From Bacteroidales bacterium (GTDB taxonomy: Bacteria; Bacteroidota; Bacteroidia; Bacteroidales; NBLH01): DNA of 45,304 nt. Made by a program: the position numbers and the translations under genes. The DNA lies in the NCBI GenBank assembly GCA_016937695.1, contig JAFGWC010000070.1, positions 1-45,304 on the forward strand, given 5' to 3'. Of the stretch, positions 1-45,304 are shown one piece after another (within the stretch, counting starts at the first letter, position 1; the number at the start of each line of letters is the position of its first letter). A model generated the notes under the pieces. That model saw only the letters and a list, made by a program, of their open reading frames with translations, was not told where the DNA came from and ran no database searches.

Positions 1-24
1 GTTTTTTTAACAATAATGGTAATA

Positions 25-681
25 TTAATCCATATCATTAATCATTTTGTCTATTTCATCTTTAAAAGCTAATGAATTATCAAAATTACTATCATCAGAA
101 AATTGATTAGTTAGTTTTTCCAATTGATTTAAATATTCTTCTTTTTGTTCAATATCTTCTTTTAAATCCTCAAGTTTGTATGTTTCTGTCATTGCTTTTG
201 ATATGCCTGATGAATCATTATCTAAAGATTTTAATCTTTCTTCATGTTCTTGCATATTATTAGTTCTATCTTCAACTTTTTGAGCATTTTTCAATTTCTC
301 TTTAGTTTTTTGATATTCAAGCTCTATTTTTTCATACAATTTAAGTTTTGACTCTCTTAGTTGTATTTGATTCAAATATCCCGTAACAATATTATCGCAC
401 TTTTCAACAATTTCAAGTTCTAATTTTTCAGAAAATTTTGTTTTAATGCTTTCATACTCAGCTAAAGCTGTTTCTGCATATTGTTTTCTGTAATAAGTTA
501 GTTTGGCATTTGGGAAGAAAGCACTGTATGTATCAATTATTGCATCTGCAGCCCAATTATTAATGTCTTTTATCTCCTTCTGAGCTATTCTTCTATCTTC
601 TTTTGCTTTTAAAAGAGCCATATTTACTCTTTCCTCTAAGCTTATTTCTTTGTCATTTTTTTTAAAAATATTCCAACCCAT
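25..681 (-). CDS. Coiled-coil protein of unknown function
   Basis: A 218-residue, highly charged soluble protein with no signal peptide or membrane segment. It starts MGWNIFKKND, and roughly residues 65-200 are Lys/Glu-rich heptad-like helix, so it is probably an elongated coiled coil. It superficially resembles PspA/IM30-type helical proteins (a PspA homologue lies at 29149-29871), but the N-terminus does not match that family and I do not assign it. The acidic C-terminus ends in a run of Asp, Ile and Met. A CAAAAGTA sequence at 781-788, which reads TACTTTTG on the coding strand, could be its -7 box but lies about 100 bases before the start. The gene stands alone; the next gene (876-1625) is on the same strand upstream. 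Function unknown. Confidence 0.75.
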   Translation of the reverse strand: MGWNIFKKNDKEISLEERVNMALLKAKEDRRIAQKEIKDINNWAADAIIDTYSAFFPNAKLTYYRKQYAETALAEYESIKTKFSEKLELEIVEKCDNIVTGYLNQIQLRESKLKLYEKIELEYQKTKEKLKNAQKVEDRTNNMQEHEERLKSLDNDSSGISKAMTETYKLEDLKEDIEQKEEYLNQLEKLTNQFSDDSNFDNSLAFKDEIDKMINDMD

Positions 682-875
682 AATAATGCTTTTTATGTAA
701 ATTTATGAATTTTAGATAAAAATAGCTAAAATGTTTAAATAAAAATATGCTGTTTTGATAAAACCGTTTATTTTATGTGACAAAAGTACAATTTTAGAAT
801 ATGAGAATAAATTAATAAATCTAAGTTATTGCTAAAAAGAATTACATCAAAAGAAAATCTATTATGAATAATAAT

Positions 876-1625
876 TTACTTATTATTCATAAACAATTGA
901 TTTTCAATATGCTTAAGGAACATTTCAGAAAACAACATATTATCCTTTTTTGTATATCTGTTATCAGTAAATATTTGAGCCAGATTTTCTTTCTGATTAA
1001 TTTTTAAAAGTTCTTTTGTTGATTCCAAATCTTCTTTTTCAGCATATATTTCATTAATTTGTTCATCAGAATAATTATTATATTTTTCATAATGTATGAT
1101 ACCTTTTAAAGGAAGGCGGTCTGTTAATTCTGGTTCTTCATCAGGGTAACCTAAAACCAAAGTTGTAACCGGAACAACATTTTCAGGTAAATCAAGTATG
1201 TTTTTAATTTTATCAGCCATATAAGTAGTTGTGCCTAAATAACATACGCCAAGTTTAAAGTCTTCGGCAGCAACAGCAACATTTTGAGCAGCAAGTAATG
1301 CATCAATTGAAGCGGTATAAAAAGAAAGAAAATTATCGTAACCCGGATTTGCATTTCTTAATTTACACCATTTATTAAAGCGGTTAAAATCTGCACAAAA
1401 TGTTAATATAATTGGTGCTTGTTTTACCATATCTTGTTTAAAATGTGCTTCCCAAAGTTGATTTTTAATCTCATTATCTTTTGTTACTATAATACTATAA
1501 ACCTGCATATTCCCAGTTGTAGAAGCTCTTGAGCCTGCTTCAAGAATTTGATTTAAAGTATTGTCATCTATTTTATTTGTTTTATATTTTCTTATGGATT
1601 TATGATTTAATAAAGTTTGTAACAT
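876..1625 (-). CDS. NADPH-dependent nitroreductase family oxidoreductase (NfsA/FRP-like)
   Basis: An FMN-dependent nitroreductase-superfamily enzyme, 249 residues, cytoplasmic. The N-terminal HKSIRKYKTNKI stretch is the usual flavin-phosphate-binding Arg motif, followed by EAGSRASTTGNMQVYS, the second FMN-contact segment. The central region (about 105-160, ALLAAQNVAVAAEDFKLGVCYLG) matches the dimer/flavin helix of the NfsA/FRP branch, and VVPVTTLVLGYPDEEPELTDRLPL is the typical post-core strand and extension. Length fits NfsA-like proteins (about 240-250) better than the short nitroreductases such as the one at 43577-44164. Members reduce quinones, nitroaromatics or flavins with NADPH; the natural substrate cannot be told. 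It is monocistronic by layout: about 200 bases separate it from the coiled-coil gene downstream, and about 300 bases lie upstream. Confidence 0.9.
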   Translation of the reverse strand: MLQTLLNHKSIRKYKTNKIDDNTLNQILEAGSRASTTGNMQVYSIIVTKDNEIKNQLWEAHFKQDMVKQAPIILTFCADFNRFNKWCKLRNANPGYDNFLSFYTASIDALLAAQNVAVAAEDFKLGVCYLGTTTYMADKIKNILDLPENVVPVTTLVLGYPDEEPELTDRLPLKGIIHYEKYNNYSDEQINEIYAEKEDLESTKELLKINQKENLAQIFTDNRYTKKDNMLFSEMFLKHIENQLFMNNK

Positions 1626-1927
1626 ATCATTATATTTTATATTTTTAAAAAGAAATATTGGCAGTAAAGTTAAAATAATTTAAAAAAATTATTGATAATA
1701 ATATTGTATTAATTTAAAATAAAATCTAAATACATAAGCTAAAATATTGAATATTAATAATTAATGCATTTTTTTACAATTATTTTTTTTTAGTTTAAGC
1801 AATAAAATGCATGATATTTGGGTTAAATTAAAAAATATATTAGTATTGTTTTATTCTTTATTATCTATATTTGCTTTTATTTTATTTGATTATTACAATC
1901 ATATCTTAAAAATTAAATTATTTACAT
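1626..1927. other. Intergenic region between divergent genes, no gene seen
   Basis: About 300 very AT-rich bases between the nitroreductase start (read leftward) and the small lipoprotein gene (read rightward). It should hold both promoters, but no convincing TAnnTTTG box was found on either strand. An open frame that begins at 1807 runs through its end into the lipoprotein gene in another frame and is judged spurious. Confidence 0.5.
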
Positions 1928-2068
1928 ATGAAAAAAAAGGTTTATTTAGTAATTGTTGTTTTAAGCTTAGTAGCATTTATGAGTTCATGCAGAGGTTTTA
2001 AAAATGCACCTCCTTGTCCTGCGTATTCAATGACGGAAATGCCTGCTAATCAATCTGTAGCGAATTAA
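1928..2068 (+). CDS. Small lipoprotein, 46 residues
   Basis: A short ORF that starts MKKKVYLVIVVLSLVAFMSS and has a textbook lipoprotein signal: three Lys, a hydrophobic stretch of about 14 residues, then F-M-S-S-C with the lipid-modified Cys at residue 22. The mature part is only 25 residues and contains NAPPCPAYS, then ends with TEMPANQSVAN. The arrangement Cys-short linker-PPCPAY is one I associate with tiny Bacteroidota lipoproteins (recollection, not searched). The stop TAA is at 2066-2068. It precedes the barrel-protein gene at 2137 on the same strand with a 68-base gap, so the two may be co-transcribed. Function unknown; it would sit in the inner leaflet of the outer membrane or be surface-exposed. 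Confidence 0.75.
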   Translation: MKKKVYLVIVVLSLVAFMSSCRGFKNAPPCPAYSMTEMPANQSVAN

Positions 2069-2136
2069 AAATTACATTATTTGTTTTATTTATAAATCCT
2101 TTCTTTTTTTGTAGTATTACTTTACTTATCAAAAGA

Positions 2137-2994
2137 ATGAAACAGTCAGCGGCTGATTTAATATTGAAAAACTCAAATTTATTATTAGTTTATAGATTAA
2201 TATTTAGTAAAATAAATAAGACTAATCTTATAGGAAAATCAATATTCCTTATCGTAATTAGCTTATTTTATACTCTTAATATATTTTCTCAAGGTGAAAT
2301 TGATGATGAAAAAAAAATATTTTTTCGAAATGAAAAAACCTGGGGAATTAATGTTTATACAAATGGATATGGAGCAAATTATCGTTTTGCAAAAAGGATA
2401 AACGGCTTTAAAAAATCTTTGTATGAAATTGATTTTAATTATTTAAAACATCCCAAAGAGATTAAGATTTCCAACAATTATTATAATGTAAATAGGTTTG
2501 TTTTTGGTAAAATAAATCATGCATATGAATTAACTGCTTCGTATGGACGACAAAGAGAAATTTTTACTAAAATGGATAAAGGTGGAGTTTCTGTTCGGTA
2601 TTTTTATAATGCAGGACCATCATTGATTTTTCTTAAACCAATATATTACGAAGTAGCTTATGAGAATGGCGTAAAAGATGAAAAATTTGACATTAATACT
2701 TATCAAATAATTTTAGGGAAATCTTCATATTTTATTGGTTTTGATGAAATGGGATTTAATGCGGGCGCTTTTGCCAGAGCAGGTTTTAGTTTTGAGTTTA
2801 GCCGAAAAGATAATAAAATAACCGCTTTAGAAATTGGTGGTACTGCTAAAGCTTTTTTAAAAGAAGTTGAAATAATGGCTACATCTAATAGTCAGTTTTT
2901 CTTTTCGATATTTTTAAGTTATCGTTTTGGAAAAGTTGTAAGAGGCGCAAGAATGAAAAACGTTGGCGAAGAAGCAGAAGAAGATATATTTTAA
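2137..2994 (+). CDS. Predicted outer-membrane beta-barrel protein
   Basis: A 285-residue protein. Residues about 30-52 form a hydrophobic export segment ending in NIFSQ, an N-terminal signal preceded by an unusually long 30-residue lead. The true start may therefore be internal, but no better Met lies close to the hydrophobic stretch. The mature part is rich in alternating aromatic strands (WGINVYTNGYGANYRF, YELTASYGRQREIF, FNAGAFARAGFSFEFS, FFFSIFLSYRFGK), typical of 8-12-stranded outer-membrane barrels in Bacteroidota. The acidic tail GEEAEEDIF ends it. It follows the 46-residue lipoprotein and is followed directly by a strong terminator. It could be an assembly, porin or scaffold-type envelope protein; no family was recognised with certainty. 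Confidence 0.8.
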   Translation: MKQSAADLILKNSNLLLVYRLIFSKINKTNLIGKSIFLIVISLFYTLNIFSQGEIDDEKKIFFRNEKTWGINVYTNGYGANYRFAKRINGFKKSLYEIDFNYLKHPKEIKISNNYYNVNRFVFGKINHAYELTASYGRQREIFTKMDKGGVSVRYFYNAGPSLIFLKPIYYEVAYENGVKDEKFDINTYQIILGKSSYFIGFDEMGFNAGAFARAGFSFEFSRKDNKITALEIGGTAKAFLKEVEIMATSNSQFFFSIFLSYRFGKVVRGARMKNVGEEAEEDIF

Positions 2995-2998
2995 TTAT

Positions 2999-3046
2999 AA
3001 AAAAAGACAGATGCAAAAACAATGTTTTTACTTCTGTCTTTTTTTG
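2999..3046. terminator. Bidirectional intrinsic terminator
   Basis: Arms AAAAAGACAGA (3001-3011) and TCTGTCTTTTT (3033 onward) pair, with further GTAAAAAC/GTTTTTAC-like pairing inside, and A- and T-runs flank both sides. It lies between the convergent barrel gene (+) and ppnP (-), so it can stop transcription from both. Confidence 0.85.
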
Positions 3047-3116
3047 TGTTTAAATTAGCCTTTAAATTAAAAACAAAGCCTTAAACAAGTTTACCAACAA
3101 TTTGATTATCAGCACA

Positions 3117-3398
3117 TTATTTATATAGACATAAATAAGCTGTAGGTTCTTCAACTTTTAATTGAAATTTATTGTTTTTTTCTATTTCAAAAGTTTCACC
3201 TGTTTTAAAAGTTTCCCATTTATTGCTTTCAGGTAATTTAACAATTAACTTTCCCGAAATCACTTTCATTAATTCATAAGTAGATGTTCCAAATTCATAT
3301 TCGCCAGGAAGCATAATGCCTGCAGATTGAACTCCAACTGTATTTTCAAATGATAATGATTTTACATTTCCGTCAAAATATTCGTTTACTTTAATCAT
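3117..3398 (-). CDS. ppnP: Pyrimidine/purine nucleoside phosphorylase PpnP
   Basis: A 93-residue single-domain cupin of the DUF1255/YaiE family. Known members phosphorolyse diverse nucleosides to the base and (deoxy)ribose-1-phosphate. Recognisable segments are MIKVNEYFDGNVKSLSF at the start, SAGIMLPGEYEFGT, then the cupin strand pair YELMKVISGKLIVKLP and the end EEPTAYLCLYK; length is exactly that of the family. It lies 52 bases downstream of fabD (from fabD stop to this start) on the same strand, so it is probably co-transcribed with it. The shared terminator at 2999-3046 lies about 70 bases past its stop. Cytoplasmic. Confidence 0.92.
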   Translation of the reverse strand: MIKVNEYFDGNVKSLSFENTVGVQSAGIMLPGEYEFGTSTYELMKVISGKLIVKLPESNKWETFKTGETFEIEKNNKFQLKVEEPTAYLCLYK

Positions 3399-3450
3399 GG
3401 CTTAAAATATTTATGAGTTATTATTATTGATTTAACTTTCTAACTTTTAA

Positions 3451-4326
3451 CTAAGCACTTTTAGTCGGCATATTTCTATCAACTTTTTTTATTAAGCCTC
3501 GAAGCACTTTTCCCGGACCAACTTCAGTAAAATTATCAGCACCGTCTTTTATCATGTTTTGAACAATTTCTGTCCATCTAACAGGTGCAGTTAATTGCGA
3601 AATAAGGTTTTTCTTTATTTCATCAGGATTTGTAACTGCCTGTGCATTAACATTTTGATAAACAGGACATATTGGTTTATTGAAATTTGTTGAATTAATA
3701 GCTTCAGCAAGTTCAACTTTTGCAGGTTCCATTAATGGCGAATGAAAAGCACCTCCAACATTAAGTTTAATTGCTCTTTTGGCGCCAACATTTGTTAACA
3801 GTTCAATTGCTTTATCTATTCCTGCAACATCTCCTGAAATTACTATTTGACCAGGTGAGTTATAATTTGCAGGCACAACAATTCCATCAACTTTATTGCA
3901 TAATTCGGCCACTGTAGCATCTTCCATTCCTAAAATTGCAGCCATTGTAGATGGTGTTAATTCACATGCTTTTTGCATTGCCATTGCTCTTTTTGATACT
4001 AAAACCAAAGCATCTTCAAAAAATAAAGCTTCATTTGCTACTAAAGCTGAAAACTCACCAAGCGAGTGACCTGCAACCATATCGGGTTTAAAATTATTAC
4101 CTAATGTTTTTGCTAAAATTACAGAATGCAAGAAAATTGCAGGTTGTGTTACATTTGTTTGCTTTAAATCTTCTTCTGTACCATTAAACATTATATCGGT
4201 TATGCGAAAACCTAAAATTTCGTTTGCTTTTTCGAATAAATCTTTTGCAAGCTCAGAGTTTTCGTATAATTCTTTGCCCATTCCAACAAATTGGGCACCT
4301 TGTCCTGGAAATACATATGCGTTCAT
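3451..4326 (-). CDS. fabD: Malonyl-CoA:ACP transacylase FabD
   Basis: Transfers malonyl groups from CoA to acyl carrier protein for type II fatty-acid synthesis. With the ATG at 4324-4326 it is 291 residues. The fold signature is complete: PGQGAQ at 7-12, the nucleophile in GHSLGE (Ser88), Arg113, and His195 in GGAFHSP, matching the Ser/Arg/His set of known FabD. A slightly longer frame could begin at a TTG at 4342-4344, but that would overlap the predicted -7 box, and the ATG start MNAYVFPGQG is standard for the family. It is not in a fab cluster here; the downstream neighbour is ppnP. A strong promoter lies immediately upstream. Confidence 0.97.
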   Translation of the reverse strand: MNAYVFPGQGAQFVGMGKELYENSELAKDLFEKANEILGFRITDIMFNGTEEDLKQTNVTQPAIFLHSVILAKTLGNNFKPDMVAGHSLGEFSALVANEALFFEDALVLVSKRAMAMQKACELTPSTMAAILGMEDATVAELCNKVDGIVVPANYNSPGQIVISGDVAGIDKAIELLTNVGAKRAIKLNVGGAFHSPLMEPAKVELAEAINSTNFNKPICPVYQNVNAQAVTNPDEIKKNLISQLTAPVRWTEIVQNMIKDGADNFTEVGPGKVLRGLIKKVDRNMPTKSA

Positions 4327-4341
4327 GTTTAGTTTTTTTGG

Positions 4342-4371
4342 CAAAGATATAACACAAGCAAAAATTACAAA
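4342..4371 (-). promoter_or_regulatory. fabD promoter (-33 TTTG / -7 TATCTTTG)
   Basis: On the minus strand TTTG (4371-4368), an 18-base spacer and TATCTTTG (4349-4342) fit the Bacteroidota primary-sigma consensus TTTG-N(17-23)-TAnnTTTG. The -7 box ends only 15 bases before the ATG, so the transcript should have a very short leader. Confidence 0.75.
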
Positions 4372-4462
4372 GAAAATGGATGTAATTTTTATTAATTAAT
4401 TTAGGATTAGTACTTTTTTATCTTTCTGTATTGACTTTTGCATAATTTTTTTTGCCATTTTC

Positions 4463-4481
4463 CTTTTGTCTTTTATCTTTA
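4463..4481 (+). repeat. 19-base dispersed repeat, copy 1
   Basis: The 19-mer CTTTTGTCTTTTATCTTTA occurs here, 19 bases before the membrane-protein gene at 4501. It recurs exactly at 35513-35531 just before rpe. The two genes are unrelated, so this is a leader or intergenic repeat, not a conserved coding element. Confidence 0.6.
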
Positions 4482-4500
4482 GACTTTTATAAATTATTTT

Positions 4501-5157
4501 ATGCAACATCAGATTTTTATTTTTTTTAATTTAAAATTAATTGAACCAGGAGCATTTATAACAGATGTATTTATTGCAATTGCAGGTTTAATCTTTTACA
4601 TTAAAATTAAAAAATTAGCTCCCATTGAAAAAGAATATCTGTATTTCAGATATTTTTTCCTTTTTATGGGTATATCAACACTTGTGGCAGCTTTTGCTCA
4701 TCTTTTTTATTTGTATGCCGGAAAAAACCTGCATTTAATTGCTTGGGTTTTTACTGCATTATCTACATATTTTTTTGATAGAGCTGTTTTAATTAATTGG
4801 AAAAACAAAATTGTAAAAAACACTATTTGGCATTTTATCAACATTCAATTTCTAGTCTTTTTAGTTTTAATTTCTTGGTATAAAAATTTTGATATTGTAA
4901 CAGCAAATACAGTTTTATCGCTTTTAATAATAGCTGTTCCAATTTTATTTGTATTATTTTTTAAACAAAATCAGAAAGGTAATATACTGATAATCACAGG
5001 AATACTTTCATCTGCAATTCCGGCATTAATATTTAAATCGCCATATAAATTTATGAATTTTTTAACTGCAAAAGATATTAGCCATTTAATAATTGCGGTT
5101 TGTTTATTTTATATTTATTTGGGAATCAAAAGGAATTATGAAATAGAAAAACAATAA
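4501..5157 (+). CDS. Seven-helix membrane protein of unknown function
   Basis: 218 residues, almost entirely hydrophobic, with about seven predicted membrane helices: about 17-34, 48-70, 76-92, 110-125, 135-151, 157-172 and 188-205. The N-terminal EPGAFITDVFIAIAGL fits an EP..TD motif that I associate with an unnamed Bacteroidota 7TM family (DUF6962-like); this is recollection, not a search. Conserved-looking His67 (AAFAHLFY) and His190 (DISHLI) sit in helices. No enzyme signature was found. It is preceded by one of the two 19-base repeats and stands alone between fabD (divergent) and the metallophosphatase (convergent, 9-base gap). Confidence 0.8.
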   Translation: MQHQIFIFFNLKLIEPGAFITDVFIAIAGLIFYIKIKKLAPIEKEYLYFRYFFLFMGISTLVAAFAHLFYLYAGKNLHLIAWVFTALSTYFFDRAVLINWKNKIVKNTIWHFINIQFLVFLVLISWYKNFDIVTANTVLSLLIIAVPILFVLFFKQNQKGNILIITGILSSAIPALIFKSPYKFMNFLTAKDISHLIIAVCLFYIYLGIKRNYEIEKQ

Positions 5158-5166
5158 TGTATTAAA

Positions 5167-5922
5167 TTATATCAAAATTGTATTTGCATTTTTCTTTTCA
5201 AACTCAATATTTTTCTGTATTGTTAATTCAAAAGTATCAAGGTTTAAAGCGCATAAACTTCCCATCTGCAAATAATTATATAATTTATGGTTTCGGATAT
5301 AATTTACTCCATTATCTAGGCAAATTACTTTCTTTTTTTTTCTTATCATACATTTTATATCGCCTATTTCAGTTGGTTGATGTCCATGAACTAATGTCTT
5401 GTTTTTAAGAGTTTTAGCATTGTAATCAAATTTTCTTTTCCAAAGCATTGAGCTTTTATCTTTAAAAGGTTTTTCGATATTATAATTAAAATTTGCATGC
5501 ACTAAAAAGAAATTATCTAATTCGTAATAAAATGGAAGGCTTTTAATAAAATCTTTATACTTAGTGTGTAATTTTCCTTGATTTAATAAATTAGGACTTT
5601 TTCTTACAAGCCATTTAAGAATTTTTTTGCTTTCATTTTCCGAAGTGTAAATAAGTGTTTCTTCATGATTACCTCTAAGTGGATAAATTAAATATCCTTT
5701 TTTTATAAGTTTTAAAATATAATCTAAAGTTTTTTTACTGTGCGGTCCTTTGTCAATAATATCACCCAAAATAAATAACTGGTCATTTTTTTTCAAGCTT
5801 AACTGATTCTCAATCAATTCTTTAAATGTATAATAGCAAGCATGAATATCTCCAACTGCAAATCTTCTCCCTTTGTATGGATTTGAAATTTTAATTTTAT
5901 TATAATAATTTTTTGTTGTCAT
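5167..5922 (-). CDS. Calcineurin-like metallophosphatase (PrpA/ApaH-like Ser/Thr phosphatase)
   Basis: A 251-residue cytoplasmic phosphoesterase with every metal motif of the PPP-like branch: GDIHA (Asp25, His27), GDIIDKGP (Asp54, Asp57), GNHE (Asn85, His86), VHANF (His142) and HGH (His179/His181). These bind two metals and act on phosphoprotein or dinucleoside polyphosphate. The length and absence of a membrane segment fit bacterial PrpA/PphA-type proteins or diadenosine tetraphosphatase relatives; the substrate cannot be decided from sequence. It starts 35 bases after the Dabb gene stop on the same strand and is probably in an operon with it. Confidence 0.9.
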   Translation of the reverse strand: MTTKNYYNKIKISNPYKGRRFAVGDIHACYYTFKELIENQLSLKKNDQLFILGDIIDKGPHSKKTLDYILKLIKKGYLIYPLRGNHEETLIYTSENESKKILKWLVRKSPNLLNQGKLHTKYKDFIKSLPFYYELDNFFLVHANFNYNIEKPFKDKSSMLWKRKFDYNAKTLKNKTLVHGHQPTEIGDIKCMIRKKKKVICLDNGVNYIRNHKLYNYLQMGSLCALNLDTFELTIQKNIEFEKKNANTILI

Positions 5923-5957
5923 TTTATTTATTACAATGAAAAATTAAGATTGTAGAA

Positions 5958-6251
5958 CTACTTTTCAAAATCAACAACAGCAGTTTTTTCTGCATGAGTT
6001 TTTATAATATCTAAAACTTTTTGATGCTCAGGATTAACTCTATATTCTTCAAGAGTATCAAAATTATCAAAGCGCGAAATTAAAACAATATCGTATGCTG
6101 TTGGCGATTTACTTAAATTAAGTCCAACTTGGTAATATTTTATTTCTTTAATCAAATTTGGTAAATTTTCTAAGCTTTGTTTTATTAAATTAGAAATTTC
6201 AATTTTATTTGAATTTTCTTTTATTTTTATCATTACAATATGCTCAATCAT
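5958..6251 (-). CDS. Dabb (stress-responsive alpha/beta-barrel) family protein
   Basis: 97 residues. The N-terminus MIEHIVMIKIKENSN and the core LPNLIKEIKYYQVGLNLSKSPTAYDIVLISRFDNFDTLEEYRVNPEHQ have the standard Dabb layout: a His in the first strand, a G-x-N middle strand, a Y/F-D-L-x-L-x-x-x-F strand and an Y-x-x-x-P-x-H-Q motif. Domains of this ferredoxin-like dimer family bind small molecules or act as cyclases in other organisms; the bacterial members are mostly uncharacterised. It is upstream of, and probably co-transcribed with, the metallophosphatase gene. Confidence 0.88.
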   Translation of the reverse strand: MIEHIVMIKIKENSNKIEISNLIKQSLENLPNLIKEIKYYQVGLNLSKSPTAYDIVLISRFDNFDTLEEYRVNPEHQKVLDIIKTHAEKTAVVDFEK

Positions 6252-6354
6252 TCTTGTTTTTTATATATTTGAAAATTAATAATTGGCGCTAATATAATAA
6301 AAAACGCATCAAGAAATATATCTGAAATAAATTTAATTAATTAAAAAATTTAAA

Positions 6355-6975
6355 ATGCTTGTAATAGGAATTGCCGGTGGAACAGGTTCCGGAAAAACAA
6401 CTGTAGTAAAAAAAATCATCGAAAATTTCCCGAATGAAGAAGTAGCAGTTTTATCACAAGACTCTTATTATAAGGACAATAGCCATTTACCACTTGAAGA
6501 AAGACAAGAAATAAACTTTGACCACCCTCAAGCCCTTGAATTTGAATTAATAGTGGAACACATTAAACTTTTAAAAGAAGGAAAGAGCATTGAAGAACCA
6601 ATTTATTCATATTTAACCTGTACTCGTTCAAAAGAAACAATAACTGTGCTGCCAAAAAAAGTTGTTATTTTAGAAGGTATTTTGATATTAACAAATGAAG
6701 AATTGAGAGATTTATTTGATATAAAAGTTTTTGTTCATGCCGATGCAGACGATAGATTGAACAGAGTTATTAAAAGAGATATTATTGAAAGAGGAAGGTC
6801 TGTTAATAAAGTGCTTGAAAGATATGATAAATCAGTAAAACCAATGCATTTACAATTTATTGAACCATCTAAAAGATATGCAGATATAATTTTACCTGAA
6901 GGCGGACATAATACCGTTGCTATTGAAATTTTATGTTCAATTATTGAGAAAAATCTCAATAAATACAATAAATAA
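6355..6975 (+). CDS. udk: Uridine kinase
   Basis: Phosphorylates uridine and cytidine in pyrimidine salvage, cytoplasmic, 206 residues. The P-loop GGTGSGKT is at 8-15; SQDSYYKD and NFDHPQALEFEL follow as in Udk, with the substrate loop PIYSYLTCTRSKET, the Walker-B-like VVILEGILI, the lid R-x-x-R-D-I-I-E-R-G-R and the end RYADIILPEGGHNTVAIEIL. Length fits (about 205-215). It is divergent from the Dabb gene and 63 bases before the exonuclease gene on the same strand. Confidence 0.96.
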   Translation: MLVIGIAGGTGSGKTTVVKKIIENFPNEEVAVLSQDSYYKDNSHLPLEERQEINFDHPQALEFELIVEHIKLLKEGKSIEEPIYSYLTCTRSKETITVLPKKVVILEGILILTNEELRDLFDIKVFVHADADDRLNRVIKRDIIERGRSVNKVLERYDKSVKPMHLQFIEPSKRYADIILPEGGHNTVAIEILCSIIEKNLNKYNK

Positions 6976-7038
6976 AATACTAGTAAGTATCTGAATTTTA
7001 ATTGTTTAAATAAAAACTCATTTTAATAAAAATATATT

Positions 7039-7761
7039 ATGTTAGATGAAATTAAAGAAAACAATATACTTTTTTTAGATATTGAAACTGTACCAGAATA
7101 TCCTGTATTTGAAGAAATGCCTGAAAATTTAAAGGATTTATGGATAAAAAAAACAAAGTATTTTAGAGATGAAAACACTCCTGAAACAGAAAATTTTTAT
7201 GAGAGAGCAGGTATATTTGCTGAATTTGGCAAAATAATTTGTATTTCTGTTGGTTTTATAAGTAATTCAAAGCAAAAAAGAAAGCTTAGAATAAAATCAT
7301 TTTATAGCGATAATGAAACTGAATTACTTTCTGCTTTTATAAAATTATTAAACAGCTCATTTTACGATAAAGATCATTATTTATGTGCTCATAACGGAAA
7401 AGAATTTGATTTTCCATATATTGCAAGACGTATTTTGATTAATAATTTGAAATTACCCAAATTATTAAATATTGCAGGAAAAAAACCATGGGAAATTAAA
7501 CATTTAGATACTTTGGAATTATGGAAATTCGGTGATTATAAGCATTATACATCATTAAACATATTAACTGCTATTTTTAATATCCCTAGTCCAAAAGATG
7601 ATATAAATGGAAGCGATGTTGCCAAAGTTTATTGGGAAGAAAAAAATCTGGATAGAATTGTTACTTATTGCGAAAAAGACGTTGTCGCAATTGTTCAATT
7701 ATATCTTAAATATAGAGGTCAAGACTTAATTTTTAATGAAAATATAGAGTCTGTTAAATAG
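7039..7761 (+). CDS. PolB-like 3'-5' exonuclease (RNase H fold)
   Basis: A 240-residue stand-alone exonuclease of the family described as related to the proofreading domain of family B DNA polymerase (PF10108 type). The DEDDy residues are visible: Asp14 and Glu16 in FLDIETVPE, Asp124 in AHNGKEFDFPYIARR, and Y210-C-E-K-Asp214 near the C-terminus (YCEKDVVAIVQLYLKYRG). The insertion after the first motif (WIKKTKYFRDENTPETENFYERAGIFAEFGKIICISVGF) is typical of this Bacteroidota group. No polymerase domain is fused. It presumably degrades or trims DNA or RNA in repair, but the substrate is unknown. Confidence 0.9.
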   Translation: MLDEIKENNILFLDIETVPEYPVFEEMPENLKDLWIKKTKYFRDENTPETENFYERAGIFAEFGKIICISVGFISNSKQKRKLRIKSFYSDNETELLSAFIKLLNSSFYDKDHYLCAHNGKEFDFPYIARRILINNLKLPKLLNIAGKKPWEIKHLDTLELWKFGDYKHYTSLNILTAIFNIPSPKDDINGSDVAKVYWEEKNLDRIVTYCEKDVVAIVQLYLKYRGQDLIFNENIESVK

Positions 7762-7768
7762 TACTGAA

Positions 7769-8578
7769 TTAATATTCCCAAAAATTCCTTAATTCGTCCA
7801 ATTTTTTCTCAGCCTCAAGTATTTCTTTAGGTATTAACTGCATAAATGATGTATGCTGTTCGATTGCATAAGAAATTTTCTCAACAATTTCGTCAACACT
7901 TTCATTTTCGTAATCAATTTTTAATGGTTCTTTAATTACCATTGATTGTAAAATGCCTCTTTTCTTAATCAGCAAGCCTTTTTTGTCGAAAGAGCGTCTG
8001 AAACCATCAATAACAATAGGAATAACAATAGGTTTATATTCTTTTATTATATGAGCAGTTCCTTTTCTAATTGGTCTAAATGGTTTTGTAGTTCCTTGAG
8101 GAAAAGTTATAACCCAGCCGTCATTCAATGCAACTCCAATTTGGTCTGAATCAGTTGGATTTACTGGTCTTTGAATATCTTTACCGGCTTCACGCCAGGT
8201 TCTTTGTACTGTAATTGCGCCGGCATAAGCAAAAATTCGTGGAATTATTCCCGAACTCATGGTTTCTTTGGCTGCTACAAAATAGATATTTAATTTTGGC
8301 CTTGCCAAATATCTAAAAACTCCTTTTATTGTATCTTTTCTTCCTTTTAATGATGCATTAAACACATGAAGCATGGCTGCAACATCAGCAAAATATGTTT
8401 GATGATTAGAAACGAAAAGAACTCCTGTTTCTGGTAAATTCCTGATTATTTCAGAACCTTCTATTTGCAAACTGTTGAAACCTCTATATCTTCTGTGGGA
8501 AATTACTCCCATTGTCTTTATCAATAAATTTTTTATAAATAAAATGTGTCCAAACGGATTTCTTCTTATCAATCCCAT
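7769..8578 (-). CDS. PlsC-like 1-acylglycerol-3-phosphate acyltransferase
   Basis: A 269-residue phospholipid acyltransferase-domain protein. The catalytic motif reads SNHQTYFAD (His59, Asp65), giving H-x5-D in place of the usual H-x4-D. The second motif is FPQGTT (159-164) where most homologues have FPEGTR; both changes look natural, and the remainder of the fold (KGTAHIIKEYKPIVIPIVIDGFRRSF) is intact. It therefore belongs to a divergent acyltransferase branch that may acylate something other than lysophosphatidic acid. The N-terminus is basic and only weakly hydrophobic. It is downstream of the Fe-S/anchor fusion gene on the same strand (102-base gap). A CAAAATTA at 8603-8610 (TAATTTTG on its strand) may be its own -7 box. 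Confidence 0.9.
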   Translation of the reverse strand: MGLIRRNPFGHILFIKNLLIKTMGVISHRRYRGFNSLQIEGSEIIRNLPETGVLFVSNHQTYFADVAAMLHVFNASLKGRKDTIKGVFRYLARPKLNIYFVAAKETMSSGIIPRIFAYAGAITVQRTWREAGKDIQRPVNPTDSDQIGVALNDGWVITFPQGTTKPFRPIRKGTAHIIKEYKPIVIPIVIDGFRRSFDKKGLLIKKRGILQSMVIKEPLKIDYENESVDEIVEKISYAIEQHTSFMQLIPKEILEAEKKLDELRNFWEY

Positions 8579-8680
8579 ATTTTTTTTTACTTAAAAGTCG
8601 GACAAAATTACAAAAGATTAATTGAATTAAAGAATTTAAATTATTAATCGCAACATAAAAGACTACATATCAACACATTA

Positions 8681-10012
8681 TCATGATTTGGATGTGAAAT
8701 AATTCGTCATTTGTTTTTCAGGCGTAATTATATCAAGTTCATTATAATATTCTATTCTGTCAATTATTTCTCCTATAAAAATACTTATAAAAATAAATAA
8801 ATTTAAGTGCGAAAAATCAAAGATCCAGAAAAATAAAGGGAATGAAATTAACAAATCTAATCTCCAAGCACTTTGAAATATTTTAAAATCTTTATCTTTT
8901 TTCCAGAAGTAATATTTTCTGTAAATGTAAAGTGCTGATTTTAAAACTATTAATAATGATAATAAAATATAATTTTCGATAAAAATACTTAGAAACAGAA
9001 ATCCTGAAAGAAAAACATGAGCGCTATGAAGCTCTAAATTAGTTGATTGAATGGCTAAACTATATACTTTATCTATAGATAAAAGCAGCAAAATACCAGA
9101 AATTACTGCAAGAATTTGCAAATAAATATTTTGTTTGAAAATTATTTGTGAAATAGAAAGAATGAAAAACATCCCGAAAAATAATATTTCTCTACTCAAC
9201 CAAGATTTTTTAATATTAAATATTGCTCTGTATGCTCTATATTTTTTACCTAAATGAAAAATACTAAAAACAGATGCTAATGTTATTGTAATCAGGAATA
9301 TATGCGGATTAAAATTAATTTTGTAAAAGCTAAATGCTGTAAAATAAGACGCAAGAACAGCCATTAATAATGTGAAAACAATTAAAGGCCATTCTTTTTT
9401 AGCTGAAATTTTTGATTCTATTTTAGATTTACTATTTTTTATTTCAATATGTTTAAATTCCGGAATTATTTCAACTGTTTTTTCATTTCTTAATGGAATA
9501 AAATTAATCGATGGATTTATATTTATATCTGTGAAAGCAAAAATATTTTTATTATTTACAATTTCAGGTTTTTCGATATAATCTAAAGCGCCTGTCGGAC
9601 AAAGGTTTGCGCATGCTGGTTTTAAACCTTCTTCTGTTCTGTGCAAGCAAAAAGTACATTTTTCAATTACTCCTTTTTCAATATTAAATTTAGGCGCATC
9701 GTAAGGACAAGCCCAAGTACAATATTGGCATCCGATACATTTGTTTTGATTGTGAACTATTGCACCGCTAATAATATCTTTTGAATAAGCTAAAGCCGGA
9801 CAATTATTTAAACAAGGCGCATCTTGGCAGTGATTACAAGCTAATGAATGGTAAAAAACAGGCAAATCAGGATGATGGTTTTTGTTAAATGTATTAACAT
9901 CTCGCCAATGAATTGGCTGCTCAGTCTGGTTTTCAATTATACATGCAATTATACATGCCTGACATCCAACGCATTTATTTATATCAAACTGAAATATTTT
10001 TTGTTTATTCAT
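8681..10012 (-). CDS. Fused DmsB-DmsC: four-cluster Fe-S subunit plus membrane anchor
   Basis: A 443-residue fusion. The first ~165 residues are a DmsB/NrfC-type ferredoxin with four Cys sets: CVGCQACIIAC (14-24), the set around 59-74 (CNHCQDAPCLNNCP), KCIGCQYCTWACPYDAP, and CTFC followed by CANLCPTGAL, so four [4Fe-4S] clusters are expected. After a linker (about 165-205) come about eight hydrophobic helices (about 208-430) of the DmsC anchor type, which carries electrons between quinol and the Fe-S subunit. It is the obvious electron-transfer partner of the molybdoenzyme at 10678-12738. The two same-strand genes are separated by an opposite-strand thioredoxin gene, so they cannot be one simple operon. 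No Tat signal is present, so the Fe-S domain should face the cytoplasm. Confidence 0.92.
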   Translation of the reverse strand: MNKQKIFQFDINKCVGCQACIIACIIENQTEQPIHWRDVNTFNKNHHPDLPVFYHSLACNHCQDAPCLNNCPALAYSKDIISGAIVHNQNKCIGCQYCTWACPYDAPKFNIEKGVIEKCTFCLHRTEEGLKPACANLCPTGALDYIEKPEIVNNKNIFAFTDININPSINFIPLRNEKTVEIIPEFKHIEIKNSKSKIESKISAKKEWPLIVFTLLMAVLASYFTAFSFYKINFNPHIFLITITLASVFSIFHLGKKYRAYRAIFNIKKSWLSREILFFGMFFILSISQIIFKQNIYLQILAVISGILLLLSIDKVYSLAIQSTNLELHSAHVFLSGFLFLSIFIENYILLSLLIVLKSALYIYRKYYFWKKDKDFKIFQSAWRLDLLISFPLFFWIFDFSHLNLFIFISIFIGEIIDRIEYYNELDIITPEKQMTNYFTSKS

Positions 10013-10096
10013 AGATAAGAAATTAATAAATTTCAGTTATCATTTTGTAATTTTATGTATGATATTTAGCTTTTTGTCAAATTACTATTCATAATT

Positions 10097-10160
10097 AAGA
10101 TAAAAATATCTTTATTTCGCAATATATTTTGTATTTTTGAGTTTTATTACAAAGTAATAA
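10097..10160 (+). promoter_or_regulatory. Promoter region of the thioredoxin gene with two dyads
   Basis: A -7 box TATTTTTG (10132-10139) lies 35 bases before the thioredoxin ATG. Two dyads flank it: AAGATA-AAAA-TATCTT (10097-10112), about where a -33 region would be, and TTATTAC-AAA-GTAATAA (10144-10160) in the leader. The region also separates this gene from the divergent Fe-S/anchor gene and may regulate both. Confidence 0.5.
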
Positions 10161-10174
10161 TAAAAATAAAAAAA

Positions 10175-10630
10175 ATGATAAATAATAGCTTAATATTTTT
10201 GAGTTTAGGGTTCATATTATTTTTCAATTTAAATTCTTTTTCGCAGGAATTTGAATGGCATAATTGGGAAGATGGATATAAAAAAGCAATTAATGAAAAT
10301 AAAATAATTTTACTTGATGCATATACTGAATGGTGTGGCTGGTGCAAAGTTATGGATAGAGAAACTTATACTGTAAAAAACATTCAAAATAAAATTGCAA
10401 ATGATTTTATTGCAATAAAATTAAATCCTGAATTAGCCGGGACTTATATTTTTGACAAAATTTCATATTCCGGTAAAGATCTTATTCAAAAATTGTCGAA
10501 TAATAAGTTTAGAGGATTTCCTACTACTTTTTTTGTATTTCCGAAAACAAGTAAATCGTATATGGAAGTTGGTTATATTAAAGCAGAACCTTTTGATAGA
10601 ATTTTAGATAAGTACGTGAATATTAGATGA
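10175..10630 (+). CDS. Periplasmic thioredoxin-family protein (WCGWC)
   Basis: 151 residues with a clear signal peptide (residues 1-24, MINNSLIFLSLGFILFFNLN then SFSQ). The redox motif is WCGWCK in the sequence LLDAYTEWCGWCKVMDRETY, and FRGFPTTFFVFP gives the cis-Pro. This is the Thioredoxin_7/DUF255-like layout, a thiol oxidoreductase acting outside the cytoplasm. It lies on the + strand between two minus-strand genes for the molybdoenzyme system, convergent with the catalytic-subunit gene, with only 47 bases between the stops. Whether it serves that enzyme's maturation is unknown, but the placement is suggestive. Stop is TGA. Confidence 0.9.
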   Translation: MINNSLIFLSLGFILFFNLNSFSQEFEWHNWEDGYKKAINENKIILLDAYTEWCGWCKVMDRETYTVKNIQNKIANDFIAIKLNPELAGTYIFDKISYSGKDLIQKLSNNKFRGFPTTFFVFPKTSKSYMEVGYIKAEPFDRILDKYVNIR

Positions 10631-10658
10631 TTCCCATTTTTCTTTTTTTGGTTTATCT

Positions 10659-10706
10659 GAACGCCTTCAATATTTTTTCATTTTTTTTGGAGGCGTTCTA
10701 TTTTTC
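10659..10706 (+). terminator. Probable terminator of the thioredoxin gene, overlapping the dmsA 3' end
   Basis: GAACGCCT (10659-10666) and AGGCGTTC (10691-10698) form an 8-base-pair stem with a 24-base loop, followed by the T-rich TATTTTTC. The right arm encodes Glu-Arg-Leu, the start of the last six codons of the convergent molybdoenzyme gene. The long loop lowers confidence. Confidence 0.5.
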
Positions 10707-12738
10707 TTATTTCCACTTTGTTATCATGAAAAGCTGTTCCAAAACCCATATCTGTTTCTCTGGCTTTCGACAAAAAATTTGTGGTTCCGCCTTGTTTAAT
10801 CCACCAACCGTTTGTCATTGAAATGCAGCCTTTTTTTATTGAATAATCAAGCTTTGCAGTAGTTTTTACATAGCCTCTGTTATTATAAATTTCAACTTTA
10901 TCTTCATCAATAATTCCTCTGATATTTGCATCTTCCGGATTAATGGTAACAAAAGATTCCGGACTTAGTAACTTAATCATTTCCAGATTGTTAAACTGAG
11001 AATGTATTCTATTTTTTGAATTTGGACTCATAAAATATAAAGGAAATTCAGGCGTGTTTTCATCATTTTCTTTAATCGGATTATACTCCGGTAATGGATT
11101 TACATTCCATATTTTTGCAGCTTGTTCTGAATAAAGTTCTATTTTTCCCGAAGGCGTTTTAAATTTTAAATCTTCAAATGCTATTTCTTCAACTTGATTT
11201 GGCATTTGTGGTTCTTGTTTTAATTTTTCCCAATCTAAATCAGGAAATTCAGATAATTTATTTTTCAAATATTCTTCAATAGCTTCTTCGCCCGGTTCAA
11301 TTAAATATTTTTTAATTTTTTCATCAGAAAAACCCATTTGCTTTGCAAGTAAATAATATATTTCAGTTTCCGGTTTTACTTCACCTGCAGGTTCTACAAC
11401 TTTTGGTTTTAGTTGTACATAAGGATTCCAATAACCACCAATAATGTCTGTTTGTTCAAACATGTTTTTGGCAGGCAAAATAATATCTGCTTCCATAGCA
11501 GTATCGGTTAAAAATTGTTCAACAACAACTCTAAAATCCAAACCTCTAAAAGCGTTCATAACTAATTTTGTGTCAGGGTTTTGAGTTATTGGATTTCCTC
11601 TTTCAACCCAAATCATTTTTAATTTAGGATTTGAAATATTAAGCATATCTTCACCTAATTTTGCCATCGAAATTTTTCTTCTAAACAAAGCATTTGGATT
11701 AATTGAAGGATAATAACTTTCAGGCTCTTTAATATCATCAAAAATATATGATTGAAGATTTGCATATTGCCAAGAAGCACCTTTTTTCCCAATGTTTCCT
11801 GTTAAAACAGATAATGTTAAAAGGCTTCTAACTGTTTGACCGCCATTTGTATATCTTTGCATTCCATAACCCGCAATTAAAGTCATAGGCTTGGTTTTAC
11901 CAATTATTTCTGCTAATCTGTATATATGAACTGCATCAATTCCGGTTATTTCAGCAACTTTAGTCGGCGTATATTTTTTTACAGATTTTTTGAATTCGTC
12001 AAATCCGGTTACATGTTTGTTAATAAACTCATAATCAACAAGTTCTGTTTCTATTAGTAAATTTACAATTCCAAGCGCTAATGCTGCATCTGTTCCAGGT
12101 TTTATTTGCACCAATAAATCTGCTCTTTCAGAAGAAGGAGTTCGTCGTGGGTCAATTACAATCAATTTTGCGCCATTTACTTGAGCTTTTTCAATTGGAA
12201 TCATTTCCTGAATATTTGATTCGGCAGAATTTTTTCCCCATAAAATTATCAATTTAGCATTTTCTATATCCCAAGGAACATTGTGTTTATTTTCGCCAAG
12301 TGTTAATCTTGTGGCTTCTAAACCTGCAGGCCAGCATAAATTACCATACATTGTTGTTGCGCCACCAATCATTTCCCAAAAATTATGACTGAAAGAATTT
12401 AATAAGCCAGACATTCCGCTTGCAGCGTAAAATAAAATACTGTGGTTACCAAATTCATTTTTAAAATAGTTTATTTTTTCTGATATTATTTTCAATACTT
12501 CAGACCAACTAATTTTTTCAAAATTGCCTGTTTTTTTATTTTTAATTAGCGGATATAATATTCTATCTTTTGAATTTGCTCGTTCAATATATGCAAGTCC
12601 TTTTAAACAAACGCCTTCAGGAGTAGCTTTGTTTTCGGAATGAGGATCGATATTTACTATTTTGCCGTTTTCTACATGAACCTTAAAACTACAAGTACTG
12701 TAACAGTTTCTGGGACAAGCAGTTGAGAATACATTCAT
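10678..12738 (-). CDS. Molybdopterin oxidoreductase catalytic subunit (DmsA-like family), no Tat signal
   Basis: 686 residues from the ATG at 12736-12738; a longer frame from a TTG at 12763-12765 adds nine unlikely residues. The N-terminus begins directly with the Fe-S domain: Cys8-x3-Cys12-x3-Cys16-x27-Cys44 for one [4Fe-4S]. The molybdopterin fold follows (AKLIILWGKNSAESN, LIVIDPRRTP, LVQIKPGTDAALALGI, TLSVLTGNIGKKGASW), and the C-terminal region ends with the MGD-binding barrel (LYFMSPNSKNRIHSQFNN, VTINPEDANIRGI, GWWIKQGGTTNFLSKA). Cys135 in YGNLCWPAGL is where the protein ligand of molybdenum usually lies, so the ligand is probably Cys, not Ser. There is no Tat signal, unlike exported DmsA. 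Substrate unknown. Partner: the fused DmsB-DmsC gene at 8681-10012. Confidence 0.93.
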   Translation of the reverse strand: MNVFSTACPRNCYSTCSFKVHVENGKIVNIDPHSENKATPEGVCLKGLAYIERANSKDRILYPLIKNKKTGNFEKISWSEVLKIISEKINYFKNEFGNHSILFYAASGMSGLLNSFSHNFWEMIGGATTMYGNLCWPAGLEATRLTLGENKHNVPWDIENAKLIILWGKNSAESNIQEMIPIEKAQVNGAKLIVIDPRRTPSSERADLLVQIKPGTDAALALGIVNLLIETELVDYEFINKHVTGFDEFKKSVKKYTPTKVAEITGIDAVHIYRLAEIIGKTKPMTLIAGYGMQRYTNGGQTVRSLLTLSVLTGNIGKKGASWQYANLQSYIFDDIKEPESYYPSINPNALFRRKISMAKLGEDMLNISNPKLKMIWVERGNPITQNPDTKLVMNAFRGLDFRVVVEQFLTDTAMEADIILPAKNMFEQTDIIGGYWNPYVQLKPKVVEPAGEVKPETEIYYLLAKQMGFSDEKIKKYLIEPGEEAIEEYLKNKLSEFPDLDWEKLKQEPQMPNQVEEIAFEDLKFKTPSGKIELYSEQAAKIWNVNPLPEYNPIKENDENTPEFPLYFMSPNSKNRIHSQFNNLEMIKLLSPESFVTINPEDANIRGIIDEDKVEIYNNRGYVKTTAKLDYSIKKGCISMTNGWWIKQGGTTNFLSKARETDMGFGTAFHDNKVEIRKIERLQKK

Positions 12739-12855
12739 TAATTTATTTTTTAATTGAAAATTCAATACAATATACTAATTAAATCTACATTTAATCTGAG
12801 AAGAAAATACATTTTTTTATAATTTGTTTGGAAATTTATACTTAAGCATTATAAT

Positions 12856-12892
12856 TTTCTTTTATTAAAAGAAATATTTACTTTTATAAAAG
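12856..12892. promoter_or_regulatory. Paired dyads between the divergent dmsA-like gene and coaD
   Basis: TTTCTTTTA-T-TAAAAGAAA (12856-12874) and CTTTTATAAAAG (12881-12892) are two perfect palindromes sharing the half-site CTTTTA/TAAAAG. Their centres are about 21.5 bases apart, two helical turns. This looks like an operator pair for a dimeric regulator in the divergent promoter region; it is inference, since no regulator is known. Confidence 0.5.
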
Positions 12893-12917
12893 CACATATA
12901 TTTAAATAATTTAATAA

Positions 12918-13382
12918 ATGAAAAGAATAGCACTATTTCCTGGTTCGTTTGATCCATTTACGATTGGGCACGAAGAAATTGTAAGAAGAGCATTACCTTT
13001 ATTTGATAATATTATTGTTGCAATTGGTTATAATTCAGCTAAACAAGGTTATTTTTCTTTAGAAAAAAGAATAAATTGGATTAAAGATATTTTTAAAGAT
13101 GAAAACAAAATTATAGTAGATGCATACGAAGGTTTAACAGCTGATTATTGTGTTGTAAAAAATGCAAAATTTATATTAAGAGGTTTAAGAACTGCAGCCG
13201 ATTTTGAATACGAAAGAGCTATTGCTCAGATGAATAAAATGCTTAAACATGATATAGAAACTGTATTTTTGTTAACAAAACCGGAACATTCGCCAATAAG
13301 CTCAACAATTGTTCGAGAAATTATCAGATACGGCGGAGATGCAAGCCAATTTGTGCCAAAAGAGATTGATTTATTAAAATAG
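12918..13382 (+). CDS. coaD: Phosphopantetheine adenylyltransferase
   Basis: Fourth step of coenzyme A biosynthesis: adenylates 4'-phosphopantetheine with ATP. 154 residues, the normal length. The signature is complete: FPGSFDPFTIGH (with His18), ILRGLRTAADFEYERAIAQMN for the substrate/loop region, and the ISSTIVREI stretch that binds ATP phosphate. It is divergent from the molybdoenzyme gene and lies 62 bases before the SpoIIE phosphatase gene on the same strand; whether they share a transcript is unclear. Cytoplasmic hexamer in known members. Confidence 0.97.
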   Translation: MKRIALFPGSFDPFTIGHEEIVRRALPLFDNIIVAIGYNSAKQGYFSLEKRINWIKDIFKDENKIIVDAYEGLTADYCVVKNAKFILRGLRTAADFEYERAIAQMNKMLKHDIETVFLLTKPEHSPISSTIVREIIRYGGDASQFVPKEIDLLK

Positions 13383-13444
13383 TTTTTTTAAATTTTAGGA
13401 ATAAAATTTGAGAGTATAAATATTTGAAAATAAGACAGTAAACA

Positions 13445-14971
13445 ATGCGAAAAAGATTTCAATTTATACTAACTTTTAGCCTAATAGTAATATTTCAAAT
13501 AGCGTTTTGGAGTTTTACTTTTTTGGCAAAAAAATACATCACTTATGAAATTGTAGAACAAGTAAAATATGATAATAAAGTAATTGGTGAGCAATTAATA
13601 AAGGTATTGGCTCAAACAGGATTTACGGGTTTATATCAGCAAACAGACACAGTTTTACAGCATGTGTGCGATGAAATTATGTTACCAAATGGTGGTTTTA
13701 TTTGTGCAATTGATACTAAAGGCAATTTAGTGGCAGCTCCAAATTTAAAAGCAGGAATGACAATGCCATTTGCTCCAATATTGAAAGATTTTAACAATAA
13801 AAAACATCAAACACAAGTTAAAGACTTAAAATCAACTGACTTATTTGAAGGTTTAGCTTTTTTTAAGGAAGAAAACAGAACAGATATTGTTAGCTCTATT
13901 CCTATTAACAGTGAATTGCGTTTGTTTGTACATCAGAATAATGATATTATACAACAAAAAGCTAATCAATACGTTAAGCCATTATTTATTATTGGCTTAA
14001 TAGTTACTATAGTTGTTGGTTTATTTTCTTTTTTAACATCTAATAAGATAATAAATAGCTACGAAAGCCAAATTGAATTACAACATGCTGAATTAAAAGA
14101 CGCAATTGATGAAATTCATCAACAAAAAGAAAATATAATTGAGCAAAATAAAGAACTTGAAAAACAAAGGAATATTGCTCAAAATCAGCATGATATGATT
14201 GTTTTGAAAAACAAAGATATTAATGATAGTATAAATTATGCCAAAAGAATACAAACTGCAACTCTTCCAAATTCTGAACTTGATAAATCTGTAATAGAAG
14301 AACATTTTATTTTATTTTTACCAAGAAATGTAGTTAGTGGCGATTTTTATTGGTATCACGAGTTGGACGATTATATTATTATTACTGCTGTTGACTGCAC
14401 AGGACATGGCGTTCCGGGTGCATTTATGAGTATGATTGGAGTTACTTTTTTAAATGAGATTATTATTGAAAAAAATATTATTGATGCTGGTCAAATTCTT
14501 AATATGATGAGAGATAGAGTTATAAACGCTCTTGATCAAAAAAATAAAACCAGTGTAACTCATGATGGAATGGATATGGCAATTTCTGTTATTGAAAAAT
14601 CGACAAAGAAAATGCAATTTGCCGGAGCTTTTAATCCTATGATTTGTATAAGAAACAACGAAGTACTTGAAATTAAAGGAGATAGAATGCCAATAGGAAT
14701 TTATGCTAAAATGGATAATAATTTCAAAACACATTACTTTGATTTACAATCTGACGATAGAATTTATCTTTTTTCTGACGGATATCAAGACCAATTTGGC
14801 GGTTCAGATGGACGCAAATTTTTAATTAAAAATTTCAGACATCTTTTAGTCGAAATAAATAAATTTCCAATGTCCGAACAAAAAGAAGTGCTTGATTTAA
14901 CATTTAGTAATTGGAAAGGCGAATTTGCCCAAGTTGATGATATTTTAGTTATTGGATTAAAAATTAAATAA
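13445..14971 (+). CDS. Membrane-anchored SpoIIE-type PP2C phosphatase with extracytoplasmic sensor
   Basis: 508 residues. Helix 1 is about 6-27 and helix 2 about 178-199; the ~150 residues between them face outside and contain GGFICAIDTKGNLVAAPN, a single-Cache/PAS-like sensor signature. A coiled coil (about 205-260) follows, then the SpoIIE phosphatase domain from about 262: NYAKRIQTATLP, VSGDFYW (Asp300), VDCTGHGVPGAFMSM (Asp317), FAGAFNPM, LFSDGYQDQFGG (Asp445) and a late Asp pair (498/499). The metal-binding Asp set looks complete, so it should dephosphorylate Ser/Thr phosphoproteins, perhaps a STAS-type protein, in response to an external signal. The next gene begins 3 bases after its stop, so the pair is almost certainly co-transcribed. 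Confidence 0.9.
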   Translation: MRKRFQFILTFSLIVIFQIAFWSFTFLAKKYITYEIVEQVKYDNKVIGEQLIKVLAQTGFTGLYQQTDTVLQHVCDEIMLPNGGFICAIDTKGNLVAAPNLKAGMTMPFAPILKDFNNKKHQTQVKDLKSTDLFEGLAFFKEENRTDIVSSIPINSELRLFVHQNNDIIQQKANQYVKPLFIIGLIVTIVVGLFSFLTSNKIINSYESQIELQHAELKDAIDEIHQQKENIIEQNKELEKQRNIAQNQHDMIVLKNKDINDSINYAKRIQTATLPNSELDKSVIEEHFILFLPRNVVSGDFYWYHELDDYIIITAVDCTGHGVPGAFMSMIGVTFLNEIIIEKNIIDAGQILNMMRDRVINALDQKNKTSVTHDGMDMAISVIEKSTKKMQFAGAFNPMICIRNNEVLEIKGDRMPIGIYAKMDNNFKTHYFDLQSDDRIYLFSDGYQDQFGGSDGRKFLIKNFRHLLVEINKFPMSEQKEVLDLTFSNWKGEFAQVDDILVIGLKIK

Positions 14972-14974
14972 ATA

Positions 14975-16429
14975 ATGCATAAAACTTTATTTTTAGTAAT
15001 TATATTTTTTTACTACTCTTTTTCTTGCTTTTCGCAGCAAGTAATTATAAAAGGTAATGCTAAATCATACGCAGGAAGCGAATTGTCAGTTTCTACTTTT
15101 GCAGAACAAATTACTTTTACAGAACAAATTTTAGCCAAAACTAAAGTTGAAAATAATGGAGATTTTATTTTTAAATTTAATATCAGCAATACAAAATTTG
15201 CTTTTATTCATTTAACCGTTTTTAAAGCAATTATATATATTGAACCAAATAAAGAATATGAAGTTGTATTGCCTAAAAAAACTGAAAAACTGCCTGGCGA
15301 TAAACTAAATCCTTTTTTTAAAGAAACGGAATTTTATATTACAATTTTAAATGAAGACACAACTGCTTTGAATTATCAAATAAGAAAATTTGATTTTTTA
15401 TATAATAAATATTTAGAAAAATATTTTACACTTTTTAAAGGAAAGCTAAACAAACAAACTTCAGATACGATAATAGAAATTATTGAAAATGAGCTTATTC
15501 TTAAAGATAATGATTTCTTTAATCAATATAAAAATTATAATTATGCTTCGTTAAAATTAATTTCTTATGAAAGAAATAAAGAAAATTTTATTGATAATTA
15601 CTTTAAAAACGAAGAAATTTTGTTTGATAACAATGCATACATGAATTTATTTAATCAGATTTTCAATAATTATTTGTCAGTTTTATATAATAAACCAAAA
15701 GGCAAAATTATTCCATATAACTTGATTAGAGAAAAAAGCCTTAAGAATTTAAAAAATTCGCTCGATTCTTTTCCATATTTACAAAATGAAAATTTAAAAG
15801 AAATTGTGATTGTAAAATCATTATACGATAATTATTATAAAGATGATTTCCCTAAAGAAGACATAATTTTTATGATTGATTCTATAAGAATAAGTACTGA
15901 AAATAAGAATATTAAATCAATTTCTGAAAATATTTTAAAGAAAATTACAGCATTATGCACAGGCTATAGTGCGCCCGAATTTTACTTGCCGGATATTGAC
16001 AATCAATTTTATGCAAACTCTAATTTCAGGAATAAATTTATTTACTTAAATTTTTGTACACCTGATAGTTACACTTGTCTGCAAGAATTCAAACTGTTAG
16101 AAAAGTTACATAATCAAAAACTAGAGATGTTTGAAATTGTTACAATTTGTATAGCAGAAAATAATGAAAAATTTAAAGCTTTTGTAATAGAAAATAATTT
16201 TAAATGGAAATTTTTATTTTACAATAATGATGTTGAATTGTTAAAGAAATATGATATAAAAGCCTATCCAACATATTATTTGATAAATCCTGAAGGCAAA
16301 TTTAGCATGTCGCCGGCATTTCCACCAACCGAATCAAGTTTTGAAGACAGATATTCTGATGTATTAAAAGCCTGGAAAATTGAATTGCAAAAACGGAAAT
16401 ATAATAAAGGAAAAGATACAAATAGATAA
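14975..16429 (+). CDS. Envelope thioredoxin-fold protein with an altered CX6C active site
   Basis: 484 residues: signal peptide 1-21 ending CFSQQ, a DUF4369-like N-terminal beta domain (about 22-115), a long charged helical middle (about 120-340), and a TlpA/AhpC-type domain (about 345-470). That domain begins TGYSAPEFYLPD and has the cis-Pro segment AYPTYYLINPEG (Pro432). Where TlpA proteins have W-C-x-x-C, this one reads F-C-T-P-D-S-Y-T-C: Cys361 and Cys368 are six residues apart, so the ordinary CXXC redox pair is absent. It may be a non-redox relative or have a changed disulfide chemistry. It starts 3 bases after the SpoIIE phosphatase gene, suggesting a shared function at the envelope. 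Confidence 0.8.
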   Translation: MHKTLFLVIIFFYYSFSCFSQQVIIKGNAKSYAGSELSVSTFAEQITFTEQILAKTKVENNGDFIFKFNISNTKFAFIHLTVFKAIIYIEPNKEYEVVLPKKTEKLPGDKLNPFFKETEFYITILNEDTTALNYQIRKFDFLYNKYLEKYFTLFKGKLNKQTSDTIIEIIENELILKDNDFFNQYKNYNYASLKLISYERNKENFIDNYFKNEEILFDNNAYMNLFNQIFNNYLSVLYNKPKGKIIPYNLIREKSLKNLKNSLDSFPYLQNENLKEIVIVKSLYDNYYKDDFPKEDIIFMIDSIRISTENKNIKSISENILKKITALCTGYSAPEFYLPDIDNQFYANSNFRNKFIYLNFCTPDSYTCLQEFKLLEKLHNQKLEMFEIVTICIAENNEKFKAFVIENNFKWKFLFYNNDVELLKKYDIKAYPTYYLINPEGKFSMSPAFPPTESSFEDRYSDVLKAWKIELQKRKYNKGKDTNR

Positions 16430-16494
16430 ACAAATTACGCTATAAATTTGATTATCTGAATATTGATTTCTTTTTTTACAATTAACGAAATTAT

Positions 16495-17595
16495 ATGATA
16501 TTTGAAAATATTAAAGAGCCTACATTAATTTTAGATAAAAGCATTGCAATAGCCAATATCAAGAAAATGGTGGAAAAAGCCCAAAAAAACAATCTGATTT
16601 TTCGACCACATTTTAAAACTCACCAATCTGCTGATATTGGCGAGTGGTTTAGACGTTTTGGTGTAGATAAAATTACAGTATCATCAGTAAAAATGGCAAA
16701 ATATTTTGCTGATGCCGGATGGAAAAATATTACAATTGCTTTCCCATTAAATATTAGAGAAATTACTGATATTCAAGAACTTGCAAAAAAAATAGAATTA
16801 AATATTTTAATAAGTTCGGTTGAACATATTGAAAAAATAAACTTTATAATAAAATCACAACTAAATTTTTTTATAAAAATCGATGCCGGATATAATAGAG
16901 CAGGAATTTTAGCCGATGATTTTACTACTATCGAAAAAATATTAAACTATTCCAAAAATAATAAATTATTAAATTTTAAAGGATTTTTATCGCATTACGG
17001 AAATACTTATAGTGCTGAAAATAAGCAAGATGTATTGAAAATATTTAATAATAGCAACGAAAAGCTAAAAGTTTTAAAGCAAAAATATATAAACAGTTAT
17101 CCTGATTTAAAAATTTCAATTGGCGATACACCTTCTTGTTCAATAGCCGATAATTTTTCAGGAATTGATGAAATACGACCCGGAAATTTTATTTTCTACG
17201 ATTTAATGCAATTAAATTTAGGCGTTTGCAAGTACAACAATATTGCAGTAAAAATGCTTTGTCCGGTAATTGATAAATATCCACAAAGAAATGAAATATT
17301 AATTTATGGAGGTGCAGTTCATTTTTCCAAAGAATTTATTATCGATAAAAACGGAATTAAAAATTTTGGACAAATTATAAATCTGTATAAATCAGAAGAA
17401 AAAACATCAGTAAAAAATACTTATATTAAAAATTTATCGCAAGAACATGGAATTGTAAGTGCAGAAAAAAATGCATTTAACAAAATTGAAATAGGCGATT
17501 TGCTTGAAATTATTCCCGTACATTCCTGTTTATCAGCCAATTTGGTGAAAAAATATTTAAGTACAGATAATATCACAATTCAAATAATGAAATGA
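16495..17595 (+). CDS. D-threonine aldolase / D-serine dehydratase-type PLP enzyme
   Basis: A fold-type III (alanine-racemase-like) PLP enzyme of 366 residues. Lys41 in FRPHFKTHQS is the expected Schiff-base lysine. FIKIDAGYNRAGI, LSHYGNTYS and IGDTPSCSIAD supply the barrel and phosphate-binding motifs, and the C-terminal PVHSCLSANLV provides His343 and Cys345, the metal (Zn or Mn) pair conserved in D-serine dehydratase and D-threonine aldolase. The reaction is therefore cleavage or dehydration of a beta-hydroxy D-amino acid; which one cannot be decided. No signal peptide. Stop is TGA. It is followed by about 150 bases before the lipoprotein gene. Confidence 0.93.
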   Translation: MIFENIKEPTLILDKSIAIANIKKMVEKAQKNNLIFRPHFKTHQSADIGEWFRRFGVDKITVSSVKMAKYFADAGWKNITIAFPLNIREITDIQELAKKIELNILISSVEHIEKINFIIKSQLNFFIKIDAGYNRAGILADDFTTIEKILNYSKNNKLLNFKGFLSHYGNTYSAENKQDVLKIFNNSNEKLKVLKQKYINSYPDLKISIGDTPSCSIADNFSGIDEIRPGNFIFYDLMQLNLGVCKYNNIAVKMLCPVIDKYPQRNEILIYGGAVHFSKEFIIDKNGIKNFGQIINLYKSEEKTSVKNTYIKNLSQEHGIVSAEKNAFNKIEIGDLLEIIPVHSCLSANLVKKYLSTDNITIQIMK

Positions 17596-17709
17596 TTTTG
17601 GATAAAGTAAAACAGTATATATTTAAATTTCAGCAAAATTTTATAATATCCGTTATAATTTCATAATACTTTTACAAAATATTGTAATAAAAAAGTGTAT
17701 TGGTAAGCG

Positions 17710-17717
17710 TAACTTTG
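17710..17717 (+). promoter_or_regulatory. -7 promoter box of the lipoprotein gene
   Basis: TAACTTTG matches TAnnTTTG and lies 31 bases before the ATG at 17749. No clear -33 TTG is at ideal spacing; TTG triplets lie closer (7 bases) and farther (25 bases). Confidence 0.5.
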
Positions 17718-17748
17718 TCAAACAAATTATTCATAAAATTTCATGCAT

Positions 17749-18570
17749 ATGAAAACATTAAATATTTTATTACTTGCTTTATTTTTTGGTAGTTTACTCT
17801 TTATTTCTTGCAATAAAGATGAAAACACTACCAATATTAAAGATAATACAGTAAGCGAAATACTTGATATCGCTGATTTTTACAATACTGATGATTTAGA
17901 AGAAGCAACAAGCAGTGAAACAGAAAAATCTGTAAGCGAAGTTAATTCAAGATGCTTTGACGTAATTATTAATGAAAACGATAATGGAGAATTTTGGCCA
18001 AGAAGCTGGACTCTTGATTTTGGTGATGATTATTGCGAAAATTATTTTGGTATAGCTAAAACAGGAATGGTTCATATAAATTTAACAGACTGCTGGCGAA
18101 TTGAAGGCTCATTACGTACAATTACATTTGAGAACTTTTATGTAGAAAATGTTTTGGTTGAAGGCGTTAAAACTATTGAAAATATAGGTCTAAACGAGTC
18201 AAATAATATGACTTGGCTTAGAAAAATGACAGATGGCAAGTTAACTTATGAAGATAGTACAAGCTCTACTTGGGAAAGCACAAGATATAGTGAAATGATT
18301 GAAGGTACAGATACATGGGCATTTGCTGATGATGTTTATCTTGTAACCGGTTTTGGTAATGGTGTTGATAAAGACAATAATAATTTTTCGGTTGAAATTA
18401 CAACAGCATTAAAATATATTTTTGGATGTAGATTCCCTGTTAGTGGTGTTTTAGAAATTATTATCGAAGGTGCTGAACCTATTATAATAGATTTTGGAAC
18501 TGGAGATTGTGATAATATAGCAACTCAAACTATTAATGGAGTAACAACAGAAATAGAATTAGGTAAATAA
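17749..18570 (+). CDS. Lipoprotein of unknown function
   Basis: 273 residues from the second ATG (the upstream ATG at 17743 would add only Met-His). MKTLNILLLALFFGSLLFIS followed by Cys21 is a lipoprotein signal with the lipobox F-I-S-C. The mature protein is acidic (NKDENTTN, DDLEEATSSETEKSVS), suiting surface export, and then has beta-rich, Trp-containing segments (WPRSWTLDFGDDYC, WAFADDVYLVTGFGNG, FPVSGVLEIIIEG). The pattern of aligned Gly/Asp and paired Cys suggests an eight-or-more-stranded extracellular beta domain. No family was recognised. A TAACTTTG box precedes it and a terminator follows, so it is monocistronic. Confidence 0.85.
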   Translation: MKTLNILLLALFFGSLLFISCNKDENTTNIKDNTVSEILDIADFYNTDDLEEATSSETEKSVSEVNSRCFDVIINENDNGEFWPRSWTLDFGDDYCENYFGIAKTGMVHINLTDCWRIEGSLRTITFENFYVENVLVEGVKTIENIGLNESNNMTWLRKMTDGKLTYEDSTSSTWESTRYSEMIEGTDTWAFADDVYLVTGFGNGVDKDNNNFSVEITTALKYIFGCRFPVSGVLEIIIEGAEPIIIDFGTGDCDNIATQTINGVTTEIELGK

Positions 18571-18598
18571 AAGTGTTAGTTTTGGTTTAGTAAATAGA

Positions 18599-18638
18599 CG
18601 GCCATTTGCTTTAAAAAGCAGGTGGCCAATTTTTTTTA
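18599..18638 (+). terminator. Intrinsic terminator after the lipoprotein gene
   Basis: GGCCA...TGGCC with inner TTGCTT/AAGCAG pairing around a TAAA loop, followed by an eight-T run. A strong rho-independent terminator, 29 bases after the stop. Confidence 0.9.
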
Positions 18639-18728
18639 AATTATTCCCAAAACGAAAAACTATGGAAAGCACTAATTACTAATTAATTACACTCTTTTAT
18701 TGAAGCAAATAACTATTGTAATAAAAAA

Positions 18729-19085
18729 TCAATTAACTAAATAATCTAAAGCTTCATTTTTGTCATCAAACGGAACTAATTTGTTTTTCATTATACTATT
18801 ATATGCTTGAAGCAATATTTTTCTAATACCGGTAATACCCAAAGCTGCAGATTTTTCAGTTCGAGAATCAAAAATTTCTTTTCCCAACTCATTTGCTTTT
18901 TTCATAAAATCCCTTGTCCCAAAAGCACCTGTAAAATCACTTAATGTTAAGAATCTCTCTGAACTATTCTTAAATACATCTCTTAATTCATAAAGAACTA
19001 CCAAAAGTTCATTTTCATTTTTGCAATGAGTGTAATCAATAAAAACAACTTTTTTGCCTTTATGATTTATAGTTGAAATGCTCAT
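18729..19085 (-). CDS. STAS/SpoIIAA-like small protein
   Basis: 118 residues, cytoplasmic. The pattern beta-strand (KKVVFIDYTHCKN), helix (ELLVVLYELRDVF), beta (RFLTLSDFTGAFGT), helix (FMKKANELGKEIF), a short strand (KSAALGITGIRKI) and a C-terminal helix (NKNEALDYLVN) resembles the STAS/SpoIIAA-like fold. It lacks an obvious phosphorylatable Ser at the usual place, although Ser45-Asp46 and Thr48 lie in the loop. Such proteins can be targets of kinase or SpoIIE switches, but a link to the phosphatase at 13445 is only speculative. It is divergent from the response-regulator gene. Confidence 0.7.
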   Translation of the reverse strand: MSISTINHKGKKVVFIDYTHCKNENELLVVLYELRDVFKNSSERFLTLSDFTGAFGTRDFMKKANELGKEIFDSRTEKSAALGITGIRKILLQAYNSIMKNKLVPFDDKNEALDYLVN

Positions 19086-19245
19086 ATCTAGTATTTTATT
19101 TTTTATAAAAATAGTAAATTTTGATAAAAAAAGAGAACAAATATGTTTTTGCCCTTTAACTATTTTTTCCTATCATTGTGTTAGCAGATTAAAAATGAAA
19201 TATTAAAAATTAGATTGACAAAATTTAATTTAATAATGACCAACA

Positions 19246-19899
19246 ATGACTACAAAAATAAATATCTTTCTTGTAGAAGACCACAAAATTGTAAGAGATG
19301 GACTAAATGCTTTACTTTTAGGCATCAATGATATTAAAATAATTGGAGAAGCTTCTACCGGTGAGGATTTTTTCAAAAACATAGATAAAATTCATACAGA
19401 TATAGTTATTCTGGATATTGGACTACCTGATATTTCAGGAATTGAGATTGCAAAGAAATTAAATCTTGAACACCCTGAAATAAAAATTATTATTTTAACA
19501 GCAGATACAGATGAAAAAAATATTGTTAGTGCAGTTAAATTTGGTGTTTCAGGCTTTCTATCTAAAAACACACCCAAAGATGAATTTATTGAAGCTATAA
19601 GATGCGTTTATAATGGCGAACAATATTTTGGAGATGCCATTTCTAAAATTGTATATGAGGGTTATATTAAATTAATTAAAGCAAATCAACCTAAAGATAA
19701 AAAATCACTTACAAACCGTGAAATTGAAGTTATAAAACTTATTTCTGACGGATATAGTTATAATAAAATTGCAGAAAAACTTTTTATAAGTTCACGCACA
19801 GTTGAAACTCACAGAAACAACATATTAGAAAAATTAGACCTTAAAAACAATATTGAGCTTGTTAGATATGCTATTACAAATAAAATAGTCAATTTATAA
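19246..19899 (+). CDS. NarL/LuxR-family response regulator
   Basis: 217 residues. Receiver domain 1-125 with the acidic pair Glu11-Asp12, phospho-acceptor Asp57 (VILDIGLPD), Thr85 and Lys107. The C-terminal LuxR-type HTH, about 153-217, contains SLTNREIEVIKLISDGYSYN and FISSRTVETHRNNILEKL. It should activate or repress transcription when phosphorylated. No kinase is immediately adjacent; the nearest histidine kinase is 2.2 kb downstream (22142) and has a HisKA-type domain, whereas NarL-type regulators more often pair with HisKA_3 kinases, so pairing is uncertain. It is followed by a 317-base gap. Confidence 0.95.
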   Translation: MTTKINIFLVEDHKIVRDGLNALLLGINDIKIIGEASTGEDFFKNIDKIHTDIVILDIGLPDISGIEIAKKLNLEHPEIKIIILTADTDEKNIVSAVKFGVSGFLSKNTPKDEFIEAIRCVYNGEQYFGDAISKIVYEGYIKLIKANQPKDKKSLTNREIEVIKLISDGYSYNKIAEKLFISSRTVETHRNNILEKLDLKNNIELVRYAITNKIVNL

Positions 19900-20216
19900 T
19901 CTGAGTTCTGTATAAAATTTAATTGAATTTATATCGCTATTATTCCTGTTAGGTAGAGAAAATTGTTAAACGGCTAAACTGTTAAGTTGCTTAATATAAA
20001 CAATTTAACATATTGATGACTGCAAACATAAAAAAACTACAAAATATTATTTCGCAGCTATAGCTTTTTGATAAACTGCGTATCCGTAAAATCCCCTATT
20101 TAATTTTCAGTTATTTTACGTATTGACTCCCAATGATTAAAGCCATAAATTTGATGTGTAATTTTTTATATTGGTAAGATTGGCTATCAAAAAGCAATTT
20201 AAAACAAAAGTGATTG
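19900..20216. promoter_or_regulatory. Intergenic region with inverted repeat CGTAAAAT...ATTTTACG
   Basis: No gene was seen. An inverted repeat with 8-base arms CGTAAAAT (20085-20092) and ATTTTACG (20113-20120) and a 20-base spacer lies about 100 bases before the small-protein gene. It is embedded in a comparatively GC-rich stretch including CCCCTA and GACTCCC. AATTGTTAAA (19961) and CAATTTAACA (20001) resemble the AT-rich repeats found near 34440 and 35405. Confidence 0.4.
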
Positions 20217-20471
20217 ATGTTAAATGACGAAAATACGTTTATTTTTCCAAAAAAAGATATAGAGAATGAAATTGCAAATTGCCTTCAGGAAACAAAGCAA
20301 TATTTAGTTGAAGATAGAATAATTCAGGCATATTATAATCTTAAAAAAACAAATAAAATGATTAACCAATTAACAGAATCCACTTTATTGAAAAATAAAT
20401 ATATTGAAGAGCATAAATTATTAAATAATCAATTAAATAGTAAAATTTTAAAATTAATTGAAAAACAATAA
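20217..20471 (+). CDS. Small helical protein, 84 residues, unknown
   Basis: Starts MLNDENTFIFPKKDIENEIA from the ATG at 20217 (the TTG immediately before is ignored). It is then helical with Asn, Lys and Leu repeated (IQAYYNLKKTNKMINQL and so on) and ends KILKLIEKQ. There is no signal peptide, membrane segment or recognisable motif. It could be a small regulatory or chaperone-like protein. The frame is closed by TAA at 20469-20471, 64 bases before the beta-helix protein gene. Coding potential is plausible from normal codon composition and a unidirectional neighbourhood. Confidence 0.6.
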   Translation: MLNDENTFIFPKKDIENEIANCLQETKQYLVEDRIIQAYYNLKKTNKMINQLTESTLLKNKYIEEHKLLNNQLNSKILKLIEKQ

Positions 20472-20535
20472 AAATAGAGCATAACAATAATAAATATAAT
20501 TAACTAATCAATATTAAACTTAAAAACAATTAACT

Positions 20536-21948
20536 ATGAAATCAAAAAAACTAATTTATCTTTTATCCATTTTGTTAATGCTTTCTTTTATAGTAAATGC
20601 AAATGCAAAAACGGAAAAATTGAATGTGAATATTAAAAACACAAGCTTGAAAAAGGAAACAACTATTAAACTACCAAATTCAACTGAAAATAAAATACAA
20701 GCTGGCGATATAACTTTTACTGGTAAAATATTATATGTTTCAAAATCAACAGGAAGCAACAAAAATGATGGATCAAAAGCTAGTCCTTTTAAAAATATAG
20801 ATAAAGCAATTAAAGAAGCTGTAGCTGGCGACAAAATTTATATAGCTGAAGGAGAATATAGCGGTACATTTAATATTGGATATCTGGAAAGCGATAAACC
20901 ATTAATGTTATATGGTAGTTGGGATGTCAATTTCACAAAACAGGATATTGTTAACCATCCAACTTTGTTTCAACCGGATAATGCAAGTGCTGCAAAATCA
21001 AGAAAAGCTCTTTTAAGTATCAATAAAGAATCCGGAGGAACTATAATAGACGGAATTGTTTGGGATATGGGAGAAAGAAATTCATATTCTTCTAAAGAAG
21101 GTTTAGTTGAAGGCGTTAACTCGGGAATGATATTATTACCACCAACTAAAGAAACAGGTCAAAACGCAACTGTAACTGAACCAATAATTTCTATAAGAGC
21201 CGGAACAAAAGGCGGTGATGTAACAATTCAGAATTGTGTATTTGTTAATGGAGCAAGTTTTGCAATTCAGGCAGCCGAAACAACAGGCACTTTTAAAGTG
21301 ATAAATAATGTATTTGTAGCAAATAGAATGGCTTCGATTGAGATTTTTGGAACATGTGCCGGAAGTAAAGAAAAAAAGGACATGGTTGCATGTGGAAACG
21401 TTGAAATTGCTTTTAATACTATACTTTTTACATGGAGCAGACTTAAAGATTTTCTTGATATGGGTTATGGTGTTAGAATTATGACAAAACTTGAATACAA
21501 TATCCATCATAATATAATTGGGGCAAGTATTATGGGAGGCGTTGATAATTCAAGATTCTGCAAAGATGAATATGTAAAAATTGATAATAACATTATGTTT
21601 GGAAACAAAGGTGGCGATCTTTATTATACTCCTGCCAGCAATACTACACTTAAAGTATATACAAATGAATTTGAAGATCTTGAATTTGCAAGTGTTACAG
21701 GAAATCAAGGAGTTGCACCAAATATTCCAGTAAATCAGGATTATTTGAAAGGTTTTTTTAATGCCAGATACAATGAAGTAACCAGTTATGATCCAAATTC
21801 TGCTCAAAATCAGTGGTCAAGAGCTTTGGGAATGAATCAGCAGGGAACAATGAAATCAAAAGTTTCAATGTTTATGAATAAATATCCTTGGAAAGAAGCA
21901 TTAAAATTATTTGGAGGAACAAAAAACACTGGAGCTCAAAAACCATAA
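20536..21948 (+). CDS. Secreted right-handed beta-helix protein (DUF1565-like)
   Basis: 470 residues with a signal peptide (1-24, ending NANAKT). Residues about 70-115 contain ILYVSKSTGSNKNDGSKASP, the NIDKAIKEAVAGDKI segment and the YIAEGEYSG end; this is the canonical DUF1565 opening that leads into a parallel beta-helix. The remainder has repeated short strands with GG/NN turns (GGTIIDGIVWDMG, GGDVTIQNCVFVNGASFAI, IEIFGTCAG, HHNIIGASIMGG). No sugar-lyase catalytic triad was noticed, so it is a structural or carbohydrate-binding envelope protein, not a demonstrated enzyme. A strong terminator follows, so it ends its transcription unit. Confidence 0.85.
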   Translation: MKSKKLIYLLSILLMLSFIVNANAKTEKLNVNIKNTSLKKETTIKLPNSTENKIQAGDITFTGKILYVSKSTGSNKNDGSKASPFKNIDKAIKEAVAGDKIYIAEGEYSGTFNIGYLESDKPLMLYGSWDVNFTKQDIVNHPTLFQPDNASAAKSRKALLSINKESGGTIIDGIVWDMGERNSYSSKEGLVEGVNSGMILLPPTKETGQNATVTEPIISIRAGTKGGDVTIQNCVFVNGASFAIQAAETTGTFKVINNVFVANRMASIEIFGTCAGSKEKKDMVACGNVEIAFNTILFTWSRLKDFLDMGYGVRIMTKLEYNIHHNIIGASIMGGVDNSRFCKDEYVKIDNNIMFGNKGGDLYYTPASNTTLKVYTNEFEDLEFASVTGNQGVAPNIPVNQDYLKGFFNARYNEVTSYDPNSAQNQWSRALGMNQQGTMKSKVSMFMNKYPWKEALKLFGGTKNTGAQKP

Positions 21949-21983
21949 TTAATTTTTAAAAATCAGTAAAATAATACTTTGTT

Positions 21984-22020
21984 AATTGCATTGCTTGAAA
22001 AGGCAATGCAATTTTAATTT
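21984..22020 (+). terminator. Intrinsic terminator after the beta-helix protein gene
   Basis: AATTGCATTGC (21984-21994) and GCAATGCAATT (22003-22013) form an 11-base-pair perfect stem with an 8-base loop, then TTTAATTT. It precedes the histidine-kinase gene. Confidence 0.85.
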
Positions 22021-22141
22021 AATTAATTCCTTTCAATATTTTATTTTTATTCATCCAAAATATATTTTTTTAATATTAATAGACAAGATTAATTTAGACT
22101 TTTTTTACCTTTAGATTTATAAAATAAATAGAATTCTAAAA

Positions 22142-24154
22142 ATGAAAAAGTTATTAATTATATTAATCTTTCATGGATTAATGTTTTTATTTTCTGTAAA
22201 AGTTTATTCTCAGCAGTCAATTGATTGCCTAATTAAAGTTGTAGATACTTGCAAAATTGAAAGGAAACCTATTGTTTACAGTCAGTTGGCTGATGAATAT
22301 TATTATAGTGGCAATTTTGAAAATTCGTTGATTTATTATTTAAAATCAGCAGAAGAATCTTTAAAAAATATTGACTCTTCTTATACAATTTTAATTGAAA
22401 GTTATGGAAATGTCGGATTCTTATACAATGAAATGGCAATCTATGACAAGGCAATTGAATACAACAAAAAAGCATTAAAATATGCTCAATTATATAAAAA
22501 CCAGATTGGAATAGCCAATGCCTATAATGGTTTAGGAAATTCATATATTAAATTGGCAGATTTTGAAAAAGCGGCTTTCTATTTTGAAAATGCTTTAGAA
22601 ATAGATATTAAAATAGGAAATAAATCTGTTTTATCGCTTGACTACAATTCATTGGGGAAACTTTATCAACAATGGCAGAAATATAACATTGCTCTTGAAT
22701 ATTTTCAAAAAGCTTTAGATATTGATGAAAAAGAAAATAGACGAGATAAAATGGCAATACGCTTTAATAGTATTGGAATTGTTTATAAAGATATTGAAAT
22801 GTACGATTCTGCCATTTTTTTTCTTAATAAAGCTCTTTATCTCGATCAGGAATTAAGCAATGAAAAAGAAATAGCGATTAGAATGTCGAATTTGGGAAGT
22901 GTATATTCACAAATTAATGAATTTGATAAAGCAGAAAAATTATTTAAACAAGCTATAAGTATTTTTAAAAATCTAGAAATAAACTATTCATTATCTATAT
23001 CATATAATGAACTTGCCGAATTATATCTAAGAAAAAATGAATACAAATTAGCAAAACGATATTCTCAAGAGAGTTTAGCCTTATCAAACAATTTGCATAT
23101 TAATAATATTACAAAAGAAAACTACAAACGTTTATCTACAATTAGCTATATTACAAGCAATTACAAAAGTGCTTTTCATTATTATCAGTTATATTCAGAT
23201 ATTAAAGATTCAATTTTCAATGAAAAAAGCATGAATGCGATTAATATTTTGGAAGTTAAGCACCAGACTCAAAAAAAAGAGCTTGAAATTGAATTATTAA
23301 GCAATATTAATGAAATAAATATACTTGAATTAGAAAAAAACAAGACAAAAAGACGATTTTTAAATATTTATCTAATAATGGCTTTATTATTAGTAATTGT
23401 AATTTTAATAATATTGCTGATAATAAAGAAATCTAATATTAAATTAGAAAAGAAAAATCTTGAATTAAGTCTTCTAAATGCGACTAAAGACAAATTTTTC
23501 AGCATAATTTCACACGATCTTAAAAATCCGCTGTCGGCTTTTTGGAATATTGCTAATAGTTTGGACCAAAATATATTTGATTTGAGCAAAGAAGAAATAA
23601 AATATTATACCGAGCAACTTAAACAATCATCAGGAACTGTGTATGAGATGCTTGAAAATTTGCTGCTTTGGGCTAAATCTCAATTAGGAGGAATAAAACC
23701 TCAATTTGAAAATCTTAATTTAAAAATATTGGTTGATAATATTATTAAAAGCACTAAACCATTTGTTAATACCAAGAATATTGAGTTAATAAACGATATA
23801 AATGCTGATATTGTTTGGTTTACAGATAAAAACATAATAAACACTATTTTGAGAAATTTTATTACTAATGGGATTAAGTTTTCGGACAAAGATGGCAAAG
23901 TGATAATTTCGGCAGAAAGAATGAACGGTTTCATGCAAATAAAAGTTAAAGATACAGGAATTGGGATTTCGGAATTAGATATAAATAAGCTATTTAAAAT
24001 TGATTTTGATACTAAAAAAATAGGATTTTCAGAAGAGAAAGGCTCTGGTTTGGGTTTAATTCTTTGTGAAGATTTAGTGAAAATAATTAATGGAAAAATA
24101 ACTGTTGAGAGTAAAGTTAATAAAGGAAGTGCTTTTATAATCAACTTATCATAA
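22142..24154 (+). CDS. Periplasmic TPR-sensor histidine kinase
   Basis: 670 residues: signal peptide (1-24, ending VYSQQ), about eight TPR-like helical repeats (about 40-340, recurring pattern SLGKLYQQWQKYNIALEYFQ, SIGIVYKDIEMYDSAIFFL and the like), a coiled coil, a transmembrane helix at about 406-428, and the cytoplasmic kinase core. His458 in FFSIISHDLKNPLSAF is the phospho-His; the N-box is LRNFITNGIKFS, and the G1/G2 boxes are DTGIGIS and GSGLGLILCEDL. Extracellular TPRs feeding a HisKA-type kinase form a common Bacteroidota arrangement. It starts alone with no receiver domain; the cognate response regulator may be the one at 19246 or elsewhere. Confidence 0.93.
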   Translation: MKKLLIILIFHGLMFLFSVKVYSQQSIDCLIKVVDTCKIERKPIVYSQLADEYYYSGNFENSLIYYLKSAEESLKNIDSSYTILIESYGNVGFLYNEMAIYDKAIEYNKKALKYAQLYKNQIGIANAYNGLGNSYIKLADFEKAAFYFENALEIDIKIGNKSVLSLDYNSLGKLYQQWQKYNIALEYFQKALDIDEKENRRDKMAIRFNSIGIVYKDIEMYDSAIFFLNKALYLDQELSNEKEIAIRMSNLGSVYSQINEFDKAEKLFKQAISIFKNLEINYSLSISYNELAELYLRKNEYKLAKRYSQESLALSNNLHINNITKENYKRLSTISYITSNYKSAFHYYQLYSDIKDSIFNEKSMNAINILEVKHQTQKKELEIELLSNINEINILELEKNKTKRRFLNIYLIMALLLVIVILIILLIIKKSNIKLEKKNLELSLLNATKDKFFSIISHDLKNPLSAFWNIANSLDQNIFDLSKEEIKYYTEQLKQSSGTVYEMLENLLLWAKSQLGGIKPQFENLNLKILVDNIIKSTKPFVNTKNIELINDINADIVWFTDKNIINTILRNFITNGIKFSDKDGKVIISAERMNGFMQIKVKDTGIGISELDINKLFKIDFDTKKIGFSEEKGSGLGLILCEDLVKIINGKITVESKVNKGSAFIINLS

Positions 24155-24187
24155 AACATTAAATATCAAGCCATTAAGCTTAATCCA

Positions 24188-24427
24188 TTAATTTTTCGGA
24201 TTGATATTTTTAAGTTGATTTGTTGGATTAAGATTATTTATTTCTATCCACCATTCGATAAATTTATTTTCCAAAATTATTTTATTACCAAAAGTTTCTA
24301 AATAAAGTTCTTTTTCGGCAGAAGTAATATGGATTCTTTTAGTTTTAAAAGACCAATTGTTGCGTACAGCAATAGAATAGCCACCAAGCATTTTATTTTC
24401 AATAAATAATTCTACTCTGTTTTTCAA
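24188..24427 (-). CDS. Small hypothetical protein, 79 residues, TTG start
   Basis: Starts with TTG (MKNRVELFIENKMLGGYSIA). The only other in-frame Met is at residue 13, and a stop lies two codons before the TTG. Content is mixed with several Trp (NNWSFKTKRIH, KFIEWWIEINN). It could be a real small protein or chance; there is no family assignment. It lies downstream of the barrel protein at 24547 on the same strand, with a 119-base gap, and is convergent with the histidine-kinase gene (33 bases between stops). Confidence 0.4.
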   Translation of the reverse strand: MKNRVELFIENKMLGGYSIAVRNNWSFKTKRIHITSAEKELYLETFGNKIILENKFIEWWIEINNLNPTNQLKNINPKN

Positions 24428-24546
24428 TTTTTATTGCTTTTTTTGACATAACTTTAATTATAAAATTAATCAATTTATATGCCATTTATATAAATTTTAT
24501 ATCTATAAGCGCTTTCTGACAATTTGACTTTTAAATATAATAAAGG

Positions 24547-25734
24547 CTATTTTATCCTGTAATAAATACCAATTCCAAAATTGTTGGTAATTTGCCTTGT
24601 TGAAAATGAATTAGCTTTTATATCATTAAAATAACTTTCTGCATTAAATAAATTTGTATTATGATTAAATTCAGAAAACACTGTATATCTGTTGTTTATA
24701 GCATATTTAACATTAATACCAAGCGAATAAGAAAATCTATTTTTAAAATCGTTTTCTATTGTGCCTTTTTGTGACTCATCAAAATATTTTTCTGGATTTA
24801 TATATTGAAAATTAGAAAAACTAACTGATGGTGAAACAAATAGATTTTGCACAACTTGAAAATCATAATATGCAGATATACAAATATATAGCATTTGCGT
24901 TGGCCAATAACCGTTTTGTGAAATGCTGTAATATAAATTTCCACTTTGTAAAATATTTGTTATAACACGAGTGTTATATTCAAAATCTAATTTTTCATAT
25001 TTTATTATTAAACTAAGATTAATTTTTTTATAAAATGCGTTGAAATGTGTTTTTATAAAATATCCGGCTCGTATTTTTGAATTATAATAAACAGATGAAA
25101 TTACTTTTGATGTGTCTGCAGAATAACTTAATTCAGAAAATCCTTGATTTAAACCACATGAAAATCCAATTTGAAAATTGATTTTTCCTTTATTTTCAAT
25201 AAAAGTTCTGTCATTTAGCTTATTCTTTTTTTCAATATAAAAAGGATTAAAAATTTTGAAAATAATATTATCGTTATTAAAGCTTTGATGTACAACAAAA
25301 TATTCAAGATTATTATTAAAATTAAATTGATTTAAATTTCTTGATTTTTCAATTAATTTATCAGTATTATAAAAATAAATTACATTTAAATTTTCTGTTA
25401 ATCCAATTATTATTAAAAACTTAAGTTTTTTTTCAGGAATTAATACAACAAAAGAAACAGTATCTATAAATGTGTTATATGGCTGTAAATAAGATGTTTG
25501 GATGTTATTTGTAGGTTTATTATTAGAAAGAGCATTTTTTGCTAATAGAAGTTTATAATCTGATTCTTGATTTATTGAATCGAGTTTAATAATGTCAACA
25601 GACAATTTTTTTTCATAATCATCAATATCAATTGGTAAATTTATATCTATAACAATTTGAGACAAATTTTGCGAAAAAGCTGAAATTGATATAAGGATAA
25701 AAAAATTTAATGATATTAATTTTAATAAATTCAT
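24547..25734 (-). CDS. Predicted outer-membrane protein of unknown function
   Basis: 395 residues. MNLLKLISLNFFILISISAF ending SQN is a clean signal peptide. The first part (about 25-180) is mixed alpha/beta with no recognised domain. The rest (about 185-395) is a run of aromatic, alternating strands separated by polar turns (IRAGYFIKTHFNAFYKKINL, LFVSPSVSFSNFQYI, FSYSLGINVKYAINNRYTVF, TRQITNNFGIGIYYRIK), typical of a Bacteroidota beta-barrel with a terminal aromatic strand. No TonB plug is present. It may be a lipid or small-molecule channel, or a paralogue of the barrel genes at 2137 and 37713. It lies just downstream of the ABC-2 transporter gene on the same strand. Confidence 0.8.
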   Translation of the reverse strand: MNLLKLISLNFFILISISAFSQNLSQIVIDINLPIDIDDYEKKLSVDIIKLDSINQESDYKLLLAKNALSNNKPTNNIQTSYLQPYNTFIDTVSFVVLIPEKKLKFLIIIGLTENLNVIYFYNTDKLIEKSRNLNQFNFNNNLEYFVVHQSFNNDNIIFKIFNPFYIEKKNKLNDRTFIENKGKINFQIGFSCGLNQGFSELSYSADTSKVISSVYYNSKIRAGYFIKTHFNAFYKKINLSLIIKYEKLDFEYNTRVITNILQSGNLYYSISQNGYWPTQMLYICISAYYDFQVVQNLFVSPSVSFSNFQYINPEKYFDESQKGTIENDFKNRFSYSLGINVKYAINNRYTVFSEFNHNTNLFNAESYFNDIKANSFSTRQITNNFGIGIYYRIK

Positions 25735-25842
25735 TAAACTTTATTTTAATTGTGTAATTTGCTTATAATAAGATGTTTAAGCCACTTTTTATTATATAAA
25801 ATTCTGTTTCTGATTCAACTTTTTTTGAGTTTAATAGTTATT

Positions 25843-28800
25843 TTAATCATGATTTTTTCGTAATCTAAAATTCTCGAAATAACTCAATATTCTTCTTAAT
25901 AAATCAAATAGTAAAGCCAGATATAATAAAAAAGTTCCAAACCAGATTACTAATATATTAAACCAAAAAGTATCAAATTGGTATCCTAAAAATTTTTTAC
26001 TTGATGCATAAAATTGAGCTCTTCCAAAATTGGATTCCGGAACTATAAAAACAGGATCTTTTTTTTGAACTAATTTACCTTTGTATTCAATGATTTTTTT
26101 AAATTGCATTTTGTTCAAAACTAAATCAGCAATACTTTTGTTGTAATATTTTTGCTGAAAATTATAAATTTCATCTTTCCCCATTTTTTTTAATAATTCA
26201 TTAAATTTATCATCTCTTAATTTTGAAGCTAACATCGATTTTTCATTAAATATTGATTTTAAAGTATCAAGATAATTTTTAGTTTTTTCTGCAATATCTT
26301 TTGTAAAGTATTCATCTGTAAACTTCTCTATATCAACTTTTTGAATATTTTTTAATGCTTCATTTTCACAAATTTTTTCAATTTCATTTTTTATTAGACT
26401 AAGATTGCCTTTATAATTTTTATTTGTTTTTAATTCAGCAACACATCTATTTAATCTTGAGCTAAGTTCTGAAATAAGATAAACAGATTTATACTGATAA
26501 ATACTTTTTTCTTTTTCTTCTTCAAAAAATATTTTTTCAAATTTATTGCTTTTAAATTGTTCAACGGCCAAAGCTTCATAAGCCCAGCGCGAAACCATAA
26601 TATCTCCTAAAACAGGAACATATTCTTTATTTGTAATGCTTTCGTGCAAATCGTCGAAATTTACCATTGCACCTCCTAAAAGCAATTGAGGAACTAGTAC
26701 AAAAGGAATTAAAATGTAAATATTTACAATTGAATTCATTCCGGCAGATATATTTAGTCCAATTAAGTTTGAAAAAGCCGCTGTTGTGAATAATATCATC
26801 CAAAAATTAAAAGTTAAACCTTTAATTTCTAAAATATAATTGCCCACAATTACAAAACTTAAAACCTGAATTGCAGACATAATAAACAATACAGCTATTT
26901 TTGAGTTTAAATAACTAAAATGGCTCAAGTTCAAAAAAGATTCTCTTTCGAGGATATTTCTGTCTTTTATTATTTCTTGTGCGCTAACTGTTAATCCTAT
27001 AAAAAGAGCAACAACAACACTCATAAAAAGATATACAGGAAGATTTTTGTTTTCGGCAAAAATATATTCGCCATCAACCAAATATTTTGTAAAATATGCT
27101 AAAATAAAAGCAAGTATTGGTGCTTCCAGAAAATTTATCAGCAAATATTGTGTATTAGTTAATTTTGATAAAATATTCCGTATTGTAAATATTAAAAATT
27201 GTTTTCTTAAACCCGGAATTTTAAAAAAGTTTTGAGGCAATTTTTCTTTAGTTTTACTAATTTCAATTTTGTTTTCGTTAAAGTTTTTATACAGTTTAAA
27301 CCAGTCTTTGGAGCTTTTTTTTCTTTTTTTTGTTAATCGTCCAAATTCGTCAACTACCTTAGCTTCAACTATTTCAAGTATTTGTTCAGGATTAACATTT
27401 CCACAAACCGGGCATTCACTTTCCTCAGAATCAACGTGTTCTATTATTTTTTTAAAATATACAATTGCATCAATAGGATTGCCGGTATAGATTATGTAAC
27501 CATATTGGTCCATAACCCAAAGCTTATCAAAAAGCTTATAAATATCTGACGATGGTTGATGAATATTTACAATAACCAATTTCCCTTTGGTTGCTTGCTG
27601 CCTTAACAAAAGCATCAGCATTTCAGAATCATTTGAGGATAATCCCGATGTAGGTTCATCAACAAATAAAATGGAAGGCTCTCTAATTAACTCTAAACCA
27701 ATATTTAAGCGTTTTCTTTGTCCACCGCTAATATACTTTTGTAATGGATTTCCTACTTTTAAATCTTTTATTTCGTAAAGATTTAAGTCTTTTAAAATTT
27801 TATCGATTGCATTTATTATTTGTTTTTCGGTAAAATTGCTAAAGCATAATTTTGCGTTATAATAAATATTTTGATAAACAGTTAATTCCTCTATAAGTAA
27901 ATCATCCTGAGGAACATAACCAATTACGCCTTCAAGATGTTCTTTGTCTTTTTCAATATCGTAGCCGTTAATTGTAACATTACCAGAGCTTAATTTTAGT
28001 TTTCCATTTAAAACATTTAGTAATGTTGATTTACCAACGCCGCTTCCGCCCATTATTCCAATTAATTGACCGGATTCTTCAGAAAAGCTGAAATCCTGAA
28101 CTCCGTTATGGCTATTTTTAAATCTGAAATTAATATTTTCGCCGGCAAGAATAATTCTTTCTTTATTATCTGATACTAAGAATCTTCCAACAACTTCACT
28201 ATAATATATTGGTTTTATTTTCGGGCCTTTAATTATTGAGCCATGTTCAAAAATATATCCTGAATTTTCTATAATATTATTTCCTTGCAAGCTTAAAGAG
28301 CTTTTTCCTCTGTATACAAAAAAGTATATATCACTGCTTTTAATATGTAAAACAATTATTTTCCCATCAAGATTTTCATTTACAATGTATTTAAAATCCA
28401 GTATTTCAAATGGTTTAAATCTTTCAAACCAAACTCCGTCCGATTCTTTTTGCGAACCTGAACTATCAATTATTAATATTCTGTCTTTTTCTTTTATTTT
28501 TTCTATTTCATTGGTAACCAAAGCTTTAATCTGCTCAAATTCAGATTCACTTATATTAAATGATTCTGAAACTGTTGAAATAAAATCTAATTCGGCTGGT
28601 GTAATTAAATCATCTTCGTTTACAAATTCAATTAATCTTAATAAAACAATAAATTTTTCTCTTTGCTGAAGATTTTCATTTATTTGGCGACAAATTTTTA
28701 ATACTTTTACTGCACTTAAGGTTCCTTTTTTTCTTCCTTTATCACTTTTAGTATTAGATCCGTCTCTTTTATAAAAGTTTAAATAATTATCAAATAATTC

Positions 28801-28947
28801 AATATATTCATCAGCTTGTTTTCGGCTAAGTTGTTTATTTAGATAAGATTTAACAACATCTCGCCCTTTTTCTGATATTTCAGAATCGGTATAATTAGCT
28901 ATTATCGAGAAAAGATGAACAAGTGCGTTTAATATTGATTCACTCAT
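25843..28947 (-). CDS. TerB-like domain fused to ABC-2 transporter (ATPase plus membrane domain)
   Basis: 1034 residues. The first ~150 residues are all-helical with repeated acidic/hydrophobic pattern (VRLIEFVN-like LLRLIEFVNEDDLITPAELDF), resembling TerB tellurite-resistance helical domains. An FHA-like or unassigned beta domain (about 155-270) follows. The ABC ATPase has Walker A GGSGVGKST (300-308, Lys306), the signature SGGQRKR (407-413) and Walker B FVDEPTSG. A cytosolic segment carries CPVC (Cys512/Cys515). The ABC-2 permease has about six helices (about 590-790) with a large, Lys/Glu-rich insertion (about 800-990) before a final helix near 1000-1025. This ABCG-like half-transporter architecture is familiar; the TerB-type fusion and long insertion are unusual. 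It lies downstream of pspA. Confidence 0.88.
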   Translation of the reverse strand: MSESILNALVHLFSIIANYTDSEISEKGRDVVKSYLNKQLSRKQADEYIELFDNYLNFYKRDGSNTKSDKGRKKGTLSAVKVLKICRQINENLQQREKFIVLLRLIEFVNEDDLITPAELDFISTVSESFNISESEFEQIKALVTNEIEKIKEKDRILIIDSSGSQKESDGVWFERFKPFEILDFKYIVNENLDGKIIVLHIKSSDIYFFVYRGKSSLSLQGNNIIENSGYIFEHGSIIKGPKIKPIYYSEVVGRFLVSDNKERIILAGENINFRFKNSHNGVQDFSFSEESGQLIGIMGGSGVGKSTLLNVLNGKLKLSSGNVTINGYDIEKDKEHLEGVIGYVPQDDLLIEELTVYQNIYYNAKLCFSNFTEKQIINAIDKILKDLNLYEIKDLKVGNPLQKYISGGQRKRLNIGLELIREPSILFVDEPTSGLSSNDSEMLMLLLRQQATKGKLVIVNIHQPSSDIYKLFDKLWVMDQYGYIIYTGNPIDAIVYFKKIIEHVDSEESECPVCGNVNPEQILEIVEAKVVDEFGRLTKKRKKSSKDWFKLYKNFNENKIEISKTKEKLPQNFFKIPGLRKQFLIFTIRNILSKLTNTQYLLINFLEAPILAFILAYFTKYLVDGEYIFAENKNLPVYLFMSVVVALFIGLTVSAQEIIKDRNILERESFLNLSHFSYLNSKIAVLFIMSAIQVLSFVIVGNYILEIKGLTFNFWMILFTTAAFSNLIGLNISAGMNSIVNIYILIPFVLVPQLLLGGAMVNFDDLHESITNKEYVPVLGDIMVSRWAYEALAVEQFKSNKFEKIFFEEEKEKSIYQYKSVYLISELSSRLNRCVAELKTNKNYKGNLSLIKNEIEKICENEALKNIQKVDIEKFTDEYFTKDIAEKTKNYLDTLKSIFNEKSMLASKLRDDKFNELLKKMGKDEIYNFQQKYYNKSIADLVLNKMQFKKIIEYKGKLVQKKDPVFIVPESNFGRAQFYASSKKFLGYQFDTFWFNILVIWFGTFLLYLALLFDLLRRILSYFENFRLRKNHD

Positions 28948-28984
28948 TTGATAATTTTATTTTAAGAAGGTGTTTATGGTTTTT

Positions 28985-28992
28985 CAAATATA
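28985..28992 (-). promoter_or_regulatory. Possible -7 box of the ABC-2 transporter gene
   Basis: CAAATATA on the + strand reads TATATTTG on the coding strand, fitting TAnnTTTG, 37 bases before the ATG. It touches the base of the pspA terminator, so initiation and termination signals overlap; no -33 box is at a standard distance. Confidence 0.4.
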
Positions 28993-29025
28993 AAAAAAGC
29001 TGTCCAAAAGTGAACAGCTTTTTTT
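28992..29025 (-). terminator. Terminator between pspA and the ABC-2 transporter gene
   Basis: AAAAAAAGCTGT and ACAGCTTTTTTT form a 12-base-pair stem with a 10-base loop and T-tracts on both strands. It lies downstream of pspA (stop at 29149) and before the transporter gene, so the two are probably separate units or joined by partial read-through. Confidence 0.85.
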
Positions 29026-29148
29026 AAATAAATTTTTATTTTGATTATAAATTACCTGTAAATAGAATAATTTCTATCAATAATATTATTCATATTGCGT
29101 TTATTATCAGAATAATATCTATGTTTTCACATTAACATATTATCTCAA

Positions 29149-29871
29149 TTAAACATCTTCAACATCGCCACTATTTAGGGCAAGTTTTGCTTTTAAAGCA
29201 GCTAAAGCATCAGAGCTGCTGGTTGAGCTGTTCTCAAGTGCAGTATTTATTTCATCATCAACACTTATATTTGAATCTGCAATTTCGGCATAAGATTCCG
29301 ACATTGCTTCATCCTGATCTACTTTTTGTTTCATTCTTTCAAGCATAGCTACTGTGCTTGATGAATCAACTCCGGCTAATTGCTTGTTCACTTCTTTAGT
29401 TGCTTTACTTACTTTTGCTCTGGCTTTCAATATATTAGCTTCATTTTCCCATTTCGAAATGTTTTTCTTCAAATTTTCAACCTGATTTTCAAGTTTTGCA
29501 ACTGAGGCATCATATTTTTTCTGATTTTCGAGAGAAACAGCCAAATTTCTGTTGTGCTCGTCTTTTTTGGCAAGCGCAGATTCTGCTAATTTATCTGCTT
29601 CGGTTGGATCTAATTGTCCTGCTTGCGCTTTTTGTAATAGCATTAATGCCTTGTTTTCGTAATCTTGTGCTTTGCTTTTATGATTATTCGACTCATTTTT
29701 TGAACGAATTGCTAATGCTTTAACTTCTGCAAGAGCTTTAATGCTTTCAACCAAGTTTTCTTTTAAATCTCTGATTGCTTGCTCTGTCATTTTTATTGGA
29801 TCTTCTAATTTATCAACTATTGCATGTGCTTCAGCTTCACCAATTTTAAATACTCTTTTAAATAGTCCCAT
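29149..29871 (-). CDS. pspA: PspA/IM30 (Vipp1)-family membrane-stress protein
   Basis: 240 residues. The N-terminus MGLFKRVFKIGEAEAHAIVD is the amphipathic helix plus start of the first long hairpin. Long Lys/Glu/Ala coiled coil follows (about 30-185), with the characteristic DPIKMTEQAIRDLKENLVES opening. A C-terminal, Ser/Ala-rich stretch (ENSSTSSSDALAALKAKLAL) completes the usual layout. PspA-family proteins are ESCRT-III-like and stabilise membranes or maintain proton-motive force under stress. Here no pspB, pspC or pspF is near; instead an ABC-2 transporter with TerB-like N-terminus lies downstream. A perfect 23-base palindrome overlaps the predicted promoter, suggesting specific regulation. 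Confidence 0.9.
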   Translation of the reverse strand: MGLFKRVFKIGEAEAHAIVDKLEDPIKMTEQAIRDLKENLVESIKALAEVKALAIRSKNESNNHKSKAQDYENKALMLLQKAQAGQLDPTEADKLAESALAKKDEHNRNLAVSLENQKKYDASVAKLENQVENLKKNISKWENEANILKARAKVSKATKEVNKQLAGVDSSSTVAMLERMKQKVDQDEAMSESYAEIADSNISVDDEINTALENSSTSSSDALAALKAKLALNSGDVEDV

Positions 29872-29920
29872 AATTCTTGTTTTTTTATGTTAATAATATG
29901 ATTGTTTAAATTTTGATATT

Positions 29921-29964
29921 CAAAAATACTAAAAAAAATAGAATTGCTAAAATTTTTAGCAATT
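29921..29964 (-). promoter_or_regulatory. pspA promoter with overlapping 23-base palindrome
   Basis: TATTTTTG on the minus strand (29928-29921) is a good -7 box, 49 bases before the pspA ATG. Upstream of it, AATTGCTAAAA (29942-29952), T, TTTTAGCAATT (29954-29964) is a perfect 23-base dyad centred about 28 bases upstream of the -7 box, over the expected -33 region. It fits an operator for a repressor or activator. Confidence 0.55.
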
Positions 29965-30170
29965 TGTTTTGATGAATTATTCCTTTTTAGTGATAAAAAA
30001 TATAATTCAGATATATGTAATGTAATTCAATTACTTTTAATTCAATAATTTTCAAAAACTATTTATAATAGGCAATCATATTTTATTGATAGCTTGTAAC
30101 CATACTTTTGTTTTTTGCAAACAAATATGCTTAAAGTTAAGTTTTAGCTTTGATATTTAAAATTTAATAT

Positions 30171-30209
30171 GTAAATTTACGTAACCCAAGTTACTGTAAT
30201 ACGTGTTAC
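30171..30209 (+). promoter_or_regulatory. Three consecutive GTAA-type palindromes before the ATPase gene
   Basis: GTAAATTTAC (30171-30180), GTAAC-CCAA-GTTAC (30181-30194) and, after one T, GTAAT-ACGT-GTTAC (30196-30209) are near-contiguous. The last two share GTAA(C/T)-N4-GTTAC and are offset by 15 bases. They lie in the leader, 13 bases before the ATG at 30223, and could bind a dimeric regulator or form a stem in the RNA. Confidence 0.5.
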
Positions 30210-30222
30210 TTAATTGTGTTTT

Positions 30223-31533
30223 ATGAAATTTTATAATAGAAAAGAGGAATTACAATATTTGTCCGAAATTATTGAAAAATCAAATCTAAATTCGCAAATG
30301 ACAATTGTTGTTGGAAGGCGTAGAATAGGTAAAACAAGGCTAATATTAAAGGCTTTAGAAAAAGAAATCTTTTTATATTTTTTTGTTGCTAAAAAAGAAG
30401 AAAAACTATTATGCGAGGAATTTGTTCTGCAAATAAAAGAAAAATTAAATATTCCTGTTTTTGGTGGAATATCAAAATTTAAAGATTTATTTGCTTTATT
30501 AATGGCGGCTTCAAAAGGACAACGAATAAATCTTGTTATTGATGAGTTTCAAGAATTTAGTACAATTAATAATTCTGTATATAGCGATATGCAAAATATT
30601 TGGGATGTAAATAAGAACCAAAGCAGAATGAATTTAATTGTAAGTGGTTCCGTTTATTTTATAATGAAAAAAATATTTGAAAACTCAAAAGAACCATTAT
30701 TTGGAAGAGCAAATGAACGAATTAGTTTAAAACCTTTTGATATTAATGCATTGAAATGTATTTTAAAAGAAAACAATAATAGTTTTACAAATAAAGATTT
30801 ACTTGCTTTTTATATTTTTACAGGTGGTGTACCAAAATATGTAGAAACTTTTGTTGATAAAAAGACTCTAACTTATGAAGAAATGTTGAACGAAATTTTT
30901 AAAAACAACTCTTATTTTATTGATGAAGGAAAAAATATATTAATAGAAGAATTTGGAAAAGAATATTCGACATATTTTTCTATTTTGGCATTAATTGCTT
31001 CTTCAAAAACCTCACGAGTAGAGATAGAATCAATTCTTGAAAAAAACATTGGCGGTTATTTAGATAGATTAGAAAATGATTATAGTTTAATAAAAAAAGT
31101 AAAACCCGTATTTGCAAAACAAGGAAGTAGAATTAACAAATATTATATCGAAGATAATTTTTTAAACTTCTGGTTTAGATTTATCTATAAAAACAGAAGT
31201 GCTGTTGAAATTGGAAATTTTGATTATCTAAAAGCTATAGTAAATCGTGATTTTGAAACTTTTAGCGGTAAGTTTTTAGAAAAATATTTTGTAGACAAAC
31301 TTTCTATATCAAAACAATTCTCATTAATAGGAAACTATTGGGAAAAAGGCAATAAAAATGAAGTTGATATAATTGCTATAAATCAAATTGAAATGAAAGC
31401 CATGTTTGCAGAAGTGAAAATTAATAAAGAGAAAAATTCAATTCAGAAATTAAAGAATAAATCAGAAAAACTGATTATGAAATTACAGAATTACTCTTTT
31501 GAATATAAAGCTTTCTCAATTGATGATATGTAA
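30223..31533 (+). CDS. AAA ATPase with C-terminal PD-(D/E)XK-like DUF234 domain
   Basis: 436 residues from the ATG at 30223 (an earlier TTG is less likely). NREKEE-like N-terminus FYNRKEELQYLSE, Walker A GRRRIGKTR (31-39), Walker B LVIDEFQEF (Asp107/Glu108) and the sensor LIVSGSVYFI identify the archaeal-type AAA ATPase family (PF01637-like). The C-terminal half holds FLNFWFRFIYKNRS (DUF234) and a possible nuclease core Asp382 (EVDIIAIN)...Glu397-Val-Lys399 (AEVKI), the PD-(D/E)XK arrangement. Such proteins recur as orphan genes in Bacteroidota and archaea; function is unclear, and defence or DNA-processing roles are only guesses. It stands between pspA (divergent) and valS. Confidence 0.9.
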   Translation: MKFYNRKEELQYLSEIIEKSNLNSQMTIVVGRRRIGKTRLILKALEKEIFLYFFVAKKEEKLLCEEFVLQIKEKLNIPVFGGISKFKDLFALLMAASKGQRINLVIDEFQEFSTINNSVYSDMQNIWDVNKNQSRMNLIVSGSVYFIMKKIFENSKEPLFGRANERISLKPFDINALKCILKENNNSFTNKDLLAFYIFTGGVPKYVETFVDKKTLTYEEMLNEIFKNNSYFIDEGKNILIEEFGKEYSTYFSILALIASSKTSRVEIESILEKNIGGYLDRLENDYSLIKKVKPVFAKQGSRINKYYIEDNFLNFWFRFIYKNRSAVEIGNFDYLKAIVNRDFETFSGKFLEKYFVDKLSISKQFSLIGNYWEKGNKNEVDIIAINQIEMKAMFAEVKINKEKNSIQKLKNKSEKLIMKLQNYSFEYKAFSIDDM

Positions 31534-31637
31534 GCTTGGAGTCTTTTGAAACAATTGTAATAAATCTGAGGAAAGAACCATTCAAGTCAATCATTTTTTT
31601 CAAGAACTATTTATTTATAATCAAATTTAATATTTTA

Positions 31638-31667
31638 TTGGTAGCTCGTTTTGTTTTTATATTTTTG
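31638..31667 (+). promoter_or_regulatory. valS promoter (TTG / TATTTTTG)
   Basis: TTG (31638-31640), 19-base spacer, TATTTTTG (31660-31667). Excellent match to the Bacteroidota consensus; the box ends 37 bases before the valS ATG. Confidence 0.75.
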
Positions 31668-31704
31668 AGCGTTAAAAAACAAATAAAAAGATAATAGATA
31701 AGAT

Positions 31705-34335
31705 ATGGAAATTGCTAGTCAGTATAATCCGCAAGAGACTGAAAATAAATGGTATAGCTATTGGTTGGAAAATAAATTATTTAAATCTGTTCCCGATAAC
31801 AGAGAGCCTTATACAATTGTAATCCCACCGCCAAATGTAACGGGTGTTTTACATATGGGACACATGCTTAATAATACAATTCAGGACATTTTAGTTAGAA
31901 GAGCCAGAATGCAAGGGAAAAATGCTTGTTGGGTTCCGGGAACAGACCATGCGTCTATTGCTACAGAAGCTAAAGTTGTGACTAAATTAAAATCCGAAGG
32001 AATTGATAAAAATAATTTAAGCCGCGATGAATTTATGAAACATGCTTGGGAATGGAAAGAAAAGCATGGCGGAATTATTCTTGAACAGCTTAAAAAACTT
32101 GGTGCTTCTTGTGATTGGGACAGAACAAGATTTACAATGGATGAAGAATTGTATTCATCAGTAATAAAGGTTTTTGTTGATTTGTACAATAAAGGTAAAA
32201 TTTATCGTGGAATTAGAATGGTGAATTGGGATCCAAGTGCTAAAACTGCGGTTTCTGACGAAGAAGTTATTTATAAAGAAGAACAATCTAAGCTTTATTA
32301 TCTGAAATATAAATTAGAAAATGAAGATGATTATATAACAATTGCTACAACGCGCCCCGAAACTATTTTGGGCGACACAGCAGTTTGCGTACATCCTGAA
32401 GATGAGCGCTTTACGAAGCTTCATGGTAAAAAAGTTATTGTACCTCTTGTAAATAGAGCTGTTCCTATTATTCAAGATGAATATGTTGACAGAGAATTTG
32501 GAACAGGCGCTTTAAAAATTACGCCTGCGCACGATATTCATGATTACGAAATAGGTCAAAAATATAATTTGCAAAGTATTGATATTTTTAATGATGACGG
32601 AACTTTAAACGAATCGGCCGAACTTTATATCGGCCAAGACCGTTTTGAAGTTAGAAAATTAATTACAAAACAGCTTGAAGAAGAAGGATATCTTGCAAAA
32701 ATTGATGATTATGTAAACAAAGTAGGTTTTTCGGAAAGAACTGATGCAGCGATTGAGCCAAAACTTTCTATGCAGTGGTTTTTAAAAATGGACGAGCTTT
32801 CAAAACCAGCTCTTGAAAATGTTAATAATGATAATATTAATTTCTTTCCAAAGAAATTTAAAAACGTTTATAAACATTGGATGGAAAATATTAAAGACTG
32901 GAATATTTCGCGCCAATTGTGGTGGGGACAAAGAATTCCGGCTTTTTATCTGCCAAATAGTAACGAATTTGTTGTTGCAGAAAATATTGAAAAAGCTCTT
33001 GAATTAGCAAAAGAAAAAACAGGAAATAAAAACCTGCAATTATCTGATTTAAAGCAAGATGAAGATGTTTTAGACACATGGTTTTCATCGTGGCTTTGGC
33101 CAATTTCTGTTTTTAACGGAATTAATGAGCCTGATAATGAAGAAATAAAATACTATTATCCTACAAATGACATAGTTACAGGCCACGATATTATATTTTT
33201 CTGGATTGCAAGAATGATTATTTCGGGTTATGAATACAGAAAAGAATCGCCTTTTAAAAATGTTTATTTTACCGGAATGGTTAGAGATAAACAAGGCCGT
33301 AAAATGTCGAAACAACTTGGAAATTCACCAGATCCATTAAAACTTATTGAAAAATATGGTGCAGATGGTGTTAGAATTGGAATGTTACTTTGTTCACCGG
33401 CGGGTGGAGATTTACTTTATGATGATAAATTGCCCGAACAAGGAAGAAATTTTTCGAATAAAATTTGGAATGCATTCAGACTGGTTAATCAATGGCCTGT
33501 TGATGAAAAAATTCCTCAACCCGAAGCATCTGTAAGAGCAATTAAGTGGTTTGAAAACAAATTCTCTAAAATGCTTGAAGTTCTTGATAATCAGTTTGTT
33601 GAATTTAGAATTTCAGAAGCAGTAATGACTGTTTACAAATTTTTCTGGGACGAATTTTCTGCATGGTATCTCGAAATGATAAAACCTGCTTATCAGCAAC
33701 CAATTGATGCTTTAACTTATAATAAAACATTAGAGTTTTTTGATAAAATACTTCGAGTACTTCATCCTTTTATGCCTTTTATTACTGAGGAAATCTGGCA
33801 ATTAATAAGTGAAAGAAAAAATGGCGAAAGCATTGTAACTGAGCAAATTCCTTCAATTTCAAATTACGATGAAGATTTGTTAAATAATTGCGAAATGGTT
33901 AAAGAAATTATTTCTTCAATCAGAAATATTAAAAAAGAAAAAAATATCCCGCAAAGGGAAAATGTTAGTTTAAAAGTTAATCCGAATAGCGAAAATTATA
34001 ATAATTATGCTGATTCAATTGTTATGAAACTAGCAGGCGTTGAAAGCATAGAAGTTGTTGATAATAAAGTTGATGGCGCGGCAAGTTTTATTATAAAAGG
34101 TAACGAATATTATGTACCTCTTGGAAATCTTATAAATAAAGAAGAAGAGATTAAAAAGCTTCAAAAAGAGCTTGATTATACAAATGGATTTTTACAATCA
34201 GTAATGAAAAAGCTTAGTAATGAGAGGTTTGTAAACAATGCCCCTGAAAGTGTTGTGGCTATTGAAAAAAGTAAACAAGCAGAAGCTGAATCTAAAATAG
34301 TTTCTTTAGAAGAACAAATAAAAAATTTAAAGTAG
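31705..34335 (+). CDS. valS: Valyl-tRNA synthetase
   Basis: Charges tRNA-Val; class I synthetase, cytoplasmic, 876 residues. The HIGH-type signature is HMGH at 50-53 ([14 protein letters not shown]), KMSKQ at 533-537 in [10 protein letters not shown], and the editing-domain segments [17 protein letters not shown] and [19 protein letters not shown] are intact. The anticodon-binding domain and a C-terminal coiled coil ([20 protein letters not shown] onward) complete the bacterial layout. Length is normal. The following gene begins after 171 bases of repeat-containing spacer. Confidence 0.98.
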
Positions 34336-34367
34336 ATTTTTAATTACAAATATAAAATTAAGAATTG

Positions 34368-34500
34368 ACCTGACAGCGTTTTTAAAACCTGACAGTTTAT
34401 AACATTGATTTGAAGTAAAATTAATTGATAAATGTTTTATTGCTAAATTGTTATAATACAATAATTTAGCAATTTAATAATCTAGCAATTTAACAATTTA
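34368..34500 (+). repeat. Cluster of short AT-rich repeats after valS
   Basis: ACCTGACAG occurs twice (34368-34376, 34387-34395), a 19-base period. Further on, TTGCTAAATT (34440-34449) and AATTTAGCAA (34463-34472) are inverted copies, and TAGCAATTTAA is directly repeated (34467-34477, 34483-34493). The 11-mer TTTAGCAATTT also occurs in the pspA palindrome (29955-29965). This may be a remnant of dispersed intergenic repeats; it is not coding. Confidence 0.5.
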
Positions 34501-34506
34501 AATAAT

Positions 34507-35391
34507 ATGAGATCAGATGTTCGTTCAGGATTAATGAAAAAATATTTTCTTGTTTATAATGCTCAATATCCATCATTTTCGAATATTATTCGCATAAGTC
34601 TTGGAATGATGCTATTTGGCTCATTTATAATTTATTATTTCGAAAATACAATAATTGCAGGCACAATTTTAATTTTATTAGGTTTAACTCTTTTTATTTT
34701 ATGGATTACGCCATATTTTAGAGATTTAAAACTATACAAAGAAAGGCCTGCTGATAAGCAAATTAACAACTGGTTTATTGAAGATTTGAACGAAGTTATT
34801 AAACAAACAGCAATTCAAAAGCTTCGTTTAAATATGAAAACCTTAAAACCAGAAAATTTCTTAATTGTGCCATATCCAATTTATTGGCAAATTCCAGGAG
34901 TTGATAATAGTTTGATTATGAGGCGAATGAATGATTCTGGTGAGTTTGCATATACTATTTGGAATGTTCAGGTTTTGGCTTTAACAGAAAATTACATTAG
35001 CTTTTATACTTGCACATACGATTGGTTGAATAATAGGATTATAAACGAAAAATCAAACGAATTTTTTTATGAAGATATTTCTTCTGTTAAAAACGATATT
35101 AAACCAATTGAACGTTATCTTGTTGATAAAGAATATGTTGACGAAGAAGGAAATAAGCTTAATGCAGATAAATTAACAGCCACAATTTTTAAAGTTACAA
35201 ATATGTCGAGCGAATCGCTAAAAGTTATTACAAATATTGTTGAAACTAAGCATTCGCAAGATTTTGTTGTCAGTCTTGAAAAAGCAGTTCAGGCTTTACG
35301 TGTTATTTTAAGAAAACGCAGACATAATGAAGAGCAAGAACCAATTATAATTGAAAAAGAAGAAACCCAGAGCGATGAAAATGAACAATAA
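34507..35391 (+). CDS. Two-helix membrane-anchored cytoplasmic protein of unknown function
   Basis: 294 residues. Two closely spaced hydrophobic helices (about 27-43 and 48-68) follow a short basic N-terminus, and the rest (about 75-294) is soluble and probably cytoplasmic. The soluble part has conserved-looking PYPIYWQIPGVDNSLIMRR, YDWLNNRIINEKSNEFFYED and a C-terminal helix KAVQALRVILRKRRH, then a disordered acidic tail. I do not recognise the family. It lies 146 bases upstream of rpe on the same strand and may share a transcript with valS or rpe, though repeat-containing spacers intervene. Confidence 0.8.
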   Translation: MRSDVRSGLMKKYFLVYNAQYPSFSNIIRISLGMMLFGSFIIYYFENTIIAGTILILLGLTLFILWITPYFRDLKLYKERPADKQINNWFIEDLNEVIKQTAIQKLRLNMKTLKPENFLIVPYPIYWQIPGVDNSLIMRRMNDSGEFAYTIWNVQVLALTENYISFYTCTYDWLNNRIINEKSNEFFYEDISSVKNDIKPIERYLVDKEYVDEEGNKLNADKLTATIFKVTNMSSESLKVITNIVETKHSQDFVVSLEKAVQALRVILRKRRHNEEQEPIIIEKEETQSDENEQ

Positions 35392-35436
35392 AATTAAAAA
35401 CTAAAAATTGTTAAATCTCTAAACAATTAAATTATT

Positions 35437-35444
35437 TATTTTTG
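35437..35444 (+). promoter_or_regulatory. Possible rpe -7 box
   Basis: TATTTTTG fits TAnnTTTG and lies 93 bases before the rpe ATG. The nearest TTG upstream is 26 bases away, a little too far. A leader from here would contain the second copy of the 19-base repeat. Confidence 0.35.
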
Positions 35445-35512
35445 TATACTGTTAGGGTTGATTTTTTTTCATTAAAACTTTATAAATTAAACCTTTAGCA
35501 TATAACTTTTAA

Positions 35513-35531
35513 CTTTTGTCTTTTATCTTTA
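35513..35531 (+). repeat. 19-base dispersed repeat, copy 2
   Basis: Identical to 4463-4481 (CTTTTGTCTTTTATCTTTA); it ends 6 bases before the rpe start codon. Confidence 0.6.
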
Positions 35532-35537
35532 TTTATT

Positions 35538-36194
35538 ATGGCACATTTAATTTCACCATCATTTTTATCGGCCGATTTTGGCAATCTTGAAAAAGAAATA
35601 AATATTTTGAACAATAATCAAGCAGATTGGTTTCATCTTGATATTATGGATGGTGTTTTTGTTCCAAACATTACTTTTGGAATGCCTGTTATTTCGTACA
35701 TAAAAAAACATGCAAAAAAACCACTGGATGTTCATTTAATGATTATTCAGCCCGAAAAATATATTAAAGATTTTAAAAAAGCCGGAGCAGATATATTAAC
35801 CGTTCATTATGAGGCATGTACACATTTGCACAGAACAATTCAGGAAATTAAATTAGCAGATATGCAGGCAGGAGTTTCTCTAAATCCTCACACACCTGTA
35901 AATGTATTGGAAGATATTATACAAGAGCTTGATTTAGTGCTAATTATGTCAGTAAATCCAGGTTTTGGCGGACAAACATTTATTGAAAATTCGTACAAAA
36001 AAATAAAGCAGTTAAAAAAACTGATTATTGAAACAAAATCAAATGCTTTAATTGAAGTTGATGGCGGAGTTGATAATACAAATGCTGCAAAATTGGTTGA
36101 TGCAGGAGTTAATGTTCTGGTTGCCGGAAGCTATATTTTTAAATCAGAAAATCCTTCAGATAGAATTATTAAACTTAAAAGTTTAGAGTTTTAA
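35538..36194 (+). CDS. rpe: Ribulose-phosphate 3-epimerase
   Basis: Interconverts ribulose-5-phosphate and xylulose-5-phosphate in the pentose phosphate pathway; TIM-barrel enzyme, 218 residues, normal length. The metal/catalytic set is visible: His33 and Asp35 in WFHLDIMDG, His66 in DVHLMI and Asp175 in EVDGGV. MSVNPGFGGQTFI is the signature loop and VLVAGSYIF the phosphate-binding end. It is convergent with the transporter gene at 36214, with 19 bases between the stops. Confidence 0.98.
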   Translation: MAHLISPSFLSADFGNLEKEINILNNNQADWFHLDIMDGVFVPNITFGMPVISYIKKHAKKPLDVHLMIIQPEKYIKDFKKAGADILTVHYEACTHLHRTIQEIKLADMQAGVSLNPHTPVNVLEDIIQELDLVLIMSVNPGFGGQTFIENSYKKIKQLKKLIIETKSNALIEVDGGVDNTNAAKLVDAGVNVLVAGSYIFKSENPSDRIIKLKSLEF

Positions 36195-36213
36195 GCTTAA
36201 TTTTAAAAATACA

Positions 36214-37185
36214 CTAGTCAGAAATTTTAGTAATGGGAACTTTTGCTTCTGCAAGCACAGGAATTTTAATTCTGGATAATATTAATGCCAAGCCTATTCC
36301 TGATAACATCTGCCAAATACCCCACCAAGCAGCCATAAAAGCCATTCCACCGTTTCCATTAAAAAGTTTTGGGTTAAAAATCAACACTAATGCAAGTCCT
36401 GAATTTTGAATTCCGGTTTCAATACTTATTGTTCTTCTGTCGATTCTGGAAATTTTTCCAATTGTAGAAATAATATAACCTGTTAATAAAGTTTGAGAAT
36501 TAAATAACAATGTAACAATGGCAATTGGTAAAACATATGTTGGAATAAACTCCAAATTTGCGAATATTGCTCCAAATATAAAAATCATGTAAACAACAAT
36601 TGAACTAATTTTAACAGTTTTTAAAATCCGCTTGGTAATTTTAGGAAATTTATTTGAAAACCACATTCCTAAAATTAAAGGTAAGCCTAAAAGTAAAAAA
36701 ACGGTTTGAAACATCTGTAAAAAATCAATTTCGATTGGAATATTTAAATGATTAACATTCTGATAATAACGAACATACATGCTTCCCCAAAATGCAAAAT
36801 TTGCAGGCGTAATTAAAGTTGCACTTAATGTAGAAAATGCTGTTAAACTTACCGATAAAGCAACATTTCCACGAGCTAAAGCAGATACAAAATTAGAAAC
36901 ATTTCCACCAGGACAAGCTGCAATTAAAATCATTCCCATTGCGATGGATGAAGGTGGATTAATAATTAAAATTATCATAAATGTTAATCCTGGCAATATT
37001 AAAACCTGAGAAATTACTCCAAGTATTGCTGATTTTGGATTATAAAATATCTTTAAAAAATTTTCTGTTTTGATTTCCAAGGCTACACCAAACATAATAA
37101 ATGCAAGTGTAATATTCATAAATAATAAACCTTCCGGACTAAAATTTAATCTTACTTCATCGATATTAGCGAGTGCGTCGAACAT
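36214..37185 (-). CDS. Bile acid:sodium symporter-family (BASS) transporter
   Basis: 323 residues from the ATG at 37183-37185 (MFDALANIDE); a TTG start nine residues earlier is less likely. About ten hydrophobic helices are visible, with the family's motifs: NITLAFIMFGVALEIKTENF in helix 2, AACPGGNVSNFVSALARGNVALSVSLTA for the crossing helix with its conserved Gly-Gly-Asn, and TGIQNSGLALVL for the second. Members co-transport Na+ with bile acids, pantoate or other organic anions; the substrate here is unknown. It is a single gene, inner membrane, convergent with rpe. Confidence 0.92.
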   Translation of the reverse strand: MFDALANIDEVRLNFSPEGLLFMNITLAFIMFGVALEIKTENFLKIFYNPKSAILGVISQVLILPGLTFMIILIINPPSSIAMGMILIAACPGGNVSNFVSALARGNVALSVSLTAFSTLSATLITPANFAFWGSMYVRYYQNVNHLNIPIEIDFLQMFQTVFLLLGLPLILGMWFSNKFPKITKRILKTVKISSIVVYMIFIFGAIFANLEFIPTYVLPIAIVTLLFNSQTLLTGYIISTIGKISRIDRRTISIETGIQNSGLALVLIFNPKLFNGNGGMAFMAAWWGIWQMLSGIGLALILSRIKIPVLAEAKVPITKISD

Positions 37186-37362
37186 GGTTTTTAATTGATA
37201 TTTTGAGTACAATATATGAATATTTATTAAAATTTGAATCCATATAATAAAAGCAATAAATAATTTAATTAAATCTTAATTTGATATTAAGATTTAACTT
37301 GTTGCTTCGCATGCAAATCACTGATTATCAAGACATTAATTAAATAAACATTTAGTATCAAT
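37186..37362. other. Spacer with a 12-base-pair inverted repeat
   Basis: TTAAATCTTAAT (37269-37280) and ATTAAGATTTAA (37286-37297) are perfect inverted arms with a 5-base loop. There is no T-tract of terminator strength after it on either strand. It lies between the transporter start and the decayed kinase. Confidence 0.5.
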
Positions 37363-37503
37363 TTATATTTTATTTTGTGGCAAAGTAAATTGAAATGTGC
37401 TGCCTTCGCCTAAAGTGCTTTTTACTTCTATAAATCCTTTGTTTTTTTCAACAAATTCTTTACAAAGAATCAGGCCTAAACCAGTAACTTTTGCCCAAAA
37501 ACT
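37363..37503 (-). pseudogene. Remnant of a histidine-kinase C-terminus
   Basis: Reading leftward, this 47-codon frame encodes a clean HATPase_c end: TGLGLILCKEFVEKNKGFIE, then VKSTLGEGSTFQFTLPQNKI and a TAA stop. These are the G2 box and last strands of a sensor kinase such as the TPR kinase at 22142 (which has GSGLGLILCEDL). Upstream the frame turns into unrelated residues and meets a stop eight codons later. No start, His box or N/G1 boxes are present, so it is a truncated relic and not a working gene. Confidence 0.85.
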
Positions 37504-37712
37504 TCTAATTTTGATAAAATAATTTTAAAGTATGTTGCTTGTATAAAATTAATATATCTAAAATTAAAAAACATTTTTTTAAAATTTTGCTTGTAAAATC
37601 AGAGCAGTCTAATTAATTATATTCGTAAATTTGAAATAAGTACTTTGTAAATATAAGATATTGTGTGTATTCTGATGTGTCAAAGAAATTTATAATCACA
37701 AATCTATTAATT
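37504..37712. promoter_or_regulatory. Leader of the DUF4421-like gene with TAAATTTG box
   Basis: AT-rich spacer beyond the kinase relic. TAAATTTG (37626-37633) fits TAnnTTTG and lies 79 bases before the ATG at 37713; TTG upstream is too far (32 bases). Nothing else was recognised. Confidence 0.4.
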
Positions 37713-38609
37713 ATGAAAAAAACTTTTTTTTGTTTTATTGTTTTCGCAATTCTTTGTAAATCAGACATATACGCATCTGATACTTTATCATTTAATGCAA
37801 CCGCTCAATTAGAATTTCCTATTTTAGGACTTAGTTTATATAATAATAGTTCCGAATTAAAGTATTCGCCAAACAATTCACTTGTATTTAAATTGGGCCT
37901 TCAATACAAAAATTTAGGATTAACTTTTGGATTTGGATCTGGCAGAATGGACACTTTATATAATGTTACTACGAAATATTTTGATTTTCAAGGATTTTAT
38001 TACTTCAAAAAAATAGGTACTGATATATATTTTCAAAATTTCAAGGGTTATTATATTGATGAAATACTTATATCTGATGAAGCACTTTTACCTGACATGC
38101 AAACACAGACATGGACAGTAAACCAATATTTTAAATTAGGTGGAAGTAATAATATTTCTGACTTAATATCTGCAATTTCAAATAATAAAAAATTTTCATT
38201 TATATTCTTCGCTATGGGAAGTGTCTCTCATAGAAAAATTAAATCATCTCAAAACCTTATTCCTCTGAGTGAGGAATTAAAATTGCCAAGTTTTAACGAA
38301 TTAAAAAATTTCGACACATACTGTTTAAGTGCTTCTGCAGGAATGTTATTAAAATTTCACACATCAAAGTATTACATGAATCAAAGCTTAAGTGTTGGCT
38401 TGGGATATCCTATCAGTAAATCAGACATTGAAATAAATAATATTTATTCAATAAAGATTAACCTTAAATTAATTGCTGGTTATCAAGGAAATAGATTCTG
38501 TACCGGAATGTTTGTTGTTAATGATTCAGACGCAATTAATTATGAAGAAGATTACACAATTCAATTTCACTCAATTTTAATAAATTTCTTTTTAAAATAT
38601 AAGTTTTAA
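37713..38609 (+). CDS. Secreted or outer-membrane DUF4421-like protein
   Basis: 298 residues from MKKTFFCFIVFAILCKSDIY (a longer frame starts 16 residues earlier but the signal peptide fits here). The mature region is beta-strand rich: VFKLGLQYKNLGLTFGFGSG, FDFQGFYYFKKIGTDIYFQN, FIFFAMGSVSHRKIK, LSVGLGYPISKS, and a closing FHSILINFFLKYKF. The pattern of ~60-residue segments with short turns and the FKLG.QYK.LG...GFGSG section resembles DUF4421 proteins, a Bacteroidota barrel family of unknown function. It sits next to the kinase relic and convergent with the TonB receptor gene. Confidence 0.8.
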   Translation: MKKTFFCFIVFAILCKSDIYASDTLSFNATAQLEFPILGLSLYNNSSELKYSPNNSLVFKLGLQYKNLGLTFGFGSGRMDTLYNVTTKYFDFQGFYYFKKIGTDIYFQNFKGYYIDEILISDEALLPDMQTQTWTVNQYFKLGGSNNISDLISAISNNKKFSFIFFAMGSVSHRKIKSSQNLIPLSEELKLPSFNELKNFDTYCLSASAGMLLKFHTSKYYMNQSLSVGLGYPISKSDIEINNIYSIKINLKLIAGYQGNRFCTGMFVVNDSDAINYEEDYTIQFHSILINFFLKYKF

Positions 38610-38654
38610 AAAACTTTCAAGCCTTATGGAGCAAAGTAATTCAAATCCAATTAA

Positions 38655-38694
38655 TATAAAAAGCTCTTTCATAACCAAAGTTCCGAAAGAGCTT
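38655..38694 (-). terminator. Terminator of the TonB receptor gene
   Basis: On the minus strand AAGCTCTTTC (38694-38685) pairs with GAAAGAGCTT (38670-38661) with a 14-base loop, and the T-rich TTTTTATATT follows. It lies 19 bases beyond the receptor's stop; on the + strand no T-run follows. Confidence 0.8.
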
Positions 38695-38712
38695 AAAAGA
38701 ACAAATATACAA

Positions 38713-41004
38713 TTACAAAATTTTAAATCTTATTCCTAAATAAAAGCTCCGCCCAAATATTGGTCCCCAAATAAGCGAACTGTCGAAATAAGGACTAAAT
38801 GCCTGATTACTGGCAATTATCGGATTTTTCTGAGTGAAATCCAATAAATTTTCAACACCTAAATAAATATCGAATCTATTTTTCCACGATTTACTTATTT
38901 GAGCATTCATTGTATTAAACCTTGGCGATTTTTCATCAAGTCTATATTCAACAGGATTTGAGCTAGTATTTGGGATACGCTTACTACCTTGTAAATTAAA
39001 AGTATAATCAAATTTCCATTTGTTTTTAGTTTCATATGCAATATTAAAGAATGTACGATGTTCTGAAACTAAAGGTTTTTCAAGCAATTTACCATTATAA
39101 TCAACTTTTACATCATACCATCTGTAAGCAAGTCTTAAATCAAACCTTTCAAATAATTCGTAATCTAATTGCGTTTGAAAGCTATTAGAATAAGATTTTC
39201 CTTTTAAATTATAAAAAATTGCCTGTTGCGGATTTTGATCTAAATCAAGCACAACTTGATTAACAAAATCTGTTCTGTAGAAATCAAAAGTAATTATAGC
39301 TTCTCTTCTGTTTATTTTAAAATATTTAGTATAATTAATTCCGTAATTCCAAGCAGTTTCAACATCTAAACCATATGGTTTTTTATCATCTTCAACTAAA
39401 ATTACAAATTCTCGCGAACTAGCCATTAATGCATTATTTTCAGAAAAAATATTTGTAGTTCGTTGAGCTCTACCAAAAGAAAATCTTAAAATATCTTTTT
39501 CAGATAAAGCATATCGGATATGTAATCTTGGAGTAACAAAAACACCAAAAATATTATGATAATCTGCTCTTAATCCGGCAACTAAATTGAACTTTTCGGT
39601 ATAATTAAACGTATATTCAAAAAATACTCCGGGCACATTTTCTATTCTATTATAGTTTACCAAATTAAATTCTTCTTTAAAATCATCAAACTGAAAACTT
39701 AAACCTGTTTTAAATTTATTATTAGTATTTCCTAAAATACTTTGATAAATAAAATTTGCGTAAAATGAGTTTTGTGATGCATCATAATTATTTAATCCGA
39801 AAAAAGAATTTTGATTATGCAGCGAGCCGGATAATTGCAAAGCTATGCTTTGATAAGGCTTTTCGGAGCTTACTTTACCAATTTTAGTCCACGCCTCTAT
39901 CCTTCTCATTATCAAATGCATACCCCAAATATCTGTAATGTTTTCGTTTGTATTTAAATTAAAATCTTTTTGCCCGCCAATATTGTCGATATAAGTTGCT
40001 TTAGCTCCTGCTTCTGCATGAATTCCGTAATCGTTAAGCAACTCCCATCTATTTAAAATAACAAATTGATTTGTTAATGGATTATCTAAAAAACCATCGT
40101 TGTTTCTATCGTATTTAACTGAATTTTTACTTGCGTGAATTAACAAAGCTGATTTTAAATGCTCAGAAACATCAAACTTTATGTGTGCATTTGTCTCAAT
40201 TCTGCCATTTTCGTTTACATAAGCGTTTATATAAAGCTTTTCCATTTTATCCGGTTTTCTTAATTCAACATTAATTTGTCCGGCCAAACTCTCGTAACCA
40301 TTTAATACAGAGCCTGTTCCTTTAATAAGTTGAATTTGTTCAACCCAAGTTCCCGGAATATATGTTAAACCAGAAATAGATGAAAAACCTCTAATGTCAG
40401 GCATATTTTCGCGAGTTATTTGAGTGTATTTTCCGGCAAGTCCCAACATCATTATTTGTTTGGTTCCGGTAACAGCATCTGTAAACGAAACATCAACAGC
40501 AGGGCTTGTTTCAAAACTTTCACTTAAATTACAACAAGCTGCTTTGTGAAGTTCTTTTTCGCCAATATTAGTTACAGATATTGGATTTATAAAATCGGTT
40601 TCTGAACTTTTTTTTCTGTAAACTATATTTACATCATTCAATTCAATAGATGAATTTAGTTTTACGCTAATCTCGCTTTTTCCTTCAACATTTAAAGTGT
40701 CGTTTACATATCCTATAAAGCTTATAACAAGCAACTTATAGTTATTTAAATTTGAAATTCTAAAATTTCCTTTTTCATCAGTAATTTCTCCTATTTGAGT
40801 ATCTGCCCAATAAACATTAGCTCCAACAAGCGGAACATAATGCTCATGTTCGTCAGCACCTTTAACATTTCCTTTAATAAATTCATAATTCTGCTGAGCA
40901 AATAAATTATTCGGTGTAAATAAAAATAAACCAAATAATATTGTGTAAAAGCCAATATTTTTATAAAAGACTTTTATTATTTTTAATGCATATTTCTTTT
41001 TCAT
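38713..41004 (-). CDS. TonB-dependent receptor with CarboxypepD_reg-like domain
   Basis: 763 residues, outer membrane. A signal peptide spans about 1-37 (ending LFAQQ). Next is a CarboxypepD_reg-like domain (about 41-120: VKGADEHEHYVPLVGANVYW, FRISNLNNYKLLVISFIGYV), then the plug (about 130-260, ending KGTGSVLNGYESLAGQINVE) and a long barrel of aromatic strands. The final strand is FYLGIRFKIL. The plug's early AACCNLSESFETSPAVDVSF motif and the neighbouring Cys-rich HYC_CC_PP-type gene resemble receptors linked to metal (copper or another transition metal) handling; the substrate is inferred. It is downstream of that gene (127 bases), perhaps co-transcribed. Confidence 0.92.
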   Translation of the reverse strand: MKKKYALKIIKVFYKNIGFYTILFGLFLFTPNNLFAQQNYEFIKGNVKGADEHEHYVPLVGANVYWADTQIGEITDEKGNFRISNLNNYKLLVISFIGYVNDTLNVEGKSEISVKLNSSIELNDVNIVYRKKSSETDFINPISVTNIGEKELHKAACCNLSESFETSPAVDVSFTDAVTGTKQIMMLGLAGKYTQITRENMPDIRGFSSISGLTYIPGTWVEQIQLIKGTGSVLNGYESLAGQINVELRKPDKMEKLYINAYVNENGRIETNAHIKFDVSEHLKSALLIHASKNSVKYDRNNDGFLDNPLTNQFVILNRWELLNDYGIHAEAGAKATYIDNIGGQKDFNLNTNENITDIWGMHLIMRRIEAWTKIGKVSSEKPYQSIALQLSGSLHNQNSFFGLNNYDASQNSFYANFIYQSILGNTNNKFKTGLSFQFDDFKEEFNLVNYNRIENVPGVFFEYTFNYTEKFNLVAGLRADYHNIFGVFVTPRLHIRYALSEKDILRFSFGRAQRTTNIFSENNALMASSREFVILVEDDKKPYGLDVETAWNYGINYTKYFKINRREAIITFDFYRTDFVNQVVLDLDQNPQQAIFYNLKGKSYSNSFQTQLDYELFERFDLRLAYRWYDVKVDYNGKLLEKPLVSEHRTFFNIAYETKNKWKFDYTFNLQGSKRIPNTSSNPVEYRLDEKSPRFNTMNAQISKSWKNRFDIYLGVENLLDFTQKNPIIASNQAFSPYFDSSLIWGPIFGRSFYLGIRFKIL

Positions 41005-41131
41005 GATTGTTAAATTTTAATTAGATACTAAAAATTTTAATTTTACCTGCACAAATGCAAATAAAACAAAGCTTATTTAATCAACTGATAATCTGTTAAT
41101 TAAATCAAACAAAATAATATTTAATTAAAAT

Positions 41132-41536
41132 TTAACCGTAATATAGAAGAGAGCAATTTTGTATAAATTTATCAATTAACTTAAAGTCTGATAAATCAAT
41201 ATTATTAGTAAAAATATCATTATTCTTATCAGATTCTAAACAAATAATTGTGAGATTTTGCTTTAAAATAGAAAAAGTATTATTAAAAGATATTAAATTA
41301 AAACTAAGAAGCTGATTTTCAGGTAAAAATTGAAACAAATAATATTCATTTTTACAGCAATCACCTGATATATTGCAACTTGCATCTATATCACTTTCAC
41401 AACAGCAAATATCATTATTTTCAAAAAAGGAAATAGAATTAACTTTTCCATTGCAATAATGTACATTAAATGTTATGCCTATTGTAATAATAAGATAAAC
41501 AAAAGAAATTGATATAGAAAAAAGCTTTTTTATCAT
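41132..41536 (-). CDS. HYC_CC_PP-type Cys-rich envelope protein
   Basis: 134 residues. MIKKLFSISISFVYLIITIG is a signal or membrane helix, followed by H26-Y-C-N-G, the HYC motif, and then a Cys cluster: Cys44-46, Cys54 and Cys60-61 (ICCCESDI, DCCKNEYY). These are the marks of the Bacteroidota HYC_CC_PP family, but the final PP motif was not found, so it is a partial match. The many cysteines and His suggest metal binding. It precedes the TonB receptor gene on the same strand; the two are often neighbours in Bacteroidota (recollection). Confidence 0.8.
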   Translation of the reverse strand: MIKKLFSISISFVYLIITIGITFNVHYCNGKVNSISFFENNDICCCESDIDASCNISGDCCKNEYYLFQFLPENQLLSFNLISFNNTFSILKQNLTIICLESDKNNDIFTNNIDLSDFKLIDKFIQNCSLLYYG

Positions 41537-41677
41537 AACAGATTAAAAATACAAATAAAAAAAATACTTATAATATGAATTATTTATAAAGCCTTTAGAT
41601 TCATTATATAGTCAGGTTATTAAAAAAATTACTAATAAAGATAAAAAAACGTGATTTTTTTACAATTATTTAACTGC

Positions 41678-41704
41678 TTGAGCTAATTTATTTTATTATC
41701 TTTG
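41678..41704 (+). promoter_or_regulatory. Promoter of the small protein gene (TTG / TATCTTTG)
   Basis: TTG (41678-41680), 16-base spacer, TATCTTTG (41697-41704), 42 bases before the ATG. The -7 box is good; the spacer is one base below the usual range. Confidence 0.6.
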
Positions 41705-41746
41705 GTAAAATAAAAGAATAAATTATAATCTAAAACTATAAAAATT

Positions 41747-42139
41747 ATGGAAAATAGCTTCTCTAAAGTAAAAAACTACATTATTGAGTTAAGATATTCA
41801 ATAACAACCGAAGATGAAAACGAAGGTGTTTTGGTAATTAATAAAGAAGACGAAGGCATTAGCAATATGTTTGTTTTTTGTTCCGATCCGATATTAATTT
41901 TACAACAGTTCTTATTTGAAATAAAATCAGATAATCCAAATATTTATAAAGAGTTATTAATTAAAAATCAGGACATTATACATGGTGCTTTTACACTTGA
42001 CGAAAGCGGAAAAAAAGTGTTATTTAGAGATACTTTACAATTAGAAAATCTTGACTTAAATGAATTAGAAGGTTCTTTGAATTCATTAGCACTTTTATTA
42101 AGTGAATATTCAAATAAAATTATTGAATTTGCTAAATAG
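41747..42139 (+). CDS. YbjN/CesT-like small cytoplasmic protein
   Basis: 130 residues, no signal peptide. MENSFSKVKNYIIELRYSIT, then EGVLVINKEDEGISNMFVFCSDPILILQQFLFEI, DIIHGAFTLDESGKKVLFRDTLQLENL and a C-terminal helix LNSLALLLSEYSNKIIEFAK. This alternation of helix, strands and closing helix resembles the YbjN or type-III-chaperone (CesT) fold. Some Bacteroidota proteins of this size are labelled that way, but the similarity is from layout only. It has its own promoter and terminator, so it is a single gene. Confidence 0.7.
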   Translation: MENSFSKVKNYIIELRYSITTEDENEGVLVINKEDEGISNMFVFCSDPILILQQFLFEIKSDNPNIYKELLIKNQDIIHGAFTLDESGKKVLFRDTLQLENLDLNELEGSLNSLALLLSEYSNKIIEFAK

Positions 42140-42163
42140 CAATTACATAAATCTAAATTTTAC

Positions 42164-42208
42164 AGGCAAATGTGGCTTAATTATTAATTAAACCATATTT
42201 GCCTTTTT
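42164..42208 (+). terminator. Terminator of the YbjN-like gene
   Basis: AGGCAAAT (42164-42171) pairs with ATTTGCCT (42197-42204), with inner GG/CC and TTAATT/AATTAA pairing, followed by TTTT. It ends before the BrkB gene at 42247. Confidence 0.85.
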
Positions 42209-42246
42209 AAATCTTATAAATCAAGCAAAAGCGAAAAACTGCCTCC

Positions 42247-43572
42247 ATGAAAACCACACTTAAAAACTTTATCGGATTTTTTAAAAATCGAATTTGGGAA
42301 ATAGATACAAACAATTCAAATGTATTTGTTAAATATACGGTTAATCTTTATAAAGTAATTATACTGTCGATAAAAGGTTATAATGAAGATAAAATACCAA
42401 TGCGAGCATCTGCACTTACATATTTTTCTTTATTATCAATAGTTCCGGTATTAGCTGTAGCTTTTGCAATATCAAAAGGATTTGGATTAGAAAGTTTGTT
42501 AGAAGAGCAAATACAAGAAGCATTAATGGCCCAAAAAGAAGTAACAGTATATTTACTTGATTTTTCAAAATCAATGCTTAATTCCACAAAAGGAGGAATA
42601 TTGGCAGTTATAAGTGTAGTATTTTTATTCTACACTGTGATTAGATTATTTCAGCAAATAGAAAACTCTTTTAATATAATTTGGAAAATTGCAAAATCAA
42701 GATCTTTTATAAGAAAATTTACTGATTATCTGGCAATTGTGCTTATAGCACCTGTACTAATTATCGTTTCAGGAACAGCCAATGTATATATTACAACAAT
42801 TCTCCGAGATTTTTTAAATGATACTGAATCTTTTAAAATCTTCACTCCATTTCTGGTTTTTTCAATAAAACTACTCCCTTATGTTGTAATTTGGCTTTTA
42901 TTTACACTGGTTTTTATAATATTGCCAAATAAAAAAGTAAAATTCTCACATGCATTTATTGCAGGATTAATTGCAGGAACTGTTTATCAACTAATTCAGT
43001 TCTATTACATCAATTTACAAATCGGATTTTCGAGATATAATACAATTTATGGTAGTTTTGCAGCTCTCCCATTATTTTTAATTTGGATGCAATTAAGCTG
43101 GCTTGTTGTTCTTTTTGGTGCAGAAATAGCAACAGCAATAGAAAATCTTAATCTTTATGGTCATAAAAAAGAATATAATCTTTTAAGTATATCAAAAAAA
43201 AGAATTTTAAATTTATTGATTTTGAAAAAAATTGTAGATGATTTTAAAAATGAAGAAAAACCACCAACAATAGAAGAACTTTCTAAAGAAATGAAAATTC
43301 CGATAAACTATGTAAATCATATAACAAATGAATTAAACGAAATTTCTATAATTTCAAAAATTATGGATGATAAAAAAGGTATTTGTTTTCACCCTGCTAA
43401 AGATATTGCAAATTTAAACTTGGCTGAAGTAATATTAAAAATGAATCAATTAGGCGACAATAATCTAATGGTATACCAAGACATTGATTTTGAAAGCATT
43501 ACAAGAACAACAGAAGAATTTGAAAAACTAATTGACATAAATTATTCAAAAAGATTAATTAAAGACTTATAA
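42247..43572 (+). CDS. YihY/BrkB-family inner-membrane protein with C-terminal winged helix
   Basis: 441 residues. About six membrane helices span residues 45-310. RASALTYFSLLSIVPVLAVAFAISKGFGLE is the classic YihY/BrkB opening; ILAVISVVFLFYTVIRLFQQIENSFNIIW and GTVYQLIQFYYINLQIGFSRYNTIYGSFAALPLFLIWMQLSWLVVLFGAEIA are the later signatures. The C-terminal ~120 residues (SISKKRILNLLILKKIVDDF... PPTIEELSKEMKIPINYVNH) look like a winged-helix domain, common in the Bacteroidota branch. Old annotations as ribonuclease BN are unsupported; function is unknown, possibly lipid or polysaccharide transport. The nitroreductase gene starts 4 bases after it. Confidence 0.93.
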   Translation: MKTTLKNFIGFFKNRIWEIDTNNSNVFVKYTVNLYKVIILSIKGYNEDKIPMRASALTYFSLLSIVPVLAVAFAISKGFGLESLLEEQIQEALMAQKEVTVYLLDFSKSMLNSTKGGILAVISVVFLFYTVIRLFQQIENSFNIIWKIAKSRSFIRKFTDYLAIVLIAPVLIIVSGTANVYITTILRDFLNDTESFKIFTPFLVFSIKLLPYVVIWLLFTLVFIILPNKKVKFSHAFIAGLIAGTVYQLIQFYYINLQIGFSRYNTIYGSFAALPLFLIWMQLSWLVVLFGAEIATAIENLNLYGHKKEYNLLSISKKRILNLLILKKIVDDFKNEEKPPTIEELSKEMKIPINYVNHITNELNEISIISKIMDDKKGICFHPAKDIANLNLAEVILKMNQLGDNNLMVYQDIDFESITRTTEEFEKLIDINYSKRLIKDL

Positions 43573-43576
43573 CAAA

Positions 43577-44164
43577 ATGCTAAAAGACTTAATTAAATTA
43601 AACAGAAGCTACAGAAAATTTTACGAAGCAGAAATAAACATCAATACTTTAAAAGAATTAATAGAACTAGCAAAATTATCGCCATCGCCAAGAAATTTGC
43701 AAGCTCTTAAATTTATTATTTCAAACAATAAAAAAACGAATAATAATATTTTTGAGCAACTAGCTTGGGCAGGATATATTACCGATTGGAATGGTCCTGA
43801 AAAAGGTGAAAGACCATCGGCATATATAATAATTTTAGGCGATAAAAATTTAAGTGATAATTTTGAAAGAGATTTTATTTATACCGCTTCCGGAATAGTT
43901 TCTCAATCAATTTTACTTGGTGCTATAGAAAAAGAACTTGGCGGCTGCATTATTGCTGCAATAAAAAAAAATAAAATAAAAGAAATTTTAAACATTTCTG
44001 ATGATTTGGAAATATTACTAGTTATTGCTCTTGGAAAACCTAAAGAAGAAATTATAATAGAAAGAGTTAAAAATAATGATATTAAATATTGGCGCGATGA
44101 AAATGAAGCTCATCACGTACCAAAAAGAGAAATTGAAGAACTAATAATTAAAATAATAGATTAA
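43577..44164 (+). CDS. Nitroreductase-family protein (short type)
   Basis: 195 residues. NRSYRKFYEAEINI at the N-terminus (LNRSYRKFYE) carries the FMN-phosphate Arg pair, followed by AKLSPSPRNLQALKFII. The later segments SAYIIILGDKNL, FERDFIYTASGIVSQSILLGAIEKELGGCIIAAI and LVIALGKPKEE are the central and C-terminal nitroreductase strands. It is shorter than the NfsA-like enzyme at 876 and belongs to another branch. It begins 4 bases after the BrkB gene, so they are co-transcribed. Substrate unknown; redox enzyme using FMN and probably NADH. Confidence 0.92.
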   Translation: MLKDLIKLNRSYRKFYEAEININTLKELIELAKLSPSPRNLQALKFIISNNKKTNNNIFEQLAWAGYITDWNGPEKGERPSAYIIILGDKNLSDNFERDFIYTASGIVSQSILLGAIEKELGGCIIAAIKKNKIKEILNISDDLEILLVIALGKPKEEIIIERVKNNDIKYWRDENEAHHVPKREIEELIIKIID

Positions 44165-44370
44165 CAAGAAAAAATTACATTTAAGATATATCATTGATAT
44201 TCTAAGCATTACATGTTTATTTTCATATAAAAAGAAAAACTAAAGTTTCCAAATTTACAAATCGCAACAATAAATTCTAATAAATTTATCAAATTATAAT
44301 ATAGTCAATTACTTAAACTATAATCTACAATCAATAAACATTATAAAAGCTCATAAAAATAAAAAAAGCA

Positions 44371-44378
44371 TAATTTTG
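44371..44378 (+). promoter_or_regulatory. Possible -7 box of the sigma-factor gene
   Basis: TAATTTTG fits TAnnTTTG and ends 56 bases before the ATG at 44435. No TTG lies 17-23 bases upstream. Confidence 0.4.
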
Positions 44379-44434
44379 AATAAAATAAAATGCAACCTTT
44401 AATTTAATTCATTAGTCATACTGTCAAGAAGAAT

Positions 44435-45010
44435 ATGTTAAGCGAAGAACAATTAATTGAGAGATGCAAAAATCAAGACAGAACAGCACAAAAAGTTTTA
44501 TACGACAAATATGCTGCACAAATGCTTGGTATATGTGCTCGGTATGTTTTTGAACGTTCCGAAGCTGAAGATATTCTGCAAGAAGGCTTTTTGAAAATAT
44601 TTTTAAAAATAAGCGAATTTGAGGGAAGAGGCTCTTTTGAAGGGTGGATGAAAAAAGTTTTTGTAAATACAGCAATAACTAACTATCATAAAAGTTCGAA
44701 ATATAATAAAAACCATTATGATATTAACGAAGTACAAGAGCTAAAATTTGAAAACAAAACTTATAACGAATCTGATTATACACCAGAGGAACTTAGCAAG
44801 ATAATACATTCATTACCAGAGGGTTACAAGTTAGTTTTTAACTTATATGCAATTGAAGGGTATAAACATAAAGAAATAGCAAAACTTTTAGAAATAGATA
44901 TAAATACATCAAAATCGCAATATTCTAGAGCTAAAAAATTAATAAGAAAAAAATTAGACAGTTTTAGTAAAATTGCAATTGAAATTAAAGAAACCGAAAA
45001 TAAATATTAA
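44435..45010 (+). CDS. ECF-type RNA polymerase sigma factor
   Basis: 191 residues. Region 2: YGKYAAQML-like YDKYAAQMLGICARYVFERS, EDILQEGFLKIF, and FEGRGSFEGWMKKVFVNTAI for recognition of -10 DNA. Region 4: SLPEGYKLVFNLYAIEGYKHKEIAKLLE, then INTSKSQYSRAKKLIRKKL, a helix-turn-helix for the -35. No sigma region 1 or 3 is present, as expected for an ECF sigma. A gene for a short membrane protein begins 41 bases after it (45052), most likely its anti-sigma factor, so this is a cell-envelope regulatory pair. Confidence 0.95.
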   Translation: MLSEEQLIERCKNQDRTAQKVLYDKYAAQMLGICARYVFERSEAEDILQEGFLKIFLKISEFEGRGSFEGWMKKVFVNTAITNYHKSSKYNKNHYDINEVQELKFENKTYNESDYTPEELSKIIHSLPEGYKLVFNLYAIEGYKHKEIAKLLEIDINTSKSQYSRAKKLIRKKLDSFSKIAIEIKETENKY

Positions 45011-45051
45011 AACATATTTAGCCTAAAAGATGTTTAAAAAGTAAAAGTATA

Positions 45052-45304
45052 ATGAGCAAAGCAAATTTAAATATTGAAGAATTATTCCAAAAATCATTTA
45101 ATGATTATAAAATAAAACCTTCGTTAAATGTATGGAATAAAATTAATAAAAAGCTGAATGTCAATCAGTTCTTTAAATTTAATTTATCAAAAATAAACAT
45201 CTATTATATTGCATTTTCAACAGCTTTAATTTTAAGCATATTATTCTATTCTACAAATAATTTGGATATAAACACTGCTCAAAAAATAAATAATAATAAT
45301 AATA
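45052..45304 (+). CDS. Probable anti-sigma factor, truncated at window end
   Basis: The frame starts ATG at 45052 and runs off the window after 84 residues. MSKANLNIEELFQKSFNDYK is followed by PSLNVWNKINKKLN, which fits the cytoplasmic start of Bacteroidota anti-sigma-like proteins (P-S-x-x-V-W-x-K-I). Residues about 49-67 form a membrane helix (IYYIAFSTALILSILFYS). The remainder is cut off. Its position directly after the ECF sigma gene supports the role; alternatives are a general FecR-type sensor. Confidence 0.7.
   Translation, partial: MSKANLNIEELFQKSFNDYKIKPSLNVWNKINKKLNVNQFFKFNLSKINIYYIAFSTALILSILFYSTNNLDINTAQKINNNNN

Follow-up and report, generated by a model that had tools for sequence, protein, structure and literature searches.

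A Putative Quinone-Coupled, Cytoplasm-Facing Molybdoenzyme With a Fused DmsB-DmsC Partner in Bacteroidota and Other Phyla

Introduction

Among the described complex iron-sulfur molybdoenzymes (CISMs), the closest working precedent for the locus considered here is SoeABC, the cytoplasmic sulfite:quinone oxidoreductase of Allochromatium and Aquifex, yet the two systems do not match as families. In the consulted portions of a 2021 review, SoeC hosts are given as Proteobacteria, Clostridia, and Aquificae, and the flipped orientation of SoeC is presented only as an expectation (PMC8076601). The same portions describe FqoABC, a system of separate subunits that is tentatively named a formate:quinone oxidoreductase and is uncharacterized, with FdnGH-type peripheral subunits, Asp65 at the His65 position, and hosts among the Actinobacteria, Chlorobi, Crenarchaeota, Chloroflexi, and Deltaproteobacteria (PMC8076601). 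The literature drawn upon comprised portions of PMC8076601, PMC6303296, PMC3534657, PMC5492636, and PMC6335251, with Dahl (2013) and Geijer and Weiner (2004) as cited there. No title or abstract among the matches listed described a fused DmsB-DmsC protein with a cytoplasmic catalytic subunit; few subscription papers were covered, and this limited coverage makes for weak evidence that no earlier description exists.

The locus lies in a 45,304-nucleotide contig of a Bacteroidales bacterium (the window; JAFGWC010000070.1). It is predicted, with a probability of about three in four, to encode a quinone-coupled, cytoplasm-facing CISM made up of two polypeptides.

The Catalytic Subunit

The catalytic gene (positions 10678-12738, minus strand), defined from its open reading frame and translation, encodes a Mo-bisPGD-type subunit of 686 aa with the N-terminus MNVFSTACPRNCYSTC. 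The protein matches Molybdop_Fe4S4, Molybdopterin, and Molydop_binding above the Pfam cut-offs, and the four cysteines of its single [4Fe-4S] site (Cys8, Cys12, Cys16, and Cys44) are unchanged in 23 of 23 aligned orthologs. Judged by these three domains and four cysteines, the predicted cofactor content is that of a CISM catalytic subunit, Mo-bisPGD plus one Fe-S site. Equally invariant in the 23 orthologs is the pair Cys135-Trp136, of which Cys135 is the predicted Mo ligand position: phmmer sets it opposite the selenocysteine of E. coli FdhH, and MAFFT opposite Ser in the 'YS' pair that DmsA and YnfE carry. An earlier note on this DNA had proposed the same residue, and neither alignment put another in its place.

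That note had also claimed that the catalytic subunit lacks a Tat signal and stays in the cytoplasm. The longest stop-bounded upstream extension of the window gene amounts to 12 residues (YIVLNFQLKNKL) without a twin arginine, which excludes an overlooked Tat start for this gene and leaves no room for a Tat signal; as a prediction, cytoplasmic location is upheld, and the subunit should reside there. In 26 of 28 catalytic orthologs the corresponding upstream stretch is at most 20 residues, which leaves too little length for a Tat signal. In one ortholog (L088, genome G337) the upstream stretch reaches 71 residues and includes an RR pair before a hydrophobic run, with a possible ATG upstream of it; the stretch misses the strict Tat pattern, and a TTG occupies the usual start place. 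This particular catalytic subunit may be exported.

A TorD-family search of the whole window genome returned no match, which extends to the genome the earlier observation that no TorD/DmsD chaperone gene is nearby. Neither TorD-family proteins nor FdhD were found in any of 13 genomes searched (0/13 each), the missing TorD being in keeping with an absence of Tat proofreading. MoeA gave no match in 2 of the 13.

The Fused Electron-Transfer and Anchor Protein

The partner gene (positions 8681-10012, minus strand) encodes a 443-aa protein in which Pfam recognizes Fer4_11 (residues 52-144) and, with 26.0 bits at a cut-off of 22.3, DmsC (residues 206-352), confirming the fusion of electron-transfer and anchor subunits that had been noted before. 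A DmsB-like four-cluster domain occupies approximately residues 1-150, and a DmsC-like membrane domain, read as eight transmembrane helices, approximately residues 206-443. Sixteen cysteines are unchanged in 15 of 15 fusions, as are His253 and Glu275, which align with His65 and Glu87, the quinol residues of E. coli DmsC. The cysteines, the DmsC domain, and the H253/E275 pair together predict the four-cluster module and quinone-binding anchor that a CISM requires. In the AF2 model of the fused protein, confidence is low across the Fe-S half (mean pLDDT 63.8), and the PDB fold matches of the model, including one to PsrC, are too weak to be used alone. In a Pfam survey DmsC matched in 7 of 296 genomes, above the cut-off in three, and two of those three matches belong to the fused system described here.

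The distribution of positive charge in the membrane domain sets the fusions apart from the anchors of exported enzymes. Counts of K+R in the loops, which vary by a few between realignments, are 13.3 on the Fe-S side vs. 1.7 on the other side in the fusions (25/25 inverted), 9.0 vs. 1.7 in SoeC-like proteins (3/3 inverted), and 1.7 vs. 8.8 in exported-type DmsC (0/11 inverted). The 25 fusions, three SoeC-like proteins, and 11 exported-type anchors thus separate cleanly, under a rule that is statistical and with fusions that are relatives rather than independent cases; two of the exported-type anchors were assigned by similarity or annotation, one (L115) having no annotated catalytic gene adjoining and the other (L125) a catalytic subunit whose export is presumed. 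Given this inversion, the DmsC half is probably turned over in the membrane relative to exported DmsABC, an arrangement that would suit a cytoplasmic catalytic side. The fusions would then represent a second, better-sampled DmsC-type anchor that has apparently flipped along with its partners.

From these features we infer a physical complex, its membrane orientation, and menaquinone as its partner. The catalytic subunit, carrying Cys-ligated Mo-bisPGD and one [4Fe-4S] cluster, would remain in the cytoplasm; the N-terminal half of the fused protein would relay electrons through its four [4Fe-4S] clusters, and menaquinone would receive or supply them at a site of the DmsC type (His253 and Glu275). 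Since the DmsC half appears upside down compared with exported DmsABC, this site would face the cytoplasm, and with both half-reactions on the same side turnover is proposed to be electroneutral.

Distribution and Gene Neighborhood

The catalytic and fused genes are conserved as a unit across Bacteroidales, Ignavibacteriota, and Krumholzibacteriota, so that the electron-transfer/anchor fusion has been retained over three phyla. Both proteins are present in 13 of the 14 searched genomes with a catalytic ortholog. The fusion occurs in 11 of 12 relatives that have the catalytic ortholog and in none of 87 that do not; in a phylum sample the corresponding figures are 3/3 and 0/392. These counts treat L003 and G003/L022, which gave identical match values, as one genome, and further loci from both collections may likewise belong to the same species. 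Three genomes contain both genes unlinked.

No third gene recurs throughout the inspected loci, whose neighbors were named partly from Pfam and in several cases by eye. The surroundings vary by lineage and include ABC transporters, SPFH/Band 7 proteins, a penicillin-binding transpeptidase, peroxiredoxin and Fur-like genes, and an oxoacid:ferredoxin oxidoreductase; these differing neighborhoods gave no clue to the substrate. In one genome the catalytic gene and a menaquinone gene overlap. The system was found in 18 named records, one a named strain, Marinifilum caeruleilacunae JC070, and the rest metagenome assemblies. The system points to a cytoplasmic, quinone-linked reaction in bacteria that are largely uncultured, and the presence of the gene pair in JC070 makes the substrate question addressable in a named strain.

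Between the two genes of the window lies a thioredoxin-like gene on the opposite strand (positions 10175-10630, plus strand), recognized from thioredoxin-like family matches and, by its WCGWC motif and a Sec-type leader identified by eye, of periplasmic type. The insertion reported in the earlier note is real, whereas membership of this gene in the unit does not hold up. Its position, shared by the window and one same-genus relative (L003/G003, counted once), might suggest that it feeds reducing power to the molybdoenzyme or protects it. Such a role is very improbable, as the gene is on the other strand, its leader would direct the product to another compartment, and it is missing from between the pair in 23 of 25 linked loci. 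Orthologs occur elsewhere in two same-genus genomes (G001 and G005), that of G005 being 65% identical in a genome with no close catalytic ortholog, and two further genomes (G002, 82% complete, and G006) carry the molybdoenzyme and no such thioredoxin. The linkage counts and separate occurrence reject it as a component, and it is judged to be a lineage-specific bystander.

Phylogeny and Alternative Interpretations

The careful tree of catalytic subunits included 48 of 76 rows; L047, L050, and L055 were dropped before tree building because they stop at TGA, and L001, L016, L017, L021, L022, L067, and L032 had been left out of an earlier comparison as duplicates or partials. The sister group of the catalytic subunit is a set of 'CxxDCxxxC' enzymes (support 100/98), and both fall with DmsA and BisC in a larger clade (100/97). 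A phylogeny against DmsA, PsrA, PhsA, and acetylene hydratase had been proposed earlier; the subunit stands apart from DmsA by the AU test and from the PsrA/PhsA clade by tree placement. Acetylene hydratase, compared by sequence and fold matches, scores 179 bits and a TMq of 0.76 with the catalytic subunit; having an Fe-S/anchor partner speaks for a redox role here, as opposed to the stand-alone, non-redox acetylene hydratase.

The affinity to DMSO reductase conveyed by the earlier note does not survive the AU test, which rejects a clade with DmsA alone (p = 2.7e-6). It is quite unlikely that the system is a standard DmsABC-type reductase of S- or N-oxides whose signal peptide was lost and which turned to cytosolic substrates, even though the partner is a DmsB-DmsC fusion, the larger clade holds DmsA, and dmsA_ynfE and DMSO_dmsB are the nearest curated models. 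The scores lie far under the cut-offs of these models (344.5 vs. 777.7 bits for the catalytic subunit, 138 vs. 214.1 bits for the fused protein), the predicted ligand is Cys and not Ser, and a Tat signal is likewise missing from seven of the eight distinct proteins in the sister group, the exception being L070 with its Tat-like start, so that recent loss is not implied. A formate or other C1 dehydrogenase that delivers electrons to menaquinone from the cytoplasmic side would agree with the Cys ligand, the best PDB sequence matches (FdhF-type enzymes), and the top fold match (FdhH, TMq 0.81). This identity is highly improbable and largely ruled out by residues, as Trp136 replaces His141 of FdhH and Asn327 lies opposite its Arg333; in addition FdhD was not found in the searched genomes and grouping with formate dehydrogenases is rejected (p = 2.0e-6). 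A SoeABC of the Bacteroidota, working as a sulfite dehydrogenase, has the matching design in its favor, including cytoplasmic-side catalytic subunits and an apparently flipped DmsC-type anchor (as far as covered in PMC8076601), and the shared charge pattern. It is nonetheless unlikely: the catalytic subunit is 20.6% identical to SoeA-like protein, grouping with the one SoeA-like row, a long branch identified from operon layout, is rejected (p = 3.0e-5), the SoeC-like proteins form a clade separate from the fusions, and no sulfur-oxidation genes were recognized by eye beside the loci.

For the proposed two-polypeptide, cytoplasm-facing complex, the balance tilts slightly toward a reductase that oxidizes menaquinol and passes the electrons to a small cytosolic substrate, given that two reductase families, DmsA and BisC, are also members of the supported larger clade; this direction follows the tree neighbors, while SoeABC, the best architectural precedent, is a dehydrogenase. 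Tentatively, the system may constitute a new class of respiratory molybdoenzyme in Bacteroidota, Ignavibacteriota, and Krumholzibacteriota, in which a cytosolic sister of the 'CxxDCxxxC' enzymes was joined to a fused DmsB-DmsC, the membrane half turned independently of SoeC, and a cytosolic acceptor or donor outside the known CISM range is handled.

Comparison With Known Systems

E. coli DmsABC and YnfEFGH share with the present system a DmsB-type four-cluster protein and a DmsC-type anchor whose quinol residues are identical. They differ in Tat export, a Ser ligand, and a DmsD chaperone, in place of which the present system has a predicted Cys ligand, no room for a Tat signal, and no TorD-family match, and in keeping DmsB and DmsC separate with the opposite membrane charge. 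PsrABC and PhsABC have the three-module design, a Cys ligand, and, by the weak PsrC match, an anchor of similar fold, but also a Tat signal and a different clade; a separate PsrA/PhsA-clade enzyme is encoded on contig C22 of the window genome. FqoABC, compared by description only, resembles the system in its three modules and NrfD-like eight-helix anchor (from the consulted parts of PMC8076601). The 'CxxDCxxxC' molybdopterin oxidoreductases (L051 and L052 of Agrobacterium; L038 and L070-L074 of Bacteroidota) have the Cys ligand and the C-x3-C-x3-C spacing of the catalytic subunit at 27-32% identity, and none of the inspected loci has an adjoining DmsB-DmsC fusion, one having instead a ferredoxin and an FAD oxidoreductase. 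SoeABC comes closest in design, lacking a Tat signal, with a catalytic side hypothesized to be cytoplasmic and an eight-helix anchor bearing His65 and Glu87, whose orientation is read from the inverted charge of three SoeC-like proteins. It differs in a catalytic subunit from another clade, 977 aa in the SoeA-like protein against 686 aa here, and in the Fe-S protein and anchor, which the present system joins in a single polypeptide.

Catalytic Subunit and Its Predicted Metal Ligand

The system is best read, at a probability of about three in four, as a cytoplasm-facing, quinone-coupled, electroneutral oxidoreductase. Its catalytic subunit, a molybdopterin protein of 686 aa (10678-12738, minus strand), reaches its first Fe-S cysteine after only seven residues, and the three open reading frames placed by an earlier note are all confirmed in the window sequence. 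That the protein lacks a Tat signal, as the note had claimed, is borne out by an in-frame stop 13 codons 5' of the ATG, which permits at most 12 further residues and no twin arginine; a search of the window for an upstream Tat start found none. The longest stop-bounded stretch before the first Cys motif is 20 residues or fewer in 26 of 28 orthologs, and the two exceptions, L015 (48 residues) and L088 (71 residues), do not match the Tat pattern used (RR-x-[FLIM], first 60 residues). The L088 catalytic protein, which has TTG at the usual start position, may nevertheless be exported, since an RR pair with a possible ATG ahead of it precedes a hydrophobic run, in a stretch overlapping an opposite-strand gene; at locus L014 an upstream 'RRFI' has no start codon before it. 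Among the exported-type control proteins shown, 13 of 15 match the pattern, the exceptions being L053, which misses it, and L034, in which the pair falls just past the 60 searched residues.

Cys135, proposed earlier as the molybdenum ligand, is predicted to occupy that position: phmmer alignments set it against Sec140 in E. coli FdhH and against the Cys in HDCR FdhF, and a MAFFT alignment sets it against the Ser of the 'YS' pair of DmsA/YnfE. Neither Cys135 nor the adjoining Trp136 varies among the 23 aligned orthologs. Trp136 occupies the position of the formate dehydrogenase catalytic His, and Asn327 (Asp in 2 of the 23) stands opposite its catalytic Arg. An AF2 model (mean pLDDT 79.4) has the family fold and matches FdhH best (TMq 0.81), with PsrA next (0.78); DMSO reductase and acetylene hydratase score 0.76 each, among other matches.

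The DmsB-DmsC Fusion and Gene Linkage

The partner protein (443 aa; 8681-10012, minus strand) is, as described in the earlier note, a fusion: 16 Cys, none of which varies across the 15 fusions aligned and which in number suffice for four [4Fe-4S] clusters, are followed C-terminally by a DmsC domain exceeding the Pfam cut-off. In the four exported DmsABC systems from this order with a full view (L033, L035, L036, and L037), by contrast, DmsB and DmsC are separate genes.

Named genomes were scanned and yielded 18 loci, of which 17 are orthologs (51-76% identity), from Bacteroidales/Bacteroidota (including Marinifilum caeruleilacunae JC070), Ignavibacteriota, and Krumholzibacteriota. The catalytic ortholog occurs in 12 of 99 relatives, the window's own genome included, and the fusion in 11 of these 12 and in none of the other 87 (E 1e-60); the exception, G023, is a 70% complete genome whose contig stops within the catalytic gene. 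Across the phylum, strong catalytic orthologs (>1000 bits) were found in 3 of 395 sampled genomes, the same three that carry the fusion, which is absent from the other 392; weaker family matches (213-395 bits) occur in 13 of those 392. Merging the two sets, which share the window's genome, 13 of 14 genomes have both proteins. The two genes overlap or lie at most 143 bp apart at 23 of 30 loci, are separated by a thioredoxin gene at two (the window and L003/G003), stand apart in the genome at three (G022, G062, G063), and are cut off by a contig border at two; the partner at every linked locus seen is the fusion.

The placement of the thioredoxin gene (10175-10630, plus strand) between the pair stands, but its membership in the unit does not. 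Orthologs (65-69%) are found at the same place in G003 and elsewhere in G001 and G005; no close catalytic ortholog is present in G005, and G002 and G006, which do have the molybdoenzyme, give no close thioredoxin match. Judged from these sequences, the thioredoxin is a neighbor and is rejected as a component.

TorD-family chaperones, noted earlier as missing nearby, are absent by family search from all 13 genomes with the system, as is FdhD, and MoeA is present in 11 of 13. A MobA-like protein of at least 76 bits occurs in 12 of 13, none passing the NCBI strict cut-off; this point is soft because all 14 control genomes give some match (1 of 14 above the strict cut-off). The other molybdopterin protein of the window's genome (contig C22; L002, 1198-4032) has a clear Tat signal (MKTTRRDFIK) and adjoins a DmsB-like gene; this enzyme gives the organism an exported counterpart as well.

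Ancestry and Membrane Orientation

The catalytic orthologs form a single clade (100/100) in the careful tree, for which 48 of 76 rows were used. This clade joins the 'CxxDCxxxC' molybdopterin oxidoreductases of Agrobacterium and Bacteroidota (100/98) and then the DmsA and BisC families (100/97); PhsA/Psr-type enzymes and a SoeA-like row are placed elsewhere (98/94). Support within the sister group, which contains the long row L038, is moderate (80/71). Grouping the target with DmsA (AU test, p = 2.7e-6), with the SoeA-like row, a long branch (p = 3.0e-5), or with formate dehydrogenases (p = 2.0e-6) was rejected, p-values weakened by the choice of groups after the trees were seen. Most of the sister group, but not all of it, is without a signal: seven of eight distinct proteins lack an upstream Tat match, and in L070 a Tat-like start follows a GTG. 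This protein (L070/L096, genome G216) carries NRRKFIELG and a possible lipobox-like Cys, in which the other seven differ.

The AF2 model of the fusion was read as eight membrane helices, with short helices 257-266 and 431-442 taken as non-spanning, and Lys+Arg were counted in loops on either side (DmsC-domain alignment, AF2-model borders). Fusions average 13.3 on the Fe-S-domain side vs. 1.7 on the other, the Fe-S side being richer in 25 of 25, which as relatives count as one clean contrast and not 25 independent ones. Exported-type DmsC, including E. coli DmsC, YnfH, and four of the same order, show 1.7 vs. 8.8 (Fe-S side richer in 0 of 11). The split was unchanged in earlier realignments. 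Applied to these counts, the positive-inside rule makes the anchor half of the fusion appear flipped relative to DmsC. Among DmsC domains, those of the fusions group in a clade of their own (99/95), separate from SoeC-like and exported DmsC, in a tree that has no root and so does not distinguish one from two origins of the flip.

His65 and Glu87 are given for both DmsC and SoeC in PMC8076601, which cites work in which His65 replacements blocked quinol oxidation. The fusion's H253 and E275 align with these residues and are invariant in fusions, and both quinol chemistry and catalysis of the present complex would lie on the cytoplasmic side.

Direction of Electron Flow and Comparison with Known Systems

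A menaquinol-fed reductase is the modestly favored direction, because the supported larger clade includes DmsA- and BisC-type reductases. No recurrent neighbor naming a substrate was seen among inspected loci. In G063 (L085, 8502-11269, minus strand), whose fusion is on another contig, the catalytic gene overlaps an mqnA-type gene of menaquinone biosynthesis (Pfam VitK2_biosynth), a small hint that menaquinone is the quinone used. Upstream of the pair in M. caeruleilacunae (L010, 2248-6533), genes resembling those for 2-oxoacid:ferredoxin oxidoreductase subunits and an aminotransferase were noted by eye; similar genes lie near the unlinked G063 fusion (L101, opposite strand), possibly by chance. 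In one sub-lineage (L006, L007, L008, L009, L012, and L091, the last placed by eye) a protein of 579-813 aa is encoded directly upstream of the catalytic gene, beside ABC-transporter genes; the one copy scanned, from L006, has no Pfam match.

The combination of another catalytic lineage, a DmsB-DmsC fusion, and an apparently flipped anchor in Bacteroidota, Ignavibacteriota, and Krumholzibacteriota was not found among the matches listed in the literature searches. FqoABC, an uncharacterized complex, differs by its description in PMC8076601 in having Asp65 and separate FdnGH-like subunits. The same paper states that inversion of SoeC "would be expected." Three operons on Paraburkholderia and Burkholderia replicons (L113, 1559-6262; L123; L124) appear SoeABC-like from gene layout, not annotation: L113 encodes a 977-aa molybdoprotein, an Fe-S protein, and a DmsC-type anchor, and L123 and L124 have open reading frames 1011 and 1053 codons long and a DmsC-type anchor, with an Fe-S protein in L123. 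Their three SoeC-like anchors, all from Burkholderiaceae, carry Lys+Arg of 9.0 on the Fe-S side vs. 1.7 (Fe-S side richer in 3 of 3), inverted charge that supports the published expectation. The component parts of the present complex are of known kinds, and its working principle has a precedent in SoeABC, the cytoplasmic sulfite:quinone oxidoreductase.
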